Shown here one piece after another: positions 1 to 41,221 of a stretch of DNA of 41,221 nucleotides. A model generated the notes under the pieces. The model saw only the letters and a program-made list of their open reading frames with translations. It was not told the DNA's origin and searched no databases. Every line of letters starts with the position of its first letter. Positions within the stretch are counted from its first letter, which is position 1. This stretch comes from an uncultured Bacilli bacterium (GTDB lineage: Bacteria; Bacillota_I; Bacilli_A; RF39; UBA660), in contig CALVOU010000001.1 of the NCBI GenBank assembly GCA_944350365.1, forward strand, positions 78,814 to 120,034. The letters run 5' to 3'. The translations under genes were made by a program, and so were the position numbers.

Positions 1-1
1 A

Positions 2-268
2 AATAGAGAGGATAAGCGACCTAAAATGAGCGATTTGAGAGAGTCTGGTTCCATCGAACAAGATGCTGATATTGTCGCTTTGTTATATCGTGATGACTAT
101 TATCAAACGATAAAAGATAGTAGTGAAGCACCTGATCCTAGCTTAAGCGAATTAATCATCGGTAAACATCGTAATGGTCCAACGGGAAAAATAGATTTAT
201 TATTTAGAAAAAGTACCAGTACCTTTTTAAATTTTATTAAAGATAGTAGAGGTGAAGAAAATGGATAA
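2..268 (+). CDS. dnaB: Replicative DNA helicase DnaB, C-terminal end (5' truncated by window)
   Basis: This is the last ~88 codons of the hexameric replicative helicase that unwinds DNA at the fork. The frame is open from base 2. It reads NREDKRPKMSDLRESGSIEQ and then DADIV..LYRDDYY, the conserved C-terminal part of the RecA-like ATPase domain of DnaB. The later KHRNGPTG segment is also typical, since it includes the arginine-containing stretch near the subunit interface. The start lies outside the window. The stop at 266-268 overlaps the start of the next gene by 8 nt, which suggests translational coupling. Identity is secure; only completeness is limited. Confidence 0.95.
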   Translation, partial: NREDKRPKMSDLRESGSIEQDADIVALLYRDDYYQTIKDSSEAPDPSLSELIIGKHRNGPTGKIDLLFRKSTSTFLNFIKDSRGEENG

Positions 269-1802
269 AAAGACAACCATTCTGACAATAATAGCCTTAA
301 TCATCACTGGAGTTGTCGTCTATTTAGGTTCCAATCCGACAACGACCTATGCCAAAATACTAGGAATGACTAGTAGTAATGAACCAAGACAGTTATATCA
401 TATCTACCTTGGTGGAGAATCTTTGGGATTAATTGAATCAAGAGAAGAATTAGAAAGCTTTATCGATGAAAAACAGAGTGTTATAAAAGATAAATATCAA
501 GTAGACAAAGTTTATGTTCCTAATGATTTAGATATCGTACAAGAGATTACTTATGATGAAAATATTTCTTCAATCGAAGAAATTTACGAGAAGATTCAAG
601 AGAAAAAAGGAAGCGAAGCCTTTACCATAGATGGCTATAAGATCGTAATTGATGGAATTGAAAAAGAGACAGAGGGTGGAGAAACAGTAACCACTCCAGA
701 CATTGTTTTATATGTCTTAGATAAAGAAATTTTTACGAATTCAGTAGAAAAAACAATTACTTCTTTTATCGATGAAGATAGTTACCAGGACTTTTTAAAT
801 GATACCCAAGAAGAAATTCAAGAAACTGGTACGATTATCGAGGATCTATATATCCAAAATAACATCAGTATTCATAAAGGAAGAATTCCTACTGAAGAAA
901 AAATTTATTTAACAGAAGATGAATTAAGTAAATATCTTCTTTTTGGAACAATAGAAGATCAAGCGACTTATACCGTTCAAGAAGGAGATACCATTGAAGA
1001 TATTGCCTTCAACAACAAGTTATCTCCAGAAGAATTTCTAATTGCTAATACTGAGTATAATACGACTTCTGATTTATTATATCCAGGTAAAGAAGTAGTA
1101 TTGGGTGTGATTCAACCCCAATTCGATACAGTAGAAGAAACTCACGTAGTCTCTAAGAAGACAGTAGAAATTCAAACAGTGTATGAAGATGATCCTAATC
1201 AATATACTGGATATGAAAGAGTAAAACAGGAAGGTTCAGAAGGATTGAGTTTGGTTACTGAAAAGCAAAAATTAGTAAACGGAGAAATTACTAGCGTTGT
1301 TCCGGTATCAGAAGAAGTATTAGTACCTTCTGTCAATAAAATCATTGTCCGTGGAACAAAACAACGGGTAAATAGCTCAACTTCAATTACCAATCAAGAA
1401 GTGCCAGTAGGTGTTGGTAGTTGGGTATGGCCAACGACTGTGCCTTATACAATCTCTAGTAGCTTTGGTTATCGATGGGGAAAACTTCACGAAGGAATCG
1501 ATATCAGTGGTATTGGTCGTGGTTCTCCAATCAAAGCCACTAATAACGGACTTGTTGTTCAATCTGGATATACAAGAACAAACGGAAACTATATTGTTAT
1601 CGCTCATAGTAATGGTTATTATACAATGTATGCGCATATGAATTCTCGTATTCGTGAAGCAGGAGATGTTGTCATGGCCGGCGATCAAATCGGAACTGCA
1701 GGAGATAGTGGTTTCGCAACCGGTGTACATTTACACTTTGCGATATACCGTGGAATGCCATATCGTGGTGGCGTACCGATTAGTCCATTTAATATTTTCT
1801 AA
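261..1802 (+). CDS. LysM-G5-M23 (LytM-type) cell-wall metallopeptidase
   Basis: Predicted secreted or membrane-anchored peptidoglycan endopeptidase of 513 aa. It has an N-terminal hydrophobic segment (about residues 7-25), a long middle region, a LysM motif (TYTVQEGDTIEDIA, about 235-280), a G5-like domain (about 300-375) and a C-terminal M23 domain. The zinc and catalytic residues appear intact: H410 and D414 (HEGID), H459 (YAH), and H490/H492 (HLH), with LytM-like spacing, so it should be active. I chose ATG 261 rather than the in-frame GTG 252 because AGAGGTG (248-254) is then correctly placed as ribosome binding site. It overlaps dnaB by 8 nt and is followed after 2 nt by walJ, so the group is probably co-transcribed. 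Confidence 0.9.
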   Translation: MDKKTTILTIIALIITGVVVYLGSNPTTTYAKILGMTSSNEPRQLYHIYLGGESLGLIESREELESFIDEKQSVIKDKYQVDKVYVPNDLDIVQEITYDENISSIEEIYEKIQEKKGSEAFTIDGYKIVIDGIEKETEGGETVTTPDIVLYVLDKEIFTNSVEKTITSFIDEDSYQDFLNDTQEEIQETGTIIEDLYIQNNISIHKGRIPTEEKIYLTEDELSKYLLFGTIEDQATYTVQEGDTIEDIAFNNKLSPEEFLIANTEYNTTSDLLYPGKEVVLGVIQPQFDTVEETHVVSKKTVEIQTVYEDDPNQYTGYERVKQEGSEGLSLVTEKQKLVNGEITSVVPVSEEVLVPSVNKIIVRGTKQRVNSSTSITNQEVPVGVGSWVWPTTVPYTISSSFGYRWGKLHEGIDISGIGRGSPIKATNNGLVVQSGYTRTNGNYIVIAHSNGYYTMYAHMNSRIREAGDVVMAGDQIGTAGDSGFATGVHLHFAIYRGMPYRGGVPISPFNIF

Positions 1803-1804
1803 TC

Positions 1805-2563
1805 ATGAAAGTAAAAGTATTAGCAAGTGGTTCTAAAGGAAATTGTACTTACATCGAAACAAAGAAAAGCAAAATTCTAATCGATATTGGAATCACTTAT
1901 CAGCATTTAGCTTCCGAATTGTCAAACCTAGATCGAACACCAAAAGACTTAGATGCGATACTGATTACTCATACGCATTCTGATCATATCAAAGGATTAC
2001 AAGGACTCATAAGAAAAACCAATCTCCCTGTTTATGTGAGCGAAAAAATGATGACGGAACTACAAGAAAAAATTCCAGTTACAGTATGTCGATACTTAGA
2101 AGAACATTTTTTCTTAAATGATATCGAAGTAGAAATTATGCATACTTCTCACGATGTAGATTCTGTCGGTTACATTTTGTCTAACGAAGAAGCAAGTATC
2201 GTATATGTCACAGATACTGGTTATATTAACCGCCGTTATTTAAACCGCATGAAAAACAAAGACTTATATATTATGGAAAGTAACCATGATGAGAAAATGT
2301 TGATGAATGGTCCTTATCCTTTTATCCTAAAACAGCGAGTATTAAGTGATAAAGGCCATTTGTCTAATCATACAGCCGCTAAGTATCTTCAAGAAATTGT
2401 TGGAGAAAAAACTAAGTACATTATTTTAGCGCATATCAGTGAAAATAATAATACAGAAGAACTAGCCTTTCAAACAACGAAAGAAGTTCTAGAAGAAAAT
2501 CATATAGATAAACCAATCATCGTCGCTAAGCAACATGAATCATTAGAAACAATCGAGGTATAA
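1805..2563 (+). CDS. walJ: WalJ/YycJ-type metallo-beta-lactamase-fold protein
   Basis: 252 aa. The protein starts MKVKVLASGSKGNCTYIE and carries the metal-binding THTHSDH motif (about residues 57-63), a later SHDVDSVGY segment, VTDTGY and a GHLSNH stretch, all hallmarks of the WalJ (YycJ) branch of the metallo-beta-lactamase superfamily. Family members are predicted metal-dependent phosphodiesterases, some with DNA exonuclease activity, linked to replication and cell-wall control. It starts 2 nt after the M23 gene and is followed 1 nt later by rlmH, reproducing the common walJ-rlmH neighbourhood of Firmicutes. No strong Shine-Dalgarno precedes it, so coupled translation is likely. Confidence 0.9.
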   Translation: MKVKVLASGSKGNCTYIETKKSKILIDIGITYQHLASELSNLDRTPKDLDAILITHTHSDHIKGLQGLIRKTNLPVYVSEKMMTELQEKIPVTVCRYLEEHFFLNDIEVEIMHTSHDVDSVGYILSNEEASIVYVTDTGYINRRYLNRMKNKDLYIMESNHDEKMLMNGPYPFILKQRVLSDKGHLSNHTAAKYLQEIVGEKTKYIILAHISENNNTEELAFQTTKEVLEENHIDKPIIVAKQHESLETIEV

Positions 2564-2564
2564 A

Positions 2565-3020
2565 ATGATTAAAATAATTTGTATTGGAAAATTAAAAGAA
2601 AAATATTGGCAAGATTCTTGTGAGGAATATCGAAAAAGACTAGAAAAATATACTAAGTTAGAAATCATTGAATTAGCAGATGAAAAAAGTGATGATGAAA
2701 AAGTTTGTTTAATTAAAGAAAAAGAAAGAATCGAGAAAGTAATAAATCCGAAAGATTATCTAATTACCTTAGAAATTGATGGTAATCAAGTAGATTCAGT
2801 GGTGCTTGCTCAGAAACTTGATCGTCTTCAGGCACAAAATAGTACCATTACTTTTTTAATTGGTGGTTCTCATGGTATCCACGAAGAGATAAAGAAGTTA
2901 GCTAACGAACATCTTTCTTTCTCCAAGTTAACTTTCCCACATCAACTATTTCGCCTTCTGCTTCTTGAACAACTTTACCGTAGTTATAAAATTATTAACC
3001 ATGAAAAGTATCATAAATAA
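2565..3020 (+). CDS. rlmH: 23S rRNA pseudouridine-1915 N3-methyltransferase RlmH
   Basis: 151 aa, close to the usual ~159. SPOUT-class methyltransferase that methylates pseudouridine 1915 in helix 69 of 23S rRNA on assembled ribosomes, using S-adenosylmethionine. Visible signatures are the start MIKIICIGKLKEKYW, the knot segment FLIGGSHGIHEE (about 107-118) and the C-terminal LLLEQLYRSYKIINHEKYHK, whose last residues form the active-site tail. It begins 1 nt after the walJ stop and is followed directly by a strong terminator that closes the dnaB-M23-walJ-rlmH run. Confidence 0.97.
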   Translation: MIKIICIGKLKEKYWQDSCEEYRKRLEKYTKLEIIELADEKSDDEKVCLIKEKERIEKVINPKDYLITLEIDGNQVDSVVLAQKLDRLQAQNSTITFLIGGSHGIHEEIKKLANEHLSFSKLTFPHQLFRLLLLEQLYRSYKIINHEKYHK

Positions 3021-3052
3021 AGAATACGATCTAAAAAATCGTATTCTTTTTT
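3021..3052 (+). terminator. Intrinsic terminator after rlmH
   Basis: Perfect 10-bp arms AGAATACGAT / ATCGTATTCT (3021-3030 and 3038-3047) around a 7-nt loop, followed by a T run to 3052. It starts immediately after the rlmH stop. Confidence 0.9.
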
Positions 3053-3130
3053 AGTATATAAGTTAACTATGAGTGAATTTTGTCCTCTTTGTTTTATCCC
3101 TCTTCTATAATGAAAACAAGAGGTAACAAT

Positions 3131-3496
3131 ATGTTAATTTTTCAAAAGCGATTAAGAGAAACTAGAAAGAAGAGACATTTAAGTCAAGAAGAAGTAGGTA
3201 TAGCTTTACATATTAGTAAAAACGAAATTTGTAACTATGAGATTGGAAAAAGAATACCGCCTTTAGAAATGTTAATCAAACTAGCTGACTTTTTAGAAGT
3301 TGATTTCCTATGGTTAATTGGTCAAGAGATCGAGTTAAAGAGAGAAAAAGATCGAACGATTAAATTATCAGATTTAGATTTGAAAATACTACGTGCCATC
3401 AAAGAATCTGATCAGGTATATATGAAATTTTTAAAAGACCCAGGCCGAGCAGTCAAAGAAATGGAATTTTATCTAAAAAAACAACCGAATGAATAG
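3131..3496 (+). CDS. XRE-family helix-turn-helix transcriptional regulator
   Basis: 121 aa DNA-binding protein. Residues ~5-62 form a Cro/CI-type HTH (RLRETRKKRHLSQEEVGIAL then ISKNEICNYEIGKRIPPLEML..LADFLEV). The C-terminal ~55 residues are charged and of unknown role. The start at 3131 is chosen because AGAGGT (3119-3124) is a good ribosome binding site and a TATAAT at 3106-3111 would place transcription start only ~12 nt upstream; longer reading frames from 3080 or 3107 would include this promoter. Target genes are unknown; the adjacent symporter gene is a candidate on position only. Confidence 0.85.
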   Translation: MLIFQKRLRETRKKRHLSQEEVGIALHISKNEICNYEIGKRIPPLEMLIKLADFLEVDFLWLIGQEIELKREKDRTIKLSDLDLKILRAIKESDQVYMKFLKDPGRAVKEMEFYLKKQPNE

Positions 3497-3547
3497 AGCT
3501 TTTACATATCTAAACTAAGCTTAACATAGAATAGTACGGGTGATTCT

Positions 3548-4837
3548 ATGGAAATAGTAGCCGATATTCTATGGAGTATAGCTACCGTTTGTCTGTTGGG
3601 TGGAGGACTTTATTTTTCTTGTCGTCTAAAATTTCCTCAACTTCATCTATTAAAATTATTCAAAACCTGTAATGGAAAAAGTAAAAATACCATTTCTCCA
3701 CTAGCTAGCTTGAGTATGTCCTTAGCCGCTAGAATTGGCGTAGGTTCTCTTGCTGGAATTGCTATCGCTATCTACATAGGTGGTCCGGGCTCTATTTTCT
3801 GGATGTGGATCATTACTATATTTACTTCCATTAATGCTTACTGTGAAAGTTATTTAGGCGCTAAATACCAAGAAAAGGATGGAGATGAATATAAAGGAGG
3901 ACCAGCTTATTATATTGATAAGGGGTTAAAAAAGAAAAGCCTAGCGAAAACTTACGCCGTCCTGATTATTATTGCCTATGTCTTTGGCTTTATGACTATT
4001 CAAGCTAATACGATCACTAAATCTATCAGTGAATATCTACCTATTCCTCATATTCTTATTGGTCTTTCCATTGCTCTTTTATCAGGCATGATTATTGTTA
4101 AAGGATTAAATGGAATTGTTCATATAACGAGTAAAATGGTACCGATTATGGGTATTGGTTATCTTTCAGTGGCTCTGTTTGTTATTTTTCGGAATTTTGA
4201 ACAGTTACCAGATATTTTTCAATTAATCGTTTCATCTGCCTTCGACACCAAAGCAGCGTCAACGGGTATTCTAACCACCTTTATTATTGGATTACAACGA
4301 GGAATATTTTCTACCGAAGCCGGATTAGGAAGTGGGTCGATAGCTTCCTCTACTTCTGGAGTAACTGATAAAGTAGGGCTTGGCTTACTTCAGATTCTAG
4401 GTATCTATTTCACCACGTTTATCATCTGCACATCAACCGCTATTTTAATTTTACTTTCTGACTATCAAACCCTCTTCTTTACCAATCTTAATGGCATCGA
4501 AATCACTCAGTATGCCTTAACTAAAGAGTTAGGACAATTTGGAAATATCTTTCTAATTCTTTCAATTTTCTTCTTTGCCTTCTCCACCATTATTGCCGGT
4601 TATTATTATGGAGAAAGTAATGTTAAATATTTATTCAAAAACAATAGTTCTAAATTAGTCCCTATACTAAAGATTGTAACTATATTACTCTTAATTATCG
4701 GTAGTATCATAAGCCCAACTATCCTATGGAAAACAATCGATATCTTAGTTGCCCTCCTTGCAATTATCAATATGTACTGTATGATGAAAATGCGTAAAGA
4801 AATTGTCTTTGATTACCAAAAATCTCTATCCAAATAA
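3548..4837 (+). CDS. Sodium:alanine/glycine symporter (AGCS family)
   Basis: 429 aa integral membrane protein with about ten hydrophobic segments. Family signatures are the opening GGGLYFSCRLKFPQL, then SLAARIGVGSLAGIAIAIYIGGPGSIFWMW (typical of AGCS carriers), KGGPAYYIDKGL, and IFSTEAGLGSGSIA. The family imports alanine or glycine with Na+. Exact substrate cannot be read from sequence. A GGGTGA ribosome binding site (3538-3543) precedes ATG 3548. The protein is slightly shorter than many AGCS members (~450-480 aa), mainly at the C-terminus. Confidence 0.93.
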   Translation: MEIVADILWSIATVCLLGGGLYFSCRLKFPQLHLLKLFKTCNGKSKNTISPLASLSMSLAARIGVGSLAGIAIAIYIGGPGSIFWMWIITIFTSINAYCESYLGAKYQEKDGDEYKGGPAYYIDKGLKKKSLAKTYAVLIIIAYVFGFMTIQANTITKSISEYLPIPHILIGLSIALLSGMIIVKGLNGIVHITSKMVPIMGIGYLSVALFVIFRNFEQLPDIFQLIVSSAFDTKAASTGILTTFIIGLQRGIFSTEAGLGSGSIASSTSGVTDKVGLGLLQILGIYFTTFIICTSTAILILLSDYQTLFFTNLNGIEITQYALTKELGQFGNIFLILSIFFFAFSTIIAGYYYGESNVKYLFKNNSSKLVPILKIVTILLLIIGSIISPTILWKTIDILVALLAIINMYCMMKMRKEIVFDYQKSLSK

Positions 4838-4879
4838 GGAAGTTTATATTATAATAAAAACTAGAAGTTAGGTGATAAA

Positions 4880-5545
4880 ATGATAGGTAATGATTGGGAT
4901 ATAGTACTAAAAGAAGAAATGGAAAAAGACTATTTCAAAGAATTAATTGTCAAAGTAAAACAAGAGTATCATCAACATACCGTTTATCCACAAGCAGCAG
5001 AAATCTTTAAAGCTTTCCGTAATACTAGCTTTTCTGATACTAAAGTCGTTATTTTAGGTCAAGATCCTTATCATGGAGAAAATCAGGCAGAAGGATTATC
5101 TTTTTCAGTAAAAAACGGAATTCAAAAGCCACCATCTCTTCAAAATATTTTTAAAGAACTACAGGATGATTTAGGTTGTTCGATTCCGCAAAATGGAAGC
5201 CTTGTTGCTTGGTCTAATGAAGGAGTATTGCTACTAAATAGTGTATTAACTGTCCAAGCTCATCACCCCATGTCTCATAAAAATTTTGGCTGGGAAACGT
5301 TTACTGACGCAGTAATTGAAAAGCTAAATGAAAAGGAAAAGCCAGTTGTCTTTATTCTTTGGGGAAGTTACGCTAGAAGTAAAAAGAAACTAATTACTAA
5401 CCCTAATCACTGTATTATCGAATCTGCCCATCCCTCACCACTATCTGCTTATAACGGTTTCTTTGGTAGCCACCCTTTCTCCAAAACCAACAATTTTTTG
5501 GTTAGTAAAGGGGAAAAGCCAATTAACTGGGAAATAACCAACTAA
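4880..5545 (+). CDS. ung: Uracil-DNA glycosylase (family 1)
   Basis: 221 aa. Removes uracil from DNA as the first step of base excision repair. The catalytic water-activating loop GQDPYHG is at residues 60-66 (catalytic Asp62), the uracil-binding LLLNSVLTV and VFILWGSYA segments follow, and the minor-groove loop [13 protein letters not shown] with catalytic His is near residue 185. All key residues are present. Ribosome binding site AGGTGA lies 6 nt before ATG 4880. A hairpin shared with the convergent LemA gene follows. Confidence 0.98.
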
Positions 5546-5553
5546 ATTGGCAT

Positions 5554-5598
5554 AAAAAAAGAATAAGTATCCAAACTTAGAAGTACTTATTCTTTTTA
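5554..5598. terminator. Bidirectional terminator between ung and the LemA-family gene
   Basis: AAAAAGAATAAGTA and TACTTATTCTTTTT form a long stem around a ~14-nt loop, with A runs on the left and T runs on the right. It therefore works for ung (+) and for the convergent minus-strand gene, whose stop codon lies in the right arm. Confidence 0.88.
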
Positions 5599-6138
5599 TT
5601 TTTCTTTTAAAATTTCGAAAATCTCTACTTTTTCATCCGCATAGAACTCTTTTCGTGGATAATGAAAAATTAACGCTACAAAGTTAGAAGGAAAACACTT
5701 CACTAATTTATTATAAGAAATAATCGTATCGTTATAATATTTCTTTGCCGCAATCAAATCATTATCAATATCGATTAAATCAAAATTAATCGTATTCAAG
5801 GCCTCAACTTCTTTTAACCTAGACTCTAAATCTAGTAATCCCTTATATTCCGCCATTTGTTTTTCTAATTCTTTATTTAGTTCAAAATTATTTAATTTCT
5901 TATTTTTGATCTTCAACAAACCAGATAAAATCTGATCTTCTTGATATTTAGGATCAAAATCTTCGATAATTTTGACTGCTCTTTCTAATAAAGCTAATTT
6001 CTTTTGTAGAAGAATATCAATATTATTTTCAGCTTCACTAATTCTGATTCGAGCCATTTGAAATTTATTATAATAAACAACCTCGATTAAGAGTATAATC
6101 AATACTAAAATGAGTATTCCGACGATAATATAATACAT
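5596..6138 (-). CDS. LemA family protein
   Basis: 180 aa. An N-terminal transmembrane helix (residues ~2-25) is followed by a helical-bundle region with the LemA signature: ISEAENNIDILLQKK near residues 33-47, and AKKYYNDTIISYNKLVKCFPSNFVA near the C-terminus. The biochemical role of LemA proteins is not established; they are membrane-anchored with a helical soluble domain. It is the last gene of the minus-strand run pbp-gerQ-lemA. About 100 nt of AT-rich sequence separates it from gerQ. Confidence 0.87.
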   Translation of the reverse strand: MYYIIVGILILVLIILLIEVVYYNKFQMARIRISEAENNIDILLQKKLALLERAVKIIEDFDPKYQEDQILSGLLKIKNKKLNNFELNKELEKQMAEYKGLLDLESRLKEVEALNTINFDLIDIDNDLIAAKKYYNDTIISYNKLVKCFPSNFVALIFHYPRKEFYADEKVEIFEILKEK

Positions 6139-6237
6139 AACATCCCCTCGTATTCTATATCATCATTTTAGCATTGTTTTCCCGTTTAGTAAATTATTTG
6201 TGCAAGGAAAAAGTGAAAATCACAAGAAAATTCACTT

Positions 6238-6588
6238 TTAGAAATTAATATCTTCATCAAAAGTCGCAAAATTGATATAAACTAACCACAATAGAATCGT
6301 TTTTCCTTCACTATCTTTTAACAACAAGTAATCTCTACCATCCGCTAAGATAATACCCTTAAAAATGCGATCACGCCATTCTACAGAGTCGGGGTAAGAA
6401 AGATAAACGGAAACTTGTTTTCCATGATTCTTAGAAAAAATTGTCTCTGCATACTGTGGATTGATAGCTTGTTGTTGTTGCATACTATTTTGGTATCCTG
6501 GAAAATCTGTATATGGTGGATATGTACTTTGATTGGGAATAAGACTAGGGTTAGTTGTGGTTACCCGATTAGAAAAATCTGGATTCAT
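6238..6588 (-). CDS. gerQ: Spore coat protein GerQ
   Basis: 116 aa. The N-terminus is rich in Asn, Pro, Tyr and Gln, including QQQQ. The C-terminal ~70 residues carry the GerQ core: NHGKQVSVYLSYPDS, then KGIILADGRDYLLLKD, ending LLWLVYINFATFDEDINF. In B. subtilis GerQ is a coat protein needed for localisation of the cortex-lytic enzyme CwlJ and is cross-linked by transglutaminase; that role is inferred by family. ATG 6588 is preferred over the in-frame TTG 6591 because the AAGGTG ribosome binding site is then better spaced. Confidence 0.88.
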   Translation of the reverse strand: MNPDFSNRVTTTNPSLIPNQSTYPPYTDFPGYQNSMQQQQAINPQYAETIFSKNHGKQVSVYLSYPDSVEWRDRIFKGIILADGRDYLLLKDSEGKTILLWLVYINFATFDEDINF

Positions 6589-6642
6589 CAAATCACCTTC
6601 CTATAAAACTATATGAAGGTATTAGAAAAATAGTACATAAAT

Positions 6643-8619
6643 CTAATTTTGTTCTAATACTTGTTCATCTTGCTCTAGTAGTTCATCAAAAACGGTATCG
6701 GTAGTAGAAGGTTCTGTTCCTTTGACATAGTACATAATTTTTTTCTTTTCGTCCGCATCCGTTGCCGGCTTTCCCGTAATAGGATTCACCAGGACACCAA
6801 CCACATTACTTGGTTGCTTATACCACGCATCCTCTTGATCTTGTAAGTAGCCTTCGGTTGCCTCTACCCAAATATTACGGGAGTATTTATAATCAGATGC
6901 TTCAATATCTCGGTTATCATCATATCCAACCCAAACCGCAGTAACAATGTTGTGATTGTAACCAATTGACCAATGATCAGTATTAGTAGTACCACTTTTT
7001 AAAGCGAGTTTATGTTTAATTTTAGGCGCTATCCCAATCGCTGTAGGATAGTTATAATCGATAAAAGTAGAATCGTAAGTAGAAGTTAATAATTCACTTA
7101 AAATATAAGTTAAACTTTTATTTAAAATATTTTCTTTTTCTTCTTTATGTTCATAGAGAACATTTCCTTTTAAATCTTCTACTCTAGAGATTAAATATCC
7201 TTCTACCTTATAACCTTCGTTCGCAAATGCCGAATAAGCAGCAGCCATCTCAATAATATTGATACTAGCTGTACCTAAAGGTAGAGAAGGAATTTCTTCT
7301 AATTCAGCCGTTATTCCTAATCGTTTAGAAATATTCACCAAGGCATCTTCTCCTAGAAACATATGAGTTTTAACCGCATAAATATTATCAGAGTAAGAAA
7401 TCGCAGTAGCTAAAGAAATCGGTTTATTCCCGTATTGATCTCCGTAGTTTTGTGGCGAATACGTCTGATTATTAGAAAAAGTAAATGTGGTTTGTTCACT
7501 AGTAAACGTTGTGCTCGAAGTAAACCCATTTTCTAATGCAGCATAATATAAGAAAGGTTTCATCGTTGAACCGACTTGTCTTGCTGATTGATAAGCTCGA
7601 TTATATTGACTTTTATTGTAATCTTTTCCTCCAACCAGAGCGATAATTTTTCCAGTATTCGGATCCATCATAACACTAGCGACTTGTAATTCAGTCTCAT
7701 CAGTTAAATTGTTTTTGATACTATTTTCTAAAACGCTCTGGGCATTCATATCTAAATTAGTATAGATTTTAATTCCTCCAGTTTCTAACAAAGATTCTGG
7801 AATTTCTTCTAAAGAGTTCAACTCCCTCATCACCGCATCTTGATAATACATGATATTGGCTAATTCTTGAGAATTTTTTTCTCCCACGATAGTTAACTCT
7901 TCTGAAACTGCTTGATTGTATTCTTCTTCTGTAATTATCTCATTTTTATATAAATTGTATAGAATATTTGTCTGTCGTTGTTTAGCCAAATCAAAATTCA
8001 CAATTGGTGAATAATTAGAAGGAGATTTAGGAATCCCTGTAAGCATCGCGGCTTCTGCCCAGTCTAATTCTGAAGCATTTTTATCAAAATAAAATTTAGA
8101 CGCATTCTGAATCCCATACATTCCATGTCCATAATTAATCGTATTTAAATACCCCTCTAAGATCTCATCTTTATCATAATGAACTTCTAATTGTAAGGTA
8201 ATCCACATTTCTTTTAACTTCCGCTCCCAGGTTTTATCAAAATCAAGGAATAGATTCCGCGCATATTGTTGAGAAATGGTACTCGCTCCTTGACTTTTAC
8301 TACCAGAGGTAATATTGACAACCATCGCTTTCGCAATTCGTAAGAAGTCAAATCCAAAATGTTGGTAAAAATGCTTATCTTCAGTATAAATTGTTGCCTG
8401 AATTAATTTATCTGAAATATCTTCTAAATTCACCCATTCTTGTGAACCACTTCCTTGAAAAAACAGTTCATTCTGACTATCATACATTAAAAAAGCATTC
8501 GCATTTTTAATTTCTAATTTAGGAGACATTTTAATATAAAGAATAACACCCCCAAAAGCTAAAAGGGCAATAATCATCAATAAAACAAAAACTTTGATGA
8601 TTTTTTTTAACTTCTTCAT
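6643..8619 (-). CDS. Class A penicillin-binding protein (transglycosylase/transpeptidase)
   Basis: 658 aa bifunctional peptidoglycan synthase. It has an N-terminal membrane anchor (residues ~8-30) and a GT51 glycosyltransferase domain with catalytic E80 in TEDKHFYQHFG and the GASTISQQYARNLF motif. The transpeptidase domain has the SxxK serine S351 and K354 (GSTMK), SDN at 409-411 and K540-S-G-T in place of the commoner KTG, a variant found in PBP1-type enzymes. The acidic C-terminal tail is short. A forespore-type promoter match upstream and the neighbouring gerQ suggest a role in spore peptidoglycan, as for PbpF/PbpG of B. subtilis; this is inference. Confidence 0.93.
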   Translation of the reverse strand: MKKLKKIIKVFVLLMIIALLAFGGVILYIKMSPKLEIKNANAFLMYDSQNELFFQGSGSQEWVNLEDISDKLIQATIYTEDKHFYQHFGFDFLRIAKAMVVNITSGSKSQGASTISQQYARNLFLDFDKTWERKLKEMWITLQLEVHYDKDEILEGYLNTINYGHGMYGIQNASKFYFDKNASELDWAEAAMLTGIPKSPSNYSPIVNFDLAKQRQTNILYNLYKNEIITEEEYNQAVSEELTIVGEKNSQELANIMYYQDAVMRELNSLEEIPESLLETGGIKIYTNLDMNAQSVLENSIKNNLTDETELQVASVMMDPNTGKIIALVGGKDYNKSQYNRAYQSARQVGSTMKPFLYYAALENGFTSSTTFTSEQTTFTFSNNQTYSPQNYGDQYGNKPISLATAISYSDNIYAVKTHMFLGEDALVNISKRLGITAELEEIPSLPLGTASINIIEMAAAYSAFANEGYKVEGYLISRVEDLKGNVLYEHKEEKENILNKSLTYILSELLTSTYDSTFIDYNYPTAIGIAPKIKHKLALKSGTTNTDHWSIGYNHNIVTAVWVGYDDNRDIEASDYKYSRNIWVEATEGYLQDQEDAWYKQPSNVVGVLVNPITGKPATDADEKKKIMYYVKGTEPSTTDTVFDELLEQDEQVLEQN

Positions 8620-8641
8620 AAAATCCCTCCAATACTATTTT

Positions 8642-8672
8642 TAATATGGATCGCTCTAAAAAAAAATATGTA
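8642..8672 (-). promoter_or_regulatory. Possible SigG-type (forespore) promoter of the PBP gene
   Basis: Reading the minus strand, TACATA (8672-8667) is followed after 18 nt by CATATTA (8648-8642). This resembles the SigG pattern TGMATA-18-CATNNTA, with one or two mismatches in the -35. It lies about 25 nt before the start codon. The AT-rich context makes chance possible. Confidence 0.4.
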
Positions 8673-8745
8673 TAAAAACAATAGTCTAAAAATTAGTAAG
8701 TGTAAAAGTTTTTAAAAGGGAAATAAATAAAATAATGGAAAAAAG

Positions 8746-8774
8746 TAGGCAAATTAAAAGAGGTATGCTATAAT
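8746..8774 (+). promoter_or_regulatory. SigA-type promoter for DUF1934-argS
   Basis: Extended -10 TGCTATAAT (TATAAT at 8769-8774) with a weak -35 around 8746-8751. It lies ~26 nt before ATG 8800, and GGGTGA (8790-8795) serves as ribosome binding site. Confidence 0.6.
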
Positions 8775-8799
8775 GATGCTTAGATTTCTGGGTGATAAA

Positions 8800-9168
8800 A
8801 TGAAAAAGGTAAATTTAAGTATCTCACTGATAACACAATCTGAGCACGAAGAATATAATTTAACAGGCGAGATAGATGAAAAGTTTAATCGTTTAACTTA
8901 TGTAGAACCTTCTACCAATATCCATATAGTGATCGATAAAAGCGCTAAACAGATGGTTAGAGAAAGTGATCATTATCGAATGGTTCTATATTTTAAAGAA
9001 GATGAACGAATTGAAATTTTGTTAAAAGAAGAAGCAAAAAAAGTAGAAATAGAGATTAAGACAAAGACATATGACGTTAGTGAAAATCACTTCCATGTCA
9101 AGTATCAATTACTCTCATCTAATGAAGAAGTAGAATATCTAATCGATAGTGAAGAGGTGAAAGAATGA
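8800..9168 (+). CDS. DUF1934 (YwiB-like) beta-barrel protein
   Basis: 122 aa soluble protein whose sequence pattern (VNLSISLITQ..., YRMVLYFKEDERIEILL, FHVKYQLL) fits the DUF1934/YwiB family, small calycin-like barrels of unknown function that sit directly upstream of argS in many Bacilli. The start at 8800 is preferred over ATG 8773 because the promoter -10 ends at 8774 and GGGTGA precedes 8800. The gene overlaps argS by 4 nt (ATGA), so translation is coupled. Confidence 0.8.
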   Translation: MKKVNLSISLITQSEHEEYNLTGEIDEKFNRLTYVEPSTNIHIVIDKSAKQMVRESDHYRMVLYFKEDERIEILLKEEAKKVEIEIKTKTYDVSENHFHVKYQLLSSNEEVEYLIDSEEVKE

Positions 9169-10910
9169 GTATAATTAGAGATTTAGAACAAGATATTTTA
9201 AAAATAGTGAAATCGTTAGGTTACGATCTAGATAAAGTAAATTTAATTCCTAGCGGTAGAAAAGAATTTGGAGAATATCAATTAAATAATGCGTTTAGTT
9301 TGGCTAAACAATATCATCAAAATCCCAAAGTAATTGCGGAAAATATTCTAAATGAATTAGAAAAAGATTCAAGGTTTTGTGGATTAAATATAGCGGGTGC
9401 TGGGTTTATCAATCTCAGTCTAAGTGATGAATTTTATATCGAAGCAATGAATACGATTAAACAAGATATTCTTTCTAATATCGATAAACAAGAAAAAAAG
9501 AGAATCATCATCGATTATGGTGGAGCAAATATTGCGAAAACTCTACATGTTGGTCATCTACGTAGTGCTGATATTGGAGAAGCATTAAAACGTTTAACCA
9601 AATTATTAGGACATGAAGTAATTGCGGATGTTCACTTTGGCGATATTGGTAGACAGTCCGGTATGGTTATTTATGAAATCAAGAGTCGCTATCCTAATTT
9701 GTGTTATTTTAAGGAAGATTTTCAAGGAGAAGAGGAAGAACTTCCAATTAAAGTAGAAGATCTTCAAGAAATTTATCCTCTTGCGTCTCAAAAGGCCAAA
9801 GATGACGAGGCAGTAATGGAAGAAGTAAGAACAATTACGATGCAAATAGAACAAGGACATCCTGGATACTCACGTCTTTGGGAGAAAATCAAAGAATTAT
9901 CTAAACAAGATATTAAAGGAATTTATAAACGATTAAACGTTGATTTCGACTTATGGGAGGGAGAAAGTGACTGCTATCCTTATATTCCAAAAGTAATCTC
10001 CCTATTAAAAGAACAAAATTTACTTCGAGAAAGTGAAGGTGCGCTTGTTGTTGATGTCAAACAAGAAACCGATAAAGAACCAATGCCCCCACTAGTAGTT
10101 TTAAAGACTAATGGTGGAACAGTATATCAAACGAGAGAACTCGCTACCCTTATTTCTCGTGAAGAACGTTTTAATCCTGATGAAATTTGGTATTTGACCG
10201 ATAATCGTCAAGAACTATATTTCAAACAAGTATTTCGTGCAGCCAAACTATCTGGTATTAGTAAAGATACCACGAACTTAGAATTCTTTGGTTTTGGAAC
10301 AATGAACGGTCCAGATGGGAAACCATTCAAAACTCGTGCCGGTGGCGTCATGAATCTTGCTGATTTATTAGACATGGTCAAACAAGAAATCGAAAAACGA
10401 ATCAATATCGATATGGTAGCTGAGGACAAAAAAGAGGAAACAGCGGAAAAAATTACGATTGCGACAATTAAATACGCTGATTTCTTACCATTTAGAAGCA
10501 AAGATTTTATCTTTGATGTCAATAAATTCTCTGATTTAGAAGGAAAGACTGGTCCATATCTACTTTATTCTACCGTTAGAATGAAATCTCTACTTACTAA
10601 AGCAAACTGTGATATCGAAAACTTACACATTACCAAAATAAAAACCCAAGAAGAAAAAGAAATCTTTCAACTTCTACTCAGAATGCCAATTATCTTAGAA
10701 AATGCTTTCCAAGAAAAATCTTTAAATGATATCAGCGAATATTTATATAAATTGACAAGTAGTTATAATAAATTCTATGCTGAAAATCATATTTTAACTT
10801 GCGAAGATAACGCTCTAAAAGAGAGTTGGTTAGCACTAACTAAGATTGTTTACGATACAAATATTTTACTGCTTGATACATTAGGAATTATGGTTCCTGA
10901 AAAAATGTAA
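9165..10910 (+). CDS. argS: Arginyl-tRNA synthetase
   Basis: 581 aa class I synthetase that charges tRNA-Arg. An N-terminal additional domain (~1-110) is followed by the HIGH-type motif HVGH in GGANIAKTLHVGHLRSADIG (~residues 121-140), the catalytic Rossmann fold, KTRAGGVMNLADLLD replacing a canonical KMSKS (usual for ArgRS), and the anticodon-binding DALR domain ending in the family-typical LGIMVPEKM. Length is normal. It is the second gene of the DUF1934-argS operon. Confidence 0.98.
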   Translation: MSIIRDLEQDILKIVKSLGYDLDKVNLIPSGRKEFGEYQLNNAFSLAKQYHQNPKVIAENILNELEKDSRFCGLNIAGAGFINLSLSDEFYIEAMNTIKQDILSNIDKQEKKRIIIDYGGANIAKTLHVGHLRSADIGEALKRLTKLLGHEVIADVHFGDIGRQSGMVIYEIKSRYPNLCYFKEDFQGEEEELPIKVEDLQEIYPLASQKAKDDEAVMEEVRTITMQIEQGHPGYSRLWEKIKELSKQDIKGIYKRLNVDFDLWEGESDCYPYIPKVISLLKEQNLLRESEGALVVDVKQETDKEPMPPLVVLKTNGGTVYQTRELATLISREERFNPDEIWYLTDNRQELYFKQVFRAAKLSGISKDTTNLEFFGFGTMNGPDGKPFKTRAGGVMNLADLLDMVKQEIEKRINIDMVAEDKKEETAEKITIATIKYADFLPFRSKDFIFDVNKFSDLEGKTGPYLLYSTVRMKSLLTKANCDIENLHITKIKTQEEKEIFQLLLRMPIILENAFQEKSLNDISEYLYKLTSSYNKFYAENHILTCEDNALKESWLALTKIVYDTNILLLDTLGIMVPEKM

Positions 10911-11007
10911 AAAAATAGGTTGCTTTTCTATAGAAATAATGGTATAAGTTTAAATGATAATTTTAAAATGAAAATAATTTTGTTTTAGATAAATAGGAGG
11001 ACAAAAT

Positions 11008-11448
11008 ATGAGTTTAAAAGATATGAAAAAAGAAGACTTAGAACTTTTATCATATAAAGACATTACGAATTTGTTACTAGAAGAGAAAGGCGAACAAAAT
11101 ACAGCTAATCTATTTAAGAAGATCATTAAATTATTAGAATTACCAGAATCTGTTTTCGATCAAAAAATAGGAGACTATTATACCTCACTAACAACCGATA
11201 AACGTTTTATCCTTTTAGATGATGGAAAATGGGATCTTAGAAGTAGACATACTTCTGATAAGATTATCAAAATTGTCGATGAAGAAGATGATGAGGACTT
11301 AGAAGCAATCAACGAGGAAGAAGAAGAGGAAGAAGAACGTGAAGAGTTCGACAGTATGGATAGTGATGACGATATCGATAATTCTGATGATGAAGATTTA
11401 AAAGATTTAGTCGTATTAGATGAAGATGAACTAGAATTAGATCAATAA
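11008..11448 (+). CDS. rpoE: RNA polymerase delta subunit
   Basis: 146 aa. The N-terminal ~85 residues form the folded HARE-HTH domain (SYKDITNLLLEEKG...FILLDDGKWDLRSR). The C-terminal ~60 residues are almost entirely Glu/Asp, the disordered acidic tail that gives delta its nucleic-acid-mimic function in polymerase recycling. This subunit is restricted to Bacilli and relatives, so it is a good taxonomic marker. AGGAGGA precedes ATG 11008. The 3' end of the coding region is itself one arm of the terminator. Confidence 0.95.
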   Translation: MSLKDMKKEDLELLSYKDITNLLLEEKGEQNTANLFKKIIKLLELPESVFDQKIGDYYTSLTTDKRFILLDDGKWDLRSRHTSDKIIKIVDEEDDEDLEAINEEEEEEEEREEFDSMDSDDDIDNSDDEDLKDLVVLDEDELELDQ

Positions 11449-11465
11449 TTCTAGTTTTCTTTTTT
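11431..11465 (+). terminator. Terminator overlapping the end of rpoE
   Basis: Arms CTAGAATTA (11431-11439) and TAATTCTAG (11446-11454) around a 6-nt loop, then TTTTCTTTTTT. The left arm encodes the last residues of delta and the right arm starts at the stop codon. Confidence 0.85.
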
Positions 11466-11497
11466 AAGTAATGATATAATGCTTATGGGTGAAGAAT

Positions 11498-12499
11498 ATG
11501 AATTTTATTGAAAGAACAAAGATGCGTGCGAAAGAGAAAAAAATGAAAATTGTTCTTCCAGAAACAATGGATGAAAGAGTACTAGAAGCAGCATCTATCG
11601 CACTTAAAGAAGAGTTAGCGGATATTATTTTAATTGGAAATAAAACTGAAGTAGAAAAAAAGTGTCCACATTTGGACTTAAGTAAAGCTGAGTTTATTGA
11701 TCCACAAACATCGAATTTAACCGAACAATATACTGAACAATTAGCCGAGTTAAGAAAAAATAAGGGAATGACAAAAGAAGAAGCAAAACGCTTATTAACA
11801 GAAGATTATATGTATTTTGCTTGTATGTTAGTGTATAATCATCAAGCAGATGGCGTTGTCTCTGGAGCATGTCATTCGACCGCAAATACGTTGAGACCAT
11901 CTCTTCAAATTATTAAAACCAAACCAGGCTGTGAACTTGTATCGGCATTCTTTTTAATGGTGGTACCAGATTGCCCTTATGGAGAGAAGGGAACCTTTAT
12001 TTTTGCTGATTCGGGATTGGAACAAAATCCTGATTCTGAAAAGTTGGCAGCGATTGCGAAATCTAGTGCGGAAAGCTTTGAACTATTAGTCGAAGCTGAA
12101 CCAATTGTGGCCTTTTTATCCCATTCTACTAAAGGTAGTGCCAAACATGCTGATGTCGATAAAGTGGTAAAAGCAGTAGAAATTGCTAAGAGTAAATATC
12201 CAGAATATAAAATGGACGGGGAGCTTCAACTCGATGCCGCAATTGTCGAAGAGGTAGCAAAATCCAAAGCGCCAGATAGCGAAGTGGCCGGTCATGCTAA
12301 TGTCTTGATTTTCCCTGATCTAGATGCGGGAAATATTGGCTATAAATTAGTTCAGCGCTTAGCTAAAGCCGAAGCTTATGGACCAATTACTCAAGGAATC
12401 AATGCGCCAATTAACGATTTATCACGTGGATGTTCAAGTGAAGACATCGTAGGTGTCATTGCAATCACTGCAGTTCAGGCTCAAGCAACGAAAAAGTAA
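11498..12499 (+). CDS. pta: Phosphate acetyltransferase
   Basis: 333 aa. Interconverts acetyl-CoA plus phosphate and acetyl phosphate plus CoA, in the acetate pathway for fermentative ATP production. Family signatures are KIVLPETMDERVLEAA near the N-terminus, ADGVVSGACHSTANTLRP, and the C-terminal GHANVLIFPDLDAGNIGYKLVQRLA then GPITQGINAPINDLSRG. Length fits the short Pta form. ATG 11498 is preferred to GTG 11489 because GGGTGA (11487-11492) is then the ribosome binding site. A TATAAT at 11475-11480 suggests its own promoter after the rpoE terminator. ackA is not in the window. Confidence 0.97.
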   Translation: MNFIERTKMRAKEKKMKIVLPETMDERVLEAASIALKEELADIILIGNKTEVEKKCPHLDLSKAEFIDPQTSNLTEQYTEQLAELRKNKGMTKEEAKRLLTEDYMYFACMLVYNHQADGVVSGACHSTANTLRPSLQIIKTKPGCELVSAFFLMVVPDCPYGEKGTFIFADSGLEQNPDSEKLAAIAKSSAESFELLVEAEPIVAFLSHSTKGSAKHADVDKVVKAVEIAKSKYPEYKMDGELQLDAAIVEEVAKSKAPDSEVAGHANVLIFPDLDAGNIGYKLVQRLAKAEAYGPITQGINAPINDLSRGCSSEDIVGVIAITAVQAQATKK

Positions 12500-12518
12500 G
12501 AGAAATCTTGCTTTTTTT
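12494..12518 (+). terminator. Terminator after pta
   Basis: AAGTAAGA (12494-12501) pairs with TCTTGCTT (12506-12513) through one G-U pair around GAAA, followed by a T run. Confidence 0.75.
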
Positions 12519-12558
12519 CTTTTATCCTTTATAATAATAACCATTAAGGAGGACAAAA

Positions 12559-12936
12559 ATGGAACAAAAAACAAAGAAGAAAATTAGCCGTTTAATCCTT
12601 GCCCCAGCAATCGTGATAATCAGTGGAGTTGTTGGCTACAACATTGGATTAAACAAAGAAAAAGATGAAAAAACGCTATTAGAAGGAAGCTTACAAAAGG
12701 CTTTTTATACTGAGCTGAACGAAAGTCCAATGATTATTAAACAAAGAGGTATATCCTCTACAATGTATGTTGATGTATTGACCAATGTAAGCTATAAATT
12801 AAAAGAATTGAACGAAGAAAAAATCGTTCCAGTTTATCAAGAAATACCAGCAGATATTTTATTTTTACCTGATAATCAAGAAGGAAAAAAAGAGTTAGTA
12901 AAATATCTACAAGAAAAAAGTACGGACATTGAGTAA
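12559..12936 (+). CDS. Hypothetical single-pass membrane protein
   Basis: 125 aa. I do not recognise the family. A basic N-terminus (KKKISR) precedes one hydrophobic segment (about residues 11-27, ILAPAIVIISGVVGYNIG), then a charged soluble domain, probably extracytoplasmic. No cysteine or obvious catalytic motif is seen. TATAAT about 30 nt upstream and a strong AAGGAGG ribosome binding site indicate its own expression. It lies between pta and a serine hydrolase, with no clear functional link. Confidence 0.7.
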   Translation: MEQKTKKKISRLILAPAIVIISGVVGYNIGLNKEKDEKTLLEGSLQKAFYTELNESPMIIKQRGISSTMYVDVLTNVSYKLKELNEEKIVPVYQEIPADILFLPDNQEGKKELVKYLQEKSTDIE

Positions 12937-12973
12937 GAGATATTTATCGTTGTACAAAAAGAGAAACAAAAAT

Positions 12974-13002
12974 TTGAAAATCTGTACTATTTATAGTAAA
13001 AT
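12974..13002 (+). promoter_or_regulatory. SigA promoter of the serine hydrolase gene
   Basis: TTGAAA (12974-12979), 17-nt spacer, TAAAAT (12997-13002). Start codon 13032 follows at a suitable distance. Confidence 0.75.
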
Positions 13003-13031
13003 ACAGCCATGAATAAAAAAGAGAGATATCT

Positions 13032-14411
13032 ATGAATTATGATAAAATTTTTGAAAACTTTTTAGACCAAGTTCAAAAAGAAGGAACCTATGCGACTCGT
13101 GAATACTTAGCCGAAGCAACCAAGAAAATGTTAGAGATTGTCAAAGCAAATAAAGACTCCACTCCAGAAGAGTTAGTTGAGGCGGTTATCGAAGATAATA
13201 TCCACTTTTTAGAAGATATGAGAAACAATTATCCGGTTCCTGGATATACAGTAGGAATGAAAGTCGGAAATATCAATGTAAAATTATATGGCGGTTATAT
13301 GGATGAAACCAAGCGACAAATGTCTGAAGATGCCTTGTTCGATATCGCATCCATTACAAAGTTATATACTCAAATTATTGCCTATAACTTAATCAAAGAA
13401 GGATATTTTTCCTACGAAGATAAAATAAACGATTTAGATCCACGCTTTTCTCAAGTGGGAGATTTAACGGTTGGAGATGTTTTAACTTTCACGACAGAAT
13501 TTAAAACGAATGGTCGCCTTTCTGATAAAGAGACGATTAGCGAAGCGAAAGACTGTCTATACAACATGAATGTTGTCGCGACGGGAAAATACAATTATAA
13601 CGATATGGGCATGATGTTGATGAAAGAAGTCATGGAAAATGTGACAGGAAAAAGCTATGAAGATTTATTAAAAGAATATATCACCGATAAATTAGTCTTA
13701 AACGATACCCACCTAATTATCCCATCATCTAAAATAGAACGTTTAACGGGTACACCAAATGCTAGTGTTGGTATCGTCAATGATCCGAGTGCTTTATCGG
13801 TAGGTGGTTACAGTGGCCATGCAGGAATTAAAGTAACAAGTGATGATTTAATTCGTCTTGGTGAAGGTTTCCTAGATGGAACAATATTTCCAATAGAGAG
13901 CCAAAAAGATGCTTATACTCCAGGTATATCCATTTATCCTGAAGGAGGAAAAGCCAACAGAGGAATTATGGGAAATACGTATACAGCCCATGAAAAAGGC
14001 TTAGCTATCACTTATATTGATAAATTAAGTCCTATTCAAAGCTTTGTTTCTCAAGGAAGTACCAGAACTCAGCTTACAATTGGACCAGATTCTGTGAGTA
14101 CGATTCTACTTAACCCAAGTTCGATGGGAATAGAAAGGGCGAAGGAAGAAGAAGCGAAGATTAATGCTACTCGTCAAGCAAAAGGACAAGCTCCATTATC
14201 TTTAGTAAAAGAGTTCACATTTGATCGTAACGGAAACAAAGTAAAATATCAATTAATTGATGCTAGACAGATGGCACCAGATAGTAAGACAATGGAACCT
14301 ATTATAACGATGAATGCCATTACAAGTTTACGTCTTAGATTCTTAAACGAGGTAATTAAAGAATACGATCGTAATTACCAAAAAGAAATCAATATCACTT
14401 ATCATAAATAG
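13032..14411 (+). CDS. Serine beta-lactamase-like hydrolase (class C/DD-peptidase superfamily)
   Basis: 459 aa without a clear signal peptide, so probably cytoplasmic. The SxxK motif is S107-I-T-K110 (DIASITKLYTQ), and the second motif appears as Y189-N-D in KYNYNDMGMMLMKEVME, matching the YxN/YSD position of the superfamily. A HEKGLAITYID region may supply the third motif. The first ~65 residues are a helical extension outside the core. Related proteins hydrolyse esters or peptides; beta-lactam resistance should not be assumed. It is monocistronic, with its own promoter and a following terminator. Confidence 0.82.
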   Translation: MNYDKIFENFLDQVQKEGTYATREYLAEATKKMLEIVKANKDSTPEELVEAVIEDNIHFLEDMRNNYPVPGYTVGMKVGNINVKLYGGYMDETKRQMSEDALFDIASITKLYTQIIAYNLIKEGYFSYEDKINDLDPRFSQVGDLTVGDVLTFTTEFKTNGRLSDKETISEAKDCLYNMNVVATGKYNYNDMGMMLMKEVMENVTGKSYEDLLKEYITDKLVLNDTHLIIPSSKIERLTGTPNASVGIVNDPSALSVGGYSGHAGIKVTSDDLIRLGEGFLDGTIFPIESQKDAYTPGISIYPEGGKANRGIMGNTYTAHEKGLAITYIDKLSPIQSFVSQGSTRTQLTIGPDSVSTILLNPSSMGIERAKEEEAKINATRQAKGQAPLSLVKEFTFDRNGNKVKYQLIDARQMAPDSKTMEPIITMNAITSLRLRFLNEVIKEYDRNYQKEINITYHK

Positions 14412-14415
14412 AAAA

Positions 14416-14456
14416 AGAGAATACCATTCTTCAATCATGAGATTGGTATTTTCTTT
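14416..14456 (+). terminator. Terminator after the serine hydrolase
   Basis: AATACCA (14420-14426) and TGGTATT (14444-14450), extendable by a few bases, followed by TTCTTTT. Confidence 0.65.
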
Positions 14457-14495
14457 TCGCTTCTCATAATTATTTTTGATTGAAAAAGAATGTGG

Positions 14496-14520
14496 TATAC
14501 TAGATTTAGAATTTAGGTGA
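14496..14520 (+). promoter_or_regulatory. Extended -10 promoter and ribosome binding site of the HIT gene
   Basis: TGGTATACT (TATACT at 14496-14501) is an extended -10. AGGTGA at 14515-14520 is followed by AAAA-type spacing to 14527. This ribosome binding site decides that the gene should start near 14527, not 14578. Confidence 0.6.
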
Positions 14521-14526
14521 TAAAAA

Positions 14527-15135
14527 GTAAGCTGTATTTTCTGTACCTTAGATAAATCAAAAAGAGAAAATACAATATTGGAAGAAACAACATACTTTTA
14601 TGTTATTCCTGCTGTAGGATCTTTGGTAGTTGGATATGTATTAATTCTATGTAAAAGACATATCTATTCGATGGCGGAATTAAACAATAAAGAACAAAAA
14701 GAATATGAAGACTTAATAGAAAAATATAGAAATATCTTTAAGAGTATCTATAAAAAATATCCAATTGTTTTTGAAAATGGTTCTCCCAATATTGAAAATA
14801 AAACTAAAGCCAATAGTATAGATCATGCCCATACTCATATTGTTAATTATCAATATAAAAATGAAGAAAAGATAATAAAGAATCTAAACTTTAATCCAAT
14901 AGGTGAATTAACCCAGTTAACTAAGAAACAAAATTATATATTGTATATTAATCCTAACAAAGTCATCTATATGACGACTAATTTCCCATCAATCAGTCAA
15001 TTGATGAGATTGGTGATGGCTAAAGAACTAAAAATAGAGTCCAAATACAAATGGGAAAAAGAAACTTTTAAAGAAAATATAGAACAGACCATTATAGACA
15101 TTACCACTAGTATAACAAATAATTCTAAAAAATAA
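14527..15135 (+). CDS. HIT-family protein whose expected start codon is missing
   Basis: HIT (histidine triad) proteins are nucleotide hydrolases or transferases. The HxHxH motif is in DHAHTHIVNY, preceded by FENGS where relatives often have FEHGS. The N-terminal segment ETTYFYVIPAVGSLVVGYVL followed by CKRHIYSMAEL matches a HIT core and is not a membrane helix. The first usable start in frame is TTG 14578 (185 aa). Upstream codons in the same frame encode SCIFCTLDK, an N-terminal CxxC typical of HIT proteins, immediately after an ideal ribosome binding site AGGTGA (14515-14520). At the expected start position (14527) the codon is GTA. The gene may use a non-canonical start, have lost its start, or initiate at TTG without the CxxC. 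Confidence 0.75.
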   Translation, partial: VSCIFCTLDKSKRENTILEETTYFYVIPAVGSLVVGYVLILCKRHIYSMAELNNKEQKEYEDLIEKYRNIFKSIYKKYPIVFENGSPNIENKTKANSIDHAHTHIVNYQYKNEEKIIKNLNFNPIGELTQLTKKQNYILYINPNKVIYMTTNFPSISQLMRLVMAKELKIESKYKWEKETFKENIEQTIIDITTSITNNSKK

Positions 15136-15144
15136 ATAAAAAAA

Positions 15145-15190
15145 TCTAGAAGTAGGTCTTATAAAAATCTAGAAGTAGGTCTTATAAAAA
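15145..15190 (+). repeat. Two tandem copies of a 23-bp unit
   Basis: TCTAGAAGTAGGTCTTATAA starts at 15145 and again at 15168, period 23, with a third partial AAAACTAG after it. It lies between the HIT gene and the prfA promoter; no role is evident. Confidence 0.9.
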
Positions 15191-15259
15191 CTAGTAGCAT
15201 TCCCTAAGAAAATATGATATAATGGGTACGATTTTTAATACAGGAAAGGAGATATTGAC

Positions 15260-16330
15260 ATGATTGAAAGATTAGATGCGATTGAAAAAAAATATCAAGA
15301 AATCCAAGAAAGTTTGACAAATCCTGAAGTATATAGTGATATGAACAAAATGAAAGAACTTTCTAAAGAAGCAGCTGATTTAGAAGATACAGTAGTTGCT
15401 TATCGTAAATATAAAAAAGTTCTATCTGGAATTGAAGATACCAAAGAAATGGTAAAAGATCCAGAAATGGCAGAAATTGCGAGAGAAGAATTAGAAAATT
15501 TAGAAGTAGAAAAAACAACTCTTGAACAAGAATTAGAAAAATTATTAATTCCTAAAGATCCTAATGATGGTAAGAATGTTATTGTAGAAATTCGTGGAGC
15601 TGCAGGTGGCGATGAAGCGAATATTTTTGCGGGAGATTTATTTAGAATGTATTCTCGTTATGCAGAAAAACAAGGCTTTAAAATCGAAATTATCGATGCG
15701 GAAGAAGGCGAAGCTGGAGGATTTTCTCAAATTGAATTCATGGTTAAAGGGAAAAATGTTTATTCTAAATTAAAATATGAAAGTGGTTCTCACCGAGTAC
15801 AACGAGTTCCAGAAACAGAATCTCAAGGAAGAATTCAAACTTCTACCGCAACAGTCTTAGTTATGCCAGAAGCAGAAGATGTCAATATTGAAATTAACCC
15901 AAGTGATTTGCGAATTGATATTTATCGTTCAAGTGGTTGTGGAGGTCAAGGGGTAAATACAACCGACTCTGCTGTTAGAATTACCCATATCCCAACCGGA
16001 ACCGTAGTTACTTGTCAAAATGAACGTAGCCAAATTCAGAATAAAGAACAAGCAATGAAAGTATTACGTGCTCGTCTTTATGAACAAGAATGTAGAAAAC
16101 AAGAAGAAGAACTTGGTGCGGAAAGAAGAAATAAGATTGGTACAGGAGACCGTGCCGAAAAAATCAGAACTTATAATTATCCGCAAAATCGAGTTACTGA
16201 TCACCGAATTGGTTATACAACAAATAATCTAGATAGAATTATGAACGGAGCGATCGATGAAATAATCGAAGCGTTAATTACCGAAGATCAAAAAAGAAAA
16301 TTAGCAGGACAAGAAGACGCATCTCTATAA
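15260..16330 (+). CDS. prfA: Peptide chain release factor 1
   Basis: 356 aa. Recognises UAA/UAG in the ribosomal A site and triggers peptide release. The catalytic GGQ is in [18 protein letters not shown] near residue 230, and the [16 protein letters not shown] segment and C-terminal region are typical of RF1. A strong AGGAAAGGAG ribosome binding site precedes ATG 15260, and TATAAT lies ~40 nt upstream. It is followed by prmC, the methyltransferase that modifies the GGQ glutamine, a conserved pairing. Confidence 0.98.
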
Positions 16331-16362
16331 GAATGCGTTTTTTTATAGAAAGAAGGAGTTAT

Positions 16363-17193
16363 ATGGCGACAGTTGAAGAATTAATTATTAATGGTAAGAA
16401 AAAAGTACATTCTACTCACGCTAAAATGTTGTTAGCCGATTTATTAAATCTAAATCCCTTAGAATTATTGCTTCATCTAGATGAGGAGGTAACACCTGAA
16501 GTGGAACAACACTATTATGAACAAATTCAAAAACTCGCAAATCAAGAACCACTTCAATACGTAATCGGCAATGTTAATTTCTACGGTAATACGTTTGTAG
16601 TTAATCCTAAAGTATTAATTCCTCGTTTTGAAACAGAAGAATTAGTAGAAAATACTTTAAATTTTATTCAATATTATTTTTCTGAACAAGATCTAAAAAT
16701 TATCGATCTAGGGACAGGATCAGGGTGTATTGGAATCACTTTAAAAAAGAAAATTCCTACATCCCAAGTAACTCTCGTTGATATTTCTAAAGAAGCTTTA
16801 ACGGTAGCTTTAGAAAATGCCAAACAGTTAGAAGCCGAGGTTACTTGCTTAGAAAGTGATTTCTGGGAAAAAGTGCCTGGCAAATATCATATTGTAATCA
16901 GTAATCCACCTTATTTAAAACAAGACGAAGAAGTGGAAAATATCGTCGTTCAAAATGAACCTCATCTAGCCTTATATGCCGGTGAAGATGGCTTAGATTG
17001 TTACCAAAAAATCTTATCAGAAATCAAAGAACATCTAGAAGAAGAATACTTAGTGGCATTTGAAATTGGTGCAGATCAAGGCTTACCATTAAAGAAGATG
17101 TTTCAAGAAGTATTTACAGATGCATTAATTACATTAAAAAAAGATCTTCAAGGCCGTGATCGAATGATTTTTGCCCTAAAAAAGAAAGCCTAA
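16363..17193 (+). CDS. prmC: Release factor glutamine methyltransferase PrmC
   Basis: 276 aa. Methylates the Gln of the GGQ motif of release factors with S-adenosylmethionine. It has an N-terminal helical domain (~1-75), the SAM-binding motif IIDLGTGSGCIG (~113-124) and the substrate-Gln-binding NPPY at 181-184. ATG 16363 is chosen over the upstream ATG 16333 because AGAAGGAG sits just before it and relatives start here. It lies 32 nt after prfA. Its last 4 nt overlap the end of the convergent DUF2935-like gene. Confidence 0.96.
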   Translation: MATVEELIINGKKKVHSTHAKMLLADLLNLNPLELLLHLDEEVTPEVEQHYYEQIQKLANQEPLQYVIGNVNFYGNTFVVNPKVLIPRFETEELVENTLNFIQYYFSEQDLKIIDLGTGSGCIGITLKKKIPTSQVTLVDISKEALTVALENAKQLEAEVTCLESDFWEKVPGKYHIVISNPPYLKQDEEVENIVVQNEPHLALYAGEDGLDCYQKILSEIKEHLEEEYLVAFEIGADQGLPLKKMFQEVFTDALITLKKDLQGRDRMIFALKKKA

Positions 17194-18125
17194 GCTTTCT
17201 TTACATTATAAATAACTCCTTGTAATAAATAATTAAAATAAAGAATAAACGTATATAAATTATCCCAGAAAAGTGGTTCAACGATAAAGTATAGTTCTTT
17301 ATCCAAGATATTTTGAATTATTGTTTCTAAGAAATCTTGAAATTCTTGAACGGTAGCTAAAGCGATTTGACTAAGTTCATTTTGAAAAGCGGGGTCAATA
17401 TTTTCATTATTGTATTCATCCAGTAATTCATCAAAACGTTGCTCAAACTCTCTAGCTTTTTGGATAATGGCTTCCTGAGAAGGATCAGCTAATCCCCCAA
17501 TAAATTGCGCAATATTTTTCATGGATAAAGAATAACGAGATTCATAGCCCAATACAAAAATAGGATCAATACTTGTTTTCTCATTGATACGAGTTAAATC
17601 ATTGATATATAAACCAATTTCTCGCAATATGAAGTTATAAAATAATGGATAGGAATAAGAAAATGTTTCTTGAGTAATCATTTCATTCAAAAGTGAAGAA
17701 ACAAAATCAAAGAAATTAGTAGCTAATATAATTGCATCTTCATTTAATTTTTGAATCGTAATTAACTGTTCTTCCGTTGGAGAAGGAGCAGTATCCACGG
17801 TTTTAATTGTACCTTCTTCTTCGGTAAGTACAGTATCCAAATCAATCCCAAATAACTTTTCTGTTAATAATTCAGTATCTAATGTGTAAGGCGTAACAAA
17901 TATCCCTGTATCCCAAAAATCAGTTAACAAAGTATTATTGGATAATTCAAAAGTCTTCTTTAAATATTCATCACACCGCTTCCTAAAGTCTCGAGCGGTA
18001 TCGATATAACTTTGGTATTTTACTGGCAAAGATAATTCAATATTCACTGTAAAATCTCGAATCGTTCGTAGATAGAAAAGATTATCTGTTAAAGATTGTT
18101 GAACAAAAAGCGTATCATTAATCAT
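17190..18125 (-). CDS. DUF2935-like helical protein
   Basis: 311 aa, mostly helical with two similar halves. The pattern fits DUF2935 as found in Clostridia and Bacilli: an N-terminal SLTDNLFYLRTIRDF segment, FVTPYTLDTE, then YPLFYNFILREIGLYI, and a second unit ending IAQFIGGLADPSQEAIIQKA followed by EFEQRFDELL. From memory, relatives carry EHA-type His/Glu residues in these helices; here those positions read RDF, KNIAQF and NFILREI, so a metal site may be lost. Function is unknown. The start has an AGAGGTG ribosome binding site. It is divergent from spoIIR, hinting at sporulation-time expression only by position. Confidence 0.68.
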   Translation of the reverse strand: MINDTLFVQQSLTDNLFYLRTIRDFTVNIELSLPVKYQSYIDTARDFRKRCDEYLKKTFELSNNTLLTDFWDTGIFVTPYTLDTELLTEKLFGIDLDTVLTEEEGTIKTVDTAPSPTEEQLITIQKLNEDAIILATNFFDFVSSLLNEMITQETFSYSYPLFYNFILREIGLYINDLTRINEKTSIDPIFVLGYESRYSLSMKNIAQFIGGLADPSQEAIIQKAREFEQRFDELLDEYNNENIDPAFQNELSQIALATVQEFQDFLETIIQNILDKELYFIVEPLFWDNLYTFILYFNYLLQGVIYNVKKA

Positions 18126-18175
18126 TTAAACACCTCTCGTTAAACTATATGATTAACTAAAAAAAATATACAAAT

Positions 18176-18206
18176 TGAATAAAAAAAAATATTCTGTTTC
18201 AATATA
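18176..18206 (+). promoter_or_regulatory. Possible forespore (SigF/SigG-type) promoter of spoIIR
   Basis: TGAATA (18176-18181) followed after 18 nt by CAATATA (18200-18206), resembling forespore sigma promoters. spoIIR is a SigF target in B. subtilis, which supports but does not prove the reading. Confidence 0.42.
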
Positions 18207-18225
18207 GGACTAAGGAGAGTGGCCT

Positions 18226-18750
18226 ATGAAAAAGTTAACCTTAGTCGTTATGTTGTTTACCCTCTTTGTCCTTACCTCTAATCGAGTCGAAAACAAATTA
18301 GAAATCCCTGAAGAATCGATTCGCTTTCGCGTGATTGCTAGTAGTAATAGTGAAGAAGATCAAAGGACAAAAGAATTAGTCAAGGAAGCCGTTCAAGAAG
18401 AATTATATCGTTCATTAATGAAAAGTGATAATATCGAAGAAGTCCGTCAAATTACAACAGAAAAATTACCCGAATATCGCCATATAGTCGAACAAACTTT
18501 AGAAGGAACAGAAAATAAATTTACTATTGATTATGGACTTAATTATTTTCCTGAAAAGATGTATAATGGCATTCATTATCCACCAGGCAAATATGAATCA
18601 TTAGTGATTACTTTAGGTAAAGGCCAAGGTGACAATTGGTGGTGTGTTCTCTTTCCCCCTTTATGTTTATTAGAAGCTACAGAAAGTAGTAATTCAGAAG
18701 ATATAGAATATAGTTTCTTTTTTCAAGAGATATTAGATAAATATTTTTAA
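18226..18750 (+). CDS. spoIIR: Stage II sporulation protein R
   Basis: 174 aa secreted signalling protein. In B. subtilis SpoIIR is made in the forespore, exported into the intermembrane space and triggers SpoIIGA to process pro-SigE in the mother cell. Signatures are an N-terminal signal peptide (MKKLTLVVMLFTLFVLTSNR), IRFRVIASSNSEEDQRTKELVKEAV, and YPPGKYESLVITLGKGQGDNWWCVLFPPLC. The family-defining WWCVLFPP segment is intact. AAGGAGAG precedes ATG 18226. The gene is shorter than some homologues, ending soon after the conserved core. Confidence 0.96.
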   Translation: MKKLTLVVMLFTLFVLTSNRVENKLEIPEESIRFRVIASSNSEEDQRTKELVKEAVQEELYRSLMKSDNIEEVRQITTEKLPEYRHIVEQTLEGTENKFTIDYGLNYFPEKMYNGIHYPPGKYESLVITLGKGQGDNWWCVLFPPLCLLEATESSNSEDIEYSFFFQEILDKYF

Positions 18751-18766
18751 TAGTTTAACTAAAAGT

Positions 18767-18803
18767 AAAGCTTTCTACATAGTGTTAAGTAGGAGGCTTT
18801 TTT
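18767..18803 (+). promoter_or_regulatory. Terminator/anti-Shine-Dalgarno hairpin directly before ytaF/mntP-like start
   Basis: AAAGCTTTCTAC (18767-18778) can pair over 12 positions (two G-U) with GTAGGAGGCTTT (18789-18800), followed by TTT and the ATG at 18804. The right arm contains the AGGAGG ribosome binding site. The structure can act as terminator after spoIIR, as a translation block for the next gene, or both. Confidence 0.6.
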
Positions 18804-19334
18804 ATGTCACTAATGATGATGTTTATGTTAGCTATAGGATTAAGCATGGATGCCTTTTCCTTATCATTGATTTATGGAACTTTAAATATGAGTAAAAGTT
18901 TAAATAGTAAAATGAGTATTATGGTATCTCTTTTTCATTTTTTTATGCCGATTTTAGGGTACTACTTAGGTAGATGGATACTAAATATTATTGGAATTGA
19001 TCCAGAAATTATTGTCGGAGTAATTTTTATTGCGCTAGCTATCGAGATGTTGTTATCGTTAAAAAAAGAAGAACAAGTAAAAATACTGACCAATATTTTT
19101 TCCGTAATGGTATTTGCCTTTACCGTAAGTATCGACAGTTTTAGTATCGGAATTGGATTAGGTGCATTAAAAAATGAAATTCTGATACCTAGTTTTTTAT
19201 TTAGTATAACGTCTGGTTTATTTACCTATATAGGAGTAAATCTCGGAAAAACCCTAGTGAATAAATTAGGAAAGATAACTACTTTAATTGGTAGTTTAAT
19301 TCTATTTGTTTTAGGATTTTATTATTTATGGTAA
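18804..19334 (+). CDS. MntP/YtaF-type membrane protein
   Basis: 176 aa with about six membrane segments in two similar halves. The first half carries GLSMDAFSLS and the second SIDSFSIGIG, corresponding to the paired acidic motifs of the MntP manganese efflux and YtaF sporulation membrane protein group. Placement beside spoIIR favours the YtaF branch, whose function is not established; manganese export is the alternative. Expression may depend on the hairpin that overlaps its ribosome binding site. Confidence 0.78.
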   Translation: MSLMMMFMLAIGLSMDAFSLSLIYGTLNMSKSLNSKMSIMVSLFHFFMPILGYYLGRWILNIIGIDPEIIVGVIFIALAIEMLLSLKKEEQVKILTNIFSVMVFAFTVSIDSFSIGIGLGALKNEILIPSFLFSITSGLFTYIGVNLGKTLVNKLGKITTLIGSLILFVLGFYYLW

Positions 19335-19441
19335 AGTTTTGACAAAAAACAGAAGAATTTTAATCATAAATTAAAGAAATCTATAAAGAAATATGGTATA
19401 GTTAAGGTATAAGTACAAATGTAAGAAAAGAAGGGTGAAAA

Positions 19442-20290
19442 ATGTTAGTAAATAGTAAAGAAATTTTATTAGAGGCCAAAAAAGGTCACTATGCCATTCC
19501 TCATTTTAATATCAATAACTTGGAGTGGGCAAAGTATATTTTAGAAGAGATGGAACATTTACAAAAACCAGTTATATTAGGCGTTAGTGAAGGAGCTTGT
19601 AAATATATGGGAGGTTTCGATGTCATCGTAGGCATGGTAAAAGGTTTGATTAAAGACTTAAATATTACGATTCCTGTTTGTCTACATGTCGATCATGGGA
19701 CAAGCTTTGAAACTTGTAAAAAGGCAATTGATGCTGGATTTACTTCTGTAATGATCGATGCTTCTAAATTACCATTAGAAGAAAATATTCGCGTAACAAA
19801 AGAAGTAGTGGATTATGCACATAGTCGTGGAGTAACTGTAGAAGCAGAAATTGGTCATATCGGTGGAACTGAGGACAATATTACTAGTACAAGTAATAAT
19901 GCTCGTTTAGATGAGTGCATTACTTTAGTAAAAGAAACCAATATTGATTCTCTTGCGCCTGCCTTAGGAAGTGTACATGGTTTATACAAAGGTGAACCTA
20001 ATCTTGATTTTAAAACGATGAAAGAAATATCTGAACATCTTGAGGTTCCTTTAGTTTTACATGGTGGTACTGGGATACCTGAATATCAAATTAAAGAAGC
20101 AATTAGCTGTGGAATCAATAAAATCAATATCAATACCGAACTACAAATCGCTTGGCATGATGCTGTAAGTAAGTTTATAGCGGAAAATCCTAATTCTTAC
20201 GATCCAAGAAAAGTAATCGGTAGTGGCGAGAAAGCAATTAAAGAAAAAGTAGAAGAGAAAGTAAATCTCTTTATGAACCGTTTATCATAG
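19442..20290 (+). CDS. fba: Class II fructose-bisphosphate aldolase
   Basis: 282 aa zinc-dependent aldolase that cleaves fructose-1,6-bisphosphate in glycolysis. Signatures are PVCLHVDHGTSFETCKKAID (first zinc-ligand histidine and catalytic Asp), EAEIGHIGGTEDN, SVHGLYKG and VLHGGTGIP near the C-terminal substrate site. The length matches FbaA. GGGTGA (19433-19438) precedes ATG 19442. Possible promoters upstream are an extended -10 TGGTATAGT at ~19395-19402 and TTGACA at 19339. A tagatose-bisphosphate specificity cannot be excluded by motif alone. Confidence 0.94.
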   Translation: MLVNSKEILLEAKKGHYAIPHFNINNLEWAKYILEEMEHLQKPVILGVSEGACKYMGGFDVIVGMVKGLIKDLNITIPVCLHVDHGTSFETCKKAIDAGFTSVMIDASKLPLEENIRVTKEVVDYAHSRGVTVEAEIGHIGGTEDNITSTSNNARLDECITLVKETNIDSLAPALGSVHGLYKGEPNLDFKTMKEISEHLEVPLVLHGGTGIPEYQIKEAISCGINKININTELQIAWHDAVSKFIAENPNSYDPRKVIGSGEKAIKEKVEEKVNLFMNRLS

Positions 20291-20327
20291 AAAAAATACA
20301 ATATAATAGAGATACAGGGAGGTAAAT

Positions 20328-21584
20328 ATGAAAGTGTTAAAAATAAACGGCGGTAAAACGCTGAGTGGAACCGTAAGAATAAGTGGATCTAAAAATGCAT
20401 CGGTTGCGTTAATTCCAGCTACCATCTTAGCAGATGATGAAGTAACGATCTGTAATGTTCCAGAGATTACCGATACAGATGCACTAACAGAAATATTAAA
20501 ATATTTAGGTGCTGATGTAAAAAGAGCTAGTGAAAGTATTTTGATCGATCCTAAACCAATTGTAAATAAAGAAATTCCTGAAGAAATGTCAAACAAATTA
20601 CGTGCCTCATACTATTTTATGGCGGTGTTACTCGCGAAGTTCAAACATGTGGAAATGTATTTCCCAGGAGGATGTGCGATAGGAGCTAGACCAATTGATC
20701 AGACGTTAAAAGGATTTGAAGCTTTAGGAGCAAAAATCAAAGAGGAAAATAATAAATATACGATTGATGCCGATGAATTGACAGGAGCTCATGTTTACTT
20801 AGACATGCCTAGTGTAGGAGCAACGATCAATACCATGTTAGTAGCTGTTAAATCCAAAGGTGAAACTATTATTGAAAATGCAGCTAAAGAACCAGAAATT
20901 GTTAATGTTGCGACCTTCTTAAATAATATGGGAGCCAAAATTACTGGAGCAGGAACAAGCGAAATTAGAATTAAAGGTGTAGAATCTTTAAAAGGCTGTT
21001 ACACAGAAGTAATTCCTGATCGAATTGAAAGTGGTACGTATATTATTGCGGGTGCCTTAATGGGAAATTATCTAAAGATTGATAATATTATTCCTGAACA
21101 TGTAGAAACTTTAATTTTAAAATTAAAAGAAATGGGAGTCGACATGGAAGTAGGAGCAGATTATATTTATGTTTCAAAAAAGGACAAGATGAAGCCAGTA
21201 CATATTAAAACCCTTGGTTATCCTGGTTTTCCAACCGATCTACAACAGCCAATTACCGCTTTGTTAACACAATGTGATGGGGAATCCATTCTTCAAGAAA
21301 CCGTTTACGAAAATCGTTTTAAAAATGTACCATACTTAAACAGTATGGGCGCAAATATTACGCAAAAACAAGATACAATTATGATTAAGGGAAAAACTAA
21401 ACTTCAAGGGAAAACCGTGGAAGCAACTGATTTAAGAGCCGGAGCTTGTTTAGTATTAGCTGGATTAGCCGCTGAAGGAACAACGACAATTAGGAATATT
21501 GGTCCTGTTCTTCGTGGATATGAAAATATTATTGAGAAGCTTAATGAAATCGGTGCCGATGTAAAAATTGTCGAAGAAGAGTAA
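20328..21584 (+). CDS. murA: UDP-N-acetylglucosamine 1-carboxyvinyltransferase
   Basis: 418 aa. Catalyses the first committed step of peptidoglycan synthesis by transferring enolpyruvyl from PEP to UDP-GlcNAc. The phosphomycin-sensitive catalytic Cys116 is in FPGGCAIGARPIDQTLKGFEALGA. Other signatures are GSKNASVALIPATIL near the N-terminus and DLRAGACLVLAGLAAEGTT near the C-terminus. GGGAGG is the ribosome binding site, and a TATAAT lies between fba and murA. Whether it is the MurA or MurZ paralogue cannot be told from one copy. Confidence 0.97.
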   Translation: MKVLKINGGKTLSGTVRISGSKNASVALIPATILADDEVTICNVPEITDTDALTEILKYLGADVKRASESILIDPKPIVNKEIPEEMSNKLRASYYFMAVLLAKFKHVEMYFPGGCAIGARPIDQTLKGFEALGAKIKEENNKYTIDADELTGAHVYLDMPSVGATINTMLVAVKSKGETIIENAAKEPEIVNVATFLNNMGAKITGAGTSEIRIKGVESLKGCYTEVIPDRIESGTYIIAGALMGNYLKIDNIIPEHVETLILKLKEMGVDMEVGADYIYVSKKDKMKPVHIKTLGYPGFPTDLQQPITALLTQCDGESILQETVYENRFKNVPYLNSMGANITQKQDTIMIKGKTKLQGKTVEATDLRAGACLVLAGLAAEGTTTIRNIGPVLRGYENIIEKLNEIGADVKIVEEE

Positions 21585-21654
21585 ATGAGTAGTCTAAACT
21601 TCCTAAAAAAGAATACAATAATGATAAAGAAGATTCTTTTTACTTGGAGGTAGT

Positions 21655-22377
21655 ATGAAAAAGTATCGAAAATATCTTATCTTATTAGCGATAGTCTTAA
21701 GTGTTTTTGGAATCTACCACGTTTTTGCGAGTAGCGAAATTAATTATATTGCGCTTGGAGATTCGGTGGCAGAAGGAAGAAATCCCTATGGAGAAATTGG
21801 GTATGGATATGCTGATTACCTAAGGGATATGCTAAATGAGAAGAAAAAATTAAATTACTATCAAAAGTATGCCAAAAGTGGTTATCAAACAAGGGATATG
21901 ATCACAAAGATTCAAGAAGATAATCAATTAAAAAAAGATTTACGAGAATCAGATTTAGTAACGATTTCTATTGGGGCTAATGATTTTTTAGGAAAAATCG
22001 ATATTAGTAATCTAAGTCTAGATATCATCAAAAGTTTTAAAAATATAATTGAAGAAATCTTTCCTGATGTAGAAGAATGTATCAAAGAAGTCAGAAAGTA
22101 CGCAAAAGGAGATTTAATTATCGTCGGGTATTATAATCCGATTCCCTTCTTGTTTAATACCAGTCAAAAAGAATTAGATGAACTGTTTGCTTATATCGAT
22201 GATGAGTATCAAAATATTGCGAAAAAATATGGCGCAATCTATATTTCCAATTATCAGCTGTTTAAGGAAAATAAAGATTTCCTACCTAATCCTTTAGATA
22301 TTCATCCTAATATTAAAGGATATCAAGAAATGGCAGAAAAAATCATGGAATATTTAGAAACAAACAAAGTCCTATAA
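21655..22377 (+). CDS. SGNH/GDSL-family lipase or esterase
   Basis: 240 aa, probably secreted or membrane-anchored (hydrophobic residues ~7-25 after a basic start). Block I is YIALGDSVAEG with Ser37, block III is SIGANDFLG, and block V is DIHPNIKGY near residue 220, giving the Ser-Asp-His set. SGNH enzymes cleave esters, including acyl groups on lipids or cell-wall polymers; substrate here is unknown. Its 3' end overlaps its terminator. Confidence 0.9.
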   Translation: MKKYRKYLILLAIVLSVFGIYHVFASSEINYIALGDSVAEGRNPYGEIGYGYADYLRDMLNEKKKLNYYQKYAKSGYQTRDMITKIQEDNQLKKDLRESDLVTISIGANDFLGKIDISNLSLDIIKSFKNIIEEIFPDVEECIKEVRKYAKGDLIIVGYYNPIPFLFNTSQKELDELFAYIDDEYQNIAKKYGAIYISNYQLFKENKDFLPNPLDIHPNIKGYQEMAEKIMEYLETNKVL

Positions 22378-22388
22378 AGGGCTTTTTT
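22366..22388 (+). terminator. Terminator overlapping the SGNH hydrolase stop
   Basis: AAAGTCC (22366-22372) pairs with GGGCTTT (22379-22385) with one G-U, then more T. The stop codon is in the loop. Confidence 0.75.
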
Positions 22389-22401
22389 CATGAAAAAAAG
22401 C

Positions 22402-22430
22402 TTGCCAAAAGAAAAAATGTTTGCTACAAT
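22402..22430 (+). promoter_or_regulatory. SigA promoter of rpmE
   Basis: TTGCCA (22402-22407), exactly 17 nt, TACAAT (22425-22430). Confidence 0.85.
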
Positions 22431-22436
22431 AAACTA

Positions 22437-22520
22437 GCATTTAATTACTATGGTTGATTAGTCGATCATGGCGAAGAGAAAGCTCAATGATTCCTAGAAT
22501 ATCTAGGGTGAAAGGAGAGA
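22437..22520 (+). promoter_or_regulatory. Structured 5' leader of rpmE (candidate L31 autoregulatory leader)
   Basis: About 85 nt of leader lies between promoter and start. It holds two hairpins: ATGGTTGA pairing with TCGATCAT (with G-U pairs, ~22449-22470), and CCTAGA-ATA-TCTAGG (~22493-22508) just before the ribosome binding site AAAGGAGAG. L31 leaders that bind their own protein are known in Firmicutes; this match is by position and structure only. Confidence 0.45.
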
Positions 22521-22525
22521 AAAAT

Positions 22526-22729
22526 ATGAAAGCAGGAATTCATCCAAAAGTAGTTGAAGCTACTGTAACATGTGCTTGTGGAGAAACGTTTAAAGTAATG
22601 TCTACAAAACCTGAGATCAACGTCGAAGTTTGTTCAAAATGTCATCCATTCTATACAGGAAAACAAACAAGAGCTTCTAAGACTGGTAGAGTAGAAAAAT
22701 TCAATAAAAAATATGGTTTAGACCAATAA
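22526..22729 (+). CDS. rpmE: 50S ribosomal protein L31 (zinc-binding form)
   Basis: 67 aa. A central-protuberance ribosomal protein bridging the subunits. It starts [20 protein letters not shown] and has the zinc ligands CxC...CxxC (TCACGETF and [13 protein letters not shown]), so it is the zinc-containing C+ type. The ATG at 22526 follows AAAGGAGAG; the longer frame from 22454 is leader sequence, not protein. Confidence 0.97.
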
Positions 22730-22758
22730 ACAAAGTCAATAATGGCTTTGTTTTTTTT
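22730..22758 (+). terminator. Terminator after rpmE
   Basis: ACAAAGTC (22730-22737) and GGCTTTGT (22744-22751) pair with one mismatch or wobble and are followed by a run of T. Confidence 0.85.
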
Positions 22759-22874
22759 CGCTCAAACAAGTGTAAAAAAATTAGAGGTAAATAAAAAGTT
22801 ATGCTATACTTATCTTATTATCTACAAGGTTAATAAAAATGAATTGTGATATAATAAAAAATGGAGGGTAAAAT

Positions 22875-23327
22875 ATGAAAATAGGAATAGCTAGTGATCA
22901 TCGTGGCTATAAATTAAAATCAAAAATTGTTGCATATTTACAAAAAAAAGGAGTAGAGGTAGAAGATATCGGAACTTTTTCCACAGAATCTGTGGATTAT
23001 CCAATCTATGCTTTTAAATTATCCACTAGTGTTGTGGAAAAAAATGTAGATCTTGGTATTGCCATCTGTGGTAGTGGAATTGGTATTTCGATTGCCTGCA
23101 ATAAAGTAAAAGGAATTCGTTGTGCTAAAGTAGATAGTGTTAAAGAAGCCAAACTTTGCCGGTTGGATAATGATGCTAATATTCTTGCTTTAAATGGTTC
23201 AATGCCAACATACAAAGCATTAGATATTGTTGATGCTTATTTAAATACAAAACATGAACCTGTAGAACGTCATGATAGAAGAATCCAAGAAATTACAGAT
23301 TATGAGGAGAATAACAATGAGCGTTAA
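22875..23327 (+). CDS. rpiB: Ribose-5-phosphate isomerase B (RpiB/LacAB family)
   Basis: 150 aa sugar-phosphate isomerase of the pentose phosphate pathway. Signatures are KIGIASDHRGYKLK at the N-terminus, SVDYPIYA, and the active-site GIAICGSGIGISIACNK with catalytic Cys, followed by RRIQEI at the C-terminus. Related LacA/LacB or allose isomerases share the fold, but a single gene with this motif set fits RpiB. It overlaps the next gene by 11 nt, beginning an operon rpiB-DUF1146-spoIIQ-like. Confidence 0.93.
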   Translation: MKIGIASDHRGYKLKSKIVAYLQKKGVEVEDIGTFSTESVDYPIYAFKLSTSVVEKNVDLGIAICGSGIGISIACNKVKGIRCAKVDSVKEAKLCRLDNDANILALNGSMPTYKALDIVDAYLNTKHEPVERHDRRIQEITDYEENNNER

Positions 23328-23514
23328 ATTTTTTCTTTATGTTGTCGTAACAATATTAGTGATTTGGGCATTAGACGGAGTAAACATTAATCATATATTT
23401 AAAAAGAATCGTGTTGTTCAAGCTCGAGTTTTTTATGTGCTATTAGCTTTCGCACTTGTTCAACTAATTACATCATTTATTTATGACTTTTATTTAGCTT
23501 CAAAAATAATTTAA
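23317..23514 (+). CDS. DUF1146 (YwzB-like) small membrane protein
   Basis: 65 aa with two hydrophobic helices separated by a basic loop (HIFKKNRVVQARVFYVLLAF). This KKxRxxQAR loop followed by a second helix is typical of DUF1146/YwzB, a small family of unknown function often near murA and spoIIQ or spoIID in Bacilli. ATG 23317 follows GAGGAGA; the 11-nt overlap with rpiB suggests coupling. Confidence 0.78.
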   Translation: MSVKFFLYVVVTILVIWALDGVNINHIFKKNRVVQARVFYVLLAFALVQLITSFIYDFYLASKII

Positions 23515-23566
23515 AAAAATGTATAAATCTTTTTTTATTGTCAACACTTTTAATGAGGTGAAGAAA

Positions 23567-24205
23567 ATGAAAAAGAGATTAGTCCTAAAACCATTCGTCA
23601 TTCCTACCATATATTCTATCTTTGTGGTTGCTTTAATTGTCGGACTTTTTGTATCGATCAATATGGGAAGTGAACAAAACGATGAAAATACCTATGTATC
23701 AGGTACGATATTAGATGAATATGTACCAGTAGTGAATACGACGGAACAAGAAGAGGTAACGATTGCGAAACCGTATATAAGTGAAAATGTAAAAATCGGA
23801 AAAAATTATTACGATTATCAAGATCAGGAAGAAGAACAAAAGAATTCTATCATCTATCATGAAAATACTTATATGCAAAATTCCGGAATCGATTACGTCC
23901 AAGATGATATTTTCGACGTAGTCAGTATCTTAGATGGCGAGGTAATCGAAGTAGAAGACAAAGAATTACTTGGTAAAAGTGTAACTATCAGACACAATAA
24001 CGAAATAATAAGTGTTTACCAAAGTCTAAGCGAAGTGACTGTAAAAAAAGGTGATCAAGTAACAAGTGGACAAGTAATCGGCAAAAGTGGTACTTGTGAA
24101 CTAAATAAAGAATTAAATAATCATCTTCATTTTGAATTGACAGTAAAAGGACAATTAGTAGATCCTGAAAACTATTTTGGAAAAAAATTATCTGAAATAG
24201 AATAA
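23567..24205 (+). CDS. spoIIQ: SpoIIQ-like degenerate LytM (M23) protein
   Basis: 212 aa. One membrane helix (about residues 11-30) precedes an external LytM-fold domain (about 100-200). In B. subtilis SpoIIQ is a forespore membrane protein whose outside domain binds SpoIIIAH to form the channel across the septum. Here the zinc site is degraded: the first ligand His is N105 (NSGID) and the YAH His is replaced in YQSL, while H186/H188 (HLHFEL) remain. It is therefore unlikely to be an active peptidase and more likely structural. Position directly before spoIIID and mbl matches the conserved sporulation block and supports the name. Confidence 0.8.
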   Translation: MKKRLVLKPFVIPTIYSIFVVALIVGLFVSINMGSEQNDENTYVSGTILDEYVPVVNTTEQEEVTIAKPYISENVKIGKNYYDYQDQEEEQKNSIIYHENTYMQNSGIDYVQDDIFDVVSILDGEVIEVEDKELLGKSVTIRHNNEIISVYQSLSEVTVKKGDQVTSGQVIGKSGTCELNKELNNHLHFELTVKGQLVDPENYFGKKLSEIE

Positions 24206-24224
24206 GCTTCATTCATAAAGCCGC

Positions 24225-24247
24225 CTAGTAAAAATATAATTTACTAG
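24225..24247 (+). promoter_or_regulatory. Perfect palindrome around the -10 of spoIIID
   Basis: CTAGTAAA (24225-24232) and TTTACTAG (24240-24247) flank a 7-nt centre that carries most of TATAAT (24235-24240). TTCATA at ~24212 lies 17 nt upstream of the -10. It could be an operator, or a terminator-like hairpin after spoIIQ; no T run follows, which favours an operator. Confidence 0.5.
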
Positions 24248-24260
24248 AAAGAGGGTATAT

Positions 24261-24521
24261 ATGAATAAAGCAATGATAGTAAGAGCCGAGACTTTAGCCG
24301 ACTATATTATTCATACAAAAAGTACAATTAGAGAGACAGCTAAGGTCTATCATATTAGTAAAAGTACCGTTCACAAAGATGTCAAAGAACGTCTACTAGA
24401 AATTAATCCTGAAAAGTATTGTCAAGTAGAAGAAATATTCAAAAAACATCTAGAAATTAGACATATTAAAGGTGGTGAATCCACTAAGCGGAAATATTCA
24501 AAGCTAAAAGAAAAAGTATAG
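24261..24521 (+). CDS. spoIIID: Sporulation transcriptional regulator SpoIIID
   Basis: 86 aa HTH DNA-binding protein that, in B. subtilis, adjusts the SigE regulon in the mother cell. It has RAETLADYIIHTKSTIRETAKVYHISKSTVHKDVKERL, the SpoIIID HTH, followed by a basic C-terminal helix (STKRKYSKLKEK). Length and sequence are typical. GAGGG precedes ATG 24261. mbl/mreB begins 11 nt after its stop. Confidence 0.96.
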   Translation: MNKAMIVRAETLADYIIHTKSTIRETAKVYHISKSTVHKDVKERLLEINPEKYCQVEEIFKKHLEIRHIKGGESTKRKYSKLKEKV

Positions 24522-24532
24522 GAAGTGATAAA

Positions 24533-25516
24533 GTGCGTGATATTGGAATAGATTTAGGAACAACCAATATATTGATCTATGTTAAAGGAAAAGGCGTTGT
24601 ATTAAATGAACCTAGTGTAGTTAGTATTGATACCAATACCAAAAAAGTATTAGCGGTAGGAAAAGAAGCCAAAGAGATGCTAGGAAGAACACCGGGCAAA
24701 GTAAAAGCAATAAAACCGATGAAAGATGGGGTTATCGCTGACTTTGAAATTACGGAAGAAATGCTTAATCGTTTTATCAAGAAAGCAATTGGAAAAAATA
24801 TTTTATCTAAACCGAGAATCTTGATCTGTTGCCCTTCCAATATTACGGGTGTAGAGAAAAATGCGATCAAAGAGATTGCAGAAAGAACTGGTGCTAGAAA
24901 AGTATTTCTAGAGGAGGAACCTAAAGTTGCAGCAGTTGGTGCCGGTATCGACATTGCGAAACCTAGTGGAAGTATGGTAATCGACATTGGTGGTGGAACG
25001 ACAGATATTGCGGTATTATCTTTAGGGGGAATAGTAACTAGTGATTCAATAAAAGTAGCAGGAAATACCTTTGATGAGGATATTGCGAATTACATCAAAG
25101 AAAAATATAAAGTAATTATCGGAGAAAAAACTTCTGAAGATATCAAAACTAGTATCGGTACAGTAATCAAAGATAAAAATAATCGCGAAATTGAGATTAC
25201 CGGTCGTAGTGTTTCTAGTGGCTTACCAGAAACGGTAAAAGTGAACTCCAACGATATTGAAGAGGCACTCCGTGAAGATATAAAAAGAATCATTCTTTCT
25301 GCCAAAGGTGTTTTAGAGAAGACCCCACCAGAATTATCTGCTGATATTGCAGAAAAAGGTATTGTATTAACCGGTGGAGGAGCACTGATTAATGGCTTAG
25401 TTGGCAAACTAAAAGAAGAACTAAAAGTTCCTGTCTTTATCTCAGACAATCCCCTAACTAATGTAGTAGAAGGAACAGGAATCTTATTAGATAATATATA
25501 TTTAATCGATAACTAG
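24533..25516 (+). CDS. mbl: MreB/Mbl rod-shape actin homologue
   Basis: 327 aa bacterial actin that organises side-wall synthesis. Phosphate 1 motif DIGIDLGTTNILIYVKGKGV, connect 1 and phosphate 2 VIDIGGGTTDIAVLSLGG, and adenosine motif GIVLTGGGALINGL are all present. Start is GTG 24533 with AGGAAGTG as ribosome binding site. Location after spoIIID matches the mbl copy in Bacilli, so Mbl is preferred to MreB or MreBH, but sequence alone does not separate them. Confidence 0.93.
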   Translation: MRDIGIDLGTTNILIYVKGKGVVLNEPSVVSIDTNTKKVLAVGKEAKEMLGRTPGKVKAIKPMKDGVIADFEITEEMLNRFIKKAIGKNILSKPRILICCPSNITGVEKNAIKEIAERTGARKVFLEEEPKVAAVGAGIDIAKPSGSMVIDIGGGTTDIAVLSLGGIVTSDSIKVAGNTFDEDIANYIKEKYKVIIGEKTSEDIKTSIGTVIKDKNNREIEITGRSVSSGLPETVKVNSNDIEEALREDIKRIILSAKGVLEKTPPELSADIAEKGIVLTGGGALINGLVGKLKEELKVPVFISDNPLTNVVEGTGILLDNIYLIDN

Positions 25517-25537
25517 AAAAATAGTTATCTTTTTTTT
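25508..25537 (+). terminator. Terminator overlapping the mbl stop
   Basis: GATAACTA (25508-25515) and TAGTTATC (25522-25529) around GAAAAA, then T8. It separates the chromosomal core block from the agr region. Confidence 0.9.
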
Positions 25538-25594
25538 GCTTCTAAATAGGAAAAATATGGTAAAATGTCTAAAAAAGGGGCCAAAAAAAAGAGG

Positions 25595-27726
25595 TGGTAA
25601 TATGATCAATTATATTATTTATGAAGATGAAGTAGAGTATAGAAAAAAGTATATTTCAATAATCTTAAAATTAAGAGGGAAAGAACAAGAAGGCTATCGA
25701 ATAATTGAGTTAGATAAATATGATGAGAAAACGAAAAAACAATTAGATGAAACACTAGGAAAGAAAATCTATATCTTTGATATTGAAGTACCAGGAAAAA
25801 GTGGCTTGGATCTAGCGAAAGAGATCAGGGAATCAGGAGATTGGGAAAGCCAAATCATTGTGGTAACAACGCATGAACAACTAAGAACCGCAAGTTTTAC
25901 TTCAAGATTATTGATGTTAGATTTTGTTAGTAAATATTATGATTGTGAAAATAGGTTGAAAGAAAGTTTAATCGTCGCATTCGATATTTTAACGAAATAT
26001 AAAGCACTAACTTTTATGAACGAGGGAGAATTGTATCAAATTCCGTATCGAGATATTTTGTATATAGAAAAAAGCGTAAAAGAAAATGGGTGTATTATAG
26101 TAACAAAGAAAGAAACAATCGAGGTAAAAGAACCATTAACCAAATTAGAAGAGAGATTAGATAGTAGATTTTATAAAACACATAGAAGATGTATAGTGAA
26201 TTTACATAATGTAAAACGATTTGATTTTAATCAAGGATTGATTAAATTTGAAGAACAAGAAATTGATATGTTAGCAAGAAATAATCGAAAAGACTTAAGG
26301 GATAAACTGTGTGCCAGTCAAATAGGAAACGATAATACCGAAGGGAATGAGCCACCCAATAAAGATGAAGGAGTAAAGTTAATAGAAGTGTATTGTGGAG
26401 TGTGAAATAAGGGATGAATAGATGAAAGATATGGAAATAATAATAAGTACTATTATAATGTCTTGTTCACTTTTTGCAGTAGGAGATATATTACTAAATA
26501 AATCAGAAAAAGTAAATTTAAAAAATTTTGCAATAACCGTAGGGATAAGTTTAGTGATAATTTTAATTAATTTAGTTAGTGAAAGTATAGTTGATAATGT
26601 TTTAAAAATCTTAATTATATTTATAAGTTACATAGGATATTATAAATTAGTATTTAACGAATCATTGACAAAATCCATGTTAATGAGCTTCATAATGTAT
26701 CTAATATTTTTTATAAGCGAAGTAATAGTAGTATTTATAATGTATTTTACATTTTTCTTATTACAAAACAATAATGCAGCAGAGTTAAAAAACAGTATTA
26801 TCATAAATCTAATAATTTGCTTATTGGGAATAGCGGTATCAATAAGATTTAAAAAGGAATTATCAATGATAATAGAGAAAATAAATAGTGACAAAAGAAC
26901 AATATTTATAATAGCAATAATAGTCCTATTGGCATTAGCAATATTATTTAATAAAACACCTGTTAATGAATTAGAATTAAATATTAATTTTATATTAACC
27001 ATTTTGTTAATGATTTTGTTTTGTATAGTTGGATTTATTTTAATTAAGCAAAAATACGATGTTGATAAAATGAACGATGAGTATAAAAAGTTAGCAAACT
27101 ATTCTCAAATAACAGAAGGAGTATTAGAGGAGTATAGATTAAATTTACATGAAAGTAGAAACCAATTAATTATTATTAGAAATATGATTTCTACTACAAA
27201 GAAGAAAGAACTAGAAGAGTATGTAAATAACTTAATTGACGCAACAGAAGTAAATAAGTATAGATGGATAAATGAATTAAAATATATTCCAATTCCAGAG
27301 TTAAAAGGGTTTATTAACTTTAAGTTAATGGAAATGAGTAACAAAAAAATCGATATTGAGATTCATATCGAAAGAAAATTAAAAGATTCCAAAATGAAGA
27401 AACTAAAAATCAAAGATAGAGGAGACTTTTATAGTATTATAGGAGTATTTTTAGACAATGCAAAAGAGGCAAGTCTGGAAAGTAAAGAAAAGAAAGTTGC
27501 GTTAGAAATGTATGAAATCAATGATGAGATTCATATTATCATAGCGAATACTTATAAAGGGAAAATAGACATTGATAAGATTAATGAATATGGGTACAGT
27601 AGTAAAGGAAAAAATAGAGGAACAGGATTACATTTAGTAAATAAAATCGTTGAAAGAAATAAATTGTTTGAACGAGCTACTTCAAAAATGGATGAATATT
27701 TTGTCCAAGAGTTGGTTATACATTTA
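25595..27726 (+). repeat. Direct repeat copy 1 (agrA-agrC)
   Basis: This 2.1 kb segment recurs at 29139-31270 with a constant offset of 3544 nt and no indel. I see no base difference from 25602 to 27668, then two silent changes (27669 and 27678), and the sequences diverge at about 27727. Similarity fades just upstream of the ribosome binding site. Confidence 0.95.
25602..26405 (+). CDS. AgrA-type LytTR response regulator, copy 1
   Basis: 267 aa. The receiver domain has acidic pair E8-D10 region and phospho-acceptor D60 (IYIFDIEVPGKSG). The C-terminal LytTR DNA-binding domain spans about 140-240 (GELYQIPYRDILYIEK...KTHRRCIVNLHNVKRF). An unusual ~30-residue tail after it (from about 238, GNDNTEGNEPPNKDEG) is not part of typical AgrA. 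Start at ATG 25602 is set by GAGGTGG; the upstream in-frame extension to 25536 crosses the promoter. agrC follows after 16 nt. LytTR regulators bind 9-bp direct repeats with a 21-22 bp period; such a pair is present before agrB in this window. Confidence 0.92.
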   Translation: MINYIIYEDEVEYRKKYISIILKLRGKEQEGYRIIELDKYDEKTKKQLDETLGKKIYIFDIEVPGKSGLDLAKEIRESGDWESQIIVVTTHEQLRTASFTSRLLMLDFVSKYYDCENRLKESLIVAFDILTKYKALTFMNEGELYQIPYRDILYIEKSVKENGCIIVTKKETIEVKEPLTKLEERLDSRFYKTHRRCIVNLHNVKRFDFNQGLIKFEEQEIDMLARNNRKDLRDKLCASQIGNDNTEGNEPPNKDEGVKLIEVYCGV

Positions 27727-27741
27727 GATACAATAAAATAA
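26422..27741 (+). CDS. AgrC-type sensor histidine kinase, copy 1
   Basis: 439 aa. Six to seven hydrophobic segments (about 5-25, 38-52, 61-75, 88-115, 127-141, 160-176, 189-208) form a polytopic peptide-receptor domain. The dimerisation helix carries likely phospho-acceptor H243 (NLHESRNQL). The HATPase domain has the N box FLDNAKEAS (N346) and the G box NRGTGLHLVNK (about 398-408). This matches the HPK10/AgrC group that senses cyclic peptides. It is translated just after agrA. It uses the Ile codon ATA far more than the housekeeping genes around it, suggesting acquisition by transfer. Confidence 0.9.
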   Translation: MKDMEIIISTIIMSCSLFAVGDILLNKSEKVNLKNFAITVGISLVIILINLVSESIVDNVLKILIIFISYIGYYKLVFNESLTKSMLMSFIMYLIFFISEVIVVFIMYFTFFLLQNNNAAELKNSIIINLIICLLGIAVSIRFKKELSMIIEKINSDKRTIFIIAIIVLLALAILFNKTPVNELELNINFILTILLMILFCIVGFILIKQKYDVDKMNDEYKKLANYSQITEGVLEEYRLNLHESRNQLIIIRNMISTTKKKELEEYVNNLIDATEVNKYRWINELKYIPIPELKGFINFKLMEMSNKKIDIEIHIERKLKDSKMKKLKIKDRGDFYSIIGVFLDNAKEASLESKEKKVALEMYEINDEIHIIIANTYKGKIDIDKINEYGYSSKGKNRGTGLHLVNKIVERNKLFERATSKMDEYFVQELVIHLDTIK

Positions 27742-27767
27742 GAAGGGTATTTATCTTCTTTTTTTTT
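27740..27767 (+). terminator. Terminator after agrC copy 1
   Basis: AAGAAG (27740-27745) and CTTCTT (27755-27760) around a 9-nt loop, followed by more T. The unit is absent after copy 2, because the repeats diverge here. Confidence 0.75.
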
Positions 27768-27804
27768 AGTTAAAATGATATAATGACAATAGTGAGGTGA
27801 TAAG

Positions 27805-28890
27805 ATGTTTACTCCAGAAATAGATCATATATTGAAAATAGTAGCCATTACTTTTTTATTTAGTGTATGTATTATGCCTCTAATGAAAAAAATAGCCCAT
27901 CATATAGGAGCAATTGATATTCCTAGAAATACAGAGCATAATCGTCATATTCATAAGAAGCCTATTCCAAAATTGGGAGGCCTGGGGATTTTTTTAGCGT
28001 TTTTGTTTGGATATATGCTATTTGGTCAACATAGCATTAAAATGAATGCAATTTTAATTGGTAGTTTTGTTATTATATTGACGGGTTTACTAGATGATAT
28101 AAATGATTTAAGAGCTTCTCAAAAGCTATTAGGTCAGCTAGTAGCAGCAGCTATTGTAGTATTTTATGGAAAAATAGTAATTACGGACATTTCCGCTTTT
28201 GGTATGGTTTTTGATTTTGGAATCCTATCAGAGATTATAACAATAATTTTTATAGTAGCCTGCATTAATATTATTAACTTTACGGATGGTTTAGATGGCC
28301 TAAGTGGTGGAGTAACTTCTATTTTCTATATTACAACAGGTATTATTTGTTTCTACCAAGGAAGAATTGGTACTTTAGAGTTTACATTAACATTTATTAT
28401 GTTAGGTGCTACTTTGGGATTTTTAGTACATAATTTTTATCCGGCAAAAATATTTGCCGGTGATTGTAGTCAATTTATGGGATTTATGATAGCAATTATT
28501 TCATTATTAGGATTTAAAGGAACAGCTTTGACTTCTTTATTCGTTCCAATTCTAATTTTGGGATTACCAATTCTAGATACGTTATTTGCTATTATTCGAA
28601 GAACACTTAGAGGACAACCTATTTTCGCTGCCGATAAAGAACATTTTCATCATCAGCTATTAGGTATGAACTTTTCACAACGAACAACAGTACTTATTAT
28701 TTACGGAATCAATATTTTATTCGCCTTGACATCAATTTTTTATGTATTAAAAGACCCTAAAGCTGCCACAATAGTATATATTATTTTATTAATTATCTTT
28801 ATATGGTTTGTTTGCTATACAAGTATAATAACTGATAAGCGACCACCAAAATTAAGAGAATTGAAAGAAAAAATTAAAGCAAAAAATTGA
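27805..28890 (+). CDS. tagO: TagO/WecA-type undecaprenyl-phosphate GlcNAc-1-phosphate transferase
   Basis: 361 aa with about ten membrane helices. It transfers GlcNAc-1-P from UDP-GlcNAc to undecaprenyl phosphate, starting wall teichoic acid or related polymer synthesis. Seen: GLLDDINDLRASQKLLGQL, NFTDGLDGLSGGV, and the C-terminal PILDTLFAIIRRTLRGQPIF and ADKEHFHHQLL block typical of TagO. The conserved loop that normally reads GD-x-G-S reads GDCSQFMGF here, one residue short, which may affect activity or reflect lineage variation. TATAAT (27779-27784) and GAGGTGATAAG precede ATG 27805. It is enclosed by the two agrAC repeats. Confidence 0.9.
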   Translation: MFTPEIDHILKIVAITFLFSVCIMPLMKKIAHHIGAIDIPRNTEHNRHIHKKPIPKLGGLGIFLAFLFGYMLFGQHSIKMNAILIGSFVIILTGLLDDINDLRASQKLLGQLVAAAIVVFYGKIVITDISAFGMVFDFGILSEIITIIFIVACINIINFTDGLDGLSGGVTSIFYITTGIICFYQGRIGTLEFTLTFIMLGATLGFLVHNFYPAKIFAGDCSQFMGFMIAIISLLGFKGTALTSLFVPILILGLPILDTLFAIIRRTLRGQPIFAADKEHFHHQLLGMNFSQRTTVLIIYGINILFALTSIFYVLKDPKAATIVYIILLIIFIWFVCYTSIITDKRPPKLRELKEKIKAKN

Positions 28891-28891
28891 A

Positions 28892-28920
28892 TTGACAAAA
28901 TTTGGTAGTTATAGTAATAT
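28892..28920 (+). promoter_or_regulatory. Strong SigA promoter with no protein gene behind it
   Basis: Consensus TTGACA (28892-28897), 17 nt, TAATAT (28915-28920), beginning right at the tagO stop. It drives the candidate sRNA. I see no LytTR 9-mer pair next to it. Confidence 0.82.
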
Positions 28921-28926
28921 GAAATT

Positions 28927-29080
28927 AAATTTTAGAATATTAGCACACCTGAACATCTAGAAAAAGATATGAACATGAAACTATAAGAAATCCTTATAGA
29001 GCCCCTAGTCCCTAGCCACTTAAAATCTAAATATTGCAAAAAAGACCCTTTGTGCTCACCCCACAGAGGGTCTTTTTTGC
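28927..29080 (+). ncRNA. Candidate small regulatory RNA beside agr
   Basis: About 154 nt between a consensus promoter and a strong terminator, with no credible open reading frame (only ATGAACATGAAACTATAA). It has an internal hairpin CTATAAG-AAATC-CTTATAG (28981-28999), a C-rich unpaired stretch GCCCCTAGTCCCTAGCC (~29001-29017), and a terminator hairpin whose 7-nt loop is CUCACCC. The loop is complementary to GGGUGA, the Shine-Dalgarno sequence before the DUF1934, pta, symporter and fba genes here. C-rich loops pairing to Shine-Dalgarno sequences are how S. aureus RNAIII, also agr-linked, acts. Function is inference; expression is untested. Confidence 0.6.
29036..29080 (+). terminator. Very strong terminator with exposed CUCACCC loop
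   Basis: GCAAAAAAGACCCT (29036-29049) pairs perfectly with AGGGTCTTTTTTGC (29067-29080). An inner TGTG/CACA stem closes the loop CTCACCC (29055-29061). T6 is in the right arm. Confidence 0.9.
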
Positions 29081-29138
29081 AATTGAAAAGAAAGTGTGAA
29101 AATATAATAAAATCAAAATGGTATTTAAAGAAAAGAGA

Positions 29139-31270
29139 TGGTAATATGATCAATTATATTATTTATGAAGATGAAGTAGAGTATAGAAAAAAGTATATTT
29201 CAATAATCTTAAAATTAAGAGGGAAAGAACAAGAAGGCTATCGAATAATTGAGTTAGATAAATATGATGAGAAAACGAAAAAACAATTAGATGAAACACT
29301 AGGAAAGAAAATCTATATCTTTGATATTGAAGTACCAGGAAAAAGTGGCTTGGATCTAGCGAAAGAGATCAGGGAATCAGGAGATTGGGAAAGCCAAATC
29401 ATTGTGGTAACAACGCATGAACAACTAAGAACCGCAAGTTTTACTTCAAGATTATTGATGTTAGATTTTGTTAGTAAATATTATGATTGTGAAAATAGGT
29501 TGAAAGAAAGTTTAATCGTCGCATTCGATATTTTAACGAAATATAAAGCACTAACTTTTATGAACGAGGGAGAATTGTATCAAATTCCGTATCGAGATAT
29601 TTTGTATATAGAAAAAAGCGTAAAAGAAAATGGGTGTATTATAGTAACAAAGAAAGAAACAATCGAGGTAAAAGAACCATTAACCAAATTAGAAGAGAGA
29701 TTAGATAGTAGATTTTATAAAACACATAGAAGATGTATAGTGAATTTACATAATGTAAAACGATTTGATTTTAATCAAGGATTGATTAAATTTGAAGAAC
29801 AAGAAATTGATATGTTAGCAAGAAATAATCGAAAAGACTTAAGGGATAAACTGTGTGCCAGTCAAATAGGAAACGATAATACCGAAGGGAATGAGCCACC
29901 CAATAAAGATGAAGGAGTAAAGTTAATAGAAGTGTATTGTGGAGTGTGAAATAAGGGATGAATAGATGAAAGATATGGAAATAATAATAAGTACTATTAT
30001 AATGTCTTGTTCACTTTTTGCAGTAGGAGATATATTACTAAATAAATCAGAAAAAGTAAATTTAAAAAATTTTGCAATAACCGTAGGGATAAGTTTAGTG
30101 ATAATTTTAATTAATTTAGTTAGTGAAAGTATAGTTGATAATGTTTTAAAAATCTTAATTATATTTATAAGTTACATAGGATATTATAAATTAGTATTTA
30201 ACGAATCATTGACAAAATCCATGTTAATGAGCTTCATAATGTATCTAATATTTTTTATAAGCGAAGTAATAGTAGTATTTATAATGTATTTTACATTTTT
30301 CTTATTACAAAACAATAATGCAGCAGAGTTAAAAAACAGTATTATCATAAATCTAATAATTTGCTTATTGGGAATAGCGGTATCAATAAGATTTAAAAAG
30401 GAATTATCAATGATAATAGAGAAAATAAATAGTGACAAAAGAACAATATTTATAATAGCAATAATAGTCCTATTGGCATTAGCAATATTATTTAATAAAA
30501 CACCTGTTAATGAATTAGAATTAAATATTAATTTTATATTAACCATTTTGTTAATGATTTTGTTTTGTATAGTTGGATTTATTTTAATTAAGCAAAAATA
30601 CGATGTTGATAAAATGAACGATGAGTATAAAAAGTTAGCAAACTATTCTCAAATAACAGAAGGAGTATTAGAGGAGTATAGATTAAATTTACATGAAAGT
30701 AGAAACCAATTAATTATTATTAGAAATATGATTTCTACTACAAAGAAGAAAGAACTAGAAGAGTATGTAAATAACTTAATTGACGCAACAGAAGTAAATA
30801 AGTATAGATGGATAAATGAATTAAAATATATTCCAATTCCAGAGTTAAAAGGGTTTATTAACTTTAAGTTAATGGAAATGAGTAACAAAAAAATCGATAT
30901 TGAGATTCATATCGAAAGAAAATTAAAAGATTCCAAAATGAAGAAACTAAAAATCAAAGATAGAGGAGACTTTTATAGTATTATAGGAGTATTTTTAGAC
31001 AATGCAAAAGAGGCAAGTCTGGAAAGTAAAGAAAAGAAAGTTGCGTTAGAAATGTATGAAATCAATGATGAGATTCATATTATCATAGCGAATACTTATA
31101 AAGGGAAAATAGACATTGATAAGATTAATGAATATGGGTACAGTAGTAAAGGAAAAAATAGAGGAACAGGATTACATTTAGTAAATAAAATCGTTGAAAG
31201 AAATAAATTGTTCGAACGAGCCACTTCAAAAATGGATGAATATTTTGTCCAAGAGTTGGTTATACATTTG
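29139..31270 (+). repeat. Direct repeat copy 2 (agrA-agrC)
   Basis: Second copy of the 2.1 kb unit at 25595-27726, same orientation, offset 3544. The flanks differ completely: another promoter region before it and the agrD terminator after it. Confidence 0.95.
29146..29949 (+). CDS. AgrA-type LytTR response regulator, copy 2
   Basis: 267 aa, identical in sequence to copy 1 at 25602-26405, including D60, the LytTR domain and the unusual C-terminal tail. The ribosome binding site has one change (GAGATGG instead of GAGGTGG), which could lower translation. The promoter region is different: a TATAAT at ~29103-29108 behind the sRNA terminator, so transcription of the two copies is probably not the same. 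The longer in-frame start at 29050 lies within the sRNA terminator and is rejected. Confidence 0.92.
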   Translation: MINYIIYEDEVEYRKKYISIILKLRGKEQEGYRIIELDKYDEKTKKQLDETLGKKIYIFDIEVPGKSGLDLAKEIRESGDWESQIIVVTTHEQLRTASFTSRLLMLDFVSKYYDCENRLKESLIVAFDILTKYKALTFMNEGELYQIPYRDILYIEKSVKENGCIIVTKKETIEVKEPLTKLEERLDSRFYKTHRRCIVNLHNVKRFDFNQGLIKFEEQEIDMLARNNRKDLRDKLCASQIGNDNTEGNEPPNKDEGVKLIEVYCGV

Positions 31271-31285
31271 AATAGTATAAAATAA
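29966..31285 (+). CDS. AgrC-type sensor histidine kinase, copy 2
   Basis: 439 aa, identical to copy 1 except the last few residues (HLNSIK against HLDTIK). H243, N346 and the G box are unchanged, so both kinases should sense the same peptide. It converges on agrD-agrB, which lie on the opposite strand. The hairpin after it has its T run on the minus strand only, so plus-strand transcripts may run on as antisense to agrD and agrB. Confidence 0.9.
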   Translation: MKDMEIIISTIIMSCSLFAVGDILLNKSEKVNLKNFAITVGISLVIILINLVSESIVDNVLKILIIFISYIGYYKLVFNESLTKSMLMSFIMYLIFFISEVIVVFIMYFTFFLLQNNNAAELKNSIIINLIICLLGIAVSIRFKKELSMIIEKINSDKRTIFIIAIIVLLALAILFNKTPVNELELNINFILTILLMILFCIVGFILIKQKYDVDKMNDEYKKLANYSQITEGVLEEYRLNLHESRNQLIIIRNMISTTKKKELEEYVNNLIDATEVNKYRWINELKYIPIPELKGFINFKLMEMSNKKIDIEIHIERKLKDSKMKKLKIKDRGDFYSIIGVFLDNAKEASLESKEKKVALEMYEINDEIHIIIANTYKGKIDIDKINEYGYSSKGKNRGTGLHLVNKIVERNKLFERATSKMDEYFVQELVIHLNSIK

Positions 31286-31290
31286 GAAAC

Positions 31291-31316
31291 AAAAAAAGAA
31301 GATATTATCCATCTTC
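31291..31316 (-). terminator. Terminator of the agrB-agrD transcript
   Basis: GAAGAT (31298-31303) and ATCTTC (31311-31316) around a 7-nt loop. On the minus strand the hairpin is followed by T7 (31297-31291). It begins directly after the agrD stop. Confidence 0.85.
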
Positions 31317-31442
31317 CTATCTTTCGATCATTTTTGCGTTCATACATGGTTCATCAAAAACAATAATAACACATGCAGTAGTAGCAGCACCAGCAGCTAG
31401 AACCCCAACGCCTGATAAGATCATTGCTAATAATTTTTTCAT
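31317..31442 (-). CDS. agrD: AgrD-type cyclic autoinducer peptide precursor
   Basis: 41 aa, too short for ordinary gene calling. An amphipathic basic leader (MKKLLAMILSGVGVLAAGAA) is followed by TTACVIIV and then FDEPCMNAKMIER. The core ACVIIV-FDEP aligns in position with the Listeria AgrD core ACFMFV-YEP. This suggests cleavage after V and a five-residue thiolactone ring C-V-I-I-V with a short N-terminal tail. The acidic DEP segment after the ring is the AgrB recognition region in the family. AGAGGAGC before ATG 31442 is a strong ribosome binding site and the gene lies 13 nt downstream of agrB. Ring boundaries and tail length are inference; a second Cys in the tail is unusual. Confidence 0.88.
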   Translation of the reverse strand: MKKLLAMILSGVGVLAAGAATTACVIIVFDEPCMNAKMIER

Positions 31443-31455
31443 AACGCTCCTCTTA

Positions 31456-32067
31456 TTATTTTGAAGCATTGATTACATAATTTTTATAATTATTATACGG
31501 TAAATTAAATAATTTATATATATATGGATTAATCAAGGCTCCCTCTATTAGCATCGCACTAGCGAGAGAATTTTGAAGAAAAGTATCTTTAGTAATAAAG
31601 ATCAAAGCAATATATATAGAAGAAATTAAAATCGTACATATTTTGTAAAATAACCTACGCTTTTTATGGATTAATGGTCTTTTAACAGTATCTGCAGGTG
31701 CGTACAATATAAAATTAATCATGCACACAACAGATATTGCCACTAGAAGGTAATTGGGTAACACCAAGGATTTGCAGAAAAAAGGTACTAGTAAAAAAGT
31801 AATACTAGAAGAAACCCAACACATCCAGCTTTTGGTTGCATGGAGACCAAATCCGGTTAATCTTAAGAAATTAAACAAAACAAGTAAGATGACAGATTCC
31901 TTAAATATACCAAGTAATAAAGAAATTCCTAAAATGACAACTAACTTAGTTATAGATAGATATGTTGCCTCGAGACCATATCTAATCTCATCTAACCTAT
32001 CCTCATCATAATTTGGATATATCTCTTTTACCATTTTTAGAGATCTTCCTAAGAAAAAACCTTTCAA
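31456..32067 (-). CDS. agrB: AgrB-type peptide-processing membrane protease
   Basis: 203 aa polytopic cysteine protease that removes the AgrD tail and forms the thiolactone ring. With the TTG start, the catalytic pair is H76 and C83 in GFGLHATKSWMCW, with the same 7-residue spacing as His77/Cys84 of S. aureus AgrB. About five to six membrane helices are seen. Start TTG 32067 is chosen because AGGAGGGA lies 6-8 nt before it and no other candidate has one; ATG 32097 overlaps the promoter -10. It is the first gene of a two-gene agrB-agrD operon facing agrC copy 2. Confidence 0.93.
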   Translation of the reverse strand: MKGFFLGRSLKMVKEIYPNYDEDRLDEIRYGLEATYLSITKLVVILGISLLLGIFKESVILLVLFNFLRLTGFGLHATKSWMCWVSSSITFLLVPFFCKSLVLPNYLLVAISVVCMINFILYAPADTVKRPLIHKKRRLFYKICTILISSIYIALIFITKDTFLQNSLASAMLIEGALINPYIYKLFNLPYNNYKNYVINASK

Positions 32068-32095
32068 AATTCTCCCTCCTAACAATGCCAAATAC

Positions 32096-32164
32096 ACTAT
32101 ATCACTTACCTTTATTAAAAAGTAGAAATTTGTCGTGAAATGTCGAAAATTGCTTGTGAACGGT
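32096..32164 (-). promoter_or_regulatory. agrBD promoter with a pair of LytTR (AgrA-type) boxes
   Basis: On the minus strand, ACCGTTCAC (32164-32156) and ACATTTCAC (32143-32135) are direct repeats 21 bp apart with a 12-bp spacer, the geometry of AgrA and VirR sites. A TATAGT -10 lies at 32101-32096, 33 nt after the second box, with no good -35, as expected for an activator-dependent promoter. A related inverted arm ACCGTTC lies at 32194-32200 on the plus strand. Confidence 0.7.
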
Positions 32165-32275
32165 TAAAAAATCGATAAAACACTTAAAAATTGACCGTTC
32201 AGAGCTAAATTTTGGCATCTCAGCAAAAAAATACAAAAAACGACAATGAAATATGCTACTATGAATATGCGCAGT

Positions 32276-32311
32276 AGTTGGTGGTTAGCACGAGAAGTTG
32301 GTGATGAGCAC
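32276..32311 (+). repeat. Imperfect tandem repeat in the csp leader
   Basis: AGTTGGTGGTTAGCAC (32276-32291) and AGTTGGTGATGAGCAC (32296-32311), 14 of 16 identical, period 20. It lies in the predicted 5' leader of the cold-shock gene, after the -10-like TACTAT at ~32256. Confidence 0.8.
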
Positions 32312-32352
32312 TAGGCGTCATAGAATTATATAAAGAAGGTGAGGTGGCAGTG

Positions 32353-32571
32353 ATGAGAGGAACCGTGAAATGGTTCAATAACGAAAAGGGTTATGGATTC
32401 ATCGAGTATACTGAGGACGAAGATATCTTTGTACATTACTCAGCAATCAAACAAGATGGTTATAAAACTTTATCTGAGGGACAAGTTGTAGAATTCAAAC
32501 TACTTGAAACAGCTAAAGGCTTACAAGCTTTAGACGTAGTCGTTATTAAAGAACTTGTAACTACCAAATAG
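32353..32571 (+). CDS. Cold-shock domain protein
   Basis: 72 aa single CSD RNA chaperone. RNP1 KGYGFIEY and RNP2-like DIFVHYSAI are present in [19 protein letters not shown]...[15 protein letters not shown] 32353 is chosen over GTG 32344 because GAGGTGG is then the ribosome binding site and the protein begins as Csp proteins do. A long (~90 nt) leader with a tandem repeat precedes it, as is common for cold-shock mRNAs. Its stop lies in its terminator. Confidence 0.95.
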
Positions 32572-32580
32572 GTAGTTTTT
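32559..32580 (+). terminator. Terminator overlapping the csp stop
   Basis: AACTACC (32559-32565) and GGTAGTT (32571-32577) around AAATA, then T. Confidence 0.85.
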
Positions 32581-32669
32581 CCTTGCCGATGTGTGATAAA
32601 TAATATTTGTGCATTCTCTTCCTATTTTTTTATAAATATGCTATTATATAAATATAAGGAGGGATATAT

Positions 32670-33203
32670 ATGGATATATCTATCAGAGGAAGTAAAGTTA
32701 CAATTACGAAAGCGATGGAAGAGTATGCGACAGAAAAGTTAAAAAAGTTAGATAAATATGTCGAAAGTCCAGAGGACATAAAAGCTACTGTAATTGTCAA
32801 AATTCCTAACCACTTACATAAAGTAGAGATAACAATTCCAATGAAAACAATTATCTTAAGAGCAGAAGAAGAGAAAGAAGATTTCTATGCCGCAATTGAT
32901 GTACTTGTAGACAAGTTAGAAAGGCAAATTAGAAAGAATAAGACTAGATTGCAATCTAAAAAGTTAAAAGAAGCTAAAGAGTTTGCCTTTGATTATATTG
33001 AAGAAATGCCAGAAATAGAAGAAGACACCAAAATTGTAAAAAGAAAAAAAGTAGAAGTAAAACCAATGGATGAAGAAGAAGCCATTCTACAAATGGAACT
33101 TCTAGGACATCAGTTTTACCTATATAAAGATATTGAAACAAATGAACCCACAGTCGTTTACAAGAGAAAAGACGGAAATTATGGGGTTATTGAGGCAGAA
33201 TAA
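32670..33203 (+). CDS. hpf: Ribosome hibernation promoting factor, long form
   Basis: 177 aa. The N-terminal ~100 residues are the S30AE domain (MDISIRGSKVTITKAMEEYATEKLKKLDKY... AAIDVLVDKLERQIRKNKTR). A linker leads to the C-terminal dimerisation domain (about 120-177, with VKPMDEEEAILQMELLGHQFYLY), which makes 100S ribosome dimers in stationary phase. Long-form HPF is typical of Firmicutes. AAGGAGGG is the ribosome binding site. secA lies 2.3 kb downstream, where many Bacilli have hpf-secA adjacent; here two genes intervene. Confidence 0.96.
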   Translation: MDISIRGSKVTITKAMEEYATEKLKKLDKYVESPEDIKATVIVKIPNHLHKVEITIPMKTIILRAEEEKEDFYAAIDVLVDKLERQIRKNKTRLQSKKLKEAKEFAFDYIEEMPEIEEDTKIVKRKKVEVKPMDEEEAILQMELLGHQFYLYKDIETNEPTVVYKRKDGNYGVIEAE

Positions 33204-33211
33204 GGAAAGAG

Positions 33212-33245
33212 AAAAGCACTATTCAACCAACTAGTGCTTTTTTTT
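33212..33245 (+). terminator. Terminator after hpf
   Basis: AAAAGCACTA (33212-33221) and TAGTGCTTTT (33232-33241) around a 10-nt loop, then TTTT. Confidence 0.9.
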
Positions 33246-33309
33246 GGGCAAAAATTATAGTAAGAAAGAAGAATTTAGTCTATACTATGAGTAAATAGTG
33301 GGTGTTAGG

Positions 33310-34482
33310 ATGAAAGACAAAATAATTAAAAAGAAATATTTGTATTTAGGAATAAGTTTAATTTTACTAATCATTATAGCTTTCTATAGCAATTTGTTGA
33401 AAATCGAAGAAATCTTTTATAAAGTAGAAATCTATCAAAAGATAAAATTATCAGATATTATAGTAGATCATGATCTTAGTGAGGATAAGGAAATTCAAGC
33501 AACTAAGCTAGGAAATCAAGAGTTTTCTTATCAATATGTAGAAGAAGGAAAAAAGAAAACAGGAAAAGTAAAAGTAAGAGCAGTAGATAAAACACCTCCT
33601 CTCGTTTGGTTAGGCAGTGTCTATACAGTAAACAAGGGGAGTAAGATAAATTTAGAAGAAGCTATCTTATGTATGGATAACTATGATCGTACCCCAGATT
33701 ACTATATAGAGGGAGATTACAATCTTAACGAGGTGGGAGACTATCCTTTAACTTATGTTGCTACCGATGATAGTCAAAACGAAACGAGAATAAATTTTAC
33801 CTTAAGAGTAAAAGAAAAAAGCTCTGATAACAGTAATAGCAATAGTAGTACGAACCGTCTGACTTTAGAAGAAGTAAAAAACGATTATTTAACCGATGAT
33901 ACAATGTTAGGTATTGATGTTTCTAAGTGGCAAGGTGAAATTGATTGGCAAGAGGTAAAATCGGCAGGAGTAGAATTCGTAATGATTAGAATGGGTACTC
34001 AGCAGGGACCTGGGAAAGATTCAGTAATTGATCCTTACTTCAAGAAAAATATAACAGGAGCTAAAGAAGCAGGATTAAAAGTAGGGGTGTATTACTTTTC
34101 TTATGCGGCTAGTATCAAAGAAGCTAAAGAACAAGCTGAGTGGGTTGTGAATGAACTAGCTCCATATGAACTTGATTTACCTGTTGTTTTCGACTGGGAA
34201 TGCTATGGAAATTTAAAAGAATATAAATTAAATTTATATGAATTAAATGAAATGGCTAATCAATTTTTAGAACGAATAAATAGATCTGGTTATCAAAGTA
34301 TGTTCTATGCCAGTAAAAATTATTTAGAAAAATTATGGGTCTATATAGAACATGATATTTGGCTAGCTCACTATACAGAAAAAACAAATTATGAAGGAGA
34401 TTATCTACTATGGCAATTTACTAATGTAGGAAAAATTTCAGGAATTGATGGTAATGTTGATATTGATTTAATGCTACCTTGA
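33310..34482 (+). CDS. Membrane-anchored GH25 lysozyme (muramidase)
   Basis: 390 aa. An N-terminal transmembrane segment (about residues 10-28) is followed by an Ig-like/DUF5011-type region (about 75-175, with AVDKTPPLVWLG and VGDYPLTYVATDDSQN), a Ser/Asn linker, and a GH25 domain (about 200-390) with GIDVSKWQGEIDW, GVYYFSYA and the catalytic VFDWE, then WLAHYT. GH25 enzymes cleave the beta-1,4 bond after N-acetylmuramic acid. Catalytic residues appear intact. Start ATG 33310 is chosen with GGGTG five bases upstream; GTG 33298 is possible. Likely a cell-wall remodelling enzyme. Confidence 0.93.
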   Translation: MKDKIIKKKYLYLGISLILLIIIAFYSNLLKIEEIFYKVEIYQKIKLSDIIVDHDLSEDKEIQATKLGNQEFSYQYVEEGKKKTGKVKVRAVDKTPPLVWLGSVYTVNKGSKINLEEAILCMDNYDRTPDYYIEGDYNLNEVGDYPLTYVATDDSQNETRINFTLRVKEKSSDNSNSNSSTNRLTLEEVKNDYLTDDTMLGIDVSKWQGEIDWQEVKSAGVEFVMIRMGTQQGPGKDSVIDPYFKKNITGAKEAGLKVGVYYFSYAASIKEAKEQAEWVVNELAPYELDLPVVFDWECYGNLKEYKLNLYELNEMANQFLERINRSGYQSMFYASKNYLEKLWVYIEHDIWLAHYTEKTNYEGDYLLWQFTNVGKISGIDGNVDIDLMLP

Positions 34483-34533
34483 AAATAAAAATAATTTATA
34501 GTATAATAGAACCGCTTTTTAGGGGGTGGCATA

Positions 34534-35367
34534 ATGGAACAAGAATGCCCAGTTATTGTGGGTCAAAATACTAAGGTGATTGACTTGGGAAATTTAGAAG
34601 ATATTGAATTGATTCAATTAGAAGATGAGACTGTTCCTCCTTTAAAAAGGGATAATTATCACCACAGAGTGAGTGGTTATTGGCTGAAAAGAGGAAATAA
34701 AATTTACTATTTTAAAGTACCTATATTTGAACGACAAATCTTAAAAGAGCTAGTAGGGGAAAAGATAACTCTTTATTTTGGCCTGCCATCTGTTCATTAC
34801 CAACTAGCCAAGATGAAAATTGAAGATCAAACTGTCTATGGACTTCTTTCACAATATACTAGACAAAAAGATAAGGAATACATGTTACTTAAGGATTGGG
34901 CAGTCAAAGAAGGATGGGAACAACAAAACTTTTTACGTTTTTTAAATGAAGACTATGGTGATCAACCACTATTAGAAGAATATAAAAAGTTACTAGTTAG
35001 AGAACTATATACCCAAGAAGAAGATCGTCAAGATGATGAAATTATTGTCGAAATTGATCAGAGAAAAGTACGATTATCTCCACTTGTCGATTATGAAGAA
35101 GAATTTATACTAAGAGGGAAACTTGATCCAATAAAGATACCTTGCATTCAAACCTTCGACATAGAAAATATTTCCACTTTATTAACAGTAAAAGCTGATA
35201 AAAATTTTGAACATTATTTCAATCAAGTAAAGAAATTGAAAATAAATAAATTATTAACAGAATTAAAAGGAGAGTTCAATTTAAGGCTTCATCCCATCGA
35301 TAGAAAATATTATCTGGATTATGATGCTGGAATAAAAAAACATCTTAAAAAGTATAATTTATTCTAA
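34534..35367 (+). CDS. Uncharacterised cytoplasmic protein
   Basis: 277 aa; I do not recognise the family. No signal peptide or membrane helix. The segment FERQILKELVGEKITLYFGLPSVHYQLAKM followed by YGLLSQYTR (about 70-110) loosely resembles the N-lobe helix region of HipA-type kinase-like proteins (a lobe aligning substrate-binding and GLLS strands), but no catalytic Asp/DxG motif is evident, so I would not assign a kinase. It ends with a basic tail. It has a GGGGGTGG ribosome binding site and stands between GH25 and secA, with its own terminator. Confidence 0.65.
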   Translation: MEQECPVIVGQNTKVIDLGNLEDIELIQLEDETVPPLKRDNYHHRVSGYWLKRGNKIYYFKVPIFERQILKELVGEKITLYFGLPSVHYQLAKMKIEDQTVYGLLSQYTRQKDKEYMLLKDWAVKEGWEQQNFLRFLNEDYGDQPLLEEYKKLLVRELYTQEEDRQDDEIIVEIDQRKVRLSPLVDYEEEFILRGKLDPIKIPCIQTFDIENISTLLTVKADKNFEHYFNQVKKLKINKLLTELKGEFNLRLHPIDRKYYLDYDAGIKKHLKKYNLF

Positions 35368-35393
35368 AGATATCAGAAATGATATCTTTTTTT
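35366..35393 (+). terminator. Terminator before secA
   Basis: AAAGATATCA (35366-35375) and TGATATCTTT (35380-35389) close a GAAA tetraloop, followed by T. Confidence 0.92.
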
Positions 35394-35400
35394 GAATTGT

Positions 35401-35454
35401 TTTTCCACAAAAACAGTGGAAAACCTTTAAAATCAAAAAAAGAATTGATATAAT
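35401..35454 (+). promoter_or_regulatory. secA promoter with upstream palindrome resembling paired DnaA boxes
   Basis: TTTAAA (35426-35431), 17 nt, TATAAT (35449-35454). Directly upstream is the perfect inverted repeat TTTTCCAC-N7-GTGGAAAA (35401-35423). TTTTCCACA fits the DnaA box pattern TTWTNCACA, and the opposite arm (TTTTCCACT) fits at 8 of 9. Confidence 0.6.
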
Positions 35455-35474
35455 ATCAAACAGGAGATGGTAAC

Positions 35475-37967
35475 ATGGATTTATTAAAAAAATTATTCGA
35501 TCACGAATATAAAGAACTAAAGAAATTTCATCGTCAAGCTGACCAAATTGTCGCTTTAGATGAAGAAATGCAAAAATTATCGGATAAAGAATTACAAAAT
35601 AAAACGAATGAGTTTAGAGATAGATTAGAAAAAGGAGAAACTCTAGAAGATATTTTAGTTGAAGCTTTCGCAGTAGCTAGAGAAGCTTGTTTCAGAGTAA
35701 TTGGAGAAAAACCATTCTATGTTCAGATTTTAGGTGCTTTAGCTATTCACTATGGAAATATTGCGGAAATGAAAACTGGTGAAGGTAAAACATTAACTTC
35801 AGTAATGCCTGCTTATTTAAATGCCTTGCCTGGTGAAGGTGTACATATCATCACTGTCAATGAATACTTAGCTGATCGTGATGCTAACTGGATGGGCCAA
35901 ATTCATAAGTTCTTAGGATTGACAGTTGGAATTAATTTACGTGAACTATCACCAAAAGAAAAACAAGAACAATATGCTTGTGATATTTTATATTCGACAA
36001 ACAATGAAATTGGATTCGATTATTTAAGAGATAACATGGTTATCCGTAAAGAAAATAGAGTCCAACGTCCACTAAATTTTGCGATTATCGATGAAGTCGA
36101 CTCAGTATTAATTGATGAAGCTCGTACACCACTTATTATTTCTGGTGGAGAAATGAAAAGTGCTAATTTATACATGGATGCAGATCGTTTAGCCAAATCA
36201 CTAAAGGAAGATGAATATGTTTATGATGAAAAAACAAAAAATGTTTCCCTTAGTGAAGAAGGTGTTAAAAAAGCGGAAAAGATGTTCCGCTTAGATAACT
36301 TATATGGCTTAGAAAATTCAGAATTAGTTCATTACATTAATCAAGCATTAAGAGCGAATTATTCTATGCATAAAGATGTAGACTATGTTGTTCAAGACGG
36401 TGAAATTATTATCGTTGATCAATTTACAGGACGTCTAATGAAAGGTCGTGCTTATAGTGACGGTCTTCATCAAGCAATTGAAGCTAAAGAGGGCGTAAAA
36501 ATTAATCAAGAAACCAAAACTTTAGCCACAATCACATTCCAAAATTTATTCAGAATGTATAAAAAACTATCTGGAATGACCGGTACAGCTAAGACAGAAG
36601 AAGAAGAATTTAGAAATATCTATAATATGTATGTTATTGAAATACCTACGAATAAACCAGTCATTCGTATTGATAATCCTGATCTTATGTTTTCTACTAA
36701 AGCCGGAAAATACCGCGCAATTGTAAAAGAAATTGAAGAACGATACAAAAAAGGTCAGCCAGTCTTAGTAGGTACTATAGCTATTGAGACTAGTGAGTTA
36801 ATCAGTAACTTGTTAAAACAAAAGAAAATTCCTCACGAAGTATTGAACGCCAAAAACCATGCACGTGAAGCAGAAATTATTGCGAAGATTGGTCTTGGGA
36901 AATCAGTAACTATTGCTACCAACATGGCTGGACGTGGAACAGATATTAAACTAAGTGACGAGGTAAGAGAATTAGGTGGTTTATGCGTAATCGGTACAGA
37001 GCGTCACGAATCACGTCGTATCGATAATCAGTTACGTGGACGTTCTGGTCGTCAAGGGGATCCTGGATTTACTCAATTCTATGTATCAATGGAAGATGAA
37101 TTAATGGTTCGTTTCGGTTCTGATAGAATTAAAGTAATGATGCACAATTTAGGATTTAGTGAAGATCAAGCAATCAAGAGTAAAACCTTTACCAAGGCAC
37201 TATCTTCAGCTCAAGCTCGTGTAGAAGGAAATAACTTTGATATTCGTAAACAACTTCTTCAATATGATGATGTCATGAACAATCAAAGAGAAATCATGTA
37301 TGGAAGAAGAAATGAAATCCTAGATAGTGAATCAATTCACGAAACAGTATTAAAGACAATTAAAAATCATATTTCAGATTTAGTAAATTCTCATCTTTAT
37401 CCAGAGGGAAGATTAACTAATGATGATGTTAAAGAAATCGTTGAATTTGCGAATGAGAATCTAATTAATCAAGATATCGACAAAGAAGAAATAGATAATA
37501 AATCTCCTGAAGAGATGATTGAATATATTACGGATATTGTTACACATGAGTATGAAGAAAAATTAAGAGATATTCCCGAAGAAGTAAAAGATGAATTTGA
37601 AAAAGCAATCAGTCTAAATGTAATCGACCACTATTGGACTGAACACATCAATACAATGTCTCACTTAAGAGAAGGAATTTATTTAAGAGGTTACGGTCAA
37701 GAAGATCCACTTCGTGCTTACACAATGGAAGGCTTTGAATTATTTGATAAGATGATGCAAAAAATTGACCACGATGTAACTATCATGTTAATTAAGGCAG
37801 AAATCAGAAGAAATATTGAAAGAAAAGAAGTATCAAAAACCAAAATTACGAACGATGGCGGTAAAGAACAAGCTAAGAAACAACCAAAGAGAGTTCAAAA
37901 AGTAGGTAGAAATGATCCTTGTCCATGTGGCTCAGGGAAGAAATATAAACAATGCTGTGGTAAATAA
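35475..37967 (+). CDS. secA: Preprotein translocase ATPase SecA
   Basis: 830 aa motor of the Sec export pathway. Walker A is in [17 protein letters not shown] (~residue 100), DEAD-type motif in [17 protein letters not shown] (~210), helicase motifs in GTIAIETSE and NMAGRGTDI, and [20 protein letters not shown] in the scaffold. The C-terminal SEC-C zinc tail [18 protein letters not shown] is intact and should bind SecB-like partners or ribosomes. Length is standard. It has a good promoter and AGGAG ribosome binding site and a terminator after the stop. Confidence 0.98.
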
Positions 37968-38012
37968 CTCGTAAAGTCCTATAAATAAAGGGAAAACACG
38001 AGTTTTTCTTTT
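37968..38012 (+). terminator. Terminator after secA
   Basis: AACTCGT at the secA stop pairs with ACGAGTT (~37998-38004) across a longer loop that adds GTCC/GGGA pairing, followed by TTTTCTTTTT. Confidence 0.8.
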
Positions 38013-38027
38013 TCTAAAAATTACTCC

Positions 38028-38059
38028 AAAAATGACTTTAGATCAGTTTTAGATCATCA
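38028..38059 (+). repeat. Left copy of imperfect direct repeat flanking the HEPN gene
   Basis: AAAAATGACTTTAGATC followed by AGTTTTAGATCATCA. It matches the sequence at 40781-40812 at about 28 of 33 aligned positions. It contains TTTAGATC twice, about 11 bp apart. Confidence 0.8.
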
Positions 38060-38146
38060 TATTTTTAAAGGGTAAAATAAGGGAAGATTTAATGTCGATG
38101 AAAAAAACATTGCTTTTTATGATAAAATATAATTGGTGGTAATATC

Positions 38147-40648
38147 ATGGAAATAAATTACAATGATACACTTCAAAAAAGGATGCTTAATTGGATATAT
38201 TATGGTGACAACATGAATCCATTTTATAGCTGTGTAATTTCATATTTAATAGAAATTGGTGGTTATAAGTTAAGCAAAGATGGAAGCGAATATGAACAAA
38301 TAAAAAAATTAGAAAATATATTAAAAACAAATCCCAAAATATTTAAAGAAATCCTTAAAACACTTACACAGAATGGATTTTTAGAAGATTTAAGTTTTAG
38401 ATATGAATATAGTAATAAGTTTTATAAAAATCGTGGAGATGAAAATCACTTTAGTATATTAAAATTTAAAATAATAGATGGCAAATTATATGCATACGAT
38501 TTAGTTACAAGTAGAGAAAATAGAAAATATGTAGAAATTAAACAGATAAATAATATGGATGTTGTTGAGCTTATTACATTATTAAAAAATGATGGATATA
38601 CTGATGAAGAGGCAGAAGTTTTAATACAACATAAAGAAGTATTACAAGCCTATGGAATAGATGGCAAGTCATATAATATTACTTTGTTAAATGATAACAA
38701 TTTAATTAATATGCAATTAGATGATCCAAATATTAGGTTAGATTTTTCTATCTTTTTCAAAGAACATTCCAAATCTAATTTGTTGGATAAAACGAACTTT
38801 AATCTAAATATAGAATCAAGCGATACCAATATTTCATATGGATATGATAGTAATTTAAAGTTATTGTCTTTAATGCATGGATTATGTAAAAGTCAAAAAG
38901 ACTTATCACTTTTTGAAGGTGTATACAAGAAGAATGTTGAGTTGTTGGGAAATGGTGGTAATACAGATACAAATATAGATTGGATGTTTATGAGTAGTTT
39001 CTTTTTACTAAATCAAGAAGAAAAGAATACGTTACCTGATTACCTATATTTAGATTTGGCACGAAAACTAAAATTGGTTAATCCTAGAGGTGCAATGTGC
39101 ATTTTTATGGACGAAAACAACGAAGAAACATCTTATGCTAATGATGTTAATCGTTCAAATTATGGTTGCAATGATTACATATTTACTGATGGAAATCTTG
39201 ATTGTAAAATGCTATTTCATGCTATACGAAATGCTTTAGCTCATTCATCATATGAAGTTATAGATAAAAATTATATTCGTATTTATGGGTATAATGATGA
39301 AAATGTAATGAATTGTAATTTTAAAATTCAAAAGAACATGATAATCGAATTCATTAATAAGTTATCAAATTACAATGCTTTTGGTAATATTTTTCCAATA
39401 TGTACATTGGAGAATCCAAACTATGATAATGCTCCAATTCAAACAAAAGAAGATTTAAAATCATATTTAGAGAGTATAGTTGTTTCAGATATTACTGATG
39501 TAAAATATCATGATTTAGATACTTTAAAGAAGCTACAAATGTATGTATCTTATTTAGCCCAGAAAGATAACACAGATATAAATGAAAATGTGGATTATAA
39601 GATGTTAGAAATGTTTGAATATGATTATGAGAGAAAAATATATTATTTAAAAATGCAATTACAAAATCCTATGACTCGAAAAACAAAGCTAATAGATTCT
39701 GTTGCAAAATCACAACTTAAATATTTCATGGATTATAAATTAGAAGAACAAAAACTATCTGAATCACAAATAAGTAAGATCATTGATCATATAGGACAAA
39801 TAGCTGATACTTTTTATAATCATAGTGCTGTTAATCAACATGAAATTATCACCGAACTAATAAGAAATGAATTGAATCCAAGTAGAAACATTTCAATGAT
39901 TATAGAAGATATTGTTAAAACAAGTAGTAAATCAGATGGTGCAATTATGGATATGCTGAATGATACTTCTACAAAATATATAGATTATGATAAGGTAATA
40001 AAAGCAACTGTTATATCATATTTGAATAATATACTTTTATATAATTATAATGAGAAAAAAGTAGACTTAAGTGGATTGGATTTTTCAGGTTTGAAAATTG
40101 ATGTTGACTTTGAGGATTTAATTTCTAAAAAGAATAAAAGAATAGATGATTTGAAAAGAGAAAACAGAAATATTTATAAGTCTAATAAGAATATGAAGAA
40201 AAGGCTTGGAGATATTACTATACAATTAGAAAGAGTGACTGATGAGAATCAAAAAGCTAGATTAACCGAAGAAAAACAAAGATTAGAAGCTATTCTTAGT
40301 CAAGATGATGGCTCTAGACAAGAAAAAAACAGTATTGAAATGACTGCTTTGCAGGAAGATTTAGAAGATTTAAAAAATAGAAGAGTGGATAATTCATACA
40401 TATTAGATCATTTGAGAAATTCTTTAGCACATGGAAATATATTCTTCTCAAATACAATTAATTTAAATGACATAGGAGATTTGGAAATAACATTTATAGA
40501 TTATTATCCTGATACAACAGATGAGTCATTTAAAGGAACAATCAAATTTAGGGAATTATTAACTACATTAAGTGATGAAAAATTTATTGATAGTCTTTTT
40601 TCAAAAATAAATGAGCGAACTATTGATAATCAACCTAAGAAAAGTTGA
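38147..40648 (+). CDS. Dual-HEPN domain protein, predicted ribonuclease (defence type)
   Basis: 833 aa. I do not recognise a named family. Two HEPN active-site motifs of RNxxxH type are present: R361-NALA-H366 (FHAIRNALAHSSYE) and R757-NSLA-H762 (DHLRNSLAHGNIF). Each is followed by a similar pattern of beta strands and a final helix, so the protein looks like two HEPN modules in one chain, able to form one composite ribonuclease site. A charged coiled coil (about 660-745) precedes the second motif. HEPN proteins with this motif are mostly RNases in abortive infection, toxin and CRISPR systems. ATG 38147 follows GGTGG. It uses AT-rich codons (many ATA, AAT) unlike secA, and lies between direct repeats, suggesting acquisition by transfer. 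No antitoxin or CRISPR array is visible beside it. Confidence 0.75.
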   Translation: MEINYNDTLQKRMLNWIYYGDNMNPFYSCVISYLIEIGGYKLSKDGSEYEQIKKLENILKTNPKIFKEILKTLTQNGFLEDLSFRYEYSNKFYKNRGDENHFSILKFKIIDGKLYAYDLVTSRENRKYVEIKQINNMDVVELITLLKNDGYTDEEAEVLIQHKEVLQAYGIDGKSYNITLLNDNNLINMQLDDPNIRLDFSIFFKEHSKSNLLDKTNFNLNIESSDTNISYGYDSNLKLLSLMHGLCKSQKDLSLFEGVYKKNVELLGNGGNTDTNIDWMFMSSFFLLNQEEKNTLPDYLYLDLARKLKLVNPRGAMCIFMDENNEETSYANDVNRSNYGCNDYIFTDGNLDCKMLFHAIRNALAHSSYEVIDKNYIRIYGYNDENVMNCNFKIQKNMIIEFINKLSNYNAFGNIFPICTLENPNYDNAPIQTKEDLKSYLESIVVSDITDVKYHDLDTLKKLQMYVSYLAQKDNTDINENVDYKMLEMFEYDYERKIYYLKMQLQNPMTRKTKLIDSVAKSQLKYFMDYKLEEQKLSESQISKIIDHIGQIADTFYNHSAVNQHEIITELIRNELNPSRNISMIIEDIVKTSSKSDGAIMDMLNDTSTKYIDYDKVIKATVISYLNNILLYNYNEKKVDLSGLDFSGLKIDVDFEDLISKKNKRIDDLKRENRNIYKSNKNMKKRLGDITIQLERVTDENQKARLTEEKQRLEAILSQDDGSRQEKNSIEMTALQEDLEDLKNRRVDNSYILDHLRNSLAHGNIFFSNTINLNDIGDLEITFIDYYPDTTDESFKGTIKFRELLTTLSDEKFIDSLFSKINERTIDNQPKKS

Positions 40649-40649
40649 T

Positions 40650-40670
40650 GAAGCATTTATGCTTCTTTTT
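40650..40670 (+). terminator. Terminator after the HEPN gene
   Basis: GAAGCA (40650-40655), loop TTTA, TGCTTC (40660-40665), then T5. Confidence 0.85.
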
Positions 40671-41221
40671 CTATGTTTAATTTCTAGGTAGAAGTGGTAA
40701 AAATGCTAAAAAGTGTAATGCTAAAATATGCCTTTAAGCCTCAATATAAAAGGAAATAAGGGATTTATCTAAATATGCGTAAAAATGCTTTAGATCCATT
40801 TTTAGATCATTAAGACACCAAAAAAGAGCATTTCTGCCCATTATTTCTTTAAGTTATTAATAACATCCATAGTTTCATTTAAAGCACTTTTAAATAGATG
40901 TGAAAATTATTTAAATTATATTAATAAAATAAATGACGTAAATTTAAGTGAATCTACCAGTAACTTTAAACGATAATTACACAAGAAAATCTTATCAATA
41001 GTTTTTTATTATAAAATTGATTATAAAATTATAAAAACGATATTAGTTTCTTTCTTTTCATATTGTAATTAAAGTGACTATAATACTTAAATTCCTAATT
41101 AAAATAAGTAAAAAACTTATTTTTTTCATTTAATCATTGATAAGGCTGAGATGAAAAAGTAAACGCAACTTTGAAAAGTTAAATGCAATCTTATATATGA
41201 TTTAATGTTGATAACAAATAA
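40671..41221. other. Gene-free AT-rich tail of the window
   Basis: No convincing gene on either strand. It holds the right direct repeat (40781-40812) and a minus-strand terminator-like hairpin (GGGCA-GAAA-TGCTC, 40839-40826, with T6 beyond). Just before that hairpin is a 21-codon open stretch ending in a stop (40906-40841, minus, ...ALNETMDVINNLKK) that could be the remnant end of a decayed gene. A hairpin AATAAGT-N5-ACTTATT with T run is at 41103-41127. Near 41155-41193 two imperfect ~19-bp copies of AAAAGTnAAnGCAA occur in tandem. No CRISPR-type spaced repeats are present. Confidence 0.6.
40781..40812 (+). repeat. Right copy of imperfect direct repeat flanking the HEPN gene
   Basis: AAAAATGCTTTAGATCC followed by ATTTTTAGATCATTA, matching 38028-38059 with single-base gaps. 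The same paired TTTAGATC is present. Confidence 0.8.

Follow-up and report, generated by a model that had tools for sequence, protein, structure and literature searches.

Regulatory RNAs encoded near agr genes, or controlled together with them, include RNAIII of the Staphylococcus agr system and SpoZ of C. difficile. RNAIII is much longer than the candidate RNA described here and encodes a small peptide (hld). One account states that the agr regulons of other Firmicutes often include a regulatory RNA, e.g., RNAIII, VR-RNA or SpoZ (PMC10602386). A different group, known from Staphylococcus and Bacillus, comprises RsaE/RoxS and other small RNAs with C-rich regions. They are short and intergenic, combine unpaired C-rich stretches with a strong terminator, and have been proposed to pair with G-rich leaders. 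According to a second source, C-rich regions in the staphylococcal RsaE family are able to pair with G-rich Shine-Dalgarno sequences (PMC4409812).

The candidate RNA shares these features with the RsaE/RoxS kind, but it has no Rfam match at gathering scores, carries only one UCCC in its body in G000, the genome studied here, and is found in two species only. Compared with RNAIII and SpoZ, it lacks both an Rfam match and a promoter motif of the agrB type. No Rfam family reached its gathering score anywhere in the window, and among matches up to E 10 in 28860-29143 nothing was named RNAIII. FsrA of Bacillus subtilis (RF02273) gave a weak full-length match at 28996-29073, covering the C-rich stretch and the terminator. 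We rejected it: at 18.0 bits (E 0.15; gathering score 80) it is at chance level among 13 weak matches that include microRNAs and a snoRNA. We do not assign the candidate RNA to any named family.

The window is the whole stretch of DNA analyzed, 41,221 nt, corresponding to bases 78814-120034 of contig 1 of G000, a draft genome of 1.47 Mb in 80 contigs. Positions below are those of the window. The gene order is mbl, agrA copy 1, agrC copy 1, tagO, the candidate RNA, agrA copy 2 and agrC copy 2, followed by agrD and agrB on the opposite strand. Within the agr/tagO cluster, Pfam matches were obtained for LytTR, HATPase_c_5, AgrB and Glycos_transf_4. No Pfam family matches the AgrD-like peptide, and the name agrD is our own reading of it. 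The upstream neighbor of the candidate is tagO (27805-28890, + strand), a TagO-like glycosyl transferase of family 4 identified by PF00953 and synteny, and the downstream neighbor is agrA copy 2 (29146-29949, + strand), a LytTR response regulator (PF04397, PF00072).

Both tagO and the candidate RNA thus sit between two nearly identical agrA-agrC copies, an arrangement absent from the earlier note. The copies occupy 25602-27741 and 29146-31285, and in G006, a sister species, they occupy 921-3060 and 4455-6592 of L044. Identity between the copies is 99.7% in G000 and 99.4% in G006, but only 82% between the genomes. This near-identity would be due either to gene conversion inside each genome or to repeated duplication. 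As direct repeats, the copies could allow tagO and the RNA to be looped out. The order of the agr cluster varies across the genus: G015 (L076) has agrC on either side of tagO as well as two AgrD-like peptide genes there, G014 (L081) has a tandem pair of agrC, and G001 (L083) has agrC upstream of tagO only. The intergenic stretch between agrB and csp (32067-32352) has an overall conservation of 0.895 between G000 and G006, and there may be another RNA or control region there.

The element begins directly behind tagO. The earlier note had described a consensus promoter, and a match lies at 28892-28920 (+ strand): TTGACA (28892-28897) and the 17-nt spacing hold, but the -10 hexamer TAATAT (28915-28920) agrees with TATAAT at only four of six positions. 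The 8-kb region contains 55 promoter-like sites against 52.0 (sd 8.1) expected, so this match to the consensus is by itself no evidence of a promoter. The body of the putative RNA (28927-29034, + strand, about 106 nt) is A/U-rich and weakly structured in its 5′ part. It is free of genes, as had been claimed: 28927-29034 lacks a credible open reading frame. As possible small ORFs we considered an ATG within the -10 box and frames of three to five codons, and by eye none is credible. A small hairpin, CUAUAAG-AAAUC-CUUAUAG, is predicted at 28981-28999, with a stem that is invariant in G006 and a loop that reads AAAUA there. It leads into a C-rich stretch, GAGCCCCUAGUCCCUAGCC (28999-29017), which reads GAGCCCCGAACGUCCCCAGCC in G006. 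The stretch is mostly unpaired in the minimum free energy (MFE) fold, with four weak pairs in G000 and none in G006. The earlier note had pointed to a further single-stranded, C-rich segment of the body; it is present and is the conserved part.

The element ends in an intrinsic terminator (29033-29083, + strand) with an 11-bp core (29044-29054/29062-29072), the loop CUCACCC (29055-29061) and a U run (29073-29078). Of the perfect 14-bp stem described previously, the strong terminator stands but the perfection does not, as U29050-G29066 is a wobble pair. The MFE stem is 22 bp long (29033-29054/29062-29083) and includes pairing of the U run with an A run. The fold energy is -43.6 kcal/mol (z -8.05), and none of 200 shuffled sequences was equally stable; the terminator alone explains this stability. 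The site at 29033-29083 was not listed by the terminator scan.

G006 contains the whole element in the same place, with 90% identity over 206 bases (E 3.8e-74). A covariance model recovers the G006 homolog at E 7.3e-39, a value to be read with the model having been built from the G000 and G006 sequences themselves. Between the two genomes, 34/36 bases (94%) are identical in the promoter block (28891-28926), 97/107 aligned bases (91%) in the body and 46/49 aligned bases (94%) in the terminator. The comparison blocks are lower: 62.8% at tagO third codon positions, 51/63 (81%) in the agrC-tagO spacer and 45/58 (78%) in the spacer that follows the terminator. This difference argues for selection on a non-coding transcript, and body indels of 2 nt and 1 nt between the species argue against coding. 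Both promoter hexamers and their 17-nt spacing are identical in G006. Also kept are the unpaired 5′ part, the CUAUAAG/CUUAUAG hairpin, GAGCCCC, GUCCC, UAAAAUCUAAAUAUU and the 11-bp core of the terminator, and the outer A/U pairs of the terminator are kept only in part. Within the C-rich stretch, the first seven bases and GUCCC are retained, and the G006 version has more C than that of G000. A C-rich motif (GAGCCCC and GUCCC), unpaired or weakly paired, is therefore conserved across the two species. The G006 fold does not contain the 5′ stem predicted for G000. With two sequences, no pair in any helix has compensatory changes, and the hairpins are thus uncontradicted rather than proven.

As a yardstick we aligned syntenic intergenic regions from about two thirds of the G000 and G006 genomes, 134 in number and each 80 nt or longer, with the element added by hand. 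The best 150-column window of the element reaches 0.893 (median 0.707), which ranks it 16th of the 74 regions that have 150 or more aligned columns. This ranking is rough: the higher ranks include two stretches with tRNA genes, and genes below 70 codons were not called. The element is clearly conserved, though not unique or exceptional among intergenic stretches. At the level of sequence, conservation in G006 supports the small RNA gene proposed in the earlier note.

Beyond this pair of species, we did not find the element. A tagO match is present in 11 of the 17 genomes of the genus, and the element in two of these, G000 and G006. The other nine tagO-agrA junctions show no such RNA by eye. 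In all nine agrA follows tagO, with less than about 80 nt between the genes and, by eye, a short terminator-like stretch. Searching the 17 genomes with the covariance model gave only G000 and G006 at E < 0.1, and the next matches (E 0.104 and 0.106) are the reverse strands of the two terminators. A search of 291 genomes of the family, a sample without G006 and with stricter filters, returned the element's own genome alone. The G006 record was the only match in an exact-pattern scan of a named genome set, and viral contigs gave zero matches. BLAST at E ≤ 1 gave matches in 57/58 genomes, at full length only in G000 and G006; 12 of the short matches in relatives were inspected by eye, and none has the same architecture. 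There are no further copies in the element's own genome, where a similarity search shows only the element and the palindrome of its terminator. When 974,322 bases of G000 were scanned with six sub-motifs and mismatches were allowed, the element alone appeared at 0 mismatches, with other sub-motif matches at about the rate of shuffled motifs. The restriction to two genomes suggests that the RNA is young or fast-changing.

Targets were sought as pairing between the RNA and gene leaders in both species, a test of low power in an AT-rich genome. Genes were called in 974,322 (G000) and 974,632 (G006) bases, about two thirds of each genome. This gave 574 reciprocal best pairs (median amino acid identity 87.7%), of which 473 were used and 101, with starts that could not be aligned, were dropped. 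Conserved targets showed no excess over shuffled controls in any of three scans of the 473 pairs: the top sum for body duplexes was weaker than in 15/15 block shuffles, the top exact seed was reached or exceeded in 18/60 shuffles and the top duplex of the C-rich segment in 39/60. Complements of the C-rich motifs are rare before the 925 G000 starts (GGGGCT 1, AGGGGC 1, GGGGCTC 0, GGGACT 1). The best seed belongs to a DHHW-family gene (L091:3135, PF14286), whose Shine-Dalgarno sequence has a complement of 11 nt (G000) or 13 nt (G006), and this gene is second of 473 by duplex energy with the C-rich segment. We rejected it as a target: the site coincides with the last codons (YFRF-stop) of the gene before it, and shuffles score equally. 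The first of 473 in the C-rich duplex scan, an ABC-ATPase gene (L107:2583), was likewise dropped, as it is not significant against shuffles.

We infer, with a probability of about one half, that the element encodes an independent, trans-acting small RNA of about 150 nt, lineage-specific and of the C-rich kind found in Firmicutes. The gene would have arisen or arrived in the common ancestor of the G000 species and one sister species. Transcription would start at a dedicated promoter directly behind tagO and stop at a dedicated, strong terminator ahead of agrA copy 2. Most likely the RNA would act in trans, pairing with the G-rich leaders of a few mRNAs through its unpaired 5′ half and through the C-rich stretch that follows the hairpin, and the role of the terminator would be limited to ending and protecting the transcript. 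A rather unlikely alternative is that the stretch serves chiefly tagO, as its 3′ untranslated region and terminator, any small RNA being a by-product or processed 3′ end with no regulatory role. No terminator is seen between the tagO stop (28890) and 29033, so tagO transcripts should end at the terminator of the element. The short terminator-like stretches right after tagO in the nine other members of the genus, and a promoter match that is not above chance, fit this reading as well. A terminator alone, however, would need neither the hexamers nor the mostly unpaired body of about 100 nt, and their conservation, far above that of third codon positions, counts against it. It is improbable that the element is a cis-acting leader, i.e., an attenuator in which readthrough of the terminator sets the expression of agrA and agrC copy 2. 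Promoter, structured leader and terminator do lie in line, with agrA copy 2 starting about 60 nt downstream. But the body contains no two adjacent G, so that by eye nothing in it was seen to compete for the stem's C-rich 5′ arm; the stem itself is 22 bp long in the MFE fold, and no riboswitch family in Rfam matches. Moreover, a TATAAT with a weak -35 lies behind the terminator in both species (29103-29108, by eye), which points to a possible separate promoter for agrA copy 2.

The version in the earlier note, in which agr controls an RNAIII-like regulator and the terminator loop CUCACCC of this RNA blocks ribosome-binding sites that contain GGGUGA, is very unlikely. The loop and its complementarity exist in G000 as described, and GGGTGA does precede the four named starts, the motif itself lying at 3538, 8790, 11487 and 19433, with a fifth + strand site at 22506. 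But GGGTGA is an ordinary Shine-Dalgarno variant. GGTGA pairs with the 3′ end of 16S rRNA and is found before 165/925 G000 starts, so that GGGTGA is part of a larger Shine-Dalgarno group. The longer motif lies within -35 to +5 of 24/925 called genes in G000 and 25/939 in G006, occurs in one of the G000 coding control stretches, a distribution that fits a Shine-Dalgarno variant, and is kept in both genomes in 6/420 start-aligned ortholog pairs. Since it is a common variant, a loop complementary to it by chance is expected now and then. G006 keeps the terminator but its loop reads CUCAGCC, a change in the middle of the proposed anti-Shine-Dalgarno sequence that breaks the complement to GGGUGA, while the use of GGGTGA is unchanged. 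The loop is thus altered in a relative, the outcome that the earlier note itself had named as counting against its idea.

The link to agr is one of position only. Location inside an agr locus is the part of the RNAIII analogy that stands, together with the frequency of regulatory RNAs in other agr regulons reported in PMC10602386; against it are the missing Rfam match, the lack of any motif in common with the agrB promoter and the absence of the RNA from 9/11 members of the genus with a tagO match. Frequent agr control of small RNAs elsewhere keeps the idea open by analogy but adds no evidence here. Upstream of agrB (32156-32201, - strand) there is an inverted TGAACGGT/ACCGTTCA motif common to G000 and G006, and by eye five further regions upstream of agrB do not show it; TGAACGGT...ACCGTTCA is a plausible LytTR site and possibly an AgrA site. 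That no AgrA box is present at the RNA promoter agrees with our scan, in which none of CCGTTC, CGTTCA, GTTCA and AACGG occurred in 160 bases around it. In G015, agrC flanks tagO on both sides and there is no RNA, and thus agr duplication is insufficient to explain the RNA. We give little credence to a further scenario, in which the RNA would have emerged recently to regulate the duplicated agr module itself: GCCCCU would pair with AGGGGC in the leader of agrA copy 1 (AAAAAAGGGGCC) and repress this copy, giving unequal expression of the two. As a duplex target of the C-rich segment, agrA copy 1 ranks 56/473, and the AGGGGC in its leader is not kept in G006.

Our understanding of agr is unchanged by the candidate RNA. 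If transcribed, it would be a small RNA of recent origin whose appearance can be located: two sister species have it, and nine congeners do not have it at the same junction. It would then offer a clean before-and-after case of a new regulatory RNA settling between existing genes in an uncultured lineage of Bacilli.

Follow-up and report, generated by a model that had tools for sequence, protein, structure and literature searches.

What does a single protein with two HEPN-type ribonuclease motifs do, and how did its gene come to stand alone behind secA at the end of a contig from an uncultured Bacilli bacterium? The stretch of DNA analysed here (the window, 41,221 nt) stops 573 bp past this gene because the contig ends there. 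The gene (38147..40648, + strand) is the window's final one, an intact open reading frame encoding an 833-residue protein (P0001), and a relative of equal length and 85% identity in another genome supports its integrity. As the earlier note had read them, two motifs of RNxxxH form lie in the one chain: RNALAH at residues 361–366 (39227..39244, +) and RNSLAH at residues 757–762 (40415..40432, +). The description of the gene as solitary and AT-rich also held, with a GC content of 24–26% in its region against about 30–35% for most of the window. A terminator-like hairpin recognized in the sequence (GAAGCATTTATGCTTC, followed by T-rich sequence; 40650..40665, +) lies inside the block shared with locus L009 (38057–40670), which comprises the gene, about 90 bp upstream of it and the terminator.

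Elsewhere in the window, two agr-type sensor kinases (26422–27741 and 29966–31285) are each paired with a LytTR-type regulator (25536–26405 and 29050–29949), near AgrB (31456–32097, −). The two kinases have identical lengths and Pfam scores, and the paired genes represent a quorum-sensing locus that was duplicated either in the genome or during assembly. The last ~75 bp of the contig (41145–41221) match sequences at or near the ends of several other contigs from this genome (C24, C12, C11, C27, C54 and C43), a repeat at which the assembly probably broke.

Two conserved HEPN motifs in a divergent family

Within the host's order, a search returned the 85% relative and four distant ones (25–36% identity to P0001), with both motifs in all of them. 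Profile searches extended the set to 21 aligned proteins of 468–833 residues, 14–85% identical to P0001 and for the most part only 14–36% identical. The only invariant columns in this alignment are R361, N362, H366, R757 and H762; N758 and G763 come close. Iterated searches brought the total to 24 tandem proteins including P0001 (23 further ones), all within the host's GTDB family. Several members were matched at one end only, yet carried the other motif outside the matched part, and the later finds L111–L113, likewise matched at one end, proved to be tandem proteins as well. Given the family's own composition, an R[ND]xxxH motif is expected by chance 0.057 times per protein; both motifs occurred in 21 of 21 members and in the three later ones. 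Strong conservation of the two motifs, on which the earlier reading depended, is therefore borne out, the R and H of each being invariant across the 21 aligned homologues. The motifs are separated by 289–396 residues, and the second lies 63–120 residues from the C terminus. Profiles built on the two domains matched each other with 96% probability, across only 21 columns around the motif. Clustering at a BLAST E of 1e-6 splits the tandem set into six groups, the outlying ones linked mainly through their motif regions, so that the set may be one superfamily instead of one close family.

Matches to the family were found in about 6–11% of sampled genomes of the order (23 of 385 and 13 of 122, counts that include a few single-HEPN or spurious matches). 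Beyond the host's GTDB family there was only one weak match, with an interrupted frame. Among 17 genomes of the genus, the P0001 gene was present in the host genome (G000) only, and a related type, named after contig C31, in G000 and G174. G000 thus has two family members (L049 and L093), because this second type is present at another locus. The C31 gene (L089:6648–8267, −) encodes a divergent tandem-HEPN protein of 539 residues with the motifs RNYIAH and RNAIVH, and a NUDIX gene neighbours both it and its close relative in G174.

The family searches also matched single-HEPN proteins, at L017, L040 and L043. Those at L017:1327–1917 (−) and L043:1408–1998 (−) are 196 residues long (RNSLAH and RNALAH, respectively), lie beside prfA–hemK-like genes and are possible single-domain relatives of the tandem family; Pfam gave no match for the L017 protein. 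At L031:1380–2961 (−) a family member is present as two open reading frames (265 and 254 residues) with one motif each, reflecting either a frameshift or decay in this copy or an error in sequencing. Matches at L016 and L041 were not tandem-HEPN genes.

Profile searches of P0001 against Pfam, NCBIfam, PADLOC and PHROGs gave nothing past cut-off or significance, and no HEPN model matched the protein itself, in keeping with its earlier description as a member of an unnamed family. Its sequence matches in the PDB were coiled-coil noise or unrelated. Among the 21 members, weak matches were obtained to RTas-HEPN (10 of 21, best 4.2e-4), CARF-HEPN (6 of 21) and pEK499_p136 (3 of 21), and the Cas13e model matched the second motif of P0007 at 1.6e-4 (20.9 bits, with the cut-off at 175). 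These HEPN matches span E values of 1e-4 to 1e-2 and stay under curated cut-offs where such exist. All weak matches located at the motifs were to HEPN models, touching the first motif in one protein (P0009, residues 114–146) and the second in others (for example P0005, residues 431–468). Because all profile matches are weak, the HEPN assignment rests on motif conservation together with the consistent direction of the matches. Both RNALAH and RNSLAH fit the superfamily motif (R-x4–6-H, with N, D or H after the R), and the family has N or D directly after the R, a trait of classical HEPN RNases (PMC3710099).

Structure prediction was informative mainly for the coiled coil. A single-sequence AF2 model of full-length P0001 was unusable (pLDDT 35), and a model of residues 596–833, built with its one 85% relative (mean pLDDT 62), was confident in the coiled coil only. 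That model places an approximate HEPN2 domain at residues 605–825 (39959..40621, +), split by a coiled-coil hairpin at about residues 656–743 (40112..40375, +), which matched coiled-coil structures. The coiled coil that the earlier note had placed ahead of the second motif is thus confidently predicted, at ~655–750 with pLDDT mostly 75–93. An approximate HEPN1 domain at residues 230–410 (38834..39376, +) was delimited from low-confidence secondary structure and from alignment to shorter relatives that start nearby, with a predicted layout of helices, motif, strands and helix. Predicted helices end at both motifs in models that are poor outside the coiled coil. The similar pattern claimed to follow each motif appears as a helix end, three strands and a helix, and is plausible yet weakly shown because the models for both motifs are of low confidence. 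Foldseek and VIA searches with the 596–833 model, which tested mainly the coiled coil, returned chiefly proteins of coiled-coil or helical type, with no HEPN chain among them; a HEPN fold is still compatible with this outcome.

A probable cassette at the secA 3′ end

The anchor of the locus is secA (35475..37967, +; Pfam SecA domains with E down to 1.4e-126), and the P0001 gene is bracketed by the 3′ terminus of secA on one side and a decayed duplicate of this terminus on the other. The left boundary repeat (37936..38057, +) comprises the secA 3′ tail, a terminator and two direct repeats of 11 bp starting at 38037 and 38048, where TTTAGATC sites are found; the right one (40696..40810, +) has TTTAGATC at 40789 and 40801. 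The alignment of the two scores 67; the best of 500 shuffles reached 56 (0 of 500 attain 67) and the best of 296 other window segments 40. The repeats said earlier to flank the gene are accordingly real, as a direct repeat, now diverged, in which the secA 3′ end is contained. A direct repeat of the target gene's end on both sides, as in integrative elements, is thus present in decayed form.

Related genomes point to the same site. The final 39 bp of secA (37929..37967, +) recur 1.3–8.7 kb downstream of the gene in five of them (L051, L083, L085, L087 and L088), and the other loci above 4 kb that were examined had no copy of this tail away from secA. The cargo between secA-tail copies is unrelated and includes a GNAT protein, a membrane protein and an aminoacyl-tRNA-synthetase-like open reading frame, among others. 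In a sister species (G859), whose secA is 98% identical over the compared part, the site matching that of P0001 holds a DUF3644-HEPN/EC042_2821 endonuclease-like gene (L083:7593–8627, −) between two secA-tail copies. This is also a HEPN gene at the secA-linked site, but it belongs to another sequence family than P0001, with its HEPN domain fused to an endonuclease-like domain. The 11-bp spacing of short direct repeats recurs behind secA tails in several genomes. Of the tandem-HEPN relatives, P0003 sits behind a second secA-tail copy at L051 and P0002 behind a decayed one at L009; the member at L029 lies beside prfB. A second secA fragment of 384 residues is present at L085 (134–1288, −).

The secA-tail copies downstream of secA (L083, L085, L087, L088, L051 and L009) suggest that insertions form an array at the 3′ end of secA, and we infer from these sequence comparisons that small cassettes are inserted there site-specifically. 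No integrase was found within the P0001 cassette; in G891 the start of a tyrosine-integrase arm-binding domain (an Arm-DNA-bind_4 open reading frame) lies directly behind secA, at the contig end. Literature on secA as an integration site yielded nothing specific. With a bounded cassette at secA and other HEPN cargo at the same site, the context is patchy, mobile and defence-like.

Known HEPN systems and competing explanations

No conserved partner gene was found beside the tandem-HEPN relatives, and the view of the gene as stand-alone is upheld by this neighbour analysis. CRISPR-like repeats were absent from the window, which ends 573 bp downstream of the gene, and from the surroundings of 12 relatives. 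The abiF RNA (RF03085) had no match in the window or at 18 relative loci at a permissive threshold, and the Rfam scan of the P0001 and relative loci returned nothing relevant. No MNT nucleotidyltransferase was seen among the scanned upstream genes, the neighbours of relatives being judged by eye, and McrB GTPase or helicase genes were absent from the 9 upstream open reading frames scanned. On another contig (L119, G000:C40) the host carries a CRISPR locus with cas1, a cas2-like open reading frame, a Cas9-like one of 1366 residues, one of 224 residues in the csn2 position and about 30 repeats.

Single-chain HEPN dimers have precedents. Twelve uncharacterised AlphaFold clusters with an intramolecular HEPN dimer have been described, two of them beside CRISPR arrays (Cas13an, 429–577 residues), and for Cas13 an origin was proposed in which two HEPN genes, closely related and associated with defence, became fused, AbiD/F being the nearest kin (Yoon et al. 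2024, PMC12165695). A single-chain HEPN dimer without CRISPR has thus already been reported, and the idea is less new than the earlier note assumed. The ten non-CRISPR clusters resemble P0001, when compared by description only, in having two HEPN domains per chain and no array, and by analogy the P0001 family may work like this class. P0001 shares the two-HEPN chain of Cas13 (type VI) at the motif level. Like Cas13an and Cas13e, the family has two R-x4-H HEPN motifs, and its short relatives are Cas13an-like in size and motif layout; unlike them, it has no array in cis and no qualifying profile match and, for P0001, is found in a patchy single-gene cassette. No Cas13 model exceeded its cut-off, P0001 having no match and the P0007 hit being the best of any member. 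AbiD/AbiF (Abi_2) is a defence-associated HEPN RNase, as P0001 probably is, and likewise has an RN-x3-H motif, but AbiD/AbiF has one HEPN per chain, an Abi_2 domain and the RF03085 RNA antitoxin, none of which was found for P0001; across the family, the Abi_2 domain (PF07751) appeared in one of 21 members, at an E of 0.18 that is too weak to assign it. The CoCoNuT type III-A protein CnuE resembles P0001 in carrying coiled coils as well as two HEPN domains on one chain (PMC11090510), but its second motif is RxH (RNSLAH in P0001) and it is encoded in McrBC-helicase operons.

With moderate confidence, we read P0001 as a mobile single-gene tandem-HEPN RNase, its domains pairing in cis, that is probably anti-phage. 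Besides the poor structural models, the weakness of all HEPN profile matches and their absence for P0001 itself, two observations count against this: the searched viral contigs, phages and plasmids contained no tandem-HEPN relatives, and several relatives lie among housekeeping genes and not in a defence island. The same two observations, with the restriction to one GTDB family, are what a housekeeping or stress RNA-processing enzyme outside conflict systems would lead one to expect. The patchy distribution even inside the genus, the very fast divergence that keeps catalytic residues alone and the hotspot location argue against such an enzyme, which we consider rather unlikely. A slightly better chance, though still a small one, goes to an addiction or toxin module, in which a HEPN RNase toxin with an unrecognised antitoxin would keep the secA-linked cassette stable. 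The gene is the single cargo of a bounded mobile unit, and HEPN proteins are commonly toxins (Anantharaman 2013, PMC3710099); the lack of a conserved partner, of MNT and of a relevant Rfam match speaks against the module, as do several relatives with no space for an adjacent RNA (the L053 gene overlaps both neighbours, and gaps are often <100 bp in others).

Guide RNAs made elsewhere, for instance from the host's Cas9-type CRISPR array, could in principle make P0001 an RNA-guided Cas13-like nuclease. The short members (468–574 residues, motifs near both ends) resemble Cas13an (PMC12165695), one member matches Cas13e at its second motif and the host has the cas1 and Cas9-like locus with its repeats. 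However, the Cas13e score is far under its cut-off, CRISPR-like repeats are absent from the window and from around 12 relatives and no link is visible between the array contig and the P0001 gene, which makes this a very improbable explanation. Less probable again is a reading in which the HEPN domains no longer cut RNA and serve only to bind it: the motif has disappeared from certain HEPN families (PMC3710099), but here neither motif shows any change at R or H in relatives as distant as those above. A broader proposal places the family on the Cas13 side of HEPN evolution, as a lineage of fused HEPN pairs that does without CRISPR, is guide-independent or guided by RNA encoded elsewhere and is carried in one-gene secA-anchored cassettes; it strikes us as improbable, although less so than trans-guided cleavage itself.

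Proposed mechanism and significance

Returning to the favoured reading of a mobile, cis-pairing RNase, P0001 would act as a stand-alone endoribonuclease with two HEPN domains per chain. Most likely the two associate within the chain, so that R361/N362/H366 and R757/N758/H762 together make up a single composite, metal-independent site, as in Cas13, but with no need for a guide RNA. Holding the RNase inactive and sensing a trigger would fall to the N-terminal extension and to the variable region between the domains, which consists of the coiled coil and the middle helices; on release, most likely upon phage infection, the RNase would cleave cellular or phage RNA, and growth or phage production would stop. 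The gene itself would move as the cargo of a small cassette whose insertion point is the 3′ end of secA. We infer the RNase activity, cis pairing, off-switch and defence role, catalysis and pairing on the strength of the HEPN literature (PMC3710099; PMC12165695) and motif conservation. Given that two dozen relatives have retained both motifs despite great divergence, P0001 and its kin are probably a new family of single-protein, Cas13-like, CRISPR-free RNA-cutting defence enzymes.

Diverse fused HEPN pairs without a detectable guide RNA in cis would show what fusion does alone, and would also show whether HEPN pairing in cis arose more than once. In turn, the secA-tail cassettes make it possible to trace one way in which single-gene modules, HEPN genes among them, may be exchanged between uncultured gut bacteria.
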